A stretch of DNA of 64,000 nt from Agarophyton chilense (lineage: Eukaryota > Rhodophyta > Florideophyceae > Gracilariales > Gracilariaceae): contig JARGXX010000068.1 in the NCBI GenBank assembly GCA_030374765.1, positions 1,364,001-1,428,000 of the forward strand. The letters run 5' to 3'. Shown piece after piece: positions 1-64,000 of the stretch. Positions within the stretch are counted from its first letter, which is position 1. Each line of letters starts with the position of its first letter. The translations under genes and the position numbers were made by a program. A model generated the notes under the pieces. That model saw only the letters and a program-made list of their open reading frames with translations, did no database searches and had not been told where the DNA came from.

Positions 1-2826
1 AACAGATGACCACCTGAGTGACTCTTCTGGTTTGGATTCTTATCATGGTGACGACGATGACTTGGACTCTGTCGACAATGTAGAGCCTGAAGACACAGAA
101 ATCCGTGACCTTGATGCAACGAACTCCCACCCCAAACCCTCTCACGCTGTTCACACGTCAGTCATTCTCTCTCAAGTTGAGCTTTGGCATAACAGACTTG
201 TTCATACTGCAAACAAGACCTTCTGCGAAAAATGCTCCAAGGTGGTTTATTACCCACTCAAGCAGCTACTTATTCCACTGCTTACCATGTGCAAAGGGGA
301 AATTTCGCAAGTCTTTTCGTGGATCTCTCTCTTCTGCACTCCAACCCTGACATCTCCATGCCGATATCACGAGTGCGGGCACGGAGTCTACCGACGAATA
401 CTTTTACTACATTGTCATTGTTGACGAGAAAACTCGCTTTTTCTATGCCGCTTCTCTGAAACGCAAGAATGAAGCTTCTTATGTTACCCTGACGTTTATA
501 AAATGGTTTGAACGCCAATCCGGATCTCAGACACGATCGTTGCACACTGACGGTGGTTCAGCGGTCTTCCAATGGACCAGCTGAACGGAGTATCGCTATA
601 CATATGGGTTCTATTCTTGCCTGTCTTTATCAAGCACATATTCTCCTCTCTTACTGGCCATATGCTCTTCAACACGTGGTTGACGCAAAGAATGTCATTC
701 TACATCGATCCACTGATGCAATCCCATATGTGGCTCTTTTCCAAGAGTACCCACGCTATATACGGCATTTCCGTCCCTTCGGCTGCCGTGCCCTTGTAAT
801 GGTTCGGGAAGATAATCTTCGCAAGATGGAACCTCGCCTTATTGAGGGCGTCAATCTCGGCCATATTAATGGTCGATTATTCTTTATTGCCACATCAACT
901 GAAATTGTTCACATTAAGCACGTGCGCTTCTTCGAATACGATTTTCTCGGACTGCCATCCATGGCCAATTCCTCACTGCCCACCCCGCCTGCCTTCCCTC
1001 CTACATCGGATGGATACGTCTCATCCGATGACGAGGAGGAAACCTCCTCCCTATGGCTTATGCTGGGAATGACACGGATTCTATCCTGAATGACAGCGTC
1101 TCGAGCCAATTAATCTCCCTCACGCACTACCCTGAAAAGGACTCCATCTATGATCCTGACCTTGGAGACTATCCTTTTGATATGGAAGATTCACACCCGT
1201 CAGCTTCATGTGCTCTTGCAAGCCGAATGTTACCTAAATCTATTAGAATTAATGACGAGCGTACTCTTCGTCAAGCCTTGAAGTCTTTTGAATCTGATCT
1301 TTGGCTCGAATCCATCAAAAAGAAGTTTGACACCATTCTCACCCTTGGCACCTATACTGATGCCGACGACTCTCATAGTCCCGCCATTCTCTCCGGAACT
1401 TTTTTACGTCTCAAACGAGATCATCAAGGCAATCCTCTTCGTTTCAAGGCTCGTCTGGTAGCTCGAGGTAACTCTCAATCACCCTCGGACGGAGACAGTC
1501 TTTATGCTCCAGTACTGAACTTTGAAGTGTTATGTATCGTTCTGGCTCTCGCCACTGCTAAGAACTGGGATCGACAACACATTGATTTCAAAGGAGCCTT
1601 CCTCCACGCTCGTATGCCCGAAGAAAACCCTGTTTGGATCAAGCTTCCCACCATCCGCGGAATTCCAGAGGCTGATGGGCGTATTGCCCGACTAATCAAA
1701 TATCTTTATGGTATGCGTGAGGCCCCGCGTCTGTAGTATGAAGACCTTTCGACGTTTCTCCACTCTATTGGATTCCAGAAATGTCAGTCTGCTCCTTGTC
1801 TCTTTACTTACACAAAGAACTCTGCTATGGTTATTGTTCTTGCCTATGCTGACGACCTCAATATTTTTGGACCCTCGGAATTGATCTCTTGGACCAAACG
1901 CATGTTAAATAACCAATACGATATCTCTGATCTTGGAAAACACGATTTATATCTTAGTGTGTCTATCATGGAAATGCATGACCGTGTCTTACTCCACCTG
2001 AAGCCTCTTGTCTAGAAAGTAATTCGACTGGCGAACATGGAAATGGCCAATCCACTACAAGCCCCATTACCAGTTTCGCACTGCCTTTTGCGACCCGAAA
2101 GGCACCCGGTCTGACTTTCATCATGCTTTCATGGCCTCCGTACCATACAAGGAGATTCTTGGCTGTCTATTGTTTCTTTCCACACGAACCCGACCGTACA
2201 TCACCACTGCAGTGTCCATGCTTGGCAAATTCTCATCATCTCCTTCACCATCTCACTGGCAGTGTATGAAGAAGGTTATTAGATATTTGATTGGAACAGA
2301 AGACTATGACCTCTCATTTCTGCGCCAGAACGAGTCCACTGTACTTGCCTGGGCTCATGCTGATTGGGGACGAGATCTTGAAAACCGTCGCTCCAAGGGG
2401 GGACACTGCATTGTAGTTGGCTCTGTACCAGTTTTACGGAGCTCGTAATTTCAAAAATATACTGCCCTCTCAACATCTGAAGCAGAATTTTATGCGTCGT
2501 CAGAGTGCATCAAACAGCCGGTATGAGTCAGAAACATCTTTTAGGAGCTTTCTACTCCGGTACAAGAACCCATTGTGATTCATGAGAATAACCTAGGGAC
2601 AATTGCATGGTCTCAAGATGTTCTTGGTATGCGTCGCGTGAAGCATATTGAGCTCCGATTCCATTAAGTTCTTGATGCTGTGAAAAACAAACTTGTCTCT
2701 GTGAAGTGCATTGAGTCTGCCGAGAATCCCACCGATATGTTTACCAAATCAATGAACGAAGATTCGTTCATTCAACACCGTAACATTCTCGGTATTACTC
2801 CTTGCATGAACGAGGGGGGCTCTCAG
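1..2826 (+). pseudogene. Degenerate Ty1/copia pol (copia A), 5'-truncated by window edge
   Basis: Broken polyprotein of a Ty1/copia retrotransposon, readable only by hopping frames. In order: a GAG-pre-integrase motif (LWHNRLVH, about 180-205), integrase residues around TDGG (about 548-560) and NGPAER (about 567-585), reverse transcriptase from about 1,250 (DFKGAFLHARMPEE near 1,583) to the catalytic block AYADD near 1,842, and RNase H with STSEAEFYASSEC (about 2,470-2,508) and NPTDMFTK (about 2,728-2,751). RT motif order after integrase is the copia order. Stops interrupt at 1,734-1,736 and after 2,012, and the frame changes at least four times, so this is not a working copy. A purine tract (2,811-2,819) follows the coding remnant, as expected before a 3' LTR. 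Gag, protease and the 5' LTR are outside the window. Confidence 0.88.
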
Positions 2827-3034
2827 TGAGTTTTGTGTTTGTAGTATTCAATAGTTTGATATTCATACTCTGAATATATGTTGTTTTGTATTTGAATATT
2901 TTACGAGAGCATTATAACAAATGCTCTCGTCATTGTACTACCTTCTCTTTATCATGTTTTTGATTATCATAAAAGAGAGGTAGCCAACACTGGAACATAT
3001 GTTTGCTATCTCAAGAAGTAACTTGTTCAGAACA
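2827..3034 (+). repeat. Possible 3' LTR remnant of copia A
   Basis: Immediately after the polypurine tract the sequence begins with TG and is AT-rich. It contains a short inverted repeat (GAGAGCATT...AATGCTCTC near 2,905-2,929) and one candidate end in ...AACA at 3,034. The second copy needed to prove an LTR is outside the window, so both limits are inferred. Confidence 0.35.
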
Positions 3035-3049
3035 TAACCTTCGCTAAGA

Positions 3050-5395
3050 CGTTCTGTCGTTGACAACGTCGTTCTTGCTTAAAGATATTGAGCCTTCATT
3101 GTCTCCGCAGATGACCATAGTCTCCCCATTGGTTTATGTTGCCTCTTTCAGCAATCCCTGTAGCCAGAAAGAATCTCTCAGAGCATAAGACAGAACGACA
3201 TACTCCGCCTGTACAACAGATTGTGAAACCACTGTTTGCTTCTTAGTTCGCCAAGAAAGAGCACCTCCATCTTGTTAAAAAATAGCCATTCGTAAACTTC
3301 TAGTCTTTCTTATCATTTACCGAATCCGAGTTCGAATAGCCAACAATTGCTGTCTTCTGTTTCCCATGGTAGATAATCTTTAGTCCCGATTTGCACTAGA
3401 AGTACTTCCGAATGTTTCGAGCTGCCCCCCGGTGCTTCAGCGAGAAAGAGTTCATGTAACGCGCAACAAATGCAACAGGAAAAGCGACATTGCGGCGCAC
3501 CGTATTCGAAAGATCCATCAAAGACCCGATAAGTTCTTTGTATGGAAATTCTACTCTCGTTTCTTTTGTATCGATTGCCCTCCAGCCTACCAAATCTAGT
3601 AGAGGAACTGTGAACCGTTTCACATTTTCTACCTGAAACTGAAAAGCCAGCTGTGCAATGCTGGGTTAGTTATGAACCATAACCTTCTTCTCATCTGCAG
3701 TAGTTTCCAAAGTCATTACCAAGAATTCGGTAGGCTTTTTATCAATGCGGAGCTCAACGAACTTCTAAATCTCTTTGATGAACTTGATCAGGTCTTCTTT
3801 GTGCTTCCCAGTTATTAAGCTATCACCAACATACACTAGAATAGTGATTTGGACGTTTCCCTTTTGATAGAAGAACAATCTGGGATTTTCTTCTAGATGT
3901 TTTGCAGCCTAGCTGCATTATGTTAGCCTTAAACTGTTTCCTGAACACATTAAATGCTTGCCTCAGACCATATATGGCCTTTTGCAGCCGACAGACCTTG
4001 TCTGTCGCGCCTTCCCGCACGAAACCCTCAGGCTGTGTCATGTAGATCTCTTTCTCCAAATCCCCATAGATGAAAGCAGTTCGTACGTCGAACTGTACCA
4101 TCTCAAGCGAACGGGCTGTCACTTGGCTGAGAATCCATCGCAACGTATTGTACTTCGCGACTGGGGCAAATAGTTCCGAGTAGTCAATTCCCGCCTTTTG
4201 GCGAAAGCCACGAGCTATAAGCCTTGCCCTGTACCTATTCAGCATGCTAAATACGTCAGTCTTCTTGAAGTAGATACACCTGCTGTCGATCACTGTACTG
4301 CCTGCCGGCCGATCTATAAAAGTCCAGACTTGGAGATTCTCCACGTGATCCTTTTCTTCCTTAATGGCCTCTCTCCACTGTGCTGCATCACCTCCTGTCT
4401 CGTTCTTGTCATAGCAAGGGGGCGTGGATTGATCAGCTACACTCAGTAAATTCTGTGCCATGAGCACAAACAATATGTATAGAGCAAACCTTGATGTAGT
4501 CTTCGTGATGCGACCGGACCCTCGGGGCTCAGAAGAATAGTGGGTTATATATTCTGGGTCATAAGTAAACTCTCCGTTTCGCGTCCTCGAATTCCTCATC
4601 TTCTGAATTGTGCTCGAAATTGCAGTCCGCCCCGAGATCCTGCGTCGTCGGCTGGTTAATTACTTCTTTGCCGTTGACCTCTTGTCCACCTACGTTCTCC
4701 TCAATATAAGGCACCGGTTGTAGAGGAATTTCCGCTACGGATAGAGGACTCGTTTTCCATCCGACTGTATCCTCGTCAAATGCAACATCCTTGTTTAGGA
4801 TGACCCTGCCTTTTTCCAGACTGTACACTCTGTAGCAACTGCCTCTTTCAGAACCTACAATTCTTACTATTTGCGTGCGCATTGAATAGTTCCTATCACC
4901 TACAGGCCTCGCCTTGGGAACGTGCACAAGAGCAACTGACCCGAACACTCTTACATGTGAGATGTCCGGCTTTTTGTTCGTGAAAGCCTCATAAGGAGTC
5001 ATCTCAGTCTGATTTGGTCGCTTCGCGAAGGTTCTATTGCGTTAGCAGTTAGCACTGTTTACCGCTTTTGCCCACAACTGGTCATGTTCAGAGGTTTCGA
5101 TGATAGTCTTCAGCATGGTCCTCGCTTTTTCATCAAGTGCCCTGTTTAAACGCCTAGCCTTTACATTAAACTCTGGACAGTAGGGAGGTGTTCGTTCCCA
5201 AATGAACCCCTTCTACTTCAGCCAAGACTGGAATAATTCTGCCAGATATTCACCTCAATTGTCGTCCCTGAACTACTTCATTCGCTTACCCGACTGTATC
5301 TCTAGTTCCCCAATCATTTCTTTGACTGCTCCTGGCACCTCAGTGCGCCTTCTTGAAAAACGCACGAGAGAAAGGGCACTTTGGCCCTCATAAGC
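3050..5395 (-). pseudogene. Degenerate Ty1/copia pol (copia B), minus strand
   Basis: A second, unrelated-sequence Ty1/copia polyprotein read right to left. Integrase end and C-terminal region run from about 5,395 to 4,559 (PYCPEFN with an R-L-N-R run near 5,150-5,185, then a continuous frame from MTPYEAFTNKKP at 5,002). Reverse transcriptase occupies 4,599-3,823 (QWREAIKEE, RYRARLIARGF, VQFDVRTAFIYGD), then YVGD near 3,820-3,835 in a shifted frame. RNase H follows (QAEYVVLSYALRDS near 3,190) until about 3,050, where homology stops abruptly against copia A. The RT catalytic block is YVGD instead of YVDD, and several stops and frameshifts occur. No LTRs are visible, so this is a truncated internal fragment. 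Confidence 0.85.
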
Positions 5396-6423
5396 TGTAG
5401 CTATGTGTAGTATAGTGGCGGAGCCTTATGGAAAAGCGGGGGTAGCGTACCGAGCGGATGGCGATGTGGACGAGGCTGTTGACGGCCACCCTCCGACGTG
5501 GCGTTGTGCGAACCCGAACGGAGACGCAGGGGCAGGACATGTGGACGATGGGATCGATAGGAATGCCCCACGGCAGAATGGATGACGTCATAGCCGCATG
5601 GGTACACGTGGAGGGACACTGATGCAACTTTAGTAAGTGTTTTATTTTTTAGTTAGATTAGGGTAGGCTTTACATTAGGGCCTGAGCCTTGGGGCATCTA
5701 AGTACCCGAGCTTGGCCGCCACCCTTGGCATTTCGCCTTCGTCGTCTGCGCAGATAAGCAACTATACCAATCGGTTTAACTACAGGTTTCCAAGCCGTAC
5801 CTCCCCTCTGCACATTCTAGACCGTGCCTGGTGGCGGCGCCCTCCTATTCCTCCTACAGGTAACCGGTGCTTCCGTGCGTACGCTTAGTACACTCACCCA
5901 CGAGGCTCACCGCTCGGTACAATCCTACTTTTCGGACTTATTATCTCACATTGGTCTCTTGACCTAGAAGTCTAAAAGTGGGTTTCGCAACCAAAGGGCT
6001 TAAAAAGTGTCACGAGTTAAACTTGAGACTCAGAACCGATCGGAATTTTGCAACTATACCGCCCCGCGTAGAACCGTACGGTTATGGCAGACAAAATCTC
6101 CGCCCCGTCCGCTTTGGCTCCCCCGCACAGAGCTTCTGATGCCACTTGGGTTGGCCGCCGGAGCACTCGAAGCTCCGCGCAACCCCGCGCCCACCCGCTG
6201 AAAACCCCTGAGGATCTACTCCGTACGGTTTCTTCTCGCAATGCTGCACCGCCGTCTGGAAAGAGTTTGACGTCAACCACTAGCGCTGCTGGCCGTCCCC
6301 CTGAGAACAACTTGCTCACGCAGCAAATACAGTTCTGAAAGTATTCCTCCCGCGCGCTATGGGAAAAGCTCTAGCCCTGCGTTCTCGCTTAACTCCCCAC
6401 AAAAAATCGCATCCGTTTACCCA
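5396..6423. other. Non-coding stretch, possible LTR or leader of element D
   Basis: No ORF here resembles a known family. The stretch is GC-rich around 5,440-5,600 and 6,090-6,300. Because the gag of Ty3-like remnant D starts at 6,424, part of this stretch could be its 5' LTR and leader, but no matching second LTR was found in the window. Confidence 0.3.
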
Positions 6424-6576
6424 TGTCGGTTGAAGAATACCTTAACGAACGGGTTCCTAACCTCTTATGGAAATATCTCCCGCTGCTCATCCGAAAGGTA
6501 GTTCACGAAGTTTTTTCTCAATACTTTCCGGTGTTTACCGACCGGAATGCAAAGGATGGCCGCATGGCAGCCCTTG
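6424..6576 (+). pseudogene. Gag N-terminus of Ty3-like remnant D (interrupted by copia C)
   Basis: An ORF opens at ATG 6,424 (MSVEEYLNERVPNLLW...) and runs in frame to the edge of copia element C at 6,577. The frame resumes beyond C at 11,671 (MFAIEHPTLSKDIPSRT). The two halves meet at the target duplication CCTT(G/A), so they are one coding region split by the insertion. The downstream half has the Gag fold region shared with element F. Confidence 0.6.
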
Positions 6577-6856
6577 TATGAGAACGATCATTGATGGAAG
6601 TCGATTGTCTACAAATACGCCCGCTCAATGCTTTGTATTTGAACACTTAGTTGTCGTTGCTATGAGTCATCATTCGTACCACATGGCAACCTCTTATATC
6701 ATGTATTACGCCCGTTAATTATGTTGTAATGTACTCTATTTATACATCTATGTACCTCATGTTTGTAAACATCTGCGACCTCGCGATGGCAGCTATTGTG
6801 TACTCTGTCCTACACTGTGTGTACCTAGTTCTACACCGCAAGTCTAATCATTCTTA
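6577..6856 (+). repeat. 5' LTR of copia element C
   Basis: A 280-bp direct repeat matching 11,390-11,670, beginning TATGAGAACGATC and ending AATCATTCTTA. It contains a TATTTATACATC stretch (about 6,738-6,749) that could act as a TATA element. Differences from the 3' copy include T/C near 6,607 and short changes near 6,767 and 6,786. Confidence 0.92.
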
Positions 6857-6872
6857 GTTATGGGCCCAGCGC
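6857..6872 (+). promoter_or_regulatory. Primer-binding site matching initiator tRNA-Met anticodon arm
   Basis: Directly after the 5' LTR comes GTTATGGGCCCAG, which is complementary to CTGGGCCCATAAC. That is the conserved anticodon arm of eukaryotic initiator tRNA-Met. Copia of Drosophila and yeast Ty5 are known to prime from an internal (half) iMet tRNA in this way. The first ATG of the gag-pol ORF (6,860) lies inside this site. Confidence 0.8.
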
Positions 6873-9800
6873 TACAGTCCAATCTGCCGTCCCGGCCCAA
6901 GTTCTCCTGGGATGCCAAGTCTCCTCCATGGACTGATGGCAAAGGTGACCAGGAAGAATACCGTGATGCTGTGAAGCTCTGGCAAACGTTTCATAACGCA
7001 CTACCAGCTTCGAACAGCAACAAGATTCCAATTGCACTTCAGGCTATATGTCTTAAGTCGCAACTTTATGGCCGTGCAAAGGACCTTTGCTCCGGAATTG
7101 CTGATGGCCAGTTGACGGAAGATGGCGCTGTGGATCATCTGGTAGGAAAAATCTACCAGAAGGACGCTCTCTCTGTAGTCAGTGAGGCCTATCGCGATTT
7201 CAACCAACTCTGGAATACTCGTAGAGGCAACACAGAGACTATGAAGAACTTCGAATCCCGTTTCTCCGCGCAAGTTGCAAAGTTCAACTTCATCTCTGCA
7301 ATGACTAAGCTTCCAGAGTGTATTACGGCGCTAATGCTGCTATCCAACTATGCAATTGACGACTCTCAGCGGGTCTCTGTCATGGCAGCAGCTGCACCTT
7401 CCGATGAGAACCTGAATTCTCAATCGTCGAATGATGAGTTTCTGAGCTCTATCACGTATCAGTCAGTGGCCTCGGTAATAAATCAGTGCCACAAGACTTC
7501 GCATGCCCTGAGTGGTACTGTACCGCTTACTGCTAGTTCTGCTGGCACCACGCAACACCGCCAACAACATCGCTATAGCAAGAACAGTTCTGGTTACCGT
7601 TACAAAGGACAGTCTCCTTCAATGAAATATCCTTGTGACATATGCGGCAAATACGTTCATTGGAAACGTAACCATAACCCTGACGGCTCACTACCTCATC
7701 ATGTCAAGTCGTTCGATGCACCAGCTACATCATCTGCTTCGCGAGCTCCTGGATCGCGCCCTGACCATGATCAAGAAAGGAGAGACAAGTCGCAAAGGAA
7801 GACAGTGTCGTTTAATATGGCAACTCTGACTAGTTCATCAGCTAGTACCGGCAAGTCACCTGTCGAAGTTGGACCTCTACTTGACGACGGAGCACCGTAC
7901 TCTGCAATTGGCCTTATCGAACTGAATCTACTTGCTGACCATATAGGGATATCGCCCAATCCCAAGCTCGATGCTATTCCCAAAGCACTCGATGGACATA
8001 CACATTGGCAGTATGGAGTCGGTGAACACTCCAGTCCGGCACGCTGCATCCTAGGATCTATTGTCATCACTGCGACGTCTGACCAAGGTAGACCAGTCCG
8101 TATCACCCACCTTGTCCTGGATGGATCTTCTCAGTGGGTCATAGGAAGAAATGTAACTCGCAAGGCCAACATCGAGCATATTGGAAGAAATGCACTGGTC
8201 TTCCTGGCTGATGGTCATAGAGACCATATATCTATAATCAATGAAAGTTTCTTAAGCTACATAGCTCTAGATCGGTTTACCTCTCATTGTAACAATGGTT
8301 CTACATTGTCATGCCTCTCAGCAGTCACTCTCGATAATGCACCATGGCTTGAGGTCAAGAAGATTATAGAAAAAGTCCACAAGCACGTTTGTGGTCATAC
8401 AAGCTATACAGACTACAAGCTCCTCCTCGAGAGAAACGGATTTTGGAATGAAACCATAGCTTCCTACCTCACGGACATGTTCAATCGCTGCACGGCTTGT
8501 CGAAGCACATCGGTCCCGCAGCCCAGTCGTAAGGTTTCAATCAGTTCTCTGTCAAAGAAATTCAACGAGGTTCTCTGTGTTGATCATCTCTATCTGGATG
8601 AAATACTACTAATTCATCTGATGGATCTCATCACACGATATTCGAGCGTCTATGCAGTTACCTCGACAAATCTCTCAGAAGCTGTTGTTGGCTTTGAAGC
8701 TTCATGGGTATCACAATTCTGGTACCCTGACTCTATTCGTGCAGACAAGGAATTCCAAATAGGTGCATTCAAGAATTACACCAAGAAGCTTGGAATCCCA
8801 ATTCACCCAGTGCCTCCTGGTAGGCACTCCAAGAATGCAATAGAGTCTAAACACAGCATCATCCGTAGCGTCTTTATTCGTCTAAAAGAAGCTGCTGGCG
8901 CGGACTTCGATCCAAAGCTCGCAGCATACAAGGCTGTGTCAATCTCAAATGACCTCTATGGCAACGACACTATGTCTGCATTCGAACTAGCCAAAGGCTT
9001 TTCTAGCCCTATCGTGGCAAAGCCTATCGAAACTGTAATCCCGGATGATGTGCTCAACGCTCGTGACCAGCTTAAAGCTCGTCGCAAACTGGCGCTTTTT
9101 TTGCGCTCGAAGGCAGTGACCGAAGTGCCAATTGCAGCTGGTGATCTGATAGAAGTATACCAAAAGAAAGAATTTGAGAAGAGAGGAAAATGGTCCGATC
9201 CCAAACCGGTCCTCTCTATCAACCAGCATGCACGTTCAGTGACTGTACCAGGACGCAAAAATCGAGAAATCACTGTTGCATTTGAAGATACTCGCCCAGC
9301 GCTGCCTCAAGAAAGCTTCGCCCAACTAGTACAAGATGGTATTGACTCGATATCCGAGATTTCAAGTGACCATTGTACTGCTTTAAAGGCACAGGCTGAA
9401 TTGAACACAGATGTCAACTTTGAATGCTCCGTACCAAGTGACACTGCTGTTGACTTATCTCAAGGTTTGTCTGATATCAGCACACCTGTTGATGCAACTG
9501 TTGATGATGACTTCTCTACTGAATCCTCAAACGTTGAACCCTGTGTAGGAGACAATATCTCTGTCCTCTGGCCCCTTGAAGAACAATTCTTCCCTGGCAC
9601 TGTCCACTCGGCAACAGAAGATGGTCGTCTAAACATACACTATGATGATGGGGATGTAGAACAACTTGAAATGGAGAAGGAGGTATGGAAGTTTACTGAA
9701 ACACTCCCAGCCAGTTCTGGTACAGTGGTACAACTGGAAGTCACAAGCACTGAGAACTCAGTCCTAGAATCGATTCTTGACCATTTTGGGAACAAACCAT

Positions 9801-11389
9801 TTCTAAGGCACCACGCACAAGGGTTTGACCAATACCCTTTAGTCAACGACTACAATGCAGAGGAAGATACATTTCTCAAAACTCTTCGCCTGGTCACACA
9901 TGAAGAAGTTCCTCCGAACTCCAATGTTATCAGCAGTCACACCTTATACAAAGTGAAGACTAATGATGACGGGTCTCTCAAGCTTAAAGCACGTATTGCA
10001 CCACATGGGAACGAGGAAGATTTGAAGAACGTCTTGAGCAAAGACTGTACCACATGCCCACCCACAGGACTTCGGATCCTCGAATCAATTGCATCTCTAT
10101 TCGGCTGGATAATCCACAGGGCTGATGTGAAGGCTGCGTTTCTGCAGACAGGGGAGGCTCAAAGAAACGTCTATGTCCGCCCACCCAAAGAAAGCCAAAT
10201 GAAATCGACTCATCTTTGGCTACTTCTGACAGCTGCCTACGGCCTTGTCAATGCAAATGCCAAGTGGCAGAACCAGTCCGATAATGTTATGTTTGACATT
10301 GGACTCAAGCAGTCGACCCATGTTCCTCAGCTTTTCTTCCAGAAAGAAAACGGAAGGCTGGTATTAATTGTTGCTAAAATAGTTGACGCCCTGAAAGCTG
10401 CAGGCGATGGCGACCGTGTGAAACGCTTTGTGGAGGAGTTTGACAGACGATTCAAGTTTGGCGATGTGATGCAAGGGCCAGGCAAACTCCGATTCTTTGG
10501 CATCAACACTGTTCAAAATGGCGACTTTACCATTGAGACAGATGCGGACGATAAGATGAACTCTGTATCTGAGTATCCGTTTTTTAGGCAACGCCGCAAG
10601 AATTTTGATGAGCCACTCAATCAGCTTGAAAAGTCTGTGTTTGCCTCCACAAATAGTTCACTTGGATGGATCGGAACTGCGGCTTCACCATTTTGCTCAT
10701 TCTATGCCAGCTAACTGCAGCAAAAAGCCCCTGATCTAAAAGTGTGTCACCTTGTTGAACAAGTGAATATAGTTCGCAAGCTGAAGAAGCTCGGAACAAC
10801 TATTGCTTACCCTAGACCAACAGACAAAAATCAGTATGAACTCAGCGTTCTAGTGTTTTCAGATGCGTCACGGACAGATGAATGTGGCCAACTTGGAGTT
10901 CTAACTGGGTCGCTTATCGGTGAGATGAAGAACAACTCGATTTATCATGCCATATCGTGGTTGTCTCACAAGTCAAAGCGCCCGGTCAAAAGCATACCTG
11001 CTGCAGAGATTTTTGCTGCCTCGGAAGGGATTGACGAAGGAAAGACAATCTCTAAGGCATACTCGGAGCTTCTTGGCATGGAAATCAAGTTGAGACTTGC
11101 TGTGGACTCTAAGGACTTGTTTACTTCACTATCGACACAGAAGAATTCTATCGATAAATCGATTCGTGGTGATGTTAGCTGCGTCCGTTTTGAATTTCAG
11201 ACTGGTGCTGTTCATAAGATATAGTGGGTTACAGGTCATTCCAACCTGGCAGATCGGCTTACCAAGAAAGACAGCTCTCTGACAGATGCTCTTCAACTGA
11301 TTCTGTTCACTGGCAGACTTTGCTTCGATTTCCAGGACATTGCTGAGACGAAGCATTTCGAAGAAAAACTTTGGCTGAAAGGGGAGGAA
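6860..11389 (+). pseudogene. Gag-Pol polyprotein of copia element C (two in-frame stops, RT active site VDA)
   Basis: A single-frame polyprotein starting at ATG 6,860, uninterrupted to a TAA at 10,712-10,714. The same frame continues to a TAG at 11,222-11,224 and on to the LTR. Domains by residue: Gag (1-250); a CCHH knuckle CX2CX4HX4H (about 259-272); a protease-like LLDDGAPYSAIG (about 340-352); the integrase HHCC finger (about 507-545); and the catalytic core with VDHLYLD (about 573), ADKEF (about 627) and AIESKH (about 660). A Tudor-like module follows (about 897-946), then RT with ADVKAAFL (about 1,087) and KIVDALKAAG (about 1,172-1,181), and RNase H in the continued frame (SDASR, IPAAEIFAA, LADRLTKK). 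The RT catalytic pair is D-A instead of D-D. Integrase before RT makes it Ty1/copia. Confidence 0.9.
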
Positions 11390-11670
11390 TATGAGAACGA
11401 TCATTGATGGAAGTCGATCGTCTACAAATACGCCCGCTCAATGCTTTGTATTTGAACACTTAGTTGTCGTTGCTATGAGTCATCATTCGTACCACATGGC
11501 AACCTCTTATTTCATGTATTACGCCCGTTAATTATGTTGTAATGTACTCTATTTATACATCTATGTACCTCATGTTTGAAAAACATCTGCGACCTCGCGT
11601 CGGCAGCTATTGTGTACTCTGTCCTACACTGTGTGTACCTAGTTCTACACCGCAAGTCTAATCATTCTTA
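11390..11670 (+). repeat. 3' LTR of copia element C
   Basis: A 281-bp direct repeat of 6,577-6,856, preceded by the purine tract AAAGGGGAGGAA and followed by CCTTA, the right half of the target duplication. Confidence 0.92.
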
Positions 11671-13590
11671 CCTTATGTTTGCCATCGAGCATCCCACCCT
11701 CTCGAAAGATATACCAAGCCGAACAGATATGGAACCCAAATTCGCCGATGGGAACCGACAGGATACAAGGAACCCGCAGATGGTCCATCCTGCCATGTAC
11801 ATGCCGGCAGTCCCACCCTAGAGGGATCCGCACGGATATTCTGACAGTTCCTCTGCAAACGAGAGGAACAACAGCAGCCGCTGCGGCAATTAGGGCAAAC
11901 CCTCCGATTCGAGTCGCCAAAACCGTGCACAAAAGAATCACAGACGTCGCAAGAGGCACAATTCATCCGATTAGGATTCCTACTCCGACCGAACGCTGTC
12001 CTCAGAGGCAGATTCCAAGAAGGACAGCGATGTTGAAGCCCGAAGTCCTGCACTTGGCAAATACGACCGGTATCGTTTCCTCTCGGGTTATCCTGCACTC
12101 ACGCCTATTATGCCCTTGAACGAGCGGTTCGCCAAGGTGGCGGACTACCGTACGTAACGTCTGTTTAGCCGTTTGGATGCATACAACTCCCGCGTGGCTC
12201 GTAAGACTCCACGCTACCAGAAGAAGTTGAATGTCTAAATGAAGGGATATTCCTTCTCTGGTTCAGATCCGGTATCGGTTCTGAACTTTCTACAGCGCTT
12301 CAAGACCGCATGCAACCGAAACGGACTTACCGAAGCGGTTGAGCTTTGGTGCTTCCAATTTTTTTTTACCGGTCCTGCGCACGCGCTCGGGCAGTCCGGG
12401 ATCCTGAAGGGGTCCGGCGCTGTAGACATACAGCGTCGTGAGTCTCTCAACACCTATTCGGAAGTGGTCGAAATTTTGCTGACTACATAGGAAACGGACG
12501 AGATCATCGCCGCTGCGTACGCCGAAGTCACCCTTTACCGACAGCGGTCGGGTATAACCGAAACGGAATGCGCCCAGAAGCTGTGGACGAAGGCACTTCG
12601 GTCGGGCAATTTCTTTTCTGAGCGGCGTTTGAAGTCCATCTTTGTAAAAGGATTCCTTCCCGACATCCGGTCGAAGGTGGATAATCACCTTAAGATGTAT
12701 CCCGGTATCGGTTACGACGAATTCGTGCGGTACGCCGAGTCGTAAATTGGCACACAATGTGCGTCGAGCGACAATCCTTTCGGGGCGACCCAACCGAAAA
12801 AAACGCTCGGCAATCTACTCGAATATCAGTGCTGAGCGTTAGAAGGCCTTTAGACGCGAATTACACCGATTCGGATAACGACGGCACGTGCTCGCTTTTT
12901 CCCACGGCCGCTCATTCCCGTCTATCCCGACGACGCCTACAGCGTCCACGGAATCTGGCAGAACGGCTTTTATCCGCACGCAGCCGTCCGCGCCTCACGC
13001 ACCATCATTTCATCCCGTATGAAACGAAGGGTAGCTGCTGGATAAACCGTACCGAGTTTGACTTTCACGGGAACCGGACCACTGCCAGATGCTAACTGCT
13101 GAGATCCGTCCGGCTTTGTTGGCTGTTCGAGAAGCTAACTACATGCAGCGTCGCGAGGATGTTTATTACCGTTCTCGGTCGGCTTGTCTGAAGGGCAATA
13201 TGAACTCCGGTCGGGAAAATACAGGCCGCAAAGTATTTACGAATCCGATCGGGGGAGTACAAGGCATTCCCACTGCGGTTTTTGCTTATGAGCACGGACT
13301 GGACTCGTAAAACGAACAGGAAGGTTCGTAGAGGCGCCCGACCCCTGAGGGGCAGAGCGGCTCACACAACCTGACGGCCAAGATCCAAAATTTGACTCGG
13401 ATGAGCCGCTCTCGGTTTATATGGTATATATATACCTCTGGGATGATCCAGTTGTACTCTTAAAGAGGGCAAATTACGAAGTCTGTCTTTCCGTCGGTTT
13501 GCGTTGTACTGTCACCTGTCCTCTCACGGGGGTATTCAACACAGGAGCCGGACCGAATCTCATCCAAGAACCGCATGCGGTTCTTGGATG
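11671..13590 (+). pseudogene. Ty3-like remnant D: Gag and dead protease, continued from 6,424-6,576
   Basis: Frame-broken coding remnant. The Gag core is best read from 12,239 to 12,747: GYSFSGSDPVSVLNFLQRF, then ETDEIIAAAYAEV, then RRLKSIFVKGFLPDIRSKV. It matches the element F segment around 32,455-32,560 (LTFSGKDPILIFDFLNRF), so D and F are related families. The protease segment reads VFNTGAGPNLIQ (about 13,530-13,565), compared with LDTGAGPNFIR in F, so the catalytic Asp has become Asn. Similarity ends at a perfect 30-bp palindrome (13,561-13,590). No reverse transcriptase or integrase follows, so the element is truncated. Confidence 0.75.
13561..13590. repeat. Perfect 30-bp palindrome at the end of remnant D
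   Basis: CATCCAAGAACCGCA is followed with no spacer by its exact reverse complement TGCGGTTCTTGGATG. It sits where the protease similarity of remnant D stops, which suggests an inverted template switch or a fold-back junction. Confidence 0.9.
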
Positions 13591-14853
13591 CCATCAGGAT
13601 CCCATCGACGATACAACCAAATTTCATGTACATATGCTTTTAAACAGTGCTATATCATGGCATTTGGACATCAGAACTCCTGCGCCAGCTAGGATGTACG
13701 ATCTGGCCACTACCGTGCTGGATGACCTGACCCACGGCTTGTTCTTGACTGGGACTTTGAAAGTTCCGAATAAAAATCGTGCTACTGCCGAGTTTACGAC
13801 CGAAAAGCCGAGCCGCTTGGACCAATTCATGCAGGTCGAAGGCAGCACCGGTGTCGCTAAATCTTGTTCATCGGGAGATGAATTGTTTAAGGCTATTACT
13901 AGTCCTAACTTACGTTTTGTTGACAAGCAGAGCAGATCAACTTTCGGGCTCTACGCACCATACCCTTTCTCTAGTGCTTCCTCAGTTTATCATTTTAACA
14001 ACACCGATTCACTTAACAGAGATTGTCAACAACTGGGCATTGCAAATGCTCAATGTTCTGATCTCATGACTCATGAATTACTAGCAAGCTACACTCAAAG
14101 GAATGTTGAAGAAACTACGTTAAGAGTGTATCGAGCGATGAGAAGTGCCTCTTCCGGTCCCCCGAAATGTCGCGCCTGAAAAGATCCCGACTATTCGAAA
14201 AGACAGACCCTGCATTTCACTACTACAAACGCTGGTGCGGGGCCGTTCAAGTTGCAGCCATGGTCCATTGTTACTGTGGGTATAATTGGCCCCATTGGCG
14301 TGATTTTTGTCGTTGGTGCCGCTGTCAGCACCTTGATCAGAAAATGACTTACAAAACGCTCTAACAAAGAGCCCATGATAATGAGGACAAAGTTGTTTAC
14401 GGATTTCTGGCCTTGTACTGCCACGGCGCACTGTGTGGCGTTAGTCTTCACCGCATACTGCGTGAGCACCCGTTGCACGTTAGTTCATCCACCCCTCTGT
14501 CAACAAGAGTGCTACCACCACCGTGGGTTCATATTTAATCACAGACATTTGTCGTAGTCTCGCCCTTGTATAGGGTTTCGCCCCCGCTTTCCTCTTGTTC
14601 TCTTTTTTGGCTTTCGTGAGTGGCCGCCTCACTCACCTCGCTCGCATACCTCATACGAGTGTTTCCTCTCTTCTTTTCCGACAATCGCCGTGATACCGCT
14701 CCGCCTAGGATTGGTCACACCCCAGACTGGGCCGTGCTGACCTAAACACTCTAGGTATATCTCGCCAGATTGGCCTCGGTCTTACACCCGACTCTGTCGT
14801 GCCTTTCTAGAGTGGCTCTGTTTCTGTGCTCCACCGGGACGCGTCTCTTCCGT
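13591..14853. other. Unassigned sequence; open frame to 14,179 of unknown origin
   Basis: The frame of the D protease stays open across the palindrome to a TGA at 14,177-14,179. The protein beyond the palindrome (about 195 residues, including LNRDCQQLGIANAQCSD) resembles nothing I recognise and may be chance. From 14,180 to 14,853 I see no supported gene. Confidence 0.3.
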
Positions 14854-15999
14854 CTAAGGCATTTCTGTTAAGAGAGGACGATCCCGAACATCTTCCTGGT
14901 GTCTTCGCTCCAAGCGTTGTCCTACATAAAGCGCTCGAATGTCGCGGGCTGGAGTCGCGCTACGGTTGCGCCAGTTCCAGATGTAGCAGAGCCGTTCTGC
15001 TTTTTTTTGGGAGTTAGTAGATTTTGCAGGCCCACCTGCGGATTTGAGAGCGAGAAGGGCTGCTTTAAGATCCTTTTTCTCGTCTGCGTTCGTTCGGGGA
15101 CAGTCATCAATCCAGTGGTGCTGGTCTTCTGCTTTGCACGGTAGGTGGGGACAGGTGAAGGGTGGGCGCCTGGAACGCAGTTTAGCTGTGTGTTTCCGGT
15201 CTGGAAGGCTTCATGCACTGGTTCTTTGTGAGTCTTTGCTTCGCGAATACTTGTTCTGTTGTGTTAATTCATTTCTGGGCCTGGAGTTTCGTTGTATCGA
15301 AACTGGGGCGTTGTCGACAATTTGAAATGCTTCGGCCACAAACGTTGCATGCGCCATGAAACCCTTGAAGTCCTTCTTCAAGTGGGCATATGTCAATTCT
15401 ATGTCTGTCTCGAGACGAGTCTTCAGTTTTTTGGGCTTGATGGCCGACACAATGTGTACTACAGCCGTCTTGGGGTTGTCCTTAGTTATCCAGCTTAAGC
15501 CATGTTTGCGCAGGATTGAAACGTAAGAGATGAACAGTTGTTTCATTCTTGAACGAGAAGAGGGGTCCGTCATGTCCATCTGAAGATCCTTCTCCATAAT
15601 GGAGTCTAACGCAGCAAGCGTCATCCCATCCTTGTTTTGTTCGGCTTCGGCCTCCAAGTACTTCCTTAAAAGATCCTCTGTCAGATTGGCAAGACTGTCT
15701 ACAACTGAGATGTGTCCCCGTTCTACGGTTGATTCAAGCCATTCAGGTTCAATGAAGTAGCTGAGGTTGACGGGTCGCACTAGTTCGGTGGTCCTCGAGT
15801 CGATGACTGCGAGTTGTACGGCTCGCGCGGTGACTTCCTTGCTAAACTGGTCGTACTGTCGAAGGAAAAGCCTGATGGAAGAAGGGTTTGGATGGGTTAG
15901 CCGTGGGTGGCTGATTGAAAAAGCAACGGACGATGGCTGTGCGAGAGCGTGGCTTTCATCGTTTAATACGTGGTGTGACGCCGGTGTTGGCCATGACAT
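14854..15999 (-). pseudogene. Retrotransposon Gag with zinc knuckle, minus strand
   Basis: The ORF starts at ATG 15,999 and runs 262 codons to a stop at 15,211-15,213. The same frame then continues to 14,854, so a single stop splits one coding region. The first part has the alpha-helical, charged make-up of LTR-retrotransposon Gag (IRLFLRQYDQFSKEV; SRMKQLFISYVSILRKHG). After the stop the frame gives a zinc knuckle-like C-x4-C-x6-H-x4-C (about 15,155-15,100; CKAEDQHHWIDDC at its end). No protease or RT follows, so this is an isolated 5' piece of an element. Its family cannot be told from Gag alone. Confidence 0.65.
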
Positions 16000-16299
16000 G
16001 TTGTCGATGGAACGGGTTGGAGAGCTTTAAACGCGAAGACTAAAGCAGTGAGCACTGTGCGCATCTCGCCGATGAGTCTGGCGAAAGAATTGAAAGTCCA
16101 ATACCTCAGTTCAGCAGCAGAGATGCTCTGAAGAGGCTTTTATGTAGTTTTATGCAGCCTAAACAGGCTGCATCTAACGTAGCGTGAGCATAATTGAGTA
16201 ATACCTTAAAGTAGCAACTAACTAATTGGGTCTACAGTGTTTGGGTCTGAATCCAGACTTTGGATGAGACCTATGTTCTCATCCCATCATTGTATTGAG
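16000..16299. other. Upstream of the minus-strand Gag; possible LTR or leader
   Basis: No gene seen. Contains a small hairpin GCAGCCT-aaac-AGGCTGC (16,153-16,170). On the minus strand this is where the leader or 5' LTR of the Gag at 15,999 would lie, but no second copy is present to prove it. Confidence 0.3.
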
Positions 16300-16740
16300 C
16301 AGTAAAAGTGACGGCAGCAGACTTCATCGGCTTTCCAATGTAAGACTCGTCAACGTCCGTCATCTTTGTGAGAACCGTAACAGAAATTTCTTCAGAAGGA
16401 AAGGCCTTCAGTTAGCCCCAGTACAAAACCTGGACTTTTGGGTTCTCTCCATCTTTTTACACGACCTTGAACGAGAAGTGATTGAGATCCGACAGCACGT
16501 AGAAGTCGGAAAAGCGACGACCGATGAGTCGCTTGTGTCCCAGGGGTTGATTGCGACCTGATTCTTGGAGGTATCTCCAAAGACACGCTCTTTGTCTGTG
16601 AATGGACATGCAAAAATGTTGTGCTGTTGCTCTGAGCGTCGGCAATAATTCCCACGCCATCGTTCTGCCACAAACCGACACAAGAGTATGGTGGTACCAA
16701 GGTCAATATCGACAGATGGTCCAGAGCCAGCAATGCACAT
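16300..16740 (-). pseudogene. HSP70 5' fragment (copy A)
   Basis: On the minus strand from ATG 16,740 the frames read VDIDLGTT, then [10 protein letters not shown], then KNQVAINP, then [20 protein letters not shown]. These are the first ~140 residues of the HSP70 ATPase domain, starting with the ATP-binding IDLGTT loop. At least two frameshifts and a stop after FKVV kill the frame. The fragment is cut at the left edge of duplication copy A. A longer version lies at 41,530-42,347. Confidence 0.85.
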
Positions 16741-17140
16741 GGTGAAATGGTAAAAGGGGGAAGTGCTGGGGGATGTCGTCAGCGCAATTAGAAAGAGAAA
16801 CGGACTGAAGGAAGTAGAGACAAGGGAGAAGGAGGACTATTACTTACAAAAGCTGAAGGAAAAAAGCTTTAGACGCCGGTAGAGCACCACAACCAACGCC
16901 AATAGCTCAGCACAAACGACTCTTCATGCGCCCGATCTCAAGCCTCTACAACTTGTGTGCTATTTAATCCCTGAATGTTGACTGTTTTTTCTGTCTGCAT
17001 GATCTCCGTTTATCTCTTTCTGTGTGACACATTTCTTGAAAGTGTGTGATGGGCGTACCAACGATACTATTCTCTTCCTAGTGCAGATCGGTTTCAAACA
17101 ACTGTTCATTCGCATTGTCGATAAAAAAGTTGTCAATTTT
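16741..17140. other. No gene seen (duplicated as 42,348-42,748)
   Basis: Upstream flank of the HSP70 pseudogene. No conserved ORF, RNA gene or repeat is visible beyond the duplication itself. Confidence 0.4.
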
Positions 17141-17600
17141 TCAGGCCACATTTATGACTAGAGATTCAGTACACACTGTGTGGCGTAGAGCGGACCGGAA
17201 GATCCCAAATCGACAAACCAGCATGTCAAAGGCTCGCTCACAAGTGACTCTGCGGAGAATCCAATGCTGGTTCGAATATGCATCGTCCTCTATAACCTTC
17301 GCCCACAAGAGCAACTGGTCTCCTTTCAGTAAATCATACAGCAGTTTGGCACCAAACGCAGTTGAGTCGTGTTTACCTCTTGCGTGAAGAGCAGAATTAA
17401 AGCAGAATTTGTAGTCAGATTGAATGGCTGTTTGTACAGAGATATCAAAGAAACATTTTCCTTTAAAATACTTTTGTGGGTCACGAGCATCACAAAGCTT
17501 GGTTCGTTTGATTTGGATGACAATCCCATCCAAAGCCGCAACAGTTCCACGAAGTGGACGTCTCCTTAGTTCTTGAAACTGTTGCGCATTTTGTATGCAT
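17141..17600 (-). pseudogene. Harbinger/PIF-type DDE transposase fragment (copy A)
   Basis: The minus-strand frame reads LRRRPLRGTVAALDG, then KRTKLCDARDPQKYF, then ALHARGKHDSTAF, then VIEDDAYSNQHW, then ERAFDMLVCRFGIFRSAL. This order (LDG with the first catalytic Asp, HDSTAF, DDAY, then the E-x-A-F-x-x-L-x-x-R-F/W block) is the DDE_Tnp_4 core of Harbinger/HARBI1-like transposases. No start codon, no Myb-like partner and no terminal inverted repeats are visible, and the frame is cut at both ends. It is a dead fragment that still preserves the catalytic core. Confidence 0.8.
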
Positions 17601-18951
17601 TCTTTCTACGTGGTCGTAAGTCAATTTGATGAGAGAATTAGGTCAAGAACCAGAATTGCTTCATGAAAAACATGGTATACTGTTGACAGCCGATCTCACC
17701 AAACCAACCAATATCTAAATTTCTCACTTTAGCCAAAATCGGAACAGTGACAAACAGCATCACTGCAACCGGAACATACTCTGGCATAGGCCCATTTTGT
17801 CGCTATTTACGAAACAGTTTTTCTTGAACGAACATCGTAAGTCTCTCATATTGTAATTTGGACACACGGTACATTCGACGGAAAATGTATCCGATAATGT
17901 TTGTATATGTGCCTGAATGCCAAGCTGTGGTCTGGAGAGAACGACGCGGGAAGGACTAAATTAGTTTTTGATTTCTGCACAGACGGCGGCCAACATTTGC
18001 ACTGTATGAAAGATGAAACGGTTGTTTCACGTCGAAATGAGAAAAGCGTAGCCGAAAAGTTCAAGTTACGCTTTGACGAGAACGTAAGCAGAAAGAACGA
18101 AAATTTTGGCTTTTCAGGACGTTCTGGCGTTGTAGAAGGTAAGAATCAGACAAAAAAATGGTGCTACCGCTGAGGTGGAGCGTTGCTTTCTCTCTGATCA
18201 TGCATTTTGCAGCGTTTAACTGCAAATTCATATAATGGAATTGTGCTTTGAATTTTAAAGTAGATTGGCTTTCATATATTTTTGATGTTAACATTAACGA
18301 ACTCAAAGAACGTGCCTAAGAACAGGTCAGAAACGTAAAACGTCTATTTAGATTTGTAGAAGGGTTTAGTTAAATCTGGGAGGAAGATCAAGTAGCTCAC
18401 CAAGAACCAGTAATGAGGCGCCAAGTATGGGAACGTTTGCCTCGAACTGATCCGAGTGTACTTGTGCGGTTTGTGAAGCTCCGCATTATCTTTGCCGGCC
18501 AATGTGGCTCGTAGAAGCAGAGTCATAAAATCGTTTTAATTTTTGGCATTGGAGCACTCGTTTTCGTTCTTTGCATTATTCGTCTGGACAAAAAGAAAAA
18601 CGAGATGTTGGCGAAGCAAGGCAGTTTCATCTTTCCATTTGACTGCTGTAGCGACTTCGGCCTTCTGTGCGAAATGAAATGTATGTATAAATTTTGTATT
18701 GTTTTCTTATGATCCTCGAACCTTACCGCGGGAAGACCCGCGGCTCAAGGCACATAAACGGGAATGATATCCGAACGACGTAACTCTCAACATCGCTATC
18801 CTAACGGGTACCGACCGAGTGCGATGCGTTTAAATAATCCGAAGAGCTAGCACAAAGCAAAGAGAACAAGAGAATGGACCTACCAGTCTTTTCTCGCCTT
18901 TATTTCTTCCTGGTCTACTAACGCTTTTCTCTTGAGTTGCCACACTACTAC
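17601..18951. other. No gene seen (duplicated as 43,208-44,558)
   Basis: AT-rich sequence between the transposase fragment and element E. Short ORFs exist but none has a recognisable motif. Confidence 0.4.
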
Positions 18952-19163
18952 TGTAAGAGTGGGAACACAATCAATGCTTTTGTTTTCGTTTACGTTCGTG
19001 TTGCCGTGACGCTGTCCTTCTTCGGTTACGCTAACTCTATCGTAGCTTATATAACAAGGTTTGTTACCTCCATGTTTGAATGGTTTCGAATTCAAACATA
19101 TGCATTTGTAACAACGGGTGCTATGAATCAAGGCGAGCGGGTGCCACGTAATACTATATTACA
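18952..19163 (-). repeat. 3' LTR of element E copy A
   Basis: A 212-bp repeat, TGTAAGAGTGGG...TATATTACA, identical to 23,697-23,908 except A/G at the AACAAGG/AACGAGG site. It begins TG and ends CA, and lies next to the purine tract. Confidence 0.95.
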
Positions 19164-21430
19164 TTCACCCCCTTTTTAGAATCAAGCGTCCTCGTTGATT
19201 CTTCATACTCCCGAATACTGTCCTTGCAGTTCCGTAACTCGCTTTTCGGCATCCAAATTGCGTCTTGTGGCGTATCGTTCTCAAATTGGACCAGGTAGTA
19301 AACCTTGCGTCTTGATTTCTTCTTTCCAAGAATCTTCTTCACTTTCTGTTCTACATTACCTTGAGCGTCAATCACTACAGAGAGTGTGGCTTTGTCGTTT
19401 CCTGGCCTGAAATACTTTTTCAACTTGGAAACATGGAAAACGTTATGAGCACGCTTCATTGTTGGGGGGAGTTCAACTTCGTAGGTAACTGGTCCCATAA
19501 TTTGTTTGACTGATAGGGGACCGACGAACTTCGGTCTCCACTTCTTGGGAAGATCCGTCCTAGATGATAGTCCGGTGCCTTCGAGATTTAACATAACGAG
19601 GTCTCCGACTTCAAAAGTTTCGTGTCTTCTCTTCTGATTAGCATAGAATACTTGCTGTGCTTGTGCAATGGCGAGATTGTCTCGTGCCATTAGCCTAAAA
19701 ATTTCCCTAGACTGTAAAGTTTCCACTGCTGCTTGACATTTTGAAGACGAAGAAATTTGTCGTTCCAATTGCGAAAATGGAACGTATCCCAAATCGATTT
19801 CAAACGGAGCCAGTTTTGTGCTCATGTGTTTGGTTGAATTGTGTTCAAACTCGAGTTCGCTGATAAATAAATCCCAATCTTCAGGCTTTCTCTGAATGAT
19901 GTTTCGAAGCATCTGGCTAAGCGTTCGTATAGTTTTTTCGCTTTGTCCGTCGGTCTGGGGGTGTCCTTTTGTTGCCATGTTCTTTTTGATATTAAGCGTT
20001 TGGGTAATACCTTCAAAATACTTTGAAGTGAACAACGGGTCTCTATCCAGTATGATAGGTTCTAGAATTCCGTGTTTTGAGAAGACATGATCAAACAGTA
20101 ACTGCACAACATCACTGGCTGTAATTGGTTTGTTCGTGGGGATGAACAGGGCGCGTTTCGATAATTTCTCAACAATGACAAACACTGAGTCATTTCCGTT
20201 ATTTGTCGTCGGAAATTCTGTAAAAAAATCCATTGTTAAAACCTCCCAGCAATTCATTGGAATGCTGTGCGGCTGCAGCAGGCCCTTGTTGTTCTTTCGT
20301 TCCTCCTTGTTTTGTTGGCAGTTAAGGCATGATGCTACATATTTGGTAACATCGTTGTACATTCCTTTCCAATAGAATGACTTGGCACACTGATAAAAAG
20401 TTTTCTCCACCCCAAAGTGGGAGCTATCGTGAACTTCCGTGAGAACATCGTTTCTTAGATCCTGTACTCGTGGAACGTAAAGCCTTTTTGTTCCGGTTCC
20501 CGTCCAATAAAGATTCTTGTTCTCGATTTCGTAGTTACTTGAATACATACGAACCTTTTTTGAATGATCACCGTTCTTGTTTGCGAACCATGCGAATAGG
20601 TCTCTTGACCATTGTTCCTTAGCGTAGGCTTCTTGGATTCTATGCAGAAGAGTGTGGTTCTTCAGCCGTAATGAGTTGAGAATTATTGAGTGACTGATGT
20701 TCCTACTTAAAGCATCTGCGGCGCCGTTCTGCGTGCCCGGTAGATGTTCCACGGTAAAACTATAGCTTTGCAGCTCGTCTAACCATCGCATCTGCCTTCC
20801 GCTTAGCTTCGTCTTTGACTGCAGATATCTGATTGGTTCGTGGTCTGTTCTCAGAATGAACGGTCTGTCACGTAGATATACAGCCCATGTCCTCAATGCA
20901 ATCATCACCGCCAGCAGTTCTTGGTCCCCCGTATCCCATCTCGTTTCCACCTCGGTCAGTCGGTGAGATAGGTAAGCGACTGGGTGCCCGTTCTGTTCAA
21001 GCGTTGCTCCTACGGCAAACTTTGACGCGTCTGTCGTTAGGATGAAGGCTTCTGCCGAAGAAGGGTGTTTTAGAAGCGGTGCATTCGTAAGCTTCTGTTT
21101 CACTTCGTCGAACGCATCTTCTTCTCTTTCAGTCCACGTGAACACTTTCTTTCGAACTATGTCAGTAAGTGGCGATACAACTCTTGCATAGTTCTTCATA
21201 AAGCGTCGGTAGAAGTTGGCAAGTCCTAAGAATCTTTGCACTTCCTTAACGTTCTGAGGTGTAGGCCAATCCTCGACTGCCTTCACCAATCGTTTCTGTG
21301 TTCGGATTCCTTTCCAGTTGACTTTGTAACCTAAGTAGTCCACTTCTTCAAGTCCAAACGTGCACTTGCTGGGTCGTAGATACAACTTGTGCTTTCGCAA
21401 TATACTGAACACTTGTAGCAGATGCTGTTA
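19154..21430 (-). pseudogene. Element E Pol, distal part: RT end, RNase H, integrase, chromodomain (copy A)
   Basis: This is the same frame as the RT ORF at 21,967, interrupted only by a TAA at 21,428-21,430. It continues for 757 codons to a stop at 19,154 that overlaps the LTR edge. Blocks: RT thumb (LRPSKCTFGLEEVDYLGY), RNase H (LTTDASKFAVGATL; DQELLAV; RTDHEPI), the integrase zinc finger (HDSSHFG then CLNCQQNK), the catalytic core (LTMDFFTEFP, ILDRDPLFTS, HPQTDGQSEKT) and a GPY-like tail (FVGPLSVKQIMGPVTYEVELP). The C-terminus (VKKILGKKK then YYLVQFENDTPQDAIWMPKSEL) has the shape of a chromodomain with one aromatic-cage residue as Phe. Confidence 0.92.
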
Positions 21431-21967
21431 GTGCTCTTGGACTGACTTGCTGTATATAAGTATGTCGTCCAGATACAGCACCATACATTCGCCCAAAAGG
21501 TCGTGAAACAAGTTGGAGAGAAGGCGGGAAAACGCCGCCGGAGCGTTCGTCAGTCCAAAACATAACACTCGCCACTCAAAAGAACCAAATCGTGTGCGTA
21601 TTGCCGTTTTGTGGCAATCCTCTTCTTTTAACCTCATCTGGTGGTAACCCCATATAAGGTCAAGTTGTGAGAAGATTTTTGCACCAGCTACTTGGTCAAT
21701 CATCTCATCGATTAATGGTATCGGGCTAGAATCAGGAATCGTGATCTTGTTTAAGGCCCTGTAGTCGCATACCATACGTAAATCGCCGTTCTTTTTCTTA
21801 ACAAAGAAAACTGGGGCACCAAACGGCGAAGAAGAGGGGCGCAACAACCCTTTTTCGAGGTACTTTTGTAGTTGTTGCTTCAGTTCTTTCAGTTCTTTCG
21901 GCGATAAGCGGATGACGGGTCTGACAGGTGGATGTTCTCCAGGTTTCAGGTTGATCTCGAAATCCAT
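21431..21967 (-). pseudogene. Element E Pol, reverse transcriptase fingers and palm (copy A)
   Basis: 179 residues from ATG 21,967, including PPVRPVIRLSPKELKELK, SPFGAPVFFVKKKNG, LDLIWGYHQMR and the intact catalytic block YLDDILIYSKS. Ends at TAA (21,428-21,430) just after SVQEH and continues in frame beyond it. An upstream TAA (21,986-21,988) separates it from the protease region in the same frame. Confidence 0.93.
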
Positions 21968-21985
21968 GCCTCGTGTTGGTGGCAG

Positions 21986-22591
21986 TTATTCTGGTAAGTC
22001 TTCTCGAAAAATATCTTCGTATTCAGCAAGTAGGTGTTTGAAGTCTTTGGGGGGTTCCACGTTTTCTAAGTGGCCTGGAATATGCTGCGTCATTCGTGCC
22101 ATATATAGCTCACAGTTCCCTTTTTTCAAAACCCGAGCCATTTTCTTGAAAGACATTCGTTTTAAGGTGTTCGTGCTGTCATAGTTGACATTAGTTCTTG
22201 GTGAGACCTTCACCGTCGATCCGTCTGGTCTTGTCAACATCAATACGTTTTTATCCCAATTGATATGTGGATTCTTACTCTTTAGCAACGATGGCCCTAA
22301 TATGATAACAGGTAGACCTTCGTCTCTGTCCATGTCGATGAGAAAGACGTCTTCAGTAGCCAAATATCCGTTTAGGTTTAATACAACAGTAGATTTACCC
22401 ACGACGGGTTTAATCGACTTGTCTCCAAGTTCAACGTCGATGCCATGAGTCTCGGAGACCACAAGGCCAAACGTTTCCGCGGCTCTCAACGCCATAAAGT
22501 TGTGAGAGGCGAAAGAATCAACCAATACTCGAGCAGGATGTCCATTCAGAGTTGCGTCGTACATCCAGTTCTCTTCCTCTGCCATCTTCAT
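21986..22591 (-). pseudogene. Element E Pol, protease region (copy A), DSF at the active site
   Basis: A retropepsin-like region with VLVDSFASHNFMALRAAETF. The catalytic Asp and Ser stand in the usual place but the invariant Gly of D-S/T-G is Phe (codon TTC), in both copies of the element. Further blocks (KPVVGKSTVVLNL; VIILGPSLLKSKNPHINW) fit retropepsin flap and C-terminal elements. The frame ends at TAA 21,986-21,988 and is the same frame as RT. Gag overlaps upstream in another frame, so expression needs a frameshift. Confidence 0.85.
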
Positions 22592-22647
22592 GGCAGATAG
22601 GCGATGCCTTTCGGCTTTGCCTTCTTGTGCCGCACTTCCATGCGGCG

Positions 22648-23655
22648 TTACTCGTTTTTTGAACTTTGGACTTGTTGGGGTTTTCCGTTTTCACGACAAG
22701 GATGATTAGAGTCGCTCCAACCCTTGCGTCCACATTTGAAACATCGATCGTGTTTTCTATAAAGGTTGTTTTCCCCTTTTTTAGCTGGACCCCAGCTAAC
22801 GTTGCCATCATCCTTTTGGTTGTGCTTCGTATCCTTGGATTCGGAGATTGTGTTTCCTCTCTTGTTCTTTTTCTTGTCATACCCTTTCTTTTCTACGTAG
22901 GGCTGCTTTTGAAACTCCCCACTCAATTTCATTGAGAGTTCTAGCGTTCGAGCGTAGTCGTAGGCAACGTGGATACTCTGCTGACCTGTGCGGTCAAGAG
23001 GTTGCGAGTCTGGAAAGCGCTCGGCAAACTTTCCTTTGTAAACCTTGGGTAAACTGTTGAAGAAATAAATATATGCTTCGTTCGTTGGCATACCACATAG
23101 CGTCACAAGGTCTTCAAAAGCGGCTACGTGCTCATTCAAATCATTCGAGTCCTTCATCTTTATCTCCATCAACTGAACTCTTGTGGCGGCTTTTTCATTA
23201 GTCGGAACAAATTTGCGAATCATTTCACGTTTAAGTTCCTCAAGGGTGCCAGGCTTATTATTATCACGTTGCAACCGGAGCATCCAGGATGCTGCACAGT
23301 CCTGCACATGAAATTCAGCTAAGGCAACCATCTTTGCCTCTGAATAATTGCACAATGTTCCATACTTTTCTATTGAGTAGAAAAAGCTTCTCACGTGCTC
23401 CAAGTTTCTATCTGCGACAGATCCTTTGAATATTGGGACTGGAGGAGCTTTAAAAGCGTTTGCCCCAACGTTCACTGGACTCCCAGCACTACTTTGGCTC
23501 TCGTTAAGGCTTGCTTGTAGTGCTTGAATCAAGTTAGCTTGCTTCTGTATCGTCGTCTGCAATAAGGCAAACTGTTGCGTGAAATCAGAAGCGTCTACCG
23601 TTTCAACTTCGTTGCCGTCGTCGGCGCTTTTGCGGCTGCGTGTACCGCAACTCAT
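22648..23655 (-). CDS. Element E Gag (copy A)
   Basis: An intact ORF of 335 residues from ATG 23,655 (MSCGTRSRKSADDG). It has an N-terminal coiled-coil-like stretch (about 25-60), the Gag core with DCAASWMLRLQRDN and LKREMIRKFVPTNEKAA, then a basic linker and a CCHC-like knuckle starting CFKCGRKGW near the C-terminus. This is the UBN2/Retrotrans_gag type found in plant and algal chromoviruses. It forms the virus-like particle shell. The ORF is intact in both copies although pol is interrupted, so Gag could still be made. Confidence 0.9.
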   Translation of the reverse strand: MSCGTRSRKSADDGNEVETVDASDFTQQFALLQTTIQKQANLIQALQASLNESQSSAGSPVNVGANAFKAPPVPIFKGSVADRNLEHVRSFFYSIEKYGTLCNYSEAKMVALAEFHVQDCAASWMLRLQRDNNKPGTLEELKREMIRKFVPTNEKAATRVQLMEIKMKDSNDLNEHVAAFEDLVTLCGMPTNEAYIYFFNSLPKVYKGKFAERFPDSQPLDRTGQQSIHVAYDYARTLELSMKLSGEFQKQPYVEKKGYDKKKNKRGNTISESKDTKHNQKDDGNVSWGPAKKGENNLYRKHDRCFKCGRKGWSDSNHPCRENGKPQQVQSSKNE

Positions 23656-23696
23656 TCTTTCCAATGCGTCCCTGAAATTGTGGGATTGCTACCAAA

Positions 23697-23908
23697 TGTA
23701 AGAGTGGGAACACAATCAATGCTTTTGTTTTCGTTTACGTTCGTGTTGCCGTGACGCTGTCCTTCTTCGGTTACGCTAACTCTATCGTAGCTTATATAAC
23801 GAGGTTTGTTACCTCCATGTTTGAATGGTTTCGAATTCAAACATATGCATTTGTAACAACGGGTGCTATGAATCAAGGCGAGCGGGTGCCACGTAATACT
23901 ATATTACA
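23697..23908 (-). repeat. 5' LTR of element E copy A
   Basis: A 212-bp LTR upstream of gag on the minus strand. The adjacent internal sequence reads TTTGGTAGCAATCCCAC on the minus strand; TGGTAGCAATCC would be a primer site for a tRNA ending GGATTGCTACCA. I could not identify which tRNA. Confidence 0.95.
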
Positions 23909-24995
23909 ACTACAAGCTCAGTTTGAAAGATTTTCGCCAGAGTGACGTTTATTTGGGGCTCGGGTTTTCTGCATCAGGTATGACTATGGCTTATGAAACG
24001 GGATGCGTTGGAGCTGAGAGTACAAATATTGAAATGATGTGGTTTCTTTCTGCACAAGTAGAGTCCGACAGCTTAAAAGCTGTCAAATCTAAATGTTGAA
24101 CAGTATTTAATTTGAATAGCAGAATCTCATTTGAAACGGTAAACGCCTTGCTGATGTTCAGTACCGAGTCATACAGATACACGTGATTACAGCATTTATC
24201 TATCTACTGCATTGCTGAAGAATGCTGAGATGCAGTCCATCGCGCAGTTTGATGTGTGAATTGGTTAGAAGTGCGCGATCCACTTGCAAACTTTTTGATC
24301 TGCGATTGCTTTCAATCGAGTGCAATTCCAGTGCCCAAGAAGCACCCCTGGATGCCAAGATGGAGAAACACGAAAGCCATGCGTTGTGGGTGGTAATTAG
24401 TTGACTCCAAGAAAATACCAACCCCTGATTAGGACGAAACCTGATGCACAAGCTTCGCCTAGAAAAGTACTCAACATATTTCGATGTTTGCACCATAACA
24501 ATTATTCTCCTATAATTGGATACAGAACAAGTTCTTCTCTTTCCATTTTACCCATGCTTCTCCGCGTACTTTATGGCTTGACAGAGAGCAAAGCCGTGCA
24601 GTATTGCGAAGTTGCATTGTGAACGCCGTGTAGCCGCCCTTGCGACAGTGTTTGATGCAGAGAGGCATGAATTCATGCTGCCGGGATCCATTATGGTCCA
24701 TTTTGAATTAAAGTCGTGTTCTCTGCAGTATTGATGGATTTTTTTTCCTATCCATAATTCTTTGCTACACGTTTAAAGTAAGGTGCAAAGAACTGTTTGA
24801 ATTGCCATAACGCGAACCCATGGGAGAAGGGAGAGGCTTCCGTTTTTCTTTCGTCAGTAGTCTCGAGGTACGAACGAAGAATCCCCTCTTTCTTTCATGT
24901 GACGACACGTCTTCCAAAATTTATTTCTGTGAGAAGATGAATAAGGAATTTAGAGAACGGCAATATTGAACAAATCTCCACTTTGATTTAATATA

Positions 24996-24996
<1 letters not shown>

Positions 24997-25030
<34 letters not shown>

Positions 25031-25038
25031 TGTGTGTG
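24997..25038. repeat. (TG)n microsatellite
   Basis: TG dinucleotide run interrupted once by TT. The same tract occurs in copy B at 50,604-50,645. Confidence 0.95.
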
Positions 25039-26167
25039 AATCGATTCGTGTAGTTTTTCGATTCCACCGTGGGGATAGCAATTTAATTCAATGTAGGATT
25101 TCTTCGTGTCCAAAAAATTGCAATTATATAGAATTTGTCAGCACCATCTCCCATTATCATTGAATGCTTTCTAACTAAGAAAGGAAACCGATTGCGCGAC
25201 TGCCGTTGTACGATGTTAACAAGCATTCCCTGTATAATCCATAATGCTCCCGGTTATACTCAACAATCAAAGGGAGCAGAACGGATCAAAGACATCACGA
25301 ACACCCGGCGTTGACATAAATGATATTCACAATGTTCAGCCTAGAATTGTGAGTTGTCACCATTGTTGGTATTCGACATGTCATAGATTGTCATGCTGGA
25401 TTTCGGGATCAGATCTTCCAGTGGGCACTCTAGCGGACTCAGCCATCGCTGCTCTTCTCGATGCAGTCCTTTTCCTGAGGCATTGTTCTATTAAGTATTA
25501 GTCCAGGAAAAAAGCAACGTAGCACCCAAGGCAAAGAATTGGGGGCCGTTCTTGTCGACAGTCTGGCAACAAAACTATTTCTTTTATTCTTTTTACTGTG
25601 CACCGAAACCACAATTGGTTCGAAAGCCATAGCGAACCTTACCTTGATTGTTGCAGTTAGTACTTGGTGACAAGACAATATGGCTCCCCCACCCATAACG
25701 ATGTCGGATTGCATTTGCTGTGGTTTCTCCAGTGACGAATTACACGATAGCAACAAATCAAAATGGAATCTCGAAAATCTTCCTCTTCCAAATATTTGGC
25801 ATTTTGGTTCACATTCTCCAACAACTGTAGCGAGCTAAAGTTACACTAGCTAGACTCTAGCTAGAAGATAACGTTAACCCTTGCGCCGTTGGCACCCCGA
25901 GGAATTTTCAATGAGCGATTCTGTTTTTAAAAAAACGCGAAAACGTAGTGAGGTTTCTTCTCTTTTGAAGTAACGTCATCTGCGGTTTCACTTGCTGCCT
26001 CTCGACCTGGCTCCGTTCGCTGTACGTGACAAGCGAATAGAATGACGTTGCCACCGATATGTGACAAGTCTGGTTTCCGGATCTACTTACGAGTACCGTT
26101 GTAACTGTTGTACTAGACTCGAAAGTTGTGTATTGACATAACGCGTTACACGCAAAAGTACCTAAAG

Positions 26168-26193
26168 CCCAACAGGACCATAAACCTGTTGGG
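26168..26193. promoter_or_regulatory. Hairpin upstream of the small bZIP-like gene
   Basis: CCCAACAGG - 8-nt loop - CCTGTTGGG, a perfect 9-bp inverted repeat about 80 bp upstream of the TATA box. It is kept unchanged in copy B (51,775-51,800). It may be a dyad factor-binding site; a role is inferred. Confidence 0.35.
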
Positions 26194-26271
26194 AGGTTGA
26201 CTTTGTTGTCGCCCTCTTCTTTCTGACCTATTCACGACACAGTTCCGCCCTGTCCTTCTGTCTCTCCACAG

Positions 26272-26279
26272 TATAAAAA
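26272..26279 (+). promoter_or_regulatory. TATA box of small bZIP-like gene (copy A)
   Basis: TATAAAAA lies 166 bp upstream of ATG 26,445. Transcription would then begin near 26,300, after the more upstream ATG at 26,295, which favours 26,445 as the start. Confidence 0.6.
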
Positions 26280-26444
26280 CGAGTCTTCACCTACTTGCTA
26301 CATCCTCATGGGGTCCTCAAGCTGATCAGGAGCCTTCAGCAATCCTCCCTAAAAAAAATCCCCCAAACCGGGTCAGGGAAGATCGTCTACTCTTCACCCT
26401 TTCCTTTCACTCCAAATCCATTCCAATTTCTTATTTTCGTCATA

Positions 26445-26750
26445 ATGAATAACAAATCGAATATCAAGTCCGAAATTGAAGCGAAAGGCCGTAAGGCAAA
26501 GAATGAGATGAAAAAGAAAAAGAAGCATGAGCTGGGCAAGAAGCATGAGAATCCCTCTCGTGCACAAAAGCGAAAAGACTCCAACAACATATCTGATCAC
26601 TCATGTCGGGCGAAGATGAAGGCGAAAACTGCTGCTATGGAGATCGCCATCGAGAATGTAAGACGCCAAAACGAAATGCTCGAGCAAGAGAATTCGAAGT
26701 TGAGGGGAGGAAGCTCCTCTTCTGCCAAGTATCCGTTTTATGAGCTGTAG
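26445..26750 (+). CDS. Small bZIP-like protein (copy A)
   Basis: 101 residues. After a lysine-rich N-terminus (KKKKKHELGKKHE) comes a basic region with N47 and R55 in the N-x7-R spacing of bZIP factors (NNISDHSCR), followed by RAKMKAKTAAMEIAIENVRRQNEMLEQENSKLR, here split as a basic arm and a short coil of about four heptads. The usual Ala-Ala between N and C-R is replaced by Ser-Asp, so DNA contact may be altered or lost. The frame is open further upstream to 26,295, but the TATA box argues for ATG 26,445. Copy B encodes the same protein with Gln for Lys at one site (NIQSE for NIKSE). Likely a nuclear DNA-binding or dimer-partner protein. Expression is unproven. Confidence 0.65.
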   Translation: MNNKSNIKSEIEAKGRKAKNEMKKKKKHELGKKHENPSRAQKRKDSNNISDHSCRAKMKAKTAAMEIAIENVRRQNEMLEQENSKLRGGSSSSAKYPFYEL

Positions 26751-28873
26751 AATTGTGCTACGGATCGGTGAATAGGTTGAAGATCCTTTCTGTGAGAGAC
26801 TAAGACTGTGGATTTGCTGTACTGCCCCGATTGTTCGATTGATATCAAACTATGTTTCAATTTACATATTACTCTCTAATCATCGCCTGTGTAGCATTGA
26901 TTAAAGTGATTGTGCGTTAACTGCAAATTGTTCAATGTTGTTTGAATCGCTCAGGAAAAGAAAGTACAATATAAGAAACGCTGATTCACTGCGTACTCGC
27001 CACTAGCCAAAGCGATCAAGCGAGCTATGGTAACACGCAAATAGAGATAAAGCAGAAACATGATCAGCGTATGCCATTGAAGGTGGAGACGATAAACCCA
27101 CTATGCGCGAGCAGGATTCGGAACTAGCCAACAAGCTTCGTCACACTGGCACCGTACCAGCGAGGCGGTCTTGGCCTAAAAGTTATTTGCGATGACCTCT
27201 GTAGAAAAAGAGCTACTGGTATGTCTGCAAGCGTTATGAATATTTGGCACTGCGATTTTTGCCACTATTGGCGAGCAACTGAATTACTCGAGAATAAAGA
27301 AGAAGATCACATCTGTGTTCTGCATTATGCCGATTGTCGGTGGCTGGCATATTTTCATCTGTTGTTGGCAGCTGGCTTTGCTGGTTCCGTCCCGTGTAAC
27401 TGTTTGAGCACAAGGACTGTATTATTGGCTTCTGCCAACTATCTTACTTAGATGACAGAGGCTGGTAGACGATACGTGCACACAGCATGGAGAGGGAACA
27501 ATACTCGAGATTTCAGAACGGGAGTGCTGGGCTATCAAGAGAACACATCTACCACCGGAACATTGATAAGCCGTCAACAAGGCGAATAATATCTGTGATG
27601 AAAAATAGAAACAACGATGAGCAAATGAGAGAGGGGTTCTCTGCAGAAGAATAGAGTACTGTATAATACGAAGGATAAGGCTAGCACCATGGCCACGTCC
27701 ACGTCCAGCCCCTCTTCCCTCCTCTTTCTGCCACAAAACAATTTCTCCAGAAAGGAAATTGAGGGCACCTCTTTGCCTTGGATAGATCTTCGAGGTGGGA
27801 TGAAATGCTGGTTTATTACAATGACACGAATGATACAACGTGCAGAGCGGTAACGCTTACGAATGTAAGAAAGAGGGATATATGACAGGCACAGTTTCGC
27901 AGCTCTCACGTTGGCAACAAAACAGAAAATGCTATCGCTTCCTGCGTCTATCCGACAGCTGAAATATTTGTGGGGCTATGCTCCTCGAAGTTCTAAATAT
28001 TTGTATAAGCCGCGTCTCCTTCCACCTGCCGCATACAGTGCAATTATTATAGAACAGTTCGTTTTTAAACAGCTGTCAAAAAATCTGAAAGGGTAAGGGT
28101 GTTGTTGTCCACATGCCTACAGACACTGCGAAAAAGGCTAAGCTAACGCTAATGATGTGCACAACTTGGATAAAATCGAAGAAAATAGGCGTGAGGTCGT
28201 TGTTTTCCGACAAACACTCTGCATCGGTTACAAAAGTGCCTCAATCAAGCTTGTGTGACGTGGTTAAATATTTATTTGTTTAAGGTGCAGTGAACGCAAG
28301 GAATGGGAAGAGGCCAGCACGAGAAATAGGCACAGTTTATGTGACCCGGCTTGTTTGCTGATAAGGGAGGAAGTGTGGATGAATCGATGATGTCACATGG
28401 TATCGTTGGCGGTCACAACTGATTGCCCGTTGGGCATCAAGTAGCAGTTTTTATGGCAGATGGGGTGAAAGATGTAGTGAATGGGTGGGATCATGGGTGT
28501 GCATGTCATGCGTTGGAGTATAAGAGGGAGGCGAGAGACGAAGAGAAACAGAGATTGACAGTTGTGAAGCAGATTAGTTGTGGTGGGCATTCAACAGAAA
28601 GTCGTGGGCAGCTCACACGAGAGAGGTAACATGACACATGCGCCATACTGCTTCGATTGGAAGAGAGGAAGTAGACTATTGCTGTGGAGAATGGAGGCTG
28701 ACGGCAATGACTTGGAGAGCAGGATGTGGGTTGTGCGTAAAACGGAACGTACAATGGACGAACTCTGACACACGTGGAAAAGAGGTTGCCATTGGGTCAC
28801 CACGTCGGTAGTAGGAGGCTACTAACTGTTCTGTAAGAGGGGCGAGGTTTCGCATATGCGCGAGTTGCCCCAC
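26751..28873. other. No gene seen (duplicated as 52,358-54,481)
   Basis: Right end of duplication copy A. Open frames are short and lack motifs. Differences between the two copies are more frequent here than in the middle of the duplication. Confidence 0.4.
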
Positions 28874-29926
28874 CTTCTGGATGTCACTCTTAACTCAGAA
28901 ATTATCGCCGTCGAGCCACCGTGCCCCATGAAAACAAATAGAAAAGTGTGTGCTCTTCTTTTGTTTCGTGCACATTCCGGGAGATGCTGGTTGACACGTG
29001 ATCCAGGAGTTGCATACTTTTTCGTTTGATATGAGGCAGGCCCATGCCTGCGTGGTTTGTATTGTCGGCCATTCTTCTTTTCTTCCGTAAAACGATACAA
29101 TCCTGCGGAAGGGTCAAGAAAACTCAGTGTTACATCTGCCAAAAGTGAGATTGGTATTTTCAGCAATAGAGAAAAGACGAAAAAAGGGCGAGCCAACCAA
29201 ATAATTCTCAGAAAGCGATGCCGTAACGTGTGCATGGTGTTGGTCACACTTTGTTTTACTTGAAAGAAATACGTAATACAGTGCTCTTATCCTCTGCACT
29301 GAAGTTCGAAACAGTTTGCGTCAATATCGAAGGTGACTTCGATTTGCAGAACACCATCAGGTGCAGGAGGAATACTAGAAAGATCTATCTTTCTGAAAAG
29401 TTTGCTGTGTATAATGCGAGTACGTTTACCCTCATAGACCTCAATGAGCACAACTGGCTGTTTGTCGGCGTGAATGGAGAAAATCTACTGCTTCTTGGTG
29501 GGGATAAGAGTGTATCTGTGTGGATCTTGGCAGACTGCTCCGCCAGTGTCGCTGGATTCTGTCGGGAACGCGCCGTGCCTGACAGTTTTCTATCTCCGTC
29601 GCTGCCCGACGGCCTCATCGATGGTTCTCATCTTACTTCGGTAGTGTTTGTTGTCCTAGCTTGTGCCAAGTAAAAGAGGACAATCATCTTTTAATATATA
29701 TCAGCCACTTTTTCTTTTTCGACTCTTTCACGTCAACCAGCCTCGCTGACAGACCGTAATTGGATTTGCACGCAGCCTACGCAGGGGAGATCACTGCGAT
29801 TTCCCTTACAACCGCAGCACAGTCCTTCAAGGACCGGTCGCCGGTTGTCAGAGTTACATATTTGCCCATATCCTGGGCGGCACTGTACCAGACCTTGCTC
29901 CATCTTCACAGTTAGATGTGAACAGT
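28874..29926. other. Unique sequence downstream of the HSP70 pseudogene
   Basis: No gene identified. It lies on the 3' side of the HSP70 pseudogene (minus strand). HSP70 similarity fades near 29,927, and the next 170 bp on the left stay open on the minus strand without a match I recognise. Confidence 0.35.
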
Positions 29927-30369
29927 ATCGCTTGATCAGAACAGTCATGACGGTGCCAGCAGTCTCGATATAAATCGAGAGCGGACTGAAATCGAGAAAA
30001 ACGAAGTCCTGGGTCTTCTCAGAAGTGTCATCGGCCAAAATAGGGGCTTGGACGGCAGCAATGTGTGTCACAACCTCATCGAGGTTGATGTTCTTGTACA
30101 ATTCCTTACCGTTAAAACTTTCGACATAAGACTCCCGACCTTTGCTATACGAGTTGATCCACCGACAAGAACATTATCATCCACATCAGCCGTTGGGATC
30201 TTGGAGTCGCCCGACACCTTCTCATCCGGCTCCAAGGTTCTTCTGAACATGTCCAGGCACAGCTCTTCGAATTTGGCGCCAGTGAGGGAGGAGGAAAGTC
30301 AACACCATCGTAGAGCGAATCAATTTCAATGGTGGTCTGAGTGGGAGGGGAGAGCTGGCGCTTGCCAGA
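29927..30369 (-). pseudogene. HSP70 3' portion, split from its 5' portion by element F
   Basis: The minus strand from 30,369 reads KRQLSPPTQTTIEIDSLYDG, then [11 protein letters not shown], then [12 protein letters not shown], then [20 protein letters not shown] and [18 protein letters not shown]. These are successive blocks of the HSP70 ATPase domain (lobe II) into the start of the substrate-binding domain. Several frameshifts are needed. It continues exactly where the fragment at 41,530 stops, with element F between them. Confidence 0.85.
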
Positions 30370-31165
30370 TGTAGCATTCTGGATGCACCTGAGTTCGACC
30401 GATCGAAAATACTACGAAGTCACGATACGTCATTCATAAGCTATTGCTCGAGCTATACTCGATTACGAGAAATTATGAGAAGAATTATTTCATGGAAAGA
30501 TTGGGACAACGGAAATTTAATTAGGAAGTACTGTATTTAGTGTACACTGTAAGGTGCCATCACCAAATATTTTATTTGGTATTATTTAGATAATGATGTA
30601 GTGGCACGCCACTTGTGTGCCTTACTGTACAGTACTTGCGTTGCCCCTTGGCACATTAAAGGTCGCAAGGCCCAGGTGAGGACGGCGAAGGCCAACCAAC
30701 AACCAAGAAATCCAAAAACACCATCCTGGTAAGTCCTAGAAATCCTAAAGATGTCTACCACAAAAGGGCACCTATAGTATCATTTCTTAACCGTTTTTAG
30801 CTATAGCTGTTGTTCCGAGGATACCCTCTACTGTTGCACGTTTACCGCTCTTTTTCTACAGCCTTCTGTGTGTGTGTGTGTGTGTGTGTGTGTTTGTGTA
30901 TTGTTTTCTCTACTTTTACCTGGTTATTTTTGTTGTCACAAGGTTTGTCGAGCCGATTTCGTGTTCATTACGTACCGCCGCATCTGGAAATCCGCTTCGT
31001 GAATACACAGTATTTTTCCCATTATTCAGGCACACCTTGCTGCTTTCAGCATACTCTCTTCTTATCTAAGAACTGTCCCTCGCAAGGCGACACCCGCTCT
31101 TCGCGGTTATTTCTGTGGATACCCACTGCACCGAGACCACTACATTCATCAGTGGAATAGCACAT
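30370..31165 (+). repeat. 5' LTR of element F
   Basis: Matches 40,750-41,529 from TGTAGCATTCTGG to ...GGAATAGCACATA. It contains a TG microsatellite (about 30,867-30,896) longer than in the 3' copy. The internal sequence just after it includes TGGTCTCCCGACTT (from 31,170), a possible primer-binding site. Confidence 0.9.
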
Positions 31166-31821
31166 AAATTGGTCTCCCGACTTAGAAATAAGTACACCTG
31201 TGTGTGGAGTATTGGTCGCTTGGACCGGAAATATCGTGTTTCGCACGTTCGAATGATCCTTGTTGGATTTACGTGCGTTGTAATGAGATCAGGGAATTGA
31301 AGCTTGAACCGTCATCTTGGAATCTATATTGTCAGAAGACCTTTGGAACCGGATCTAACCGATCGCAACGTGCGTCGGATAACCCGAATATTAGTTGTGA
31401 ATCTTCACTGTTTGTTGGTTCTATTTGCTAGAAGTTTCTATATTTGTCGATATTGGTTGTATCGATCGCGATATATATTGTTTTCGTCGAGAAATTATGT
31501 TTGCGTCGTTCGCATTTGTCATCTGGATTGCCAGTGATAATTTGCCGTCGTGCAGACAAGAAGCCGACCGGATTCGGATAGGAGTGAGTCCGCGGCACCC
31601 CGCTTAGCCACCTCTACAGAGGCCGGCAACCGCCTATATCGTCAGGCTAAGAGGAAGTCGAAACGACAGGAAGCGCAGTGGCACCTTCGGAGGTTCCGAC
31701 AACGATCGCTCTCGAGGCTACTACCTCATCTAAACGTGATATCACGGAGGGTGCAGCCTTGCGAGCTGAATGACAGCAACTCCGAGCGAAATCTGCGACG
31801 CAGAAGTTCCGTCTGGAGGAG
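31166..31821 (+). other. Leader region of element F
   Basis: Between the 5' LTR and the first Gag-like frame. It has only fragmentary open frames of basic, Arg-rich composition (31,550-31,820). Probably the untranslated leader plus the decayed Gag N-terminus. Confidence 0.5.
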
Positions 31822-33640
31822 ATGGAAGGTCAAGTTAACTTCTTAAAATCGTCATTAGAGACGTTAAGAAGAGGGCACACGGCTCTAGAGAATCGAAACC
31901 TAGAAACGAATCGGATGGCCGAGACTGTTCAAGCAATCCGTGAAGATCTAAATCAATGGCTAGAAGGGCAAGGAAATGCCACAGGGGCCTTACCAGATTT
32001 ACCGGTTACTGTTGATGAGGTTTTCTCACGTGTAAACCCTCGCTTAGAGCGATTGGAGACTGTGGTGAATGCACCGTTGTAAATTCCGCATCCGAAAGTA
32101 CAGGAGGTGGGACTCATCGATGTTGATGCGCGGTCGCGGAAGAAATATTTGAAGAATTCGAAGGTACAGATGTTATCTTCAAGGCGCTCTTTATCGAGAA
32201 ATGGAATTTCATCTTCTGATGATACCTCGAGCGAGGAGGAAACTCTCCGTTCGAGAAAGAAAAGAATGGGTAGCTCACTACTGTCCCGCAAGAGGGGACC
32301 GCCCTACAAGAATCTGAAACCGATTTCGTGTACGAACCCGCCTTACAGGAAGAGTAATCACTATCGTGTATATCGGCTCAAGGTCCGAAAGGGGAAGCGA
32401 ACAGGTCGCGAGACAGCCAAAGTGAGAGATCACATAAAGAGTTTGAAGATTGGCCTCGAAGGTCTTACTTTTTCTGGGAAGGATCCCATTCTTATATTTG
32501 ATTTTCTCAATCGCTTTGTAGTCGAAATCGACACGCTGGGGATGAGTGAATCTCAAGCATTCGTGGCACTTCCACACTTATCGGTTGGATTTGCATTGGA
32601 GCAATACCGTGGCGTGAGTGGTTCACTTACCGTCGATGAAGGTGGAGTTGCCAGTTAGGCCGAAACCGTGCAGTACTTGCTGCCTACTTACGCAACGTCT
32701 AATGCGATTCGTGAAACTATTTTGAATCTCAGAGATATTACCAGAAGCCTGGAGAAAAGAAGGTTGAGTACAGTTCAAGACTGAATAATGCAGCTACACG
32801 CTGTGGAAATATCCATTCTACGGACAAGAAGATGACACTTTTTGTCAATGGACTCGATCTGGCTATCAAGTCATTGGTAGCTCGTCATCGGAAGAGGCAC
32901 TCGAGAATCAGTTTTCTGGAATTAGTGAAGTATGCACAGGCGGAAGGTGAAGCAGTTCACGCTCGTCGCGGAGGTGGAACACGTCGTCTAGGGACATACC
33001 CCGTTGCTAACAGGGATATAAAACGCCCTATCAAGCGAGGCAAGGTTTTGCATCTGGAGTAGCCAGAGGAATCACGCGTTTCGACGTGTACGTCTCATGA
33101 TGCCAGCTATACTGGAGAAGACGCAGTTAATTATCTGGATGATCCAGAGGGGTCAGCGCCTACTACGAATTTGCCGTCAACTGATTCCCATGTGGAAGAT
33201 GATATATTGGCTATGGAGCCACGCCTTTATCCTTAACGAAGAAGTCCAATGGTCCCGCCAGCGGGTGGGTTTACTTCTCAGAAGCCTGGTTGGGTGGATA
33301 CCCGTGGTACAGAACAGCCACAGCTAAGGTTGAACAGGGACGGCCTGATATGTTCTGGGTGCTATGGAAGAAATCATTTGTCATCGGAGTGCACTTTGCC
33401 CTTTACACAGGTACATAGAGTTGTCTCGAACTATGAAGCTCTCTCGGAGCCAGAACGACCGCGTGTACCGGGACAATCATATTGGAAGGCCAAAGCTTGG
33501 GGACTTGCGGATATGTTACGCAAAACCCATGCGAGAGCTCAGAACTCTGAAAGATCACAGGGTTAAACCCCGGAAGTACAGAGGAGCGCCGATGTGGCGA
33601 CGGAGAAACCCGCTTCATCGGAAAAATAAGTGAGGGAGCC
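31822..33640 (+). pseudogene. Element F Gag
   Basis: Decayed Gag in several frames. It starts with a coiled-coil region at ATG 31,822 (VNFLKSSLETLRRGHTALEN). A Ser/Arg-rich stretch follows, then the Gag core (GLTFSGKDPILIFDFLNRF, about 32,455-32,520), shared with remnant D. After that come KSLVARHRKRHSRISFLELV (about 32,865-32,925) and a zinc knuckle CSGCYGRNHLSSEC (about 33,350-33,392) with perfect C-x2-C-x4-H-x4-C spacing. In-frame stops occur at 32,080, 32,656 and elsewhere. Confidence 0.8.
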
Positions 33641-34864
33641 CTCAGGGGGTTGGGTGGATTCAAACCCACCATACCGATCGGGGTACCGAAATTGTCCAAC
33701 TACCGATAATTTAAACCGAAGATTCTACTGAGTCCAGGAAGATCTTTGAATGTCGGAAACGATGTACAGTTTGACTGTATGTTGAAACGTCCTTGGAGGC
33801 GATATGTGTGCCCAAGTAGGGGGACGAGTCAAATCATGATTCTGGCCCGAAGGAACTACAAGGTCTATGCTGACGTCGGCTCTTCTCAAGCGCTGTTATC
33901 GCAAAGACTGGCTGTATTGGATACGGGTGCAGGCCCGAACTTCATCAGGTTGTCTGAATTGCGCGAAGATGAGTGAGCTCGAATACAACAGGCACAGATA
34001 CCGGATACCCGGGATTCGAACAAGAGACCGATAAAGTCTATTGGGACAATACGGCTTGTCGTTCGCTTGGGAAATCATGTTGTCATGTTAACGTTTATTG
34101 TGTGTATCACATTGGCTGCACCAGTTGTGCTGGGTTGTGACTACTGTGACAAGTTTGTCGAATCGATTCGTCCGAAGAATAGGGAAGTGGAGCTGGACGA
34201 TGGCACTACAGTGCCAATCGTGCGCAGACCTCTGCGGCGATCCGCTTCATTTGCACCATTACCACCGTCATTGGAATACGAAGCGCCACAGGGCAGAAAA
34301 TCTCCGAAGATTCGGGTGTGTAAACTAACGGTGATACCACCAAAAAGTCAAACATGGGTATCACTCGTTACTGAGAAGCACGGACTTATCGTTATTCAGC
34401 CGAACGCGGCACTGTATCACACTGGTGAATGCCTAGTCGCTAACGGCATTGCACAGGTGAGCCCGAAGATTCCTTTCAGGATATTGGTGAGCAATGTTGG
34501 CTCGGAAGAGAGTCGCTTACACAAGCATCAGCTCTTGGGCATGGCACTGCCACAGCCTTCAGTTGTGATACCGACACACATAATAACGGCAGACGTCTTA
34601 GGAGTAACGCCCACAGTCGAGCAGAAGTCGACAGCGACAAAAGCGGTCGAGAACATGAAGAACATGAAAGAAGAGAATGTCTCTGAAGAAGAGATGGAAG
34701 AAGCTCTCGAGGGCGTGAAGATGGAACACGTTACCGAGGAGTACAAAAGAGGATTGGGCAGATTGCTGCTGAAGTTTTCACATATGTGGAGTGGACACAT
34801 TGACCAGGTCGCGGCTACAGAACATCATATTGACGTTGTACCAGGTACACGACCCATCACTTAA
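33641..34864 (+). pseudogene. Element F protease and protease-RT linker
   Basis: Retropepsin motif LAVLDTGAGPNFIRLSEL (about 33,910-33,965), with the catalytic D-T-G intact, is followed by a stop. A frame from ATG 34,067 to 34,864 (266 codons) then contains a protease C-terminal part (LGCDYCDKFVESI) and a linker with FRILVSNVGSEE. It ends near TEHHIDVVPGTRPI, the usual entry of a Ty3 RT domain. Confidence 0.75.
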
Positions 34865-36180
34865 TTACCGTATCGGGCAGGCCCACGAACTCGTCAGATC
34901 GAGCAAGAACACGTGGACTCCATGTTGGAGAAGGGAATCATTGAAAGTGCTCAATAAGCTTGGGCATCCCCAGTGGTCCTTGTTCTCAAAAGAGATTGTT
35001 CTTTACGCTTTTGCGTTGACTACAGAAAACTGAATGCAGAAACTGCAAGGGATACGTACCCATTACCGCGTATGGATTAATCCATCGATAGTTTTGGAGA
35101 AGCCGATGTTTTTACTACGCTTGACGCAAATTGGGGATACTGGCAGATACCAGTCGCCCCAAAAGACCAATATAAGACTAAATTTGCGTGTCACACAGGA
35201 CTGTATCGCTTTAAGCCGATTCCATTTGGTTTTGACCGGCGCCCCTGCGACTTTTCAGCGTGCTATCGATATAATGTTATCACAGTTCAAGTGGAAAACA
35301 TGTCTTGTTTACTTGGATGACATCACCATTTTCAGTAAGAATATGAAGGACCATTTCCGGAATGTTAAGGGAATCCTCGAGAAGTTACAGCAAGCTGGAA
35401 TTACCTTGAAGATCAAGAAGTGTGAATGGTTTACGGACCAAGTGAAATACCTGGGACACAGGATAAAGCCAGGGAAACCGGAAATGGAAGAAGTGCAGAC
35501 CGTTGCGATCCGTGAGTTCAAACCTCCTCGAACGCAGACGCAATTGAGATCTTTTCTCGGACTTTGTATCGTCTACAGACGATTCGTGCCGCGCTACTCG
35601 CATATCGCTGCACCCCTTTCTGCTTTATTGAAGAAGGGACAAGCCGTTCAATTGAAGGAATTCGGAGAAGCCGAAACGGAAGCTATCGCAAAGCTAAAAC
35701 ACGTGCTGACTACAGCTCCTGTGTTATCTCTTTCGAAAACGGATCTTCCTTGCTCCGTCGATACGGACGCTAGCGATTATCAGGTAGGTTGTGCCCTTTT
35801 CCAAACGCACAAAGACGGCATACGACATCCTATTGGATACTGGTCGAGAACACTGCACCAGGCAGAAAGAAATACTCTGTGTCAGAAAGGAAATGCCTTG
35901 CTATGGTTTGGGCTCTAAAGACCCCTCAGACCTTACCTACGGGGTGCTCACTTTACGGTCAATACCGATCATTCATGCCTCAGATGGCTCATGTCGATTA
36001 CCGACCCGTCGGGACGCTTAATGCGATGGCGTCTGTGCCTTTCAGAATTTGATTTCACAATCAACTACAATAAGGGAACTTCATACATACAGGCTGACGA
36101 GTTATCACGACTCGAGACCTTGGGAGGAACCCAATTGGAAATCGATGATGAGATAACATGTTTGGTAACGGAAAATTCGA
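34865..36180 (+). pseudogene. Element F reverse transcriptase and RNase H
   Basis: The main frame, 35,034-35,918, includes the catalytic block VYLDDITIFSKN (about 35,308-35,343), KKCEWFTDQVKYLGHRI, LRSFLGLCIVYRRFVPRYS and RNase H VDTDASDYQVGCALFQ. RNase H ends in the next frame (LMRWRLCLSEFDFTINYNKG, about 36,018-36,075). The N-terminal RT is broken by shifts between 34,865 and 35,230. Typical Ty3/gypsy order. Confidence 0.85.
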
Positions 36181-37285
36181 GAACGAAGGAAGAAGAACTA
36201 GAAGATCTAGAAGAAGATGATTATCAAATGGAATTACTTGTAGCCCAGACTACGGACATTGATACAGAAGATCAACTTGAACGAATCTTTCTTGAAGAGC
36301 TATTACGTGAACAAGTCACAGATGCCTTCTGTGCGGCTATCCGCTCTCGCCTTAACGGGGGGGAGGTGTTGCCTTTTCGTCTCGACGATCGAGGAATCTT
36401 TGTTCGAACTGTTGAATCGTGTGAGCAAATCGTGATACCACACGCTCTCAAGAGCAGAGTACTGCATTTGGCACAGTATTCGCAAATGTCTGGTCACCCA
36501 GGAGCTACGAAGCTGTATCTAACTCTCAGAAGGGATATTGGGCAACTTTGGCAATGGATTGTCATGCGACAGCTAAGATGTGCGTAACGTGCGCGAGGAA
36601 TAGAGTGAAGCTCTGGAAAAAGAAGAAGCCACTGAAGCTGCTCCCAGCAATCGCACCTCTACAGTATGTCAGTATTGACATACTTGGGGAATTGATCCGC
36701 TCGCAGCGGGGAAACAGATAACTTTTGGTAATAACCGACCCCTTCTCTAAGCCGGTTAAGACTGTTCCGCTGAAACGGATTACTGCTTCCGTAATAGCCT
36801 GAACGTTCATCTACCATTGGGTTTATTAGTACGGACCACCGGATAATCTGCTCTCAGATAATGGAAAGTAATTCGTTGCACTCTTCTTTCAAGATGTATG
36901 CAGAATAATTGGAGTTAAGAAGGTGTTCACCACGACGTATCACCCGAAATGTAACGGGCAGGTGGAACGGTACAACCGTACACTACTCGCCCCAATTCGG
37001 CACTACATCGGAAAACATCCGAAGGACTGGGATCTGTATACAGACACGCTTTGCTACGCGTACAATGTTCAAGTGCATTCGAAGACGAAGCTAACACCCT
37101 TTGAATTGGTAATGTCTCGCCGACCAGTGGCTTTGCCAATCAAGGTAGATTCGGACAGAACCAAAGAAGAGTCAATGATGACGCCGGCTCAGTTTCACCT
37201 ACGTTGGAGGAATGAGTTGCGCAAACGCACTACAAAGTCTGCAAAAGAGATGGGAAAGGCCCAAGCGCGCTACAAGCGTAATTAG
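36181..37285 (+). pseudogene. Element F integrase
   Basis: A zinc-binding HHCC region (HLAQYSQMSGHPG; CVTCARN in the shifted frame near 36,578-36,600) is followed by core blocks with the catalytic residues YVSIDILGE (about 36,665), LLSDNGK (about 36,850) and TTYHPKCNGQVERYNR (about 36,932-36,980). Stops lie between them. The C-terminal part (DWDLYTDTLCYAYNVQVHSK; TPFELVMSRRP) is open from 36,923 to 37,285. Confidence 0.85.
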
Positions 37286-37294
37286 GACGCGTCA

Positions 37295-38656
37295 ATGCGA
37301 CGGGCACTCCCGGATATCCGAGTCGGAGGACACGTTTTCGTGAGAGTAGAAAGGAAAGATAGCCGGAAGACCGGTGAGGACAAGGAACGGAAACGTCGTC
37401 GTCAGTTAGCGCCGATCGCTACACGACCGTATGAAGTTGTCGAATTCGACGAATATACCTTGGTAATACAGAGAGGTACTGAGGTGGAGCGCATGTATCG
37501 TGACCGAGTAAATGGTGCGCCAGATCGAGAAGCTGACGTACAGCGAGAGGAGACCACAAGTAGAGATATTGAGGTGCAGGAGCCACCACAGCCACTAGTT
37601 GTGCAGGAGCTTGCAGACATTTCGCCGCAGGGCAAAATAATTCCAAAACTGCCACGTGGTGAAAAGAGTTCGGAAATCTGATTTACGGGGCTGAACAACA
37701 GTTTCGCGACAAACGGCACATCCGCCCATTGCATAATCATAGCTCCCACTGTAGCAGTGAGAGGAGACACGGCGATCCGCACTGTGAGCACGTAGCGAAC
37801 TACAGTCTCTCCCTCAGACCACGCGGTGGATGCGAAAGAAATTGAGGATGAATCCTCACGTATCAGAAGTCGTGAAGGCTCTACAGGGAGTCCTGATGAC
37901 AGAAAATAATCCCCATTTGGCGTAAAATTACAAGAAACCGAATCTGAGATCAGCAAGGCATTTCAACAAAAGGATTGAAGAGCGTAACTCTCCCTGAGGA
38001 GCGCAGCAGGTCTCAAGAAAAGAAGAAGTCCTCAAGGGACACCGCAATTGTGAAGACGCCACATGGAGACAGTATGACAGTATCGGCTGACCCATTTACG
38101 GCGGATACCGAGCATTTGGGGCGACCCCCAGAACATCCGGACACCTTAAATCCGGAAGAGAAGAAGCCCAAAGAGGCAAGCCTAAGGCGTACAGTGGCAA
38201 CTGAAGTCGCGTTTTCGCCGCAAGGTTCGGAAAAACGAGAAGGAAGTTGGAAGCACCGGCCAGTCCGGAGAGATATAGTGAAACCAGACGACTGGCTTTG
38301 AGAACCCCGAATGTGGATGAGACGACAGAACGTGATGAAATGATTCCGAACGCTATAGAAAACGCTACGGAACCTGTTGACAGAAGTGTCACTCCGACTG
38401 AGGATTCCGCAACTGAGGAAATGGAATACATCCTCTAACGCATTCTAGATCATGGATGGCATGCAAGTGACACAAGTTTACTGTTTAAAGCGCGTTGGTA
38501 TGGGTACCAACCCGAAGACAGTACATGGGAGCCCATACGAAATCTACCACGATCACACGTGCTCGCGTACTGCCGACGTGCTAAACTGGATGTCCCAGAC
38601 AATATTGATGACGCTCTCATCCGTTTAGTTTTGTCAGGAGAGCCTGATCGAATATG
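37295..38656 (+). pseudogene. Element F Pol C-terminus with chromodomain
   Basis: An ORF at 37,295-37,681 carries the post-integrase beta-rich module (PYEVVEFDEYTLVIQRG). After a degenerate acidic linker, the frame ending at 38,438 leads across a TAA (38,436-38,438) straight into a chromodomain: MEYIL, stop, RILDHGW, then FKARWYGYQPEDSTWEPIRNLP (split here) and AYCRRAKL, ending at TGA 38,654-38,656. The W-x-G-Y...D-S-T-W-E-P pattern is characteristic of chromovirus chromodomains, which tether integration to modified histones. Confidence 0.8.
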
Positions 38657-38857
38657 ACCCCTACACAAGTATGGAGTAACTCCAGGAGGAAGAAGAATGA
38701 AGTGGAAGACCACAAGAAGGGAGAAGTGAAGCAAGAAGAGGAGAGACCTCGCAGAAAGAAGAAGAAGCAATGAAGTTGCAGAAGATGAAAGCGTTTTATT
38801 TTGGTTATCTCAAGACTACCGCTAGTCGGTTTGTAAAAGTACCCTCAGGCAAAAAAG

Positions 38858-40573
38858 TTAGGGGTTCCGGTTATCCGAGTTGATACCCATAGAGGAGCGG
38901 AAGGGATTCAGAATCTGCTGTCGATTTCCTTGAACAAGGTGGGGAGGAATCCCAGCGTCTTCTAGGAACTGCCTCAGATTTACAAGCTCGGCATTGTGGG
39001 AAGCAACTGCGGGTCGAACAGGCTCAGATACAGCGCTCTGAATCGCTGCAGGGACCACTGGCTCTATGCCGTCGTTCTCACCCAAAGCGGGATCCTCGAG
39101 GATGACCTCTTCTGGCTCTTCGAAGTAATCGATTTCTTGCATCTCGTCGACTTTTGCGTCTGCATTCTGAGCAGTTGGCTCTTTTAAGTAACTAGTCGGT
39201 TGGGTTGGAGGCATTGCTCGCGAAGTTCCCGCAGAACTTTCGCGTGATCGCCGTCGATATGCTGGCTAGTCCAGGGGTCGTACCAGACAAAGTCACCGCC
39301 GGGACCAGTTCTTCCGGGTGTATAGTCGTGAAGAGGACGTCCTCTAGCCTGCTGTTCAGAAGGAACAAGGGTCCAGTCAATCTGGTCAATGAAATTCATC
39401 AGGAGCAGAAATTCTTCGTGATTGGCACGTGAGCCCAGGACGAGCGACAGATCGAGTTCTCTCGCAAGTTGTCGAGCAGTCGGGCTCGTATACCACAAAC
39501 GATATGTGTCGTCTACCTCACAAAGGATGAACACGGCCATCTTCCCGATGAATTCACTGCAGACGACTACCCAATAACCGGAAAACGGATCATTCGCGAG
39601 TAAAGAACCTACGAAGGTGATCGAAGGAGGGAGTTCCACAGGACAGCCACGAAGACTCTCGATCTCATGCCATTATTGATGAATCGGCACGTAGGGCTCG
39701 ACGCGCGAGTTATACCGAATTCGGTCCACTTCGAGCATCTGGTATGGAACCAAGTATCCCAGTCGAGATCTGGTACGGCGTTCCCACCGGGGGAATGCCC
39801 AATACGGATTATCCCGTCTGCGGAGATAGCGGAATTCCGCGCGTAATTGAAGACTGTCGGAACAGAGGGCCCCGTTGGATACCCCACGAACACCACGCCA
39901 CCTTTGGACATCCAAAGCCGCTAGGTTATCGACATACGAGTAGGCCTCGCCATTTGTTCTGGCACACCAGGTATCGAATTTCCAATCCTCATTGAGAGGC
40001 ACCAAGCCGATAATGTGGCGTAATCGCTGGTTCAGCTCACGGGTGAATCGTTCGCGCGCCTCGAGCAAGCTCTCGTTTCCGAAGCGACTGATGGCATTGT
40101 TTGGAACGGCGCAATGGCTCAACCAATCTGTTGTAAACAACGCATGCCATGGGATAACATCGGGAAAGCGACAGGCGACCACATACTGATTCATCAGAGC
40201 TTCGTCGCGGACCGCCGCAGAGAAAAGCGAAGGTGCTCGCACGTATAAGGCAGAGTGCTGCATGTAGAGCAACGCCCAGTTAGGGGATACTTGAAGATGC
40301 AACGCCGGGTTTTGCTCCACACTGCAGAGGGTCTCAGCCGACGAAGTCCGCGTAATGTGGGAACCTCTGTACGGAGGAGGACGCAGGTTGCAGAACAGCT
40401 GCTGTGGATGAAAGGTATGCAGGACCAGGACTGGAAGCCGATTGCGGCAAAGGAACATTTGCGGAGAGTGAAGCGGAACCTCTAGGCGGCGCAGAAGTTT
40501 CATGAAACGAAGGGTTGTCGAGATCGTCATAAGACGCAGGTGGATTGACCACGTAAAGCGATAGGTTGCTCAT
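38858..40573 (-). pseudogene. Antisense accessory ORF of element F, unknown function
   Basis: Opposite to pol and between the chromodomain and the 3' LTR lies a long decayed coding region. It starts at ATG 40,573 (MSNLSLYVVNPPASYDD, Pro/Ser-rich), shifts frame near 40,335-40,400 and continues for about 220 codons (PWHALFTTDWLSHCAVP; DWKFDTWCARTNGEAYSYV). It passes one TAA at 39,673 in the same frame (VELPPSITFVGSLLAND; VWYDPWTSQHID) and shifts again near 39,200 into an acidic tail (EEVILEDPALGEND) ending at 38,858. It is Trp/Arg-rich in the middle. I do not recognise the family. Some chromoviruses carry antisense ORFs in this place, but none I know matches. It could be a captured host gene. 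Confidence 0.6.
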
Positions 40574-40740
40574 CGCGAGATATCGGATGCAATAAAAGCT
40601 TAAAGGATGGAATAGCGAGATGATCGCAAGGTGAAGTGAGAAAATACAAGGTTGTGATACGAAAAGAAGAATCGGAATGTCCGAGAAGCGCGGTGCGATT
40701 GGTTTTACAGACAATGCGTCGCGGGGGCTCCGCTCTTAAC

Positions 40741-40749
40741 GGGGGGATA
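40741..40749 (+). promoter_or_regulatory. Polypurine tract of element F
   Basis: GGGGGGATA immediately before the 3' LTR start TGTAGC, the expected plus-strand primer. Confidence 0.7.
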
Positions 40750-41529
40750 TGTAGCATTCTGGATGCATCTGAGTTCGACCGTTCGAAAATACTACGAAGT
40801 CGCGATACGGCATTCATAAGCTATTGCTTGGGCTATACTCGATTACGAGAAGTTATGAGAAGAATTAGTTCATGGAAATATTGGGACAACAGAAATTTAA
40901 TTAGGAAGTACTGTATTTAGTGTACAGTGTAAGGTGCAATCACCAAATATTTTATTTGGTATTATTTAGATAATTATGTAGTGGCACGCCACTTGTGTGC
41001 CTTACTGTACAGTATTTTCTTTGCCCCTTGGCACATTAAAGGTCGCAAGGCCCAGGTGAGGACGGCGAAGGCCAACCAACAACCAAGAAATCCAAAAACA
41101 CCATCTTGGTAAGTCCTAGAAATCCTAAAGTTGTTTACCACAAAGGGGCACCTAAAGTATCAGTTCTTAACCGTTTTTAGCTATAGCTGTTGTTCAGAGG
41201 ATACCCTCTACTGTTACGCGTTTACCGCTCTTTTTCTACAGCTTTCTGTGTGTGTGTGTGTCTGTGTTGTTTTCTCTACTGTTACCTGGATATTTGTGTT
41301 GTCACAAGGGTTGTCGAGCCGATCTCGTGTGCATTACACACCGCCGCATCTGGACATCCGCTTCGTGAATACACGTATTTTCCCCATTATTCATGCACAC
41401 CTGGTTGCTATCCGCATACTCTCTTCTTATCTAAGAACTGTCCCTCGCAAGGCGACACCCGCTCTTCGCGGTTATTTCTGTGGATATCCCCTGCACCGAG
41501 ACCTCTACATTCTTCAGTGGAATAACATA
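40750..41529 (+). repeat. 3' LTR of element F
   Basis: 780-bp copy of 30,370-31,165 ending ...GGAATAACATA. Its TG repeat is shorter than in the 5' LTR. It is directly followed by CCACA and HSP70 sequence. Confidence 0.9.
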
Positions 41530-42347
41530 CCACACCCACACTGTGCGAAGATGCTGAACCGAACGAGCACTTCTCGAGATGTTCTTTTTGTATTTTCCCT
41601 TGAACTTGTTTATGATATGGTTTACTATGCCGTTGTCGAAATTTTCGCCTTCAAAATGGGTTTCACCGGCAGTGGCTCTCACGTCAAAATTTTCGCTTTA
41701 AGTGGTGTGGAGTGAAGCAACGAAAGTTTCTTCACCCAAGTCAAATATGGGGAGTTTTATCTCGTGGGAAATAGGTTCACTTTCCTTTCGATCCAGGCCG
41801 TAAGAAATGGCAGCGGCAGTGGGCCCATGTATGATACCTGACACATTCATTCCGGCAATGGTACAAGCATTCTTGTTAACCAACCGTTGAGAATAATTGT
41901 TGGAAGCGGGAAGAGTGACGATGGTAGACTTCACCAGCTTTCCAATGTAAGACTGGTCAAAGTCTCTCATCTTTGTGAGAACCGTAACGGAAATCTCTTC
42001 AGAAGGAAAGACCTTCAGTTAGCCCCTGTACGAAACCTGGACTTTTGGGATCTCTCCATCTTTTTACACGACCTTGAACGAGAAGTGATTGAGATCCGAC
42101 AGCACGTAGAAGTCGGAAAAGCGACGACCGATGAGTCGCTGTGTCCCAGGGGTTGATTGCGACCTGATTCTTGGAGGTATCTCCAATGACACGCTCTTTG
42201 TCTGTGAATGGAACATGCAAAAATGTTGTGCTGTTGCTCTGAGCGTTGGAAATAATTCCCACGCCATCGTTCTGCCACAAACCGACACAAGAGTATGGTG
42301 GTACCAAGGTCAATATCGACAGATGGTCCAGAGCCAGCAATGCACAT
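41530..42347 (-). pseudogene. HSP70 5' portion (copy B)
   Basis: From ATG 42,347: [11 protein letters not shown], then [20 protein letters not shown], then IVTLPASNNYSQRLVNKNAC, then IAGMNVSGIIHGPTAAAISYG, then IFDLGEETF, then GETHFEGENFDNGIVNHI, up to LRT at the edge of element F. These are HSP70 ATPase-domain blocks in order, with frameshifts and several stops. HSP70 normally has FDLGGGTF in the phosphate-binding motif; here it is FDLGEETF. The rest of the gene is at 29,927-30,369. Confidence 0.88.
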
Positions 42348-42748
42348 GTTGAAATGGTAAAAGGGGGAAGTGCTGGGGGATGTCGTCAGCGCAATTAGAA
42401 AGAGAAACGGACTGAAGGAAGTAGAGACAAGGGAGGAGGAGGACTATTACTTACAAAAGTTGAAGGAAAAAAGCTTTAGACGCCTGTAGAGCACAACAAC
42501 CAACGCCAATAGCTCAGCACAAACGACTCTTCATGCGCACGATCTCAAGCCTCTACAACTTGTGTGCTATTTAATCCCTGAATGTTGACTGTTTTTTCTG
42601 TCTGCGTGATCTCCGTTTATCTCTTTCTGTGTGACACATTTCTTGAAAGTGTGTGATGGGTGTACCAACGATACTATTCTCTTCCTAGTGCAGATCGGTT
42701 TCAAACAACTGTTCATTCGCATTGTCGATAAAAAAAGTTGTCAAAATT
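42348..42748. other. No gene seen (copy of 16,741-17,140)
   Basis: Upstream flank of the HSP70 pseudogene in copy B, with nothing recognisable. Confidence 0.4.
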
Positions 42749-43208
42749 TCAGGCCACATTTATGACTAGAGATTCAGTACACACTGTGTGGCGTAGAGCG
42801 GACCGGAAGATCCCAAATCGACAAACCAGCATGTCAAAGGCTCGCTCACAAGTGACTCTGCGGAGAATCCAATGCTGGTTCGAATATGCATCGTCCTCTA
42901 TAACCTTCGCCCACTAGAGCAACTGGTCTCCTTTCAGTAAATCATACAGCAGTTTGGCACCAAACGCAGTTGAGTCGTGTTTACCTCTTGCGTGAAGAGC
43001 AGAATTAAAGCAGAATTTGTAGTCAGATTGAATGGCTGTTTGTACAGAGATATCAAAGAAACATTTTCCTTTAAAATACTTTTGTGGGTCACGAGCATCA
43101 CAAAGCTTGGTTCGTTTGATTTGGATGACAATCCCATCCAAAGCCGCAACAGTTCCACGAAGTGGACGTCTCCTTAGTTCTTGAAACTGTTGTACATTTT
43201 GTATACAT
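42749..43208 (-). pseudogene. Harbinger/PIF-type transposase fragment (copy B)
   Basis: Same fragment as 17,141-17,600. An A-to-T change (CCCACAAGAG to CCCACTAGAG, near 42,915) creates a stop after KGDQLL that copy A lacks. Copy B has therefore lost the DDAY and downstream blocks from its frame. Confidence 0.8.
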
Positions 43209-44558
43209 TCTTTGTACGTGGTCGTAAGTCAAATTGATGAGAGAATTAGGTCAAGAACCAGAATTGCTTCATGAAAAACATGGTATACTTTTGACAGCCG
43301 ATCTCACCAAACCAACCAATATCTAAATTTCTCACTTTAGTCAAAATTGGAACAGTGACAAACAGCATCACTCCAACCGGAACATACTCTGGCATAGGCC
43401 CATTTTTTCGCTATTTACGAAACAGTTTTTCTTGAACGAACATCGTAAGTCTCTCATATTGTAATTTGGACACACGGTACATTCGACGGAAAATGTATCC
43501 GATAATGTTTGTATATGTGCCTGAATGCCAAGCTGTGGTCTGGAGAGAACGACGCGGGAAGGACTAAATTAGTTTTTGATTTCTGCACAGACGGCGGCCA
43601 ACATTTGCACTGTATGAAAGATGAAACGGTTGTTTCACGTCGAAATGAGAAAAGCGTAGCCGAAAAGTTCAAGTTACGCTTTGACGAGAAAGTAAGCAGA
43701 AAGAACGAAAATTTTGGCTTTTTAGGACGTTCTGGCGTTGTAGAAGGTAAGTATCAGACAAAAAAATGGTGCTACCGCTGAGGTGGAGCGTTGCTTTCTC
43801 TCTGATCATGCATTTTGCAGCGTTTAACTGCAAATTCATATAATGGAATTGTGGTTTGAATTTAAAAATAGATTGGCTTTCATATATTTAGATGTTTACA
43901 TTAACGAACTCAAAGAACGTGCCTAAGAACAGGTCAGAAACGTAAAACGTCTATTTAGATTTGTAGAAGGGTTTAGTTAAATCTGGGCGGAAGATCAAGT
44001 AGCTCACCAAGAACCAGTAATGAGGCGCCAAGTATGGGAACGTTTGCCTCGAACTGATCCGAGTGTACTTGTGCGGTTTGTGAAGCTCCGCATTATCTTT
44101 GCCGGCCAATGGGGCTCGTAGAAGCAGAGTTATAAAATCGTTTTAATTTTTGGCATTGGAGCACTCGTTTTCGTTCTTTGCATTATTCGTCTGGACAAAA
44201 AGAAAAACGAGATGTTGGCGAAGCAAGGCAGTTTCATCTTTCCATTTGACTGCTGTAGCGACTTCGGCCTTCTGTGCGAAATGAAATGTATGTATAAATT
44301 TTGTATTGTTTTCTTATGATCCTCGAACCTTACCGCGGGAAGACCCGCGGCTCAAGGCACATAAACGGGAATGATATCCGAACGACGTAACTCTCAACAT
44401 CGCTATCCTAACGGGTACCGACCGAGTGCGATGCGTTTAAATAATCCGAAGAGCTAGCACAAAGCAAAGAGAACAAGAGAATGGACCTACCAGTCTTTTC
44501 TCGCCTTTATTTCTTCCTGGTCTACTAACGCTTTTCTCTTGAGTTGCCACACTACTAC
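43209..44558. other. No gene seen (copy of 17,601-18,951)
   Basis: Same content as copy A with scattered single-base changes. Confidence 0.4.
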
Positions 44559-44770
44559 TGTAAGAGTGGGAACACAATCAATGCTTTTGTTTTCGTTTAC
44601 GTTCGTGTTGCCGTGACGCTGTCCTTCTTCGGTTACGCTAACTCTATCGTAGCTTATATAACAAGGTTTGTTACCTCCATGTTTGAATGGTTTCGAATTC
44701 AAACATATGCATTTGTAACAACGGGTGCTATGAATCAAGGCGAGCGGGTGCCACGTAATACTATATTACA
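44559..44770 (-). repeat. 3' LTR of element E copy B
   Basis: 212 bp, same as 18,952-19,163. Confidence 0.95.
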
Positions 44771-47037
44771 TTCACCCCCTTTTTAGAATCAAGCGTCCTC
44801 GTTGATTCTTCATACTCCCGAATACTGTCCTTGCAGTTCCGTAACTCGCTTTTCGGCATCCAAATTGCGTCTTGTGGCGTATCGTTCTCAAATTGGACCA
44901 GGTAGTAAACCTTGCGTCTTGATTTCTTCTTTCCAAGAATCTTCTTCACTTTCTGTTCTACATTACCTTGAGCGTCAATCACTACAGAGAGTGTGGCTTT
45001 GTCGTTTCCTGGCCTGAAATACTTTTTCAACTTGGAAACATGGAAAACGTTATGAGCACGCTTCATTGTTGGGGGGAGTTCAACTTCGTAGGTAACTGGT
45101 CCCATAATTTGTTTGACTGATAGGGGACCGACGAACTTCGGTCTCCACTTCTTGGGAAGATCCGTCCTAGATGATAGTCCGGTGCCTTCGAGATTTAACA
45201 TAAAGAGGTCTCCGACTTCAAAAGTTTCGTGTCTTCTCTTCTGATTAGCATAGAATACTTGCTGTGCTTGTGCAATGGCGAGATTGTCTCGTGCCATTAG
45301 CCTAAAAATTTCCCTAGACTGTAAAGTTTCCACTGCTGCTTGACATTTTGAAGACGAAGAAATTTGTCGTTCCAATTGCGAAAATGGAACGTATCCCAAA
45401 TCGATTTCAAACGGAGCCAGTTTTGTGCTCATGTGTTTGGTTGAATTGTGTTCAAACTCGAGTTCGCTGATAAATAAATCCCAATCTTCAGGCTTTCTCT
45501 GAATGATGTTTCGAAGCATCTGGCTAAGCGTTCGTATAGTTTTTTCGCTTTGTCCGTCGGTCTGGGGGTGTCCTTTTGTTGCCATGTTCTTTTTGATATT
45601 AAGCGTTTGGGTAATACCTTCAAAATACTTTGAAGTGAACAACGGGTCTCTATCCAGTATGATAGGTTCTAGAATTCCGTGTTTTGAGAAGACATGATCA
45701 AACAGTAACTGCACAACATCACTGGCTGTAATTGGTTTGTTCGTGGGGATGAACAGGGCGCGTTTCGATAATTTCTCAACAATGACAAACACTGAGTCAT
45801 TTCCGTTATTTGTCGTCGGAAATTCTGTAAAAAAATCCATTGTTAAAACCTCCCAGCAATTCATTGGAATGCTGTGCGGCTGCAGCAGGCCCTTGTTGTT
45901 CTTTCGTTCCTCCTTGTTTTGTTGGCAGTTAAGGCATGATGCTACATATTTGGTAACATCGTTGTACATTCCTTTCCAATAGAATGACTTGGCACACTGA
46001 TAAAAAGTTTTCTCCACCCCAAAGTGGGAGCTATCGTGAACTTCCGTGAGAACATCGTTTCTTAGATCCTGTACTCGTGGAACGTAAAGCCTTTTTGTTC
46101 CGGTTCCCGTCCAATAAAGATTCTTGTTCTCGATTTCGTAGTTACTTGAATACATACGAACCTTTTTTGAATGATCACCGTTCTTGTTTGCGAACCATGC
46201 GAATAGGTCTCTTGACCATTGTTCCTTAGCGTAGGCTTCTTGGATTCTATGCAGAAGAGTGTGGTTCTTCAGCCGTAATGAGTTGAGAATTATTGAGTGA
46301 CTGATGTTCCTACTTAAAGCATCTGCGGCGCCGTTCTGCGTGCCCGGTAGATGTTCCACGGTAAAACTATAGCTTTGCAGCTCGTCTAACCATCGCATCT
46401 GCCTTCCGCTTAGCTTCGTCTTTGACTGCAGATATCTGATTGGTTCGTGGTCTGTTCTCAGAATGAACGGTCTGTCACGTAGATATACAGCCCATGTCCT
46501 CAATGCAATCATCACCGCCAGCAGTTCTTGGTCCCCCGTATCCCATCTCGTTTCCACCTCGGTCAGTCGGTGAGATAGGTAAGCGACTGGGTGCCCGTTC
46601 TGTTCAAGCGTTGCTCCTACGGCAAACTTTGACGCGTCTGTCGTTAGGATGAAGGCTTCTGCCGAAGAAGGGTGTTTTAGAAGCGGTGCATTCGTAAGCT
46701 TCTGTTTCACTTCGTCGAACGCATCTTCTTCTCTTTCAGTCCACGTGAACACTTTCTTTCGAACTATGTCAGTAAGTGGCGATACAACTCTTGCATAGTT
46801 CTTCATAAAGCGTCGGTAGAAGTTGGCAAGTCCTAAGAATCTTTGCACTTCCTTAACGTTCTGAGGTGTAGGCCAATCCTCGACTGCCTTCACCAATCGT
46901 TTCTGTGTTCGGATTCCTTTCCAGTTGACTTTGTAACCTAAGTAGTCCACTTCTTCAAGTCCAAACGTGCACTTGCTGGGTCGTAGATACAACTTGTGCT
47001 TTCGCAATATACTGAACACTTGTAGCAGATGCTGTTA
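44761..47037 (-). pseudogene. Element E Pol, distal part (copy B)
   Basis: Same RT thumb, RNase H, integrase and chromodomain as copy A, with the same TAA at its upstream end (47,035-47,037). The one protein difference I noticed is GDLFMLNLEG in place of GDLVMLNLEG. The shared stops show they predate the duplication. Confidence 0.92.
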
Positions 47038-47574
47038 GTGCTCTTGGACTGACTTGCTGTATATAAGTATGTCGTCCAGATACAGCACCATACATTCGCC
47101 CAAAAGGTCGTGAAACAAGTTGGAGAGAAGGCGGGAAAACGCCGCCGGAGCGTTCGTCAGTCCAAAACATAACACTCGCCACTCAAAAGAACCAAATCGT
47201 GTGCGTATTGCCGTTTTGTGGCAATCCTCTTCTTTTAACCTCATCTGGTGGTAACCCCATATAAGGTCAAGTTGTGAGAAGATTTTTGCACCAGCTACTT
47301 GGTCAATCATCTCATCGATTAATGGTATCGGGCTAGAATCAGGAATCGTGATCTTGTTTAAGGCCCTGTAGTCGCATACCATACGTAAATCGCCGTTCTT
47401 TTTCTTAACAAAGAAAACTGGGGCACCAAACGGCGAAGAAGAGGGGCGCAACAACCCTTTTTCGAGGTACTTTTGTAGTTGTTGCTTCAGTTCTTTCAGT
47501 TCTTTCGGCGATAAGCGGATGACGGGTCTGACAGGTGGATGTTCTCCAGGTTTCAGGTTGATCTCGAAATCCAT
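47038..47574 (-). pseudogene. Element E Pol, reverse transcriptase (copy B)
   Basis: Identical in protein to 21,431-21,967, with the YLDD catalytic block intact and closed by TAA 47,035-47,037. Confidence 0.93.
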
Positions 47575-47592
47575 GCCTCGTGTTGGTGGCAG

Positions 47593-48198
47593 TTATTCTG
47601 GTAAGTCTTCTCGAAAAATATCTTCGTATTCAGCAAGTAGGTGTTTGAAGTCTTTGGGGGGTTCCACGTTTTCTAAGTGGCCTGGAATATGCTGCGTCAT
47701 TCGTGCCATATATAGCTCACAGTTCCCTTTTTTCAAAACCCGAGCCATTTTCTTGAAAGACATTCGTTTTAAGGTGTTCGTGCTGTCATAGTTGACATTA
47801 GTTCTTGGTGAGACCTTCACCGTCGATCCGTCTGGTCTTGTCAACATCAATACGTTTTTATCCCAATTGATATGTGGATTCTTACTCTTTAGCAACGATG
47901 GCCCTAATATGATAACAGGTAGACCTTCGTCTCTGTCCATGTCGATGAGAAAGACGTCTTCAGTAGCCAAATATCCGTTTAGGTTTAATACAACAGTAGA
48001 TTTACCCACGACGGGTTTAATCGACTTGTCTCCAAGTTCAACGTCGATGCCATGAGTCTCGGAGACCACAAGGCCAAACGTTTCCGCGGCTCTCAACGCC
48101 ATAAAGTTGTGAGAGGCGAAAGAATCAACCAATACTCGAGCAGGATGTCCATTCAGAGTTGCGTCGTACATCCAGTTCTCTTCCTCTGCCATCTTCAT
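47593..48198 (-). pseudogene. Element E Pol, protease region (copy B)
   Basis: Identical to copy A, including the DSF in place of DSG at the active site. Confidence 0.85.
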
Positions 48199-48254
48199 GG
48201 CAGATAGGCGATGCCTTTCGGCTTTGCCTTCTTGTGCCGCACTTCCATGCGGCG

Positions 48255-49262
48255 TTACTCGTTTTTTGAACTTTGGACTTGTTGGGGTTTTCCGTTTTCA
48301 CGACAAGGATGATTAGAGTCGCTCCAACCCTTGCGTCCACATTTGAAACATCGATCGTGTTTTCTATAAAGGTTGTTTTCCCCTTTTTTAGCTGGACCCC
48401 AGCTAACGTTGCCATCATCCTTTTGGTTGTGCTTCGTATCCTTGGATTCGGAGATTGTGTTTCCTCTCTTGTTCTTTTTCTTGTCATACCCTTTCTTTTC
48501 TACGTAGGGCTGCTTTTGAAACTCCCCACTCAATTTCATTGAGAGTTCTAGCGTTCGAGCGTAGTCGTAGGCAACGTGGATACTCTGCTGACCTGTGCGG
48601 TCAAGAGGTTGCGAGTCTGGAAAGCGCTCGGCAAACTTTCCTTTGTAAACCTTGGGTAAACTGTTGAAGAAATAAATATATGCTTCGTTCGTTGGCATAC
48701 CACATAGCGTCACAAGGTCTTCAAAAGCGGCTACGTGCTCATTCAAATCATTCGAGTCCTTCATCTTTATCTCCATCAACTGAACTCTTGTGGCGGCTTT
48801 TTCATTAGTCGGAACAAATTTGCGAATCATTTCACGTTTAAGTTCCTCAAGGGTGCCAGGCTTATTATTATCACGTTGCAACCGGAGCATCCAGGATGCT
48901 GCACAGTCCTGCACATGAAATTCAGCTAAGGCAACCATCTTTGCCTCTGAATAATTGCACAATGTTCCATACTTTTCTATTGAGTAGAAAAAGCTTCTCA
49001 CGTGCTCCAAGTTTCTATCTGCGACAGATCCTTTGAATATTGGGACTGGAGGAGCTTTAAAAGCGTTTGCCCCAACGTTCACTGGACTCCCAGCACTACT
49101 TTGGCTCTCGTTAAGGCTTGCTTGTAGTGCTTGAATCAAGTTAGCTTGCTTCTGTATCGTCGTCTGCAATAAGGCAAACTGTTGCGTGAAATCAGAAGCG
49201 TCTACCGTTTCAACTTCGTTGCCGTCGTCGGCGCTTTTGCGGCTGCGTGTACCGCAACTCAT
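48255..49262 (-). CDS. Element E Gag (copy B)
   Basis: Intact 335-residue Gag from ATG 49,262, same protein as copy A. Both copies could supply Gag. Confidence 0.9.
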   Translation of the reverse strand: MSCGTRSRKSADDGNEVETVDASDFTQQFALLQTTIQKQANLIQALQASLNESQSSAGSPVNVGANAFKAPPVPIFKGSVADRNLEHVRSFFYSIEKYGTLCNYSEAKMVALAEFHVQDCAASWMLRLQRDNNKPGTLEELKREMIRKFVPTNEKAATRVQLMEIKMKDSNDLNEHVAAFEDLVTLCGMPTNEAYIYFFNSLPKVYKGKFAERFPDSQPLDRTGQQSIHVAYDYARTLELSMKLSGEFQKQPYVEKKGYDKKKNKRGNTISESKDTKHNQKDDGNVSWGPAKKGENNLYRKHDRCFKCGRKGWSDSNHPCRENGKPQQVQSSKNE

Positions 49263-49303
49263 TCTTTCCAATGCGTCCCTGAAATTGTGGGATTGCTACC
49301 AAA

Positions 49304-49515
49304 TGTAAGAGTGGGAACACAATCAATGCTTTTGTTTTCGTTTACGTTCGTGTTGCCGTGACGCTGTCCTTCTTCGGTTACGCTAACTCTATCGTAGCTT
49401 ATATAACGAGGTTTGTTACCTCCATGTTTGAATGGTTTCGAATTCAAACATATGCATTTGTAACAACGGGTGCTATGAATCAAGGCGAGCGGGTGCCACG
49501 TAATACTATATTACA
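49304..49515 (-). repeat. 5' LTR of element E copy B
   Basis: 212 bp, same as 23,697-23,908. Confidence 0.95.
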
Positions 49516-50602
49516 ACTACAAGCTCAGTTTGAAAGATTTTCGCCAGAGTGACGTTTATTTGGGGCTCGGGTTTTCTGCATCAGGTATGACTATGGCTTA
49601 TGAAACGGGATGCGTTGGAGCTGAGAGTACAAATATTGAAATGATGTGGTTTCTTTCTGCACAAGTAGAGTCCGACAGCTTAAAAGCTGTCAAATCTAAA
49701 TGTTGAACAGTATTTAATTTGAATAGCAGAATCTCATTTGAAACGGTAAACGCCTTGCTGATGTTCAGTACCGAGTCATACAGATACACGTGATTACAGC
49801 ATTTATCTATCTACTGCATTGCTGAAGAATGCTGAGATGCAGTCCATCGCGCAGTTTGATGTGTGAATTGGTTAGAAGTGCGCGATCCACTTGCAAACTT
49901 TTTGATCTGCGATTGCTTTCAATCGAGTGCAATTCCAGTGCCCAAGAAGCACCCCTGGATGCCAAGATGGAGAAACACGAAAGCCATGCGTTGTGGGTGG
50001 TAATTAGTTGACTCCAAGAAAATACCAACCCCTGATTAGGACGAAACCTGATGCACAAGCTTCGCCTAGAAAAGTACTCAACATATTTCGATGTTTGCAC
50101 CATAACAATTATTCTCCTATAATTGGATACAGAACAAGTTCTTCTCTTTCCATTTTACCCATGCTTCTCCGCGTACTTTATGGCTTGACAGAGAGCAAAG
50201 CCGTGCAGTATTGCGAAGTTGCATTGTGAACGCCGTGTAGCCGCCCTTGCGACAGTGTTTGATGCAGAGAGGCATGAATTCATGCTGCCGGGATCCATTA
50301 TGGTCCATTTTGAATTAAAGTCGTGTTCTCTGCAGTATTGATGGATTTTTTTTCCTATCCATAATTCTTTGCTACACGTTTAAAGTAAGGTGCAAAGAAC
50401 TGTTTGAATTGCCATAACGCGAACCCATGGGAGAAGGGAGAGGCTTCCGTTTTTCTTTCGTCAGTAGTCTCGAGGTACGAACGAAGAATCCCCTCTTTCT
50501 TTCATGTGACGACACGTCTTCCAAAATTTATTTCTGTGAGAAGATGAATAAGGAATTTAGAGAACGGCAATATTGAACAAATCTCCACTTTGATTTAATA
50601 TA

Positions 50603-50637
<35 letters not shown>

Positions 50638-51878
50638 TGTGTGTGAATCGATTCGTGTAGTTTTTCGATTCCACCGTGGGGATAGCAATTTAATTCAATG
50701 TAGGATTTCTTCGTGTCCAAAAAATTGCAATTATATAGAATTTGTCAGCACCATCTCCCATTATCATTGAATGCTTTCTAACTAAGAAAGGAAACCGATT
50801 GCGCGACTGCCGTTGTACGATGTTAACAAGCATTCCCTGTATAATCCATAATGCTCCCGGTTATACTCAACAATCAAAGGGAGCAGAACGGATCAAAGAC
50901 ATCACGAACACCCGGCGTTGACATAAATGATATTCACAATGTTCAGCCTAGAATTGTGAGTTGTCACCATTGTTGGTATTCGACATGTCATAGATTGTCA
51001 TGCTGGATTTCGGGATCAGATCTTCCAGTGGGCACTCTAGCGGACTCAGCCATCGCTGCTCTTCTCGATGCAGTCCTTTTCCTGAGGCATTGTTCTATTA
51101 AGTATTAGTCCAGGAAAAAAGCAACGTAGCACCCAAGGCAAAGAATTGGGGGCCGTTCTTGTCGACAGTCTGGCAACAAAACTATTTCTTTTATTCTTTT
51201 TACTGTGCACCGAAACCACAATTGGTTCGAAAGCCATAGCGAACCTTACCTTGATTGTTGCAGTTAGTACTTGGTGACAAGACAATATGGCTCCCCCACC
51301 CATAACGATGTCGGATTGCATTTGCTGTGGTTTCTCCAGTGACGAATTACACGATAGCAACAAATCAAAATGGAATCTCGAAAATCTTCCTCTTCCAAAT
51401 ATTTGGCATTTTGGTTCACATTCTCCAACAACTGTAGCGAGCTAAAGTTACACTAGCTAGACTCTAGCTAGAAGATAACGTTAACCCTTGCGCCGTTGGC
51501 ACCCCGAGGAATTTTCAATGAGCGATTCTGTTTTTAAAAAAACGCGAAAACGTAGTGAGGTTTCTTCTCTTTTGAAGTAACGTCATCTGCGGTTTCACTT
51601 GCTGCCTCTCGACCTGGCTCCGTTCGCTGTACGTGACAAGCGAATAGAATGACGTTGCCACCGATATGTGACAAGTCTGGTTTCCGGATCTACTTACGAG
51701 TACCGTTGTAACTGTTGTACTAGACTCGAAAGTTGTGTATTGACATAACGCGTTACACGCAAAAGTACCTAAAGCCCAACAGGACCATAAACCTGTTGGG
51801 AGGTTGACTTTGTTGTCGCCCTCTTCTTTCTGACCTATTCACGACACAGTTCCGCCCTGTCCTTCTGTCTCTCCACAG
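49516..51878. other. No gene seen (copy of 23,909-26,271)
   Basis: Includes the TG microsatellite (50,604-50,645) and the hairpin 51,775-51,800. No supported gene. Confidence 0.45.
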
Positions 51879-51886
51879 TATAAAAA
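51879..51886 (+). promoter_or_regulatory. TATA box of small bZIP-like gene (copy B)
   Basis: TATAAAAA, same position relative to the gene as in copy A. Confidence 0.6.
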
Positions 51887-52051
51887 CGAGTCTTCACCTA
51901 CTTGCTACATCCTCATGGGGTCCTCAAGCTGATCAGGAGCCTTCAGCAATCCTCCCTAAAAAAAATCCCCCAAACCGGGTCAGGGAAGATCGTCTACTCT
52001 TCACCCTTTCCTTTCACTCCAAATCCATTCCAATTTCTTATTTTCGTCATA

Positions 52052-52357
52052 ATGAATAACAAATCGAATATCCAGTCCGAAATTGAAGCGAAAGGCCGTA
52101 AGGCAAAGAATGAGATGAAAAAGAAAAAGAAGCATGAGCTGGGCAAGAAGCATGAGAATCCCTCTCGTGCACAAAAGCGAAAAGACTCCAACAACATATC
52201 TGATCACTCATGTCGGGCGAAGATGAAGGCGAAAACTGCTGCTATGGAGATCGCCATCGAGAATGTAAGACGCCAAAACGAAATGCTCGAGCAAGAGAAT
52301 TCGAAGTTGAGGGGAGGAAGCTCCTCTTCTGCCAAGTATCCGTTTTATGAGCTGTAG
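52052..52357 (+). CDS. Small bZIP-like protein (copy B)
   Basis: 101 residues, same as 26,445-26,750 except Gln for Lys near residue 8. The basic region N-x7-R and short coil are retained. That both copies remain open while neighbouring HSP70 and transposase frames are broken is mild evidence that it is a real gene, but the duplication is recent enough for this to be chance. Confidence 0.65.
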   Translation: MNNKSNIQSEIEAKGRKAKNEMKKKKKHELGKKHENPSRAQKRKDSNNISDHSCRAKMKAKTAAMEIAIENVRRQNEMLEQENSKLRGGSSSSAKYPFYEL

Positions 52358-54481
52358 AATTGTGCTACGGATCGGTGAATAGGTTGAAGATCCTTTCTGT
52401 GAGAGACTAAGACTGTGGATTTGCTGTACTGCCCCGATTGTTCGATTGATATCAAACTATGTTTCAATTTACATATTACTCTCTAATCATCGCCTGTGTA
52501 GCATTGATTAAAGTGATTGTGCGTTAACTGCAAATTGTTCAATGTTGTTTGAATCGCTCAGGAAAAGAAAGTACAATATAAGAAACGCTGATTCACTGCG
52601 TACTCGCCACTAGCCAAAGCGATCAAGCGAGCTATGGTAACACGCAAATAGAGATAAAGCAGAAACATGATCAGCGTATGCCATTGAAGGTGGAGACGAT
52701 AAACCCACTATGCGCGAGCAGGATTCGGAACTAGCCAACAAGCTTCGTCACACTGGCACCGTACCAGCGAGGCGGTCTTGGCCTAAAAGTTATTTGCGAT
52801 GACCTCTGTAGAAAAAGAGCTACTGGTATGTCTGCAAGCGTTATGAATATTTGGCACTGCGATTTTTGCCACTATTGGCGAGCAACTGAATTACTCGAGA
52901 ATAAAGAAGAAGATCACATCTGTGTTCTGCATTATGCCGATTGTCAGTGGCTGGCATATTTTCATCTGTTGTTGGCAGCTGGCTTTGCTGGTTCCGTCCC
53001 GTGTAACTGTTTGAGCACAAGGACTGTATTATTGGCTTCTGCCAACTATCTTACTTAGATGACAGAGGCTGGTAGACGATACGTGCACACAGCATGGAGA
53101 GGGAACAATACTCGAGATTTCAGAACGGGAGTGCTGGGCTATCAAGAGAACACATCTACCACCGGAACATTGATAAGCCGTCAACAAGGCGAATAATATC
53201 TGTGATGAAAAATAGAAACAACGATGAGCAAATGAGAGAGGGGTTCTCTGCAGAAGAATAGAGTACTGTATAATACGAAGGATAAGGCTAGCACCATGGC
53301 CACGTCCACGTCCAGCCCCTCTTCCCTCCTCTTTCTGCCACAAAACAATTTTCTCCAGAAAGGAAATTGAGGGCACCTCTTGGCCTTGGGTAGATCTTCG
53401 AGGTGGGATGAAATGCTGGTTTATTACAATGACACGAATGATACAACGTGCAGAGCGGTAACGCTTACGAATGTAAGAAAGAGGGATATATGACAGGCAC
53501 AGTTTCGCAGCTCTCACGTTGGCAACAAAACAGAAAATGCTATCGCTTCCTGCGTCTATCCGACAGCTGAAATATTTGTGGGGCTATGCTCCTCGAAGTT
53601 CTAAATATTTGTATAAGCCGCGTCTCCTTCCACCTGCCGCATACAGTGCAATTAATATAGAACAGTTCGTTTTTAAACAGCTGTCAAAAAATCTGAAAGG
53701 GTAAGGGTGTTGTTGTCCACATGCCTACAGACACTGCGAAAAAGGCTAAGCTAACGCTAATGATGTGCACAACTTGGATAAAATCGAAGAAAATAGGCGT
53801 GAGGTCGTTGTTTTCCGACAAACACTCTGCATCGGTTACAAAAGTGCCTCAATCAAGCTTGTGTGACGTGGTTAAATAGTTATTTGTTTAAGGTGCAGTG
53901 AACGCAAGGAATGGGAAGAGGCCAGCACGAGAAATAGGCACAGTTTATGTGACCCGGCTTGTTTGCTGATAAGGGAGGAAGTGTGGATGAATCGATGATG
54001 TCACATGGTATCGTTGGCGGTCAAAACTGATTGCCCGTTGGGCATCAAGTGGCAGTTTTTATGCCAGCTGGGGTAAAACATGTAGTGAATGGGTGGGATC
54101 ATGGGTGTGCATATCATGCGTTGGAGTATAAGAGGGAGGCGAGAGACGAAGGGAAACAGAGATTGACAGTTGCGAAGCAGATTAGTTGTGGTGGGCATTC
54201 AGCAGAAAGTCGTGGGCAGCTCACACGAGAGAGGTAACATGACACATGCGCCATACTGCTTCGATTGGAAGAGAGGAAGTAGACTATTGCTGTGGAGAAT
54301 GGAGGCTGACGGCAATGACTTGGAGAGCAGGATGTGGGTTGTGCGTAAAACGGAACGTACAATGGACGAACTCTGAAACACGTGGAAAAGAGGTTGCCAT
54401 TGGGGCACCACGTCGGTAGCAGGAGGCTACCAACTGTTCTGTAAGAGGGGCGAGGTTGCGCATATGCGCGAGCTGCCACAC
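52358..54481. other. No gene seen (copy of 26,751-28,873)
   Basis: Right part of duplication copy B, with no recognisable gene. Confidence 0.4.
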
Positions 54482-55068
54482 CGACGCTCGGCACACCGCC
54501 ACTTCGCCCGAAAGCGCAACAAGAGAAGCAGATGTAGCATAGACGTGCGACAACAATGGCAAATTAGTGCACGCATGAAAAAATCTGCCCAACAGGCCAA
54601 TGGGATGGGTGGAAGCTTCATCTCGAAAAACCCCGAAAAAAAACCCAAAATAGATAGATTGGCGACGCCTATTTCGATACTCCCTTTTGAGCAAATTTTC
54701 TTTCCTGTTGCGTGGGAAAATTTAAGACGCCAAAATGCTTTGCATGCAAAACCGACCAAGTCCGCGTCAGCTGTCGAGTAGATACGCTCCCCTTCGCGAC
54801 TCTTCCCTCAAAAGACAAAAAACGAAAAAAAAAAGGGAAAACCCCCCCACGAGACGATGCCAGTTGTCTGAGTGGCGTGGAATAATGAAAAATTAGAAAA
54901 ATTGGCAGCACGCGATTGCGCCGTGTGCGGCCACGGCGTGGCCACCACGCACCCCCCCCCCTGTGCGTCGCAAGAGTGTGCCATCACCGTGCTCACCGCT
55001 ATCTACTTCACTTACACGTTCGCCCAGCCTACACAGTGCGCACTGCCGCCTCCCCTTGTGCCAACTGC
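54482..55068. other. Unique sequence upstream of the bZIP gene
   Basis: No gene recognised. Includes an A-rich run (54,826-54,840) and a C run (54,951-54,961). The right part is the promoter region of the bZIP gene. Confidence 0.4.
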
Positions 55069-55077
55069 TATATAAAA
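55069..55077 (+). promoter_or_regulatory. TATA box of bZIP gene
   Basis: TATATAAAA, about 140 bp before ATG 55,218, followed by a C/T-rich stretch that would be the 5' UTR. Confidence 0.65.
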
Positions 55078-55217
55078 CCGCATCTCGCTTCGTCACTCCC
55101 AACGCGCTTTGTCACCACAATCGCTCTGACTGCACCCCCCGCGCGAAGCATTTGGACAGATCTCTCCCAACTTGTAAACCTTTTCACCTCTTCACCTCGC
55201 CTCATTTTGCTCTCCCT

Positions 55218-56057
55218 ATGGACTTGCTAGACTTCAGTCTGGCAGCGAATGCCATTGAGGACCCGGCCCAAGCTTCTTCCTCCGCCCAACCCGCCGCCAT
55301 GCAAAATCTTCTCAACGCCAACCACAGCCTCCAGCAGCAGACCTTGCCGTGGGGCCCTGCTGCCGACATTCCCTTCCCGTCTAACCCCACCCAACAGGCT
55401 CAGTCCTCGTCCGCGCCACAGCCCGCCGCCGCTTCCTCGTCACAACCATCCACCGTGCAGAAGCGCCCGAACTCTAATCCACTGCGTCCCACAAACTTCG
55501 TCCTCGACGAAGACCCCCCGATCGACCAACACGTGGTGGGTCAAATGGGAGGCCTTGCCTTTGCCGACCACTGCAAGGAGCGTGCCCGTGAGCGCTTCAA
55601 GGAACTGAAGAAAACCGAACACATGGCTAATGGCGAATTTGACCGTATGAAGAGGCGCAAGAAGGGTGACACCTCTATGACGCCGAGACAAAAGTATCTG
55701 AGACGGCTGAGGATGAACCAGGACTCGGCCGCCGCCGCAAGGCATGCACAAGAAGTGTACGTGCATGTTTTGGAAAAGCTTGTCAGAACCTCTGAAGACG
55801 ACAAGAAGGCAATGGCCACCGAATTACAATCACTCCGCCAGGAAAACTTCACTTTGCACAACAGAGTATCTGATCTTGAAACGGTTGTGGGTCGACAACC
55901 AGCGGAAGCATCATTCATGGACCCTAGTCGACGGCCGTACGATCCTATTCAAGTGGCAAAGTTAGTTGACATGCTCACGGCACCTCAAACAGTCTCCGCC
56001 GAAGCTGCAGACCCTGACTTTGCCCGCGAATGTATTCAGCCAGCACATGCTGTTTGA
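55218..56057 (+). CDS. bZIP transcription factor
   Basis: 279 residues from ATG 55,218 (MDLLDFSLAANAIED), chosen because the longer frame to the left lacks an ATG and overlaps the TATA box. The N-terminal half is Gln/Ser/Pro/Ala-rich, typical of an activation region. A basic region follows with N167 and R175 in N-x7-R spacing (RMNQDSAAAARHAQE), then a leucine-zipper coil to about residue 235 (VYVHVLEKLVRTSEDD, then LRQENFTLHNRVSDLETVV). The C-terminal 45 residues are unstructured. It should act in the nucleus as a dimeric DNA-binding regulator. Alanines in the basic region are canonical, unlike the small bZIP-like gene in the duplication. Target and pathway cannot be told. Confidence 0.88.
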   Translation: MDLLDFSLAANAIEDPAQASSSAQPAAMQNLLNANHSLQQQTLPWGPAADIPFPSNPTQQAQSSSAPQPAAASSSQPSTVQKRPNSNPLRPTNFVLDEDPPIDQHVVGQMGGLAFADHCKERARERFKELKKTEHMANGEFDRMKRRKKGDTSMTPRQKYLRRLRMNQDSAAAARHAQEVYVHVLEKLVRTSEDDKKAMATELQSLRQENFTLHNRVSDLETVVGRQPAEASFMDPSRRPYDPIQVAKLVDMLTAPQTVSAEAADPDFARECIQPAHAV

Positions 56058-57392
56058 CATTTGCACGCATTCATGGCGTGTTTGTACTATGATATGGGTG
56101 CTTGTGAATGCTTTTCTAACTCTGCGTATATGGTAATGAGTAGATGCTCGGTAAACTGTCTCATTCAAGTTTCTATGTGCATTATAGAGAAAACGCAGAT
56201 GAGTTGTATGCATGGTTTTGTACTCGACACCTTCGAACTTGCCAATGCATTTGAAGACACTGCACATTTCCGATGCTGTTATCATTGCCAATGCATACTT
56301 GGTGCTTTGAAAGCGTTATCAAGCATAAGACTAACGAGTGGTGAGTCGAAGAAGAAGGGGGGTAGGAAGGTGTGGGGGGCGATGCTGAGGTGCAACGATG
56401 ATATGATCCATAACGGGGTCGCTGCGCACAATGGACAACCACCCTGGTTCCACAGCCAAATAAGAGGCGTGCGACAGAAGGTGCGCGCTTTTTGCGTTTA
56501 CAGTAAGGCTCGCGACTCGAAAGGCGACAAAGAGCCCCTCTGCGCAGCCGTGTCGGAGCGGGAAAGAGCGCGTCTATAATGGCAGGCAGACAGATGATAA
56601 GTGGATCACGACGGACGCGAAGGCATGGGCAGCGGTGCCGCCACTCGCACTGCAAACAAACACAGCTTGGAGGGGGTCGTAAGCGACGAGGCGCGTAGTT
56701 GGCGGATGGTTTGCTGACGTGCACAAAAAAGAGTCGGCGCTTTTTCATTGCGTGACTGCAACAACGCATCGCGTGTATGCACCCTTGATCTCCCTGACTC
56801 GGCTCCCACATGGCCCGTTTTTCTTCGTGCATTGCAAGCAAGTTACATGTGTGATACACAACCTGCTTCTCTTTCCACACCACCCGCCACCCGCGTGTGT
56901 CCTTCACAACCTTTTCTCCTCCTACTGTACAGTACCCGGTGCATGGCGAAAACGTCATTTCCTTCCAATAATAACGATAAAAAGTGGCGCAATTCAGGAG
57001 TTCGCTTCTACATTTCACCGAAATGTAACGAGAGCCCATTACAGTGCCTGCGAGCTGAACAGTTTGCCGCTACTGACATATGTAATCTCATGGCTTGCTC
57101 CCGTTTTGGCGCGAAACTGCGACCAAACGGAAACCCGCCGAGAAAAGCTACCCAGGTACGAAGGGTACGATTGCTACTTCGAAGGGTAGCAATCTACCCC
57201 TCGTAGATTGCTACCATACACTGCCGTCGCAACCCAATTTGATAGCCTTCTGCTTTTCTTCCCTGGCTCACGGCGAGCAGCATGGCGCGCGTGATCCAAA
57301 GTAGAGTATAGTCATCGAATCACACTGCTCAACACCACCACCATTCACCATCACCACTCGAGAGCCCAATCGATCGTGATAGCCGCACAAGC
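56058..57392. other. Intergenic, no supported gene; strong hairpin at its right end
   Basis: 1.3 kb between bZIP and dCMP deaminase. A 285-codon minus-strand open frame (57,039-56,182) has low-complexity Arg/Cys/Ser composition and no motif, so I do not call it. The hairpin at 57,185-57,215 is the only strong structure. Confidence 0.45.
57169..57215. promoter_or_regulatory. Nested inverted repeats upstream of dCMP deaminase
   Basis: GGTAGCAATCTAC (57,185-57,197), a 5-nt loop and GTAGATTGCTACC (57,203-57,215) form a perfect 13-bp stem. A third copy, GATTGCTAC (57,169-57,177), can pair with the first arm instead, so two mutually exclusive stems are possible. It lies about 180 bp before ATG 57,393. 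Its role is unknown. Confidence 0.5.
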
Positions 57393-58439
57393 ATGCTCAT
57401 TTATGTTTGCGGTCCGCTTCGTGCTGGCAAGAAAACTCTCGCTCGTTACCTCACTCAAACGCTCGGCTTTCTCGAGGTTGAAAACTCAGAAATCAATCAG
57501 CTGCAGCAATCGCGTGCGTCCACAAACCTTGTCTCCTCTTGCTGGCGAGAGCATATCGTCGCCGTCATCGTTTCAGAGCCATACCAAAACAAAGCTCTCG
57601 CGCATCTCCTCAGCCGCCCCTGGGTTCTAATTGTTTACGTCGATGGTCCTCTTCTGGCACGCTTTTATAGATTCCACCAGACTGCATCCGACTATCAAGA
57701 ACAGTGGCCTTCGTTCCGTGCTTTTCTTCAACAACAACATTGCCGCTCCAATATTCGTTATGATTCACACTACCTTCTATCCGCTCACAAAGCTCACAAT
57801 TCGCATGCGCAACAACTTCATCCCGAAGCTCCAAAGGGCATTGACATGGAACAACTCGAAAAGCTTGCACATATTCGAATTTTTAATGACTTTGAGTCTA
57901 TTCAGCAATTTCATCAAGCTCTATCCGAAATCGATTTCACAGACATGCGGCGATTGAGGCCCACTTGGGACACTTACTTTATGTCACTCGCCCGACTAAC
58001 AGCTCAAAGAACAAATTGTATGAAGAGGGGCGTAGGTTGTGTAATAGCCCGAGATCGAAGGGTGGTATCTACTGGATACAACGGCACTCCAGCTGGCGTA
58101 ACTAACTGTTTTCAGGGCGGATGTCCTCGTTGCAATCAGCAAAACGTGCGAGGAGTAGGCTTGGACCTTTGTTTATGTCTTCATGCTGAAGAAAATGCTA
58201 TAATTGAAGCTGGTCGTGAACGTTGTCAACGCAGTACTCTTTACACAAGTGTATTTCCATGCATTTTGTGCTCTAAAAAGATAGTTCAAGCAGGCGTTTC
58301 AAGAGTTGTTTTTGACACCGACTACGGAGCTGATGATGCTTCCGAAAAACTACTAAAGGCAGGAGGAGTCGTTATCGACAAGATCGTCGCAGATGAAGTG
58401 TGTGTTCGCGTTACGAGCCTGGCAAAAGTGGGTGCATAG
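57393..58439 (+). CDS. DCD1: Deoxycytidylate (dCMP) deaminase with N-terminal P-loop-like domain
   Basis: 348 residues. The enzyme converts dCMP to dUMP, feeding thymidylate synthase, in cytosol or nucleus. The C-terminal half is the zinc deaminase: RPTWDTYFMSLARLTAQR, then NCMKRGVGCVI, TGYNGTP, the zinc ligand and proton shuttle H264-A-E266 in CLHAEENAI, and P289-C290-x2-C293 (PCILC). The N-terminus carries a Walker A-like G7-x4-G12-K13-K-T and an NMP-kinase-like stretch. The yeast Dcd1 enzyme has a similar N-terminal extension before its deaminase domain, unlike the short animal enzymes. The ATG at 57,393 opens directly into the P-loop. The gene is convergent with Yippee, 100 bp between stops. 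I see no frameshift or intron. Confidence 0.93.
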   Translation: MLIYVCGPLRAGKKTLARYLTQTLGFLEVENSEINQLQQSRASTNLVSSCWREHIVAVIVSEPYQNKALAHLLSRPWVLIVYVDGPLLARFYRFHQTASDYQEQWPSFRAFLQQQHCRSNIRYDSHYLLSAHKAHNSHAQQLHPEAPKGIDMEQLEKLAHIRIFNDFESIQQFHQALSEIDFTDMRRLRPTWDTYFMSLARLTAQRTNCMKRGVGCVIARDRRVVSTGYNGTPAGVTNCFQGGCPRCNQQNVRGVGLDLCLCLHAEENAIIEAGRERCQRSTLYTSVFPCILCSKKIVQAGVSRVVFDTDYGADDASEKLLKAGGVVIDKIVADEVCVRVTSLAKVGA

Positions 58440-58539
58440 AGTAAGCGCTCAAACGTTTCATGTAACACTCGCCTCTTGTGCACTGGCAGTCCCAAAGCCC
58501 CGGACTTTGTTCTTCCTGTTTGCAGTGCGCAACCTGATC

Positions 58540-58881
58540 CTAGTACCAATCCCCTTTTCTCTCCAACCGGATTTTCTCAAGAAGTACGCGACCTTCCTTG
58601 TACTTTTGGCTCTCTTCTTTCGCTTCCAAATACTTCCAACCGAGAAGTATGGAGCACGCTTTACATCTCAAGTCAGCCACTTTGTGAATACCGGAAATCA
58701 GCTGGCGATGTTCAATTGCTCCTTGATATGTGTTGATAGCCTTCTCAAACAGAAATGCCGTGCCAAGGCGTCCTTGGAAGCTCTTTGAAATTACCTGGCC
58801 CTCATCGGCAAGCTCCGCACCGCATGTGGAACAAGCGTAAATGCGTTTTGACGACATAAACTGAAGAAACACCCTTCCCAT
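58540..58881 (-). CDS. Yippee-like zinc-binding protein
   Basis: 113 residues, full length for the family. Zinc ligands C17-x2-C20 and C73-x2-C76 have the canonical 52-residue spacing. The hallmarks ISKSFQGRLGTAFLF, GIHKVADLRCKAC and LGWKYLEAKEESQKYKEG are all present. Start MGRVFLQFMSSKRIY equals the plant-type Yippee N-terminus, so ATG 58,881 is chosen. Yippee proteins are small, highly conserved eukaryotic proteins with a beta-tent fold related to the CULT and Mis18 folds. In yeast and animals one member works in the GID/CTLH ubiquitin ligase. The exact role here is not known. Tail-to-tail with dCMP deaminase. Confidence 0.95.
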   Translation of the reverse strand: MGRVFLQFMSSKRIYACSTCGAELADEGQVISKSFQGRLGTAFLFEKAINTYQGAIEHRQLISGIHKVADLRCKACSILLGWKYLEAKEESQKYKEGRVLLEKIRLERKGDWY

Positions 58882-59830
58882 TTGAAGATAGTTTGAATAA
58901 CACCGTTAACGCAACTGTGAATACAACAAGTCGTGCTTGGTACAATCTTGGTTCGTTTCGGTGCCGATGACGACTTTCACCGATGGCAGTTGGAGATAAT
59001 GTTGTGGATTCCGCTACTTTATTGCGTTGGGATTGGTGCTAGATTGCCACGCCCTGAATTCTCAAATGGAAAATGAAAACCCACTGAAAACGGTTTGCCG
59101 AAAGGGCAAGGATAAAAAAACAAACTCAATACGCTCAAACGAGACGATGCGGCTTGCATGCTATACATTACGCCACAAGACACAGGGGCAGATGGAAAAC
59201 TGAAAGAAGTCTGTCAAAGAGACTGCATACTGGCGCATTCTAATGTATCCCGCACTGTCCATTTCTTCGTTCAACTTGTGATACATAGTATGAACAGGAA
59301 GCAGTTCTGATGCAAACATCGACAGGGGCCCCGACAGATCGTTCCAACATGTGAAACGCAAACACTCAGAGCCCTCACTCCTCAAGAGTGTTAGGGAACG
59401 CGACGTTTTTGCCTTTTCAACTAACATGTCCAAGACACGGTACTACTCACAACATTTACATCTGTGCAGGCAATGGAAAATTCCATCGCTTTTCTGGCGT
59501 TACAGATACTCAAGGTATTGATGCACAGAAGGGCTCTCTCTTTCCCAACTTTATAACATTTAACAAACGCCCAATCGCTCGTAGTTGGCTAGGCCTCTCA
59601 CGTTTGAATGAATTATGGTAGGGTAACTTCTCGCAAATAGTATCAATATTTCTTATGCAATGCGTTCACTGCGTCAGCGCAAGGACTAGAGCGTTTGCAT
59701 GGTCTTGAGAAATCTTCTAAAACCGCGAAAAAACTCATTTGGATCTCTTATATCAGTGTCGTCAATGAGGTGGATGAAATGCGGGGGCAAATTGTGGTGA
59801 GAGTCAGAACGAAACAAGAACCACGGGGAT
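58882..59830. other. Intergenic; one doubtful minus-strand ORF (59,427-59,161)
   Basis: An 88-codon minus-strand frame from ATG 59,427 (MLVEKAKTSRSLTLLRSEG...) has ordinary protein-like composition with no recognised motif. I see no other support for a gene, and no RNA gene. Confidence 0.3.
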
Positions 59831-60187
59831 TCAAGTGGATGGAGGGAACCTCTTCTTTTGTGTTCTGGCATTGCTATGAGTACGTTGACCCCGAACCGGA
59901 AGCCGTTGCAAATGTCTGGAACCGCGGTACGATCTGATTCGAATAAGCCGTTGAATGTTTGCTTTCGTTTCCATTTTGAGATCGTTCCCCACGATATACC
60001 GCTGTTCAACTAAAGCATAGAGTTGACTAAGATGGTAAGGTCGTAGTTCGGATGCGTTTGCATTTGGGGTTGCACCAATTGCAAAGCACAGGGCGCGTGC
60101 CCGAGAATATCCTATTCCGTATACCTCCGTTAACGCAATCCAAGCTTTCTTGGCTTCAGGGAGATGGGTATTTAGAAAACGAGGCAT
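59831..60187 (-). CDS. rps13: Ribosomal protein S13, bacterial/mitochondrial type
   Basis: 118 residues, the usual length of uS13. N-terminal MPRFLNTHLPEAKKAWIALT leads into the helix-two-turn-helix segment (VYGIGYSRARAL). A central helix follows, then IQRLIRIRSYRGSRHLQRLP and the C-terminal signature LPVRGQRTHSNARTQKK that contacts 16S rRNA in the small-subunit head. ATG 60,187 is chosen; the longer frame begins at a non-ATG codon. The bacterial-type signature in a nuclear gene implies an organellar ribosome, most likely mitochondrial. I see no obvious long N-terminal presequence, so targeting must use the mature N-terminus or an upstream exon. Confidence 0.92.
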   Translation of the reverse strand: MPRFLNTHLPEAKKAWIALTEVYGIGYSRARALCFAIGATPNANASELRPYHLSQLYALVEQRYIVGNDLKMETKANIQRLIRIRSYRGSRHLQRLPVRGQRTHSNARTQKKRFPPST

Positions 60188-60751
60188 TTTTAGACTAGGT
60201 TCAGTATGTGAGAAGAAGGTTACGTGATGCGTCAAGGTGCAGGTGATGAGCGGTTTTGCATGCGAAGCAAAGAATACCGTGACTCCGAGCGGTTACGTAA
60301 GAGTGCAAAGCGCTTGCTTCCTACGAGCAGTTTGTGTCCAAGGTCCAAGGCTTTGTTTTCTGAGATGGCTCGCCGACGTGTAGAAGGCTCCCTTCGTAAG
60401 ATCTAGCTAGACACAGTTCTCCGTTCAACGTGTGTATAGTACAAGAGAGTTTGATTCTGAAATCTAGCTAGGTCTTGCGAGTGTCGCAAGATATTCAGAA
60501 TGGGAATTTTCACCACGCTCCGTCAAAAGCTTGTGATGGCAATGCGGGTCGGGCCAAAACTGTACCCTTGTTACGAAGCAATGGAACAAGATACCTAAAA
60601 ATGTTTCGGATCAAAGACAGTTGATCATGAGCAATGCTTCCTTTGCCTGGACAAGATACAAATGAAGAAGGATATTTTTGAATGGCACCCAACCATAACT
60701 GCTCCCGAGCACAGCGGCCGCCCAGCACATCTGCCACCTCAAGTACGAAGG
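60188..60751. other. Intergenic between rps13 and the PEN-2 gene
   Basis: No supported gene. Two TCTAGCTAG motifs occur near 60,403-60,411 and 60,461-60,469. The minus-strand open frame at 60,847-60,611 crosses the PEN-2 TATA box and is rejected. Confidence 0.4.
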
Positions 60752-60759
60752 TATATAAA
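60752..60759 (+). promoter_or_regulatory. TATA box of PEN-2 gene
   Basis: TATATAAA about 100 bp before ATG 60,862. Confidence 0.65.
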
Positions 60760-60861
60760 CAGACCGCCCATTTCTTCGTGGAACAAAAAGGGTAATCATC
60801 ATCTGTGTAGCAACTCTGTTAACGCTCCGTGACTTCGGCACGTTCATATCACTTGGGAATC

Positions 60862-61404
60862 ATGCCAGAGCCACCACCGCTAGTTCCCATGGACACTTCC
60901 CAGTCTGTTTTCCAAAATGTCACAAGCCCGTGGATGCAGAGTGCCTATTTGGACGAAGTAATGGAAGAGTCCGAAGAAATCCCACTGGACGATGTTAAGG
61001 ACCAAATATTTGACTCCGAGCAGCACGTAGAAGTGAAGGATGCACGCAAGGAAGAAGAACGCGAAGCGGAGCGAGAAAGACAGCTCGAGCTGGAATTGGA
61101 AGCCGACAGGGCCATGGATAAGTTAGAGGATGAGCGATTTAGGCTTTGTCGAAAGTATTTTGTGGTTGGCTGTTTTGGCTTACCACTATTACTATTCGTT
61201 AACGTCATTTACTTTATGGACGACTTCAGATCCGGGTCTGGTTCATTTCGTACAAAGAAATTCTTATTTCTCTCGCTTATAGTAGGAGTATTCGAATTAT
61301 GTCTTTGGATATTGTGGTTCACTGTGTTTCAGATTGTGGATGATGGCACCTTTGAATCGTTTAGCATCTATTATTCGAACCAACCCATTGGATATCTCGT
61401 CTAA
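60862..61404 (+). CDS. PEN-2 (presenilin enhancer 2), gamma-secretase subunit, with long N-terminal extension
   Basis: 180 residues. Residues 93-180 are PEN-2: LCRKYFVVGCFGLPLLLFVN (about 95-114), a loop with FRTKKF, a second hydrophobic segment (LFLSLIVGVFELCLWILWFT, about 135-154), then VFQIVDDGTFESFSIY and the C-terminal Ser-rich/Pro end. PEN-2 is the smallest subunit of the gamma-secretase membrane protease and activates presenilin by allowing its self-cleavage. The family is usually about 100 residues. Here 92 extra residues precede it, acidic at 31-60 and then a charged E/R-rich helix (62-92, KEEEREAERERQLELELEAD) that looks like a coiled coil. ATG 60,862 is the first ATG in frame after the TATA box. 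Confidence 0.85.
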   Translation: MPEPPPLVPMDTSQSVFQNVTSPWMQSAYLDEVMEESEEIPLDDVKDQIFDSEQHVEVKDARKEEEREAERERQLELELEADRAMDKLEDERFRLCRKYFVVGCFGLPLLLFVNVIYFMDDFRSGSGSFRTKKFLFLSLIVGVFELCLWILWFTVFQIVDDGTFESFSIYYSNQPIGYLV

Positions 61405-61983
61405 AGACTGGTCAGGGGTCAGATGGATGCCTCGTTTGCGGCATAGCTGGCTAAAGGAATACAGCATTACTAGAAACACCTCAATTTTCCGTTTCAATTT
61501 GTTTCATCTAGCTCAATGCTTGGCGAAGGTGGCTGGCTGTGAATGGGAAATTATTACTTGGCTGTAAAATCTTGCATGAGGCAAAATTGAGGCAATAAGC
61601 CAAGAATCAGTGCTGTTTCGTTTCTACGGCAATCCGAAACACAGGGCGAACGCAATCTGTATCCAGTAGAAAGCGAGGGCTATTCTGTGATGAGCGAACT
61701 GCTGGAACACAGTATTAGCCATGGACCAAGACACCATCATACATTTGGGAACCTCAAGAACTTAAATCGCATATGCTCGCAATTCGCTCGAAGATAGCGC
61801 GGATACGCCGATGTTAGCCATCTGAAGATCCCTGCATTCTATTGGCCACATTCTTGTTTGCTTGCATGATCTCTTCGCTAGCAAAAGCAAGTACATCCAA
61901 CCCAAGCAGGTGGCCTTTAAATTTCTTTGTTGCTTAACCTATACATAGTCCTGTACAATTGTATGGGATAAAAGAGATGTGTA
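61405..61983. other. Intergenic, no gene seen
   Basis: Convergent 3' flanks of the PEN-2 gene and the Tho1/NCBP3-like gene. Short frames only. Confidence 0.5.
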
Positions 61984-63129
61984 TTACGAGCCCAAGGCGC
62001 GATCCAAATCCAGCTTGGTCACCTTCTTTGTTTGAGCCTTGAGAATGGCCACCTTACGATCTTGATGAACACCCAGTGCTGGGCCATTTCGATTCTGTCT
62101 CTGTACATCCGGCGCATCTACATCCTTTCGTCGCTGTCGGCGACTGTGCTTGGCGTCATTTCCGCGTCGATTGGAAGTGAGTCGCCTTTTGTAGTGGATG
62201 TTACGGCTCCATTTGCTCTTCGGGTTTGGTAATTCTGGCCTCTTGTCCTTCTCTGTAGCCTGTCGAATCCAGATGGGAATAAGCTTATCACCCTGTTCGA
62301 AAGGTTTCCCACCACGCCATGTAAGTTCTTCGGTAAGGGTACCCTCCCCGGCAACTGCTAAGCTCATACCCGCACCCTCGCCATCATCCATTTTATCTTC
62401 CGGGGCATTTTCAACAATTTGATCCATAACCAACTGTTTACCATGCTCGGTGAGACCGCGTAAAGCCCTTCGCATCGTATGTTCGTCCTCGAAAGCAATG
62501 TTACAACTAGAGTCATTAAGCCACTCACACCATGACGGGCCATATTCTTTAAAGTGTCGAAGGATTTCACCAGTGCTGAGCAAGTCAACGCCAAAAACAT
62601 GAAGCACTTCCGGACGAGCAACTTCACCGACGGCAACATCGCGACGACGCTCGAGTGCATCATTACAAACATGAGCCGCTCCGACGAGCTCATGCGCCTT
62701 ACCGCCGAATCGATGGGTGCGTGCATCACGTGCGGCCTGTTCAGCATCGAAGGAAATCTGTTCCCCAAAGCGTTTCGCTCGCATCTCTCGTCTGCTTTTC
62801 TGATCGGGCGCTTGCGGATCAAAGCCAGAGGCGAACCCTTGACGTGAGTGCGCGCGACGTGCCCCTAGTACGTCAAGTTCTGTTGCGCGGGTCTTGAGGT
62901 CTGCGGCGCCGAAACGCGCGGCTCGGGCTGCGAACTTCTCCGAGGTTTGGTTCATTTGGCTTTGTAGACGGGACAGAGCCGTTGGAGTCGGCGCTAGGTC
63001 GAAGGTGATGGGGTTGATGGTGGTGGAGGCCTCGGGTTTCGAGTCGCCCATGAGTGGGACTTCCGTGCTTACTTGAGGCTCAAGTTTTGGTGGGTTTGAG
63101 GCTTGAACGGGAGAAGACGTCTGGGCCAT
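61984..63129 (-). CDS. Tho1/MOS11-like and NCBP3-like RNA export protein
   Basis: 381 residues from ATG 63,129 (the longer frame starts at GTG). Residues 65-145 hold three R-F-G motifs: AARAARFG (about 67-74), REMRAKRFGE (about 114-123) and DARTHRFGG (about 135-143). These are the A-x-R-x-x-R-F-G repeats of Tho1/SARNP/MOS11, which bind the helicase UAP56/Sub2. Residues 173-225 (PEVLHVFGVDLLSTGEIL, then EYGPSWCEWLNDSSCNIAFED) are the NCBP3-type RRM, whose W-L-N/D-D-S-S-C-N block is diagnostic. Residues 271-300 (WRGGKPFEQG...IRQATEKDKR) match the second NCBP3 block. The C-terminus is basic. Likely a nuclear mRNA packaging and export factor linking the cap-binding complex and TREX. The pairing of both modules in one chain is unusual. 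Confidence 0.78.
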   Translation of the reverse strand: MAQTSSPVQASNPPKLEPQVSTEVPLMGDSKPEASTTINPITFDLAPTPTALSRLQSQMNQTSEKFAARAARFGAADLKTRATELDVLGARRAHSRQGFASGFDPQAPDQKSRREMRAKRFGEQISFDAEQAARDARTHRFGGKAHELVGAAHVCNDALERRRDVAVGEVARPEVLHVFGVDLLSTGEILRHFKEYGPSWCEWLNDSSCNIAFEDEHTMRRALRGLTEHGKQLVMDQIVENAPEDKMDDGEGAGMSLAVAGEGTLTEELTWRGGKPFEQGDKLIPIWIRQATEKDKRPELPNPKSKWSRNIHYKRRLTSNRRGNDAKHSRRQRRKDVDAPDVQRQNRNGPALGVHQDRKVAILKAQTKKVTKLDLDRALGS

Positions 63130-63487
63130 GTTAAGGAGAGTGACTTCGAGAAACACTCAAGTTCCAGGATGGAAGTGAGGACAAGAGATGGAGATAAGAA
63201 GTGCTAGGCGACCTACGTCGACGTCGATCCGCGCGGACGGTTGGTCTCAACTAGGCGCTAGGCTGCGTCACCGTGACACCCCCTAACCGGCGTCTTATAG
63301 ACACGTGTGTACCCACGCGGCCGAAATACTGTAGACAGCCACCTTGGACCCGCAAAACGTAGCAGTGCGCCCTTGTTTGGGCTTCCACTGCCCCATCCCC
63401 GGCCCACCCCCACATGCTTCGGCTTCTCGTGTTTGCCAGGAATGCCACGTATTTCGTTATTCAAAGCCCAACTTCTAAAACGTGCTG
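63130..63487. promoter_or_regulatory. Promoter and 5' flank of the Tho1/NCBP3-like gene
   Basis: On the minus strand TATAAG (63,299-63,294) lies about 165 bp before ATG 63,129. The rest is non-coding and separates the gene from the tRNA on the other strand. Confidence 0.45.
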
Positions 63488-63495
63488 TATAAATA
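63488..63495 (+). promoter_or_regulatory. TATA-like element upstream of permuted tRNA-Leu
   Basis: TATAAATA, 42 bp before the end-to-end complementary leader ending at 63,537 and 50 bp before the first mature base at 63,538. Upstream TATA elements are common at red algal and plant tRNA genes. Confidence 0.5.
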
Positions 63496-63537
63496 TTGGA
63501 CAATTTCCTCTGGCATTCATCGGAACACCGCGCGCAA

Positions 63538-63628
63538 CGTTCAGGTCGTAGTATACTTCGTATGCGTGAGTTCGAATCTCACCGCTGTCAAAGGTTAAGG
63601 CAGCGTGGCCGAGTGGTCTAAGGCGCTA
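63538..63628 (+). tRNA. Circularly permuted tRNA-Leu(CAG): 3' half upstream of 5' half
   Basis: The 3' half (63,538-63,590) holds the end of the anticodon stem, the loop TTCAGGT with anticodon CAG at 63,542-63,544, stem CGTAG, a type II variable arm (ATAC-TTC-GTAT), T-stem GTGAG with loop TTCGAAT and CTCAC, acceptor strand CGCTGTC and discriminator A. An 8-nt linker AAGGTTAA follows. Then comes the 5' half (63,599-63,628): acceptor GGCAGCG, TG, D-arm GCC-loop-GGC, G26 and CTA. Joined, the halves give an 83-nt leucine tRNA with all seven acceptor pairs (one G-U) and anticodon stem CTACG/CGTAG perfectly paired. No T-arm follows the 5' half, so the normal order is impossible. Box B lies upstream of box A. 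Maturation should go through a circular intermediate. Confidence 0.92.
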
Positions 63629-63646
63629 AGCGGTTCAATATCCCGA

Positions 63647-63654
63647 TTTTTTTT
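63647..63654 (+). terminator. RNA polymerase III terminator of permuted tRNA-Leu
   Basis: A run of eight T, 18 nt after the end of the 5' half, preceded by the trailer CCGA that can pair with TCGG in the leader (63,520-63,523). Confidence 0.75.
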
Positions 63655-63874
63655 CGGCCTCAACCACATCCGATATCTACCATCATGAACATATCGCAGT
63701 AGGCTGTCTATTCAGTGCAACCGTCCTGGGCGATGCGAAATTACAAGACCTCGGTGTACTCTTCGTAGCTTTCTGATCTCTAATGTGGTCCATACTTGAA
63801 TACAAACAGCTCATCATTTCTACGTGTAGCAGCTATCATCGGCCCCAATACTACTCTCGGGCAACCTCTTGACT
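63655..63874. other. Intergenic, no gene seen
   Basis: Between the tRNA and the promoter of the last gene. Nothing recognised. Confidence 0.45.
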
Positions 63875-63882
63875 TATATAAG
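63875..63882 (+). promoter_or_regulatory. TATA box of the gene starting at 63,929
   Basis: TATATAAG, 47 bp before ATG 63,929. Confidence 0.5.
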
Positions 63883-63928
63883 CTTGCCCATCTGTCGTTT
63901 CCGTACAGCTCGCAGTACCACATCATCC

Positions 63929-64000
63929 ATGAATGTCGATAACATGGACGCCACAGTAAATACGCCGCCAATAATCGCACAGAGCTGCACCAAAAAGTGC
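63929..64000 (+). CDS. Start of an unidentified protein, cut by the window edge
   Basis: ATG 63,929 opens a frame of 24 codons (MNVDNMDATVNTPPIIAQ...) that reaches the last base of the window without a stop. A TATA box stands just upstream. Too little is present to name it. Confidence 0.45.
   Translation, partial: MNVDNMDATVNTPPIIAQSCTKKC

Follow-up and report, generated by a model that had tools for sequence, protein, structure and literature searches.

We report that a locus in a 64,000-nt stretch of DNA from the red alga Agarophyton chilense (the window, in whose coordinates all positions are given unless stated otherwise) is very probably a circularly permuted and functional gene of the nucleus that encodes cytoplasmic tRNA-Leu(CAG), as judged from its sequence. 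The two halves of the tRNA are swapped on the + strand, with the 3′ half standing upstream of the 5′ half and an 8-nt spacer between them; the initial annotation, which had proposed this arrangement, proved exact to the base. Its reading of a permuted gene draws sequence-level support from (i) the order of the halves on one strand and the short spacer, (ii) the complete cloverleaf of the rejoined tRNA, (iii) a bulge-helix-bulge splice motif at the join, (iv) a probable promoter and terminator outside the halves, (v) the finding of no second Leu(CAG) gene in our searches, and (vi) genes resembling splicing-endonuclease subunits in a genome that carries ectopic insertions in further tRNA genes. 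The splice motif, the position of the junction in the anticodon stem and the multicellular red algal host go beyond that first reading.

Layout of the locus and the rejoined tRNA

The halves and the elements within them are as follows.

63538–63590, + strand: 3′ half of tRNA-Leu(CAG), standard positions 30–73
63542–63544, + strand: anticodon CAG, within the 3′ half
63566–63582, + strand: T-arm, containing the B-box sequence, within the 3′ half
63590, + strand: discriminator A (A73), the end of the 3′ half; CCA is not encoded
63591–63598, + strand: intervening sequence AAGGTTAA, 8 nt, between the halves
63599–63628, + strand: 5′ half of tRNA-Leu(CAG), 30 nt, standard positions 1–29, with the D-arm and the A-box sequence

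The standard tRNA position numbers were assigned manually. Joining 63628 to 63538 creates an 83-nt tRNA, and ARAGORN calls the rejoined letters tRNA-Leu(cag). All 24 of the 24 pairs in the rejoined cloverleaf are standard (acceptor 7, D 3, anticodon 5, variable 4, T 5), and the consensus features T at position 8, G15:C48, G18G19, T33, T54T55C56, A58 and A73 are present together with G37 and a long variable arm. The molecule is thus the type II tRNA that had been described, with T33/CAG/G37, T-arm and A73 in place and with the acceptor stem, D-arm and anticodon arm complete. The junction is located between positions 29 and 30 and falls within the anticodon stem instead of the anticodon loop, where such junctions usually lie. 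As many other trial joins also resulted in tRNA calls of varying sense, ARAGORN alone cannot fix the join; furthermore, the joins 63627/63537 and 63628/63538 yield an identical product because one A is shared.

The claim that the locus has no ordinary tRNA reading was borne out: ARAGORN finds no tRNA in the 64-kb window and none at the locus when introns are allowed, and an Rfam search of the window returned nothing at gathering scores. An ordinary or intron-containing tRNA gene is ruled out by the 5′ half not being upstream of the 3′ half.

Among ordinary genes, two Leu(AAG) genes (L031 and L033) come closest, and the locus shares with them 29 of the 30 letters of its 5′ half and 24 of its last 25. 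The two mismatches are the two sides of the acceptor pair 3:70, which is A-U in Leu(AAG) and C-G here and whose sides sit in different halves of the permuted gene. Pairs 30:40 and 31:39 also differ from Leu(AAG) on both sides, again with the pairing kept. Selection acting on the rejoined molecule would produce such paired changes, although three pairs of a single gene are limited evidence of it.

Splice motif, transcription signals and proposed maturation

The leader, the trailer and the end of the 5′ half carry complementary segments that can form a splice motif around the join, flanked by probable signals for RNA polymerase III (Pol III).

63488–63495, + strand: TATAAATA, probable Pol III promoter element (TATA), 50 nt before the 3′ half, 8/8 match
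63527–63531, + strand: leader strand ACCGC of the outer helix (h′), pairing with 63630–63634
63532–63535, + strand: leader strand GCGC of the central helix (H), pairing with 63623–63626
63536–63538, + strand: 3-nt bulge AAC, inferred cut between 63537 and 63538
63627–63629, + strand: 3-nt bulge UAA, inferred cut between 63628 and 63629
63630–63634, + strand: trailer strand GCGGT of the outer helix, pairing with the leader strand
63647–63654, + strand: T8 run, probable terminator for Pol III, beginning 19 nt downstream of the 5′ half

The unconstrained minimum-energy fold of 63520–63650 contains the ACCGC/GCGGU outer helix, the GCGC/GCGC central helix and the UAA bulge. In the same fold, the bases where the AAC bulge starts are unpaired, and the A and C of this bulge pair in a 3-bp anticodon stem. 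The splicing endonuclease usually cuts a 3-nt bulge behind its second base, and application of this rule to both bulges places the cuts at 63628/63629 and 63537/63538, which is exactly the inferred join. The geometry also separates the two joins that are equivalent in their product: 63628/63538 has H = 4 and h′ = 5, whereas 63627/63537 has H = 3 and h′ = 0. Among 200,000 single-letter shuffles of the leader and trailer, H = 4 occurred in 2248, and H = 4 with h′ of at least 5 in 7. As the exon-side helix is missing (h = 0) and three mature pairs (10:25, 11:24 and 27:43) must open for the central helix to form, the motif is a relaxed form of the bulge-helix-bulge.

Of 5000 70-mers drawn at random from the window, 5 contained a full 8/8 match to the TATA element. 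Upstream matches of at least 6/8 accompany 28 of the 38 ordinary nuclear tRNA genes, compared to 1110 of 5000 random window 70-mers. The element is not a strict rule in this genome, since the two Leu(AAG) genes match it poorly (5/8 and 4/8). A downstream run of at least four Ts within 60 nt was present in all 38 of the 38 ordinary nuclear tRNA genes tested, and 63527–63634 contains no T4 run. The A and B boxes stand in swapped order at the permuted locus; for Cyanidioschyzon merolae, a 2014 review proposes TATA-driven transcription without TFIIIC (PMC3978253).

We propose the following model for the maturation of this tRNA. Pol III would probably start from the upstream TATA and stop at the T8 run, producing a single RNA that runs from the leader through the 3′ half, the 8-nt spacer and the 5′ half to the trailer. 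The leader would pair both with the trailer and with the end of the 5′ half, forming a relaxed bulge-helix-bulge consisting of a 4-bp central helix, a 5-bp outer helix and two 3-nt bulges, with no helix on the exon side. The tRNA-splicing endonuclease would cut both bulges and a ligase would connect 63628 to 63538, resulting in a circular RNA in which the spacer closes the circle in the acceptor-stem loop. RNase P and tRNase Z would then remove the spacer, and CCA would be added. We infer the transcription, cutting, circle formation, end trimming and charging of this RNA from the pathway documented in C. merolae (PMC3978253).

Uniqueness, chance and alternative readings

An ordinary Leu(CAG) gene elsewhere in the genome, which by the initial annotation would refute its reading if it did all the decoding while the permuted locus stayed silent, was sought with sequence patterns. 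Places matching a Leu A-box pattern with up to three mismatches were all examined (13/13), as were 30 of the 60 places matching a Ser A-box pattern, 20 of the remaining 30 of which share a 19-mer of a repeat that held no tRNA where seen. The exact 11-mer TGGCCGAGTGG occurs at 37 places, all accounted for: 10 are already-collected loci, and the 27 others contain one tRNA, Leu(TAA). The leucine genes found comprise one Leu(TAG), two Leu(AAG), two Leu(CAA) with an intron, one Leu(TAA) and one Leu(CAG), the last being the permuted locus; ARAGORN calls the two Leu(CAA) genes Val(CAC), but in our reading they are Leu(CAA) interrupted by an intron at 37/38. No other Leu(CAG) gene emerged among the Leu A-box, Ser A-box (30/60) and TGGCCGAGTGG places, patterns that a copy with an unlike A-box or a break in the D-loop could escape. 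A whole-genome DNA search with the locus produced a single match, the locus itself; as this search also missed the near-identical halves of Leu(AAG), its silence on other copies is weak evidence. Leu(TAG), which is present in the genome, may read CUG by wobble, and the permuted gene thus need not be essential.

The wider tRNA survey included further patterns, of which 30/39, 2/2, 6/46 (none a tRNA by ARAGORN) and 8/14 places were examined; of these last eight, three are already-collected loci and the other five gave no tRNA by ARAGORN. There was no dedicated pattern for Gly, Glu, Asp, His, Pro, Ile or Tyr, and of the 3586 first-look candidates from an Rfam search for tRNAs across the genome, 63 were scored. 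The genome tRNA searches turned up no initiator-Met gene.

To gauge chance resemblance, we used a covariance model (R2) of the permuted core in the order T-arm, acceptor, spacer, acceptor, D-arm, which was trained on 11 ordinary nuclear tRNAs of the same genome after artificial reordering, with the locus left out. R2 scores the locus at 51.9 bits with an E-value of 2.5e-11 in 64 kb (R2 E-values are rough, as the calibration was short), and the next match in the window at 10.3 bits. Over 65 of the 145 collected loci, the strongest competitors were the mitochondrial L008 with 34.8 bits and the nuclear L016 and plastid L034 with 27.0 each. A second model that included the locus in its training (R1) scores it at 61.6 bits. 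As to a second permuted gene, none emerged from this limited survey: R1 found no other locus above 26.9 over 27, 62, 27 and 13 sources, and R2 found no nuclear locus above 27.0 over the 65 of 145 loci; T-loop and D-loop permutations are poorly detectable by either model.

Counting against the permuted-gene reading, the free minimum-energy fold of the rejoined RNA (−29.4 kcal/mol versus −25.6 kcal/mol for the cloverleaf; z −1.77) lacks the D and anticodon stems, but Leu(AAG) and Leu(TAG), two ordinary tRNAs of the genome, behave in the same way when folded freely. Nor does the precursor fold as a whole stand out in stability (z −1.28), with 22 of 200 shuffles equally good.

Among the alternatives, the one that fares best, improbable as it is, regards the locus as the dead by-product of a duplication or rearrangement that left the halves swapped, with expression or processing since lost. 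This would account for the weak matches to possible decayed outer halves at 63231–63260 and 63902–63939, which a duplication would leave, but not for a molecule in which no stem contains a mispair and the changes at 3:70, 30:40 and 31:39 keep their pairing, nor for flanks carrying a splice motif that a dead copy would not keep; moreover, the TATA and the T8 run are in place, and the pattern searches found no other Leu(CAG) gene.

The outer matches also bear on the origin of the gene. The 5′-half-like match (63231–63260) was equalled in 6 of 300 shuffles and in 3 of 310 other windows, and the 3′-half-like match (63902–63939) in 5 of 300 shuffles and in 11 of 315 other windows. They stand in the order that a model of tandem duplication and loss wants. 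The stretches that separate the outer matches from the gene show no likeness (95 of 300 shuffles are as good), and the upstream match extends one letter further in Leu(AAG). We do not claim an origin by tandem duplication and loss, as the intervening DNA is unlike and the outer matches are too weak. In the duplication-and-loss model of the 2014 review, an intron site turns into the junction (PMC3978253).

A split tRNA of the kind known from some archaea, with halves that are transcribed separately and then joined in trans, is very unlikely: the pairing of leader and trailer could also work between two molecules, but the gap of 8 nt offers no room for a second promoter between the halves, and 63527–63634 contains no T-run to end a first transcript. 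Equally remote is an assembly error or a chance resemblance, as the whole-genome DNA search, within its limited sensitivity, found the locus once and no ordinary source copy, the unique flanks bear a fitting splice motif, and chance is excluded by the R2 score of 51.9 bits (E 2.5e-11).

Genomic setting and comparison with known permuted tRNA genes

The window is part of a 5.0-Mb contig (C68) of a 79.8-Mb assembly (G000) that also includes plastid and mitochondrial contigs. A plastid acetylglutamate kinase of the assembly is identical over 285 residues to that of A. chilense, whereas the next species among the best 120 of 8000 matches has 83%; this one plastid protein points to A. chilense or a close relative. 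Agarophyton belongs to the Gracilariales within the Florideophyceae and is a multicellular seaweed. The nearest recognised gene is an open frame (61984–63156, − strand) that has a domain of nuclear cap-binding protein subunit 3 (PF10309) and faces away from the tRNA. An open frame at 57393–58439 (+ strand) has a cytidine/deoxycytidylate deaminase domain (PF00383), and one at 6860–10714 (+ strand) an RVT_2 (copia-type) reverse transcriptase domain. Two near-identical 752-residue frames, 19154–21412 and 44761–47019 (both − strand), lie 25.6 kb apart; the former has retrotransposon RNase H, integrase and chromo domains. On contig C133 (53.3 kb) tRNAs recur at 27,243 bases, so that it resembles two mitochondrial genomes joined head to tail, and contig C132 (26.7 kb) carries the region once more.

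Other tRNA genes of this genome are disrupted as well. Five Ala(AGC) genes (L054, L055, L064, L065 and L066) contain 59/60 T-loop introns of 15 or 24 nt. Two of these genes form a 3-bp central helix and three a 4-bp one, and the exon-side helix is provided by the T-stem; the Ala genes L056, L057, L061 and L063, four in number, are intron-less. The Ala(AGC) intron loci were noted around 1501 on contigs C6 and C135. D-loop insertions, near 20/21, are present in Lys(TTT) (L053, C1:1932226) and in Leu(TAA) (L117, C79:112770). An eMet(CAT) gene (L062, C95:1433339) has two introns, one at 37/38 and one of 19 nt in the T-loop, and its sister L060 the 37/38 intron alone. The identities of Leu(TAA) L117 and of the eMet gene and the Ala genes that have T-loop introns are our reading of the letters.

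The genome has genes resembling four splicing-endonuclease subunits. The catalytic domain PF01974 is found in L028 and L029, which by their motifs appear to be Sen34-like and Sen2-like, respectively; L132 has a Sen54 N-terminal domain and L145 a Sen15 domain. The 2014 review reports no apparent Sen15 in C. merolae (PMC3978253), in contrast to the Sen15-domain gene here. If the seaweed enzyme has all four subunits, its gene content would suggest that the absence of Sen15 is not what permits non-canonical cutting.

It is conceivable, though rather doubtful, that florideophytes keep a C. merolae-like disrupted-tRNA system in which the permuted gene is the sole source of its isoacceptor and a four-subunit endonuclease processes it. 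Were this true, the anticodon-stem junction would show that a complete eukaryotic endonuclease cuts by the bulge-helix-bulge alone, without measuring to 37/38, and introns and permutation junctions would have arisen at the same sites. With ordinary Leu paralogues, ectopic introns beside intron-less sisters and four subunit-like genes, the seaweed could serve as an accessible system for testing the origin of permuted genes and what the eukaryotic splicing enzyme recognises. Standard annotation misses permuted genes, and a genome may therefore appear to lack an isoacceptor that it has.

The table of the 2014 review contains 34 permuted genes with junctions at 15/16, 20/21, 37/38, 50/51 and 59/60 and intervening sequences of 1–74 bp (PMC3978253). 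Later additions are genes of the Amorphochlora nucleomorph (PMC4494063) and of Auxenochlorella (PMC12636532), and introns at unusual sites in the anticodon stem-loop have been reported from nucleomorphs (PMC4090602). Swapped halves, nuclear or nucleomorph, are shared with other photosynthetic eukaryotes, namely Ostreococcus, Micromonas, the nucleomorphs of Bigelowiella and Amorphochlora, and Auxenochlorella (PMC3978253, PMC4494063, PMC12636532), which, unlike Agarophyton, belong to the green lineage; their genes in the table have junctions at 37/38 except for one uncertain O. tauri gene at 15/16 (PMC3978253). The permuted tRNAs of Thermofilum pendens resemble the locus in a junction away from 37/38 but are archaeal, with a junction at 59/60, an encoded CCA and an additional intron (PMC3978253).

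Our literature search, which was weak on subscription papers, returned no permuted tRNA in Gracilaria or florideophytes and no stem junction. As far as this search reaches, the florideophyte host and the 29/30 junction in the anticodon stem are new, whereas the principle was already known.

The closest known system is the permuted tRNA-Leu(CAG) of C. merolae, which is likewise a red algal nuclear gene for the same isoacceptor with swapped halves. The two have in common a spacer of similar length (9 bp in C. merolae, 8 here), an upstream TATA-like element, a downstream T-stretch, a bulge-helix-bulge and the lack of an encoded CCA; they differ in the junction (37/38 in C. merolae, 29/30 here) (PMC3978253). 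The hosts differ too, C. merolae being a unicellular extremophile with a 16.5-Mb genome and A. chilense a multicellular florideophyte with a 79.8-Mb assembly. Other permuted genes of C. merolae have junctions away from 37/38, at 20/21 in Leu(TAA), 50/51 in iMet and 59/60 in Ala, Arg and Lys (PMC3978253); like the locus described here, they need an endonuclease that acts away from the anticodon loop, but among those in the table none has a junction in the anticodon stem. The Leu(TAA) that is permuted at 20/21 in C. merolae has its D-loop insertion near that site in A. chilense, which fits the model of an intron site becoming a junction. Both algae have a permuted Leu(CAG) and a Leu(TAA) that is interrupted in the D-loop; under the rather doubtful scenario of a disrupted-tRNA system kept in florideophytes, the disruption of leucine tRNA genes may therefore date to the red algal ancestor.
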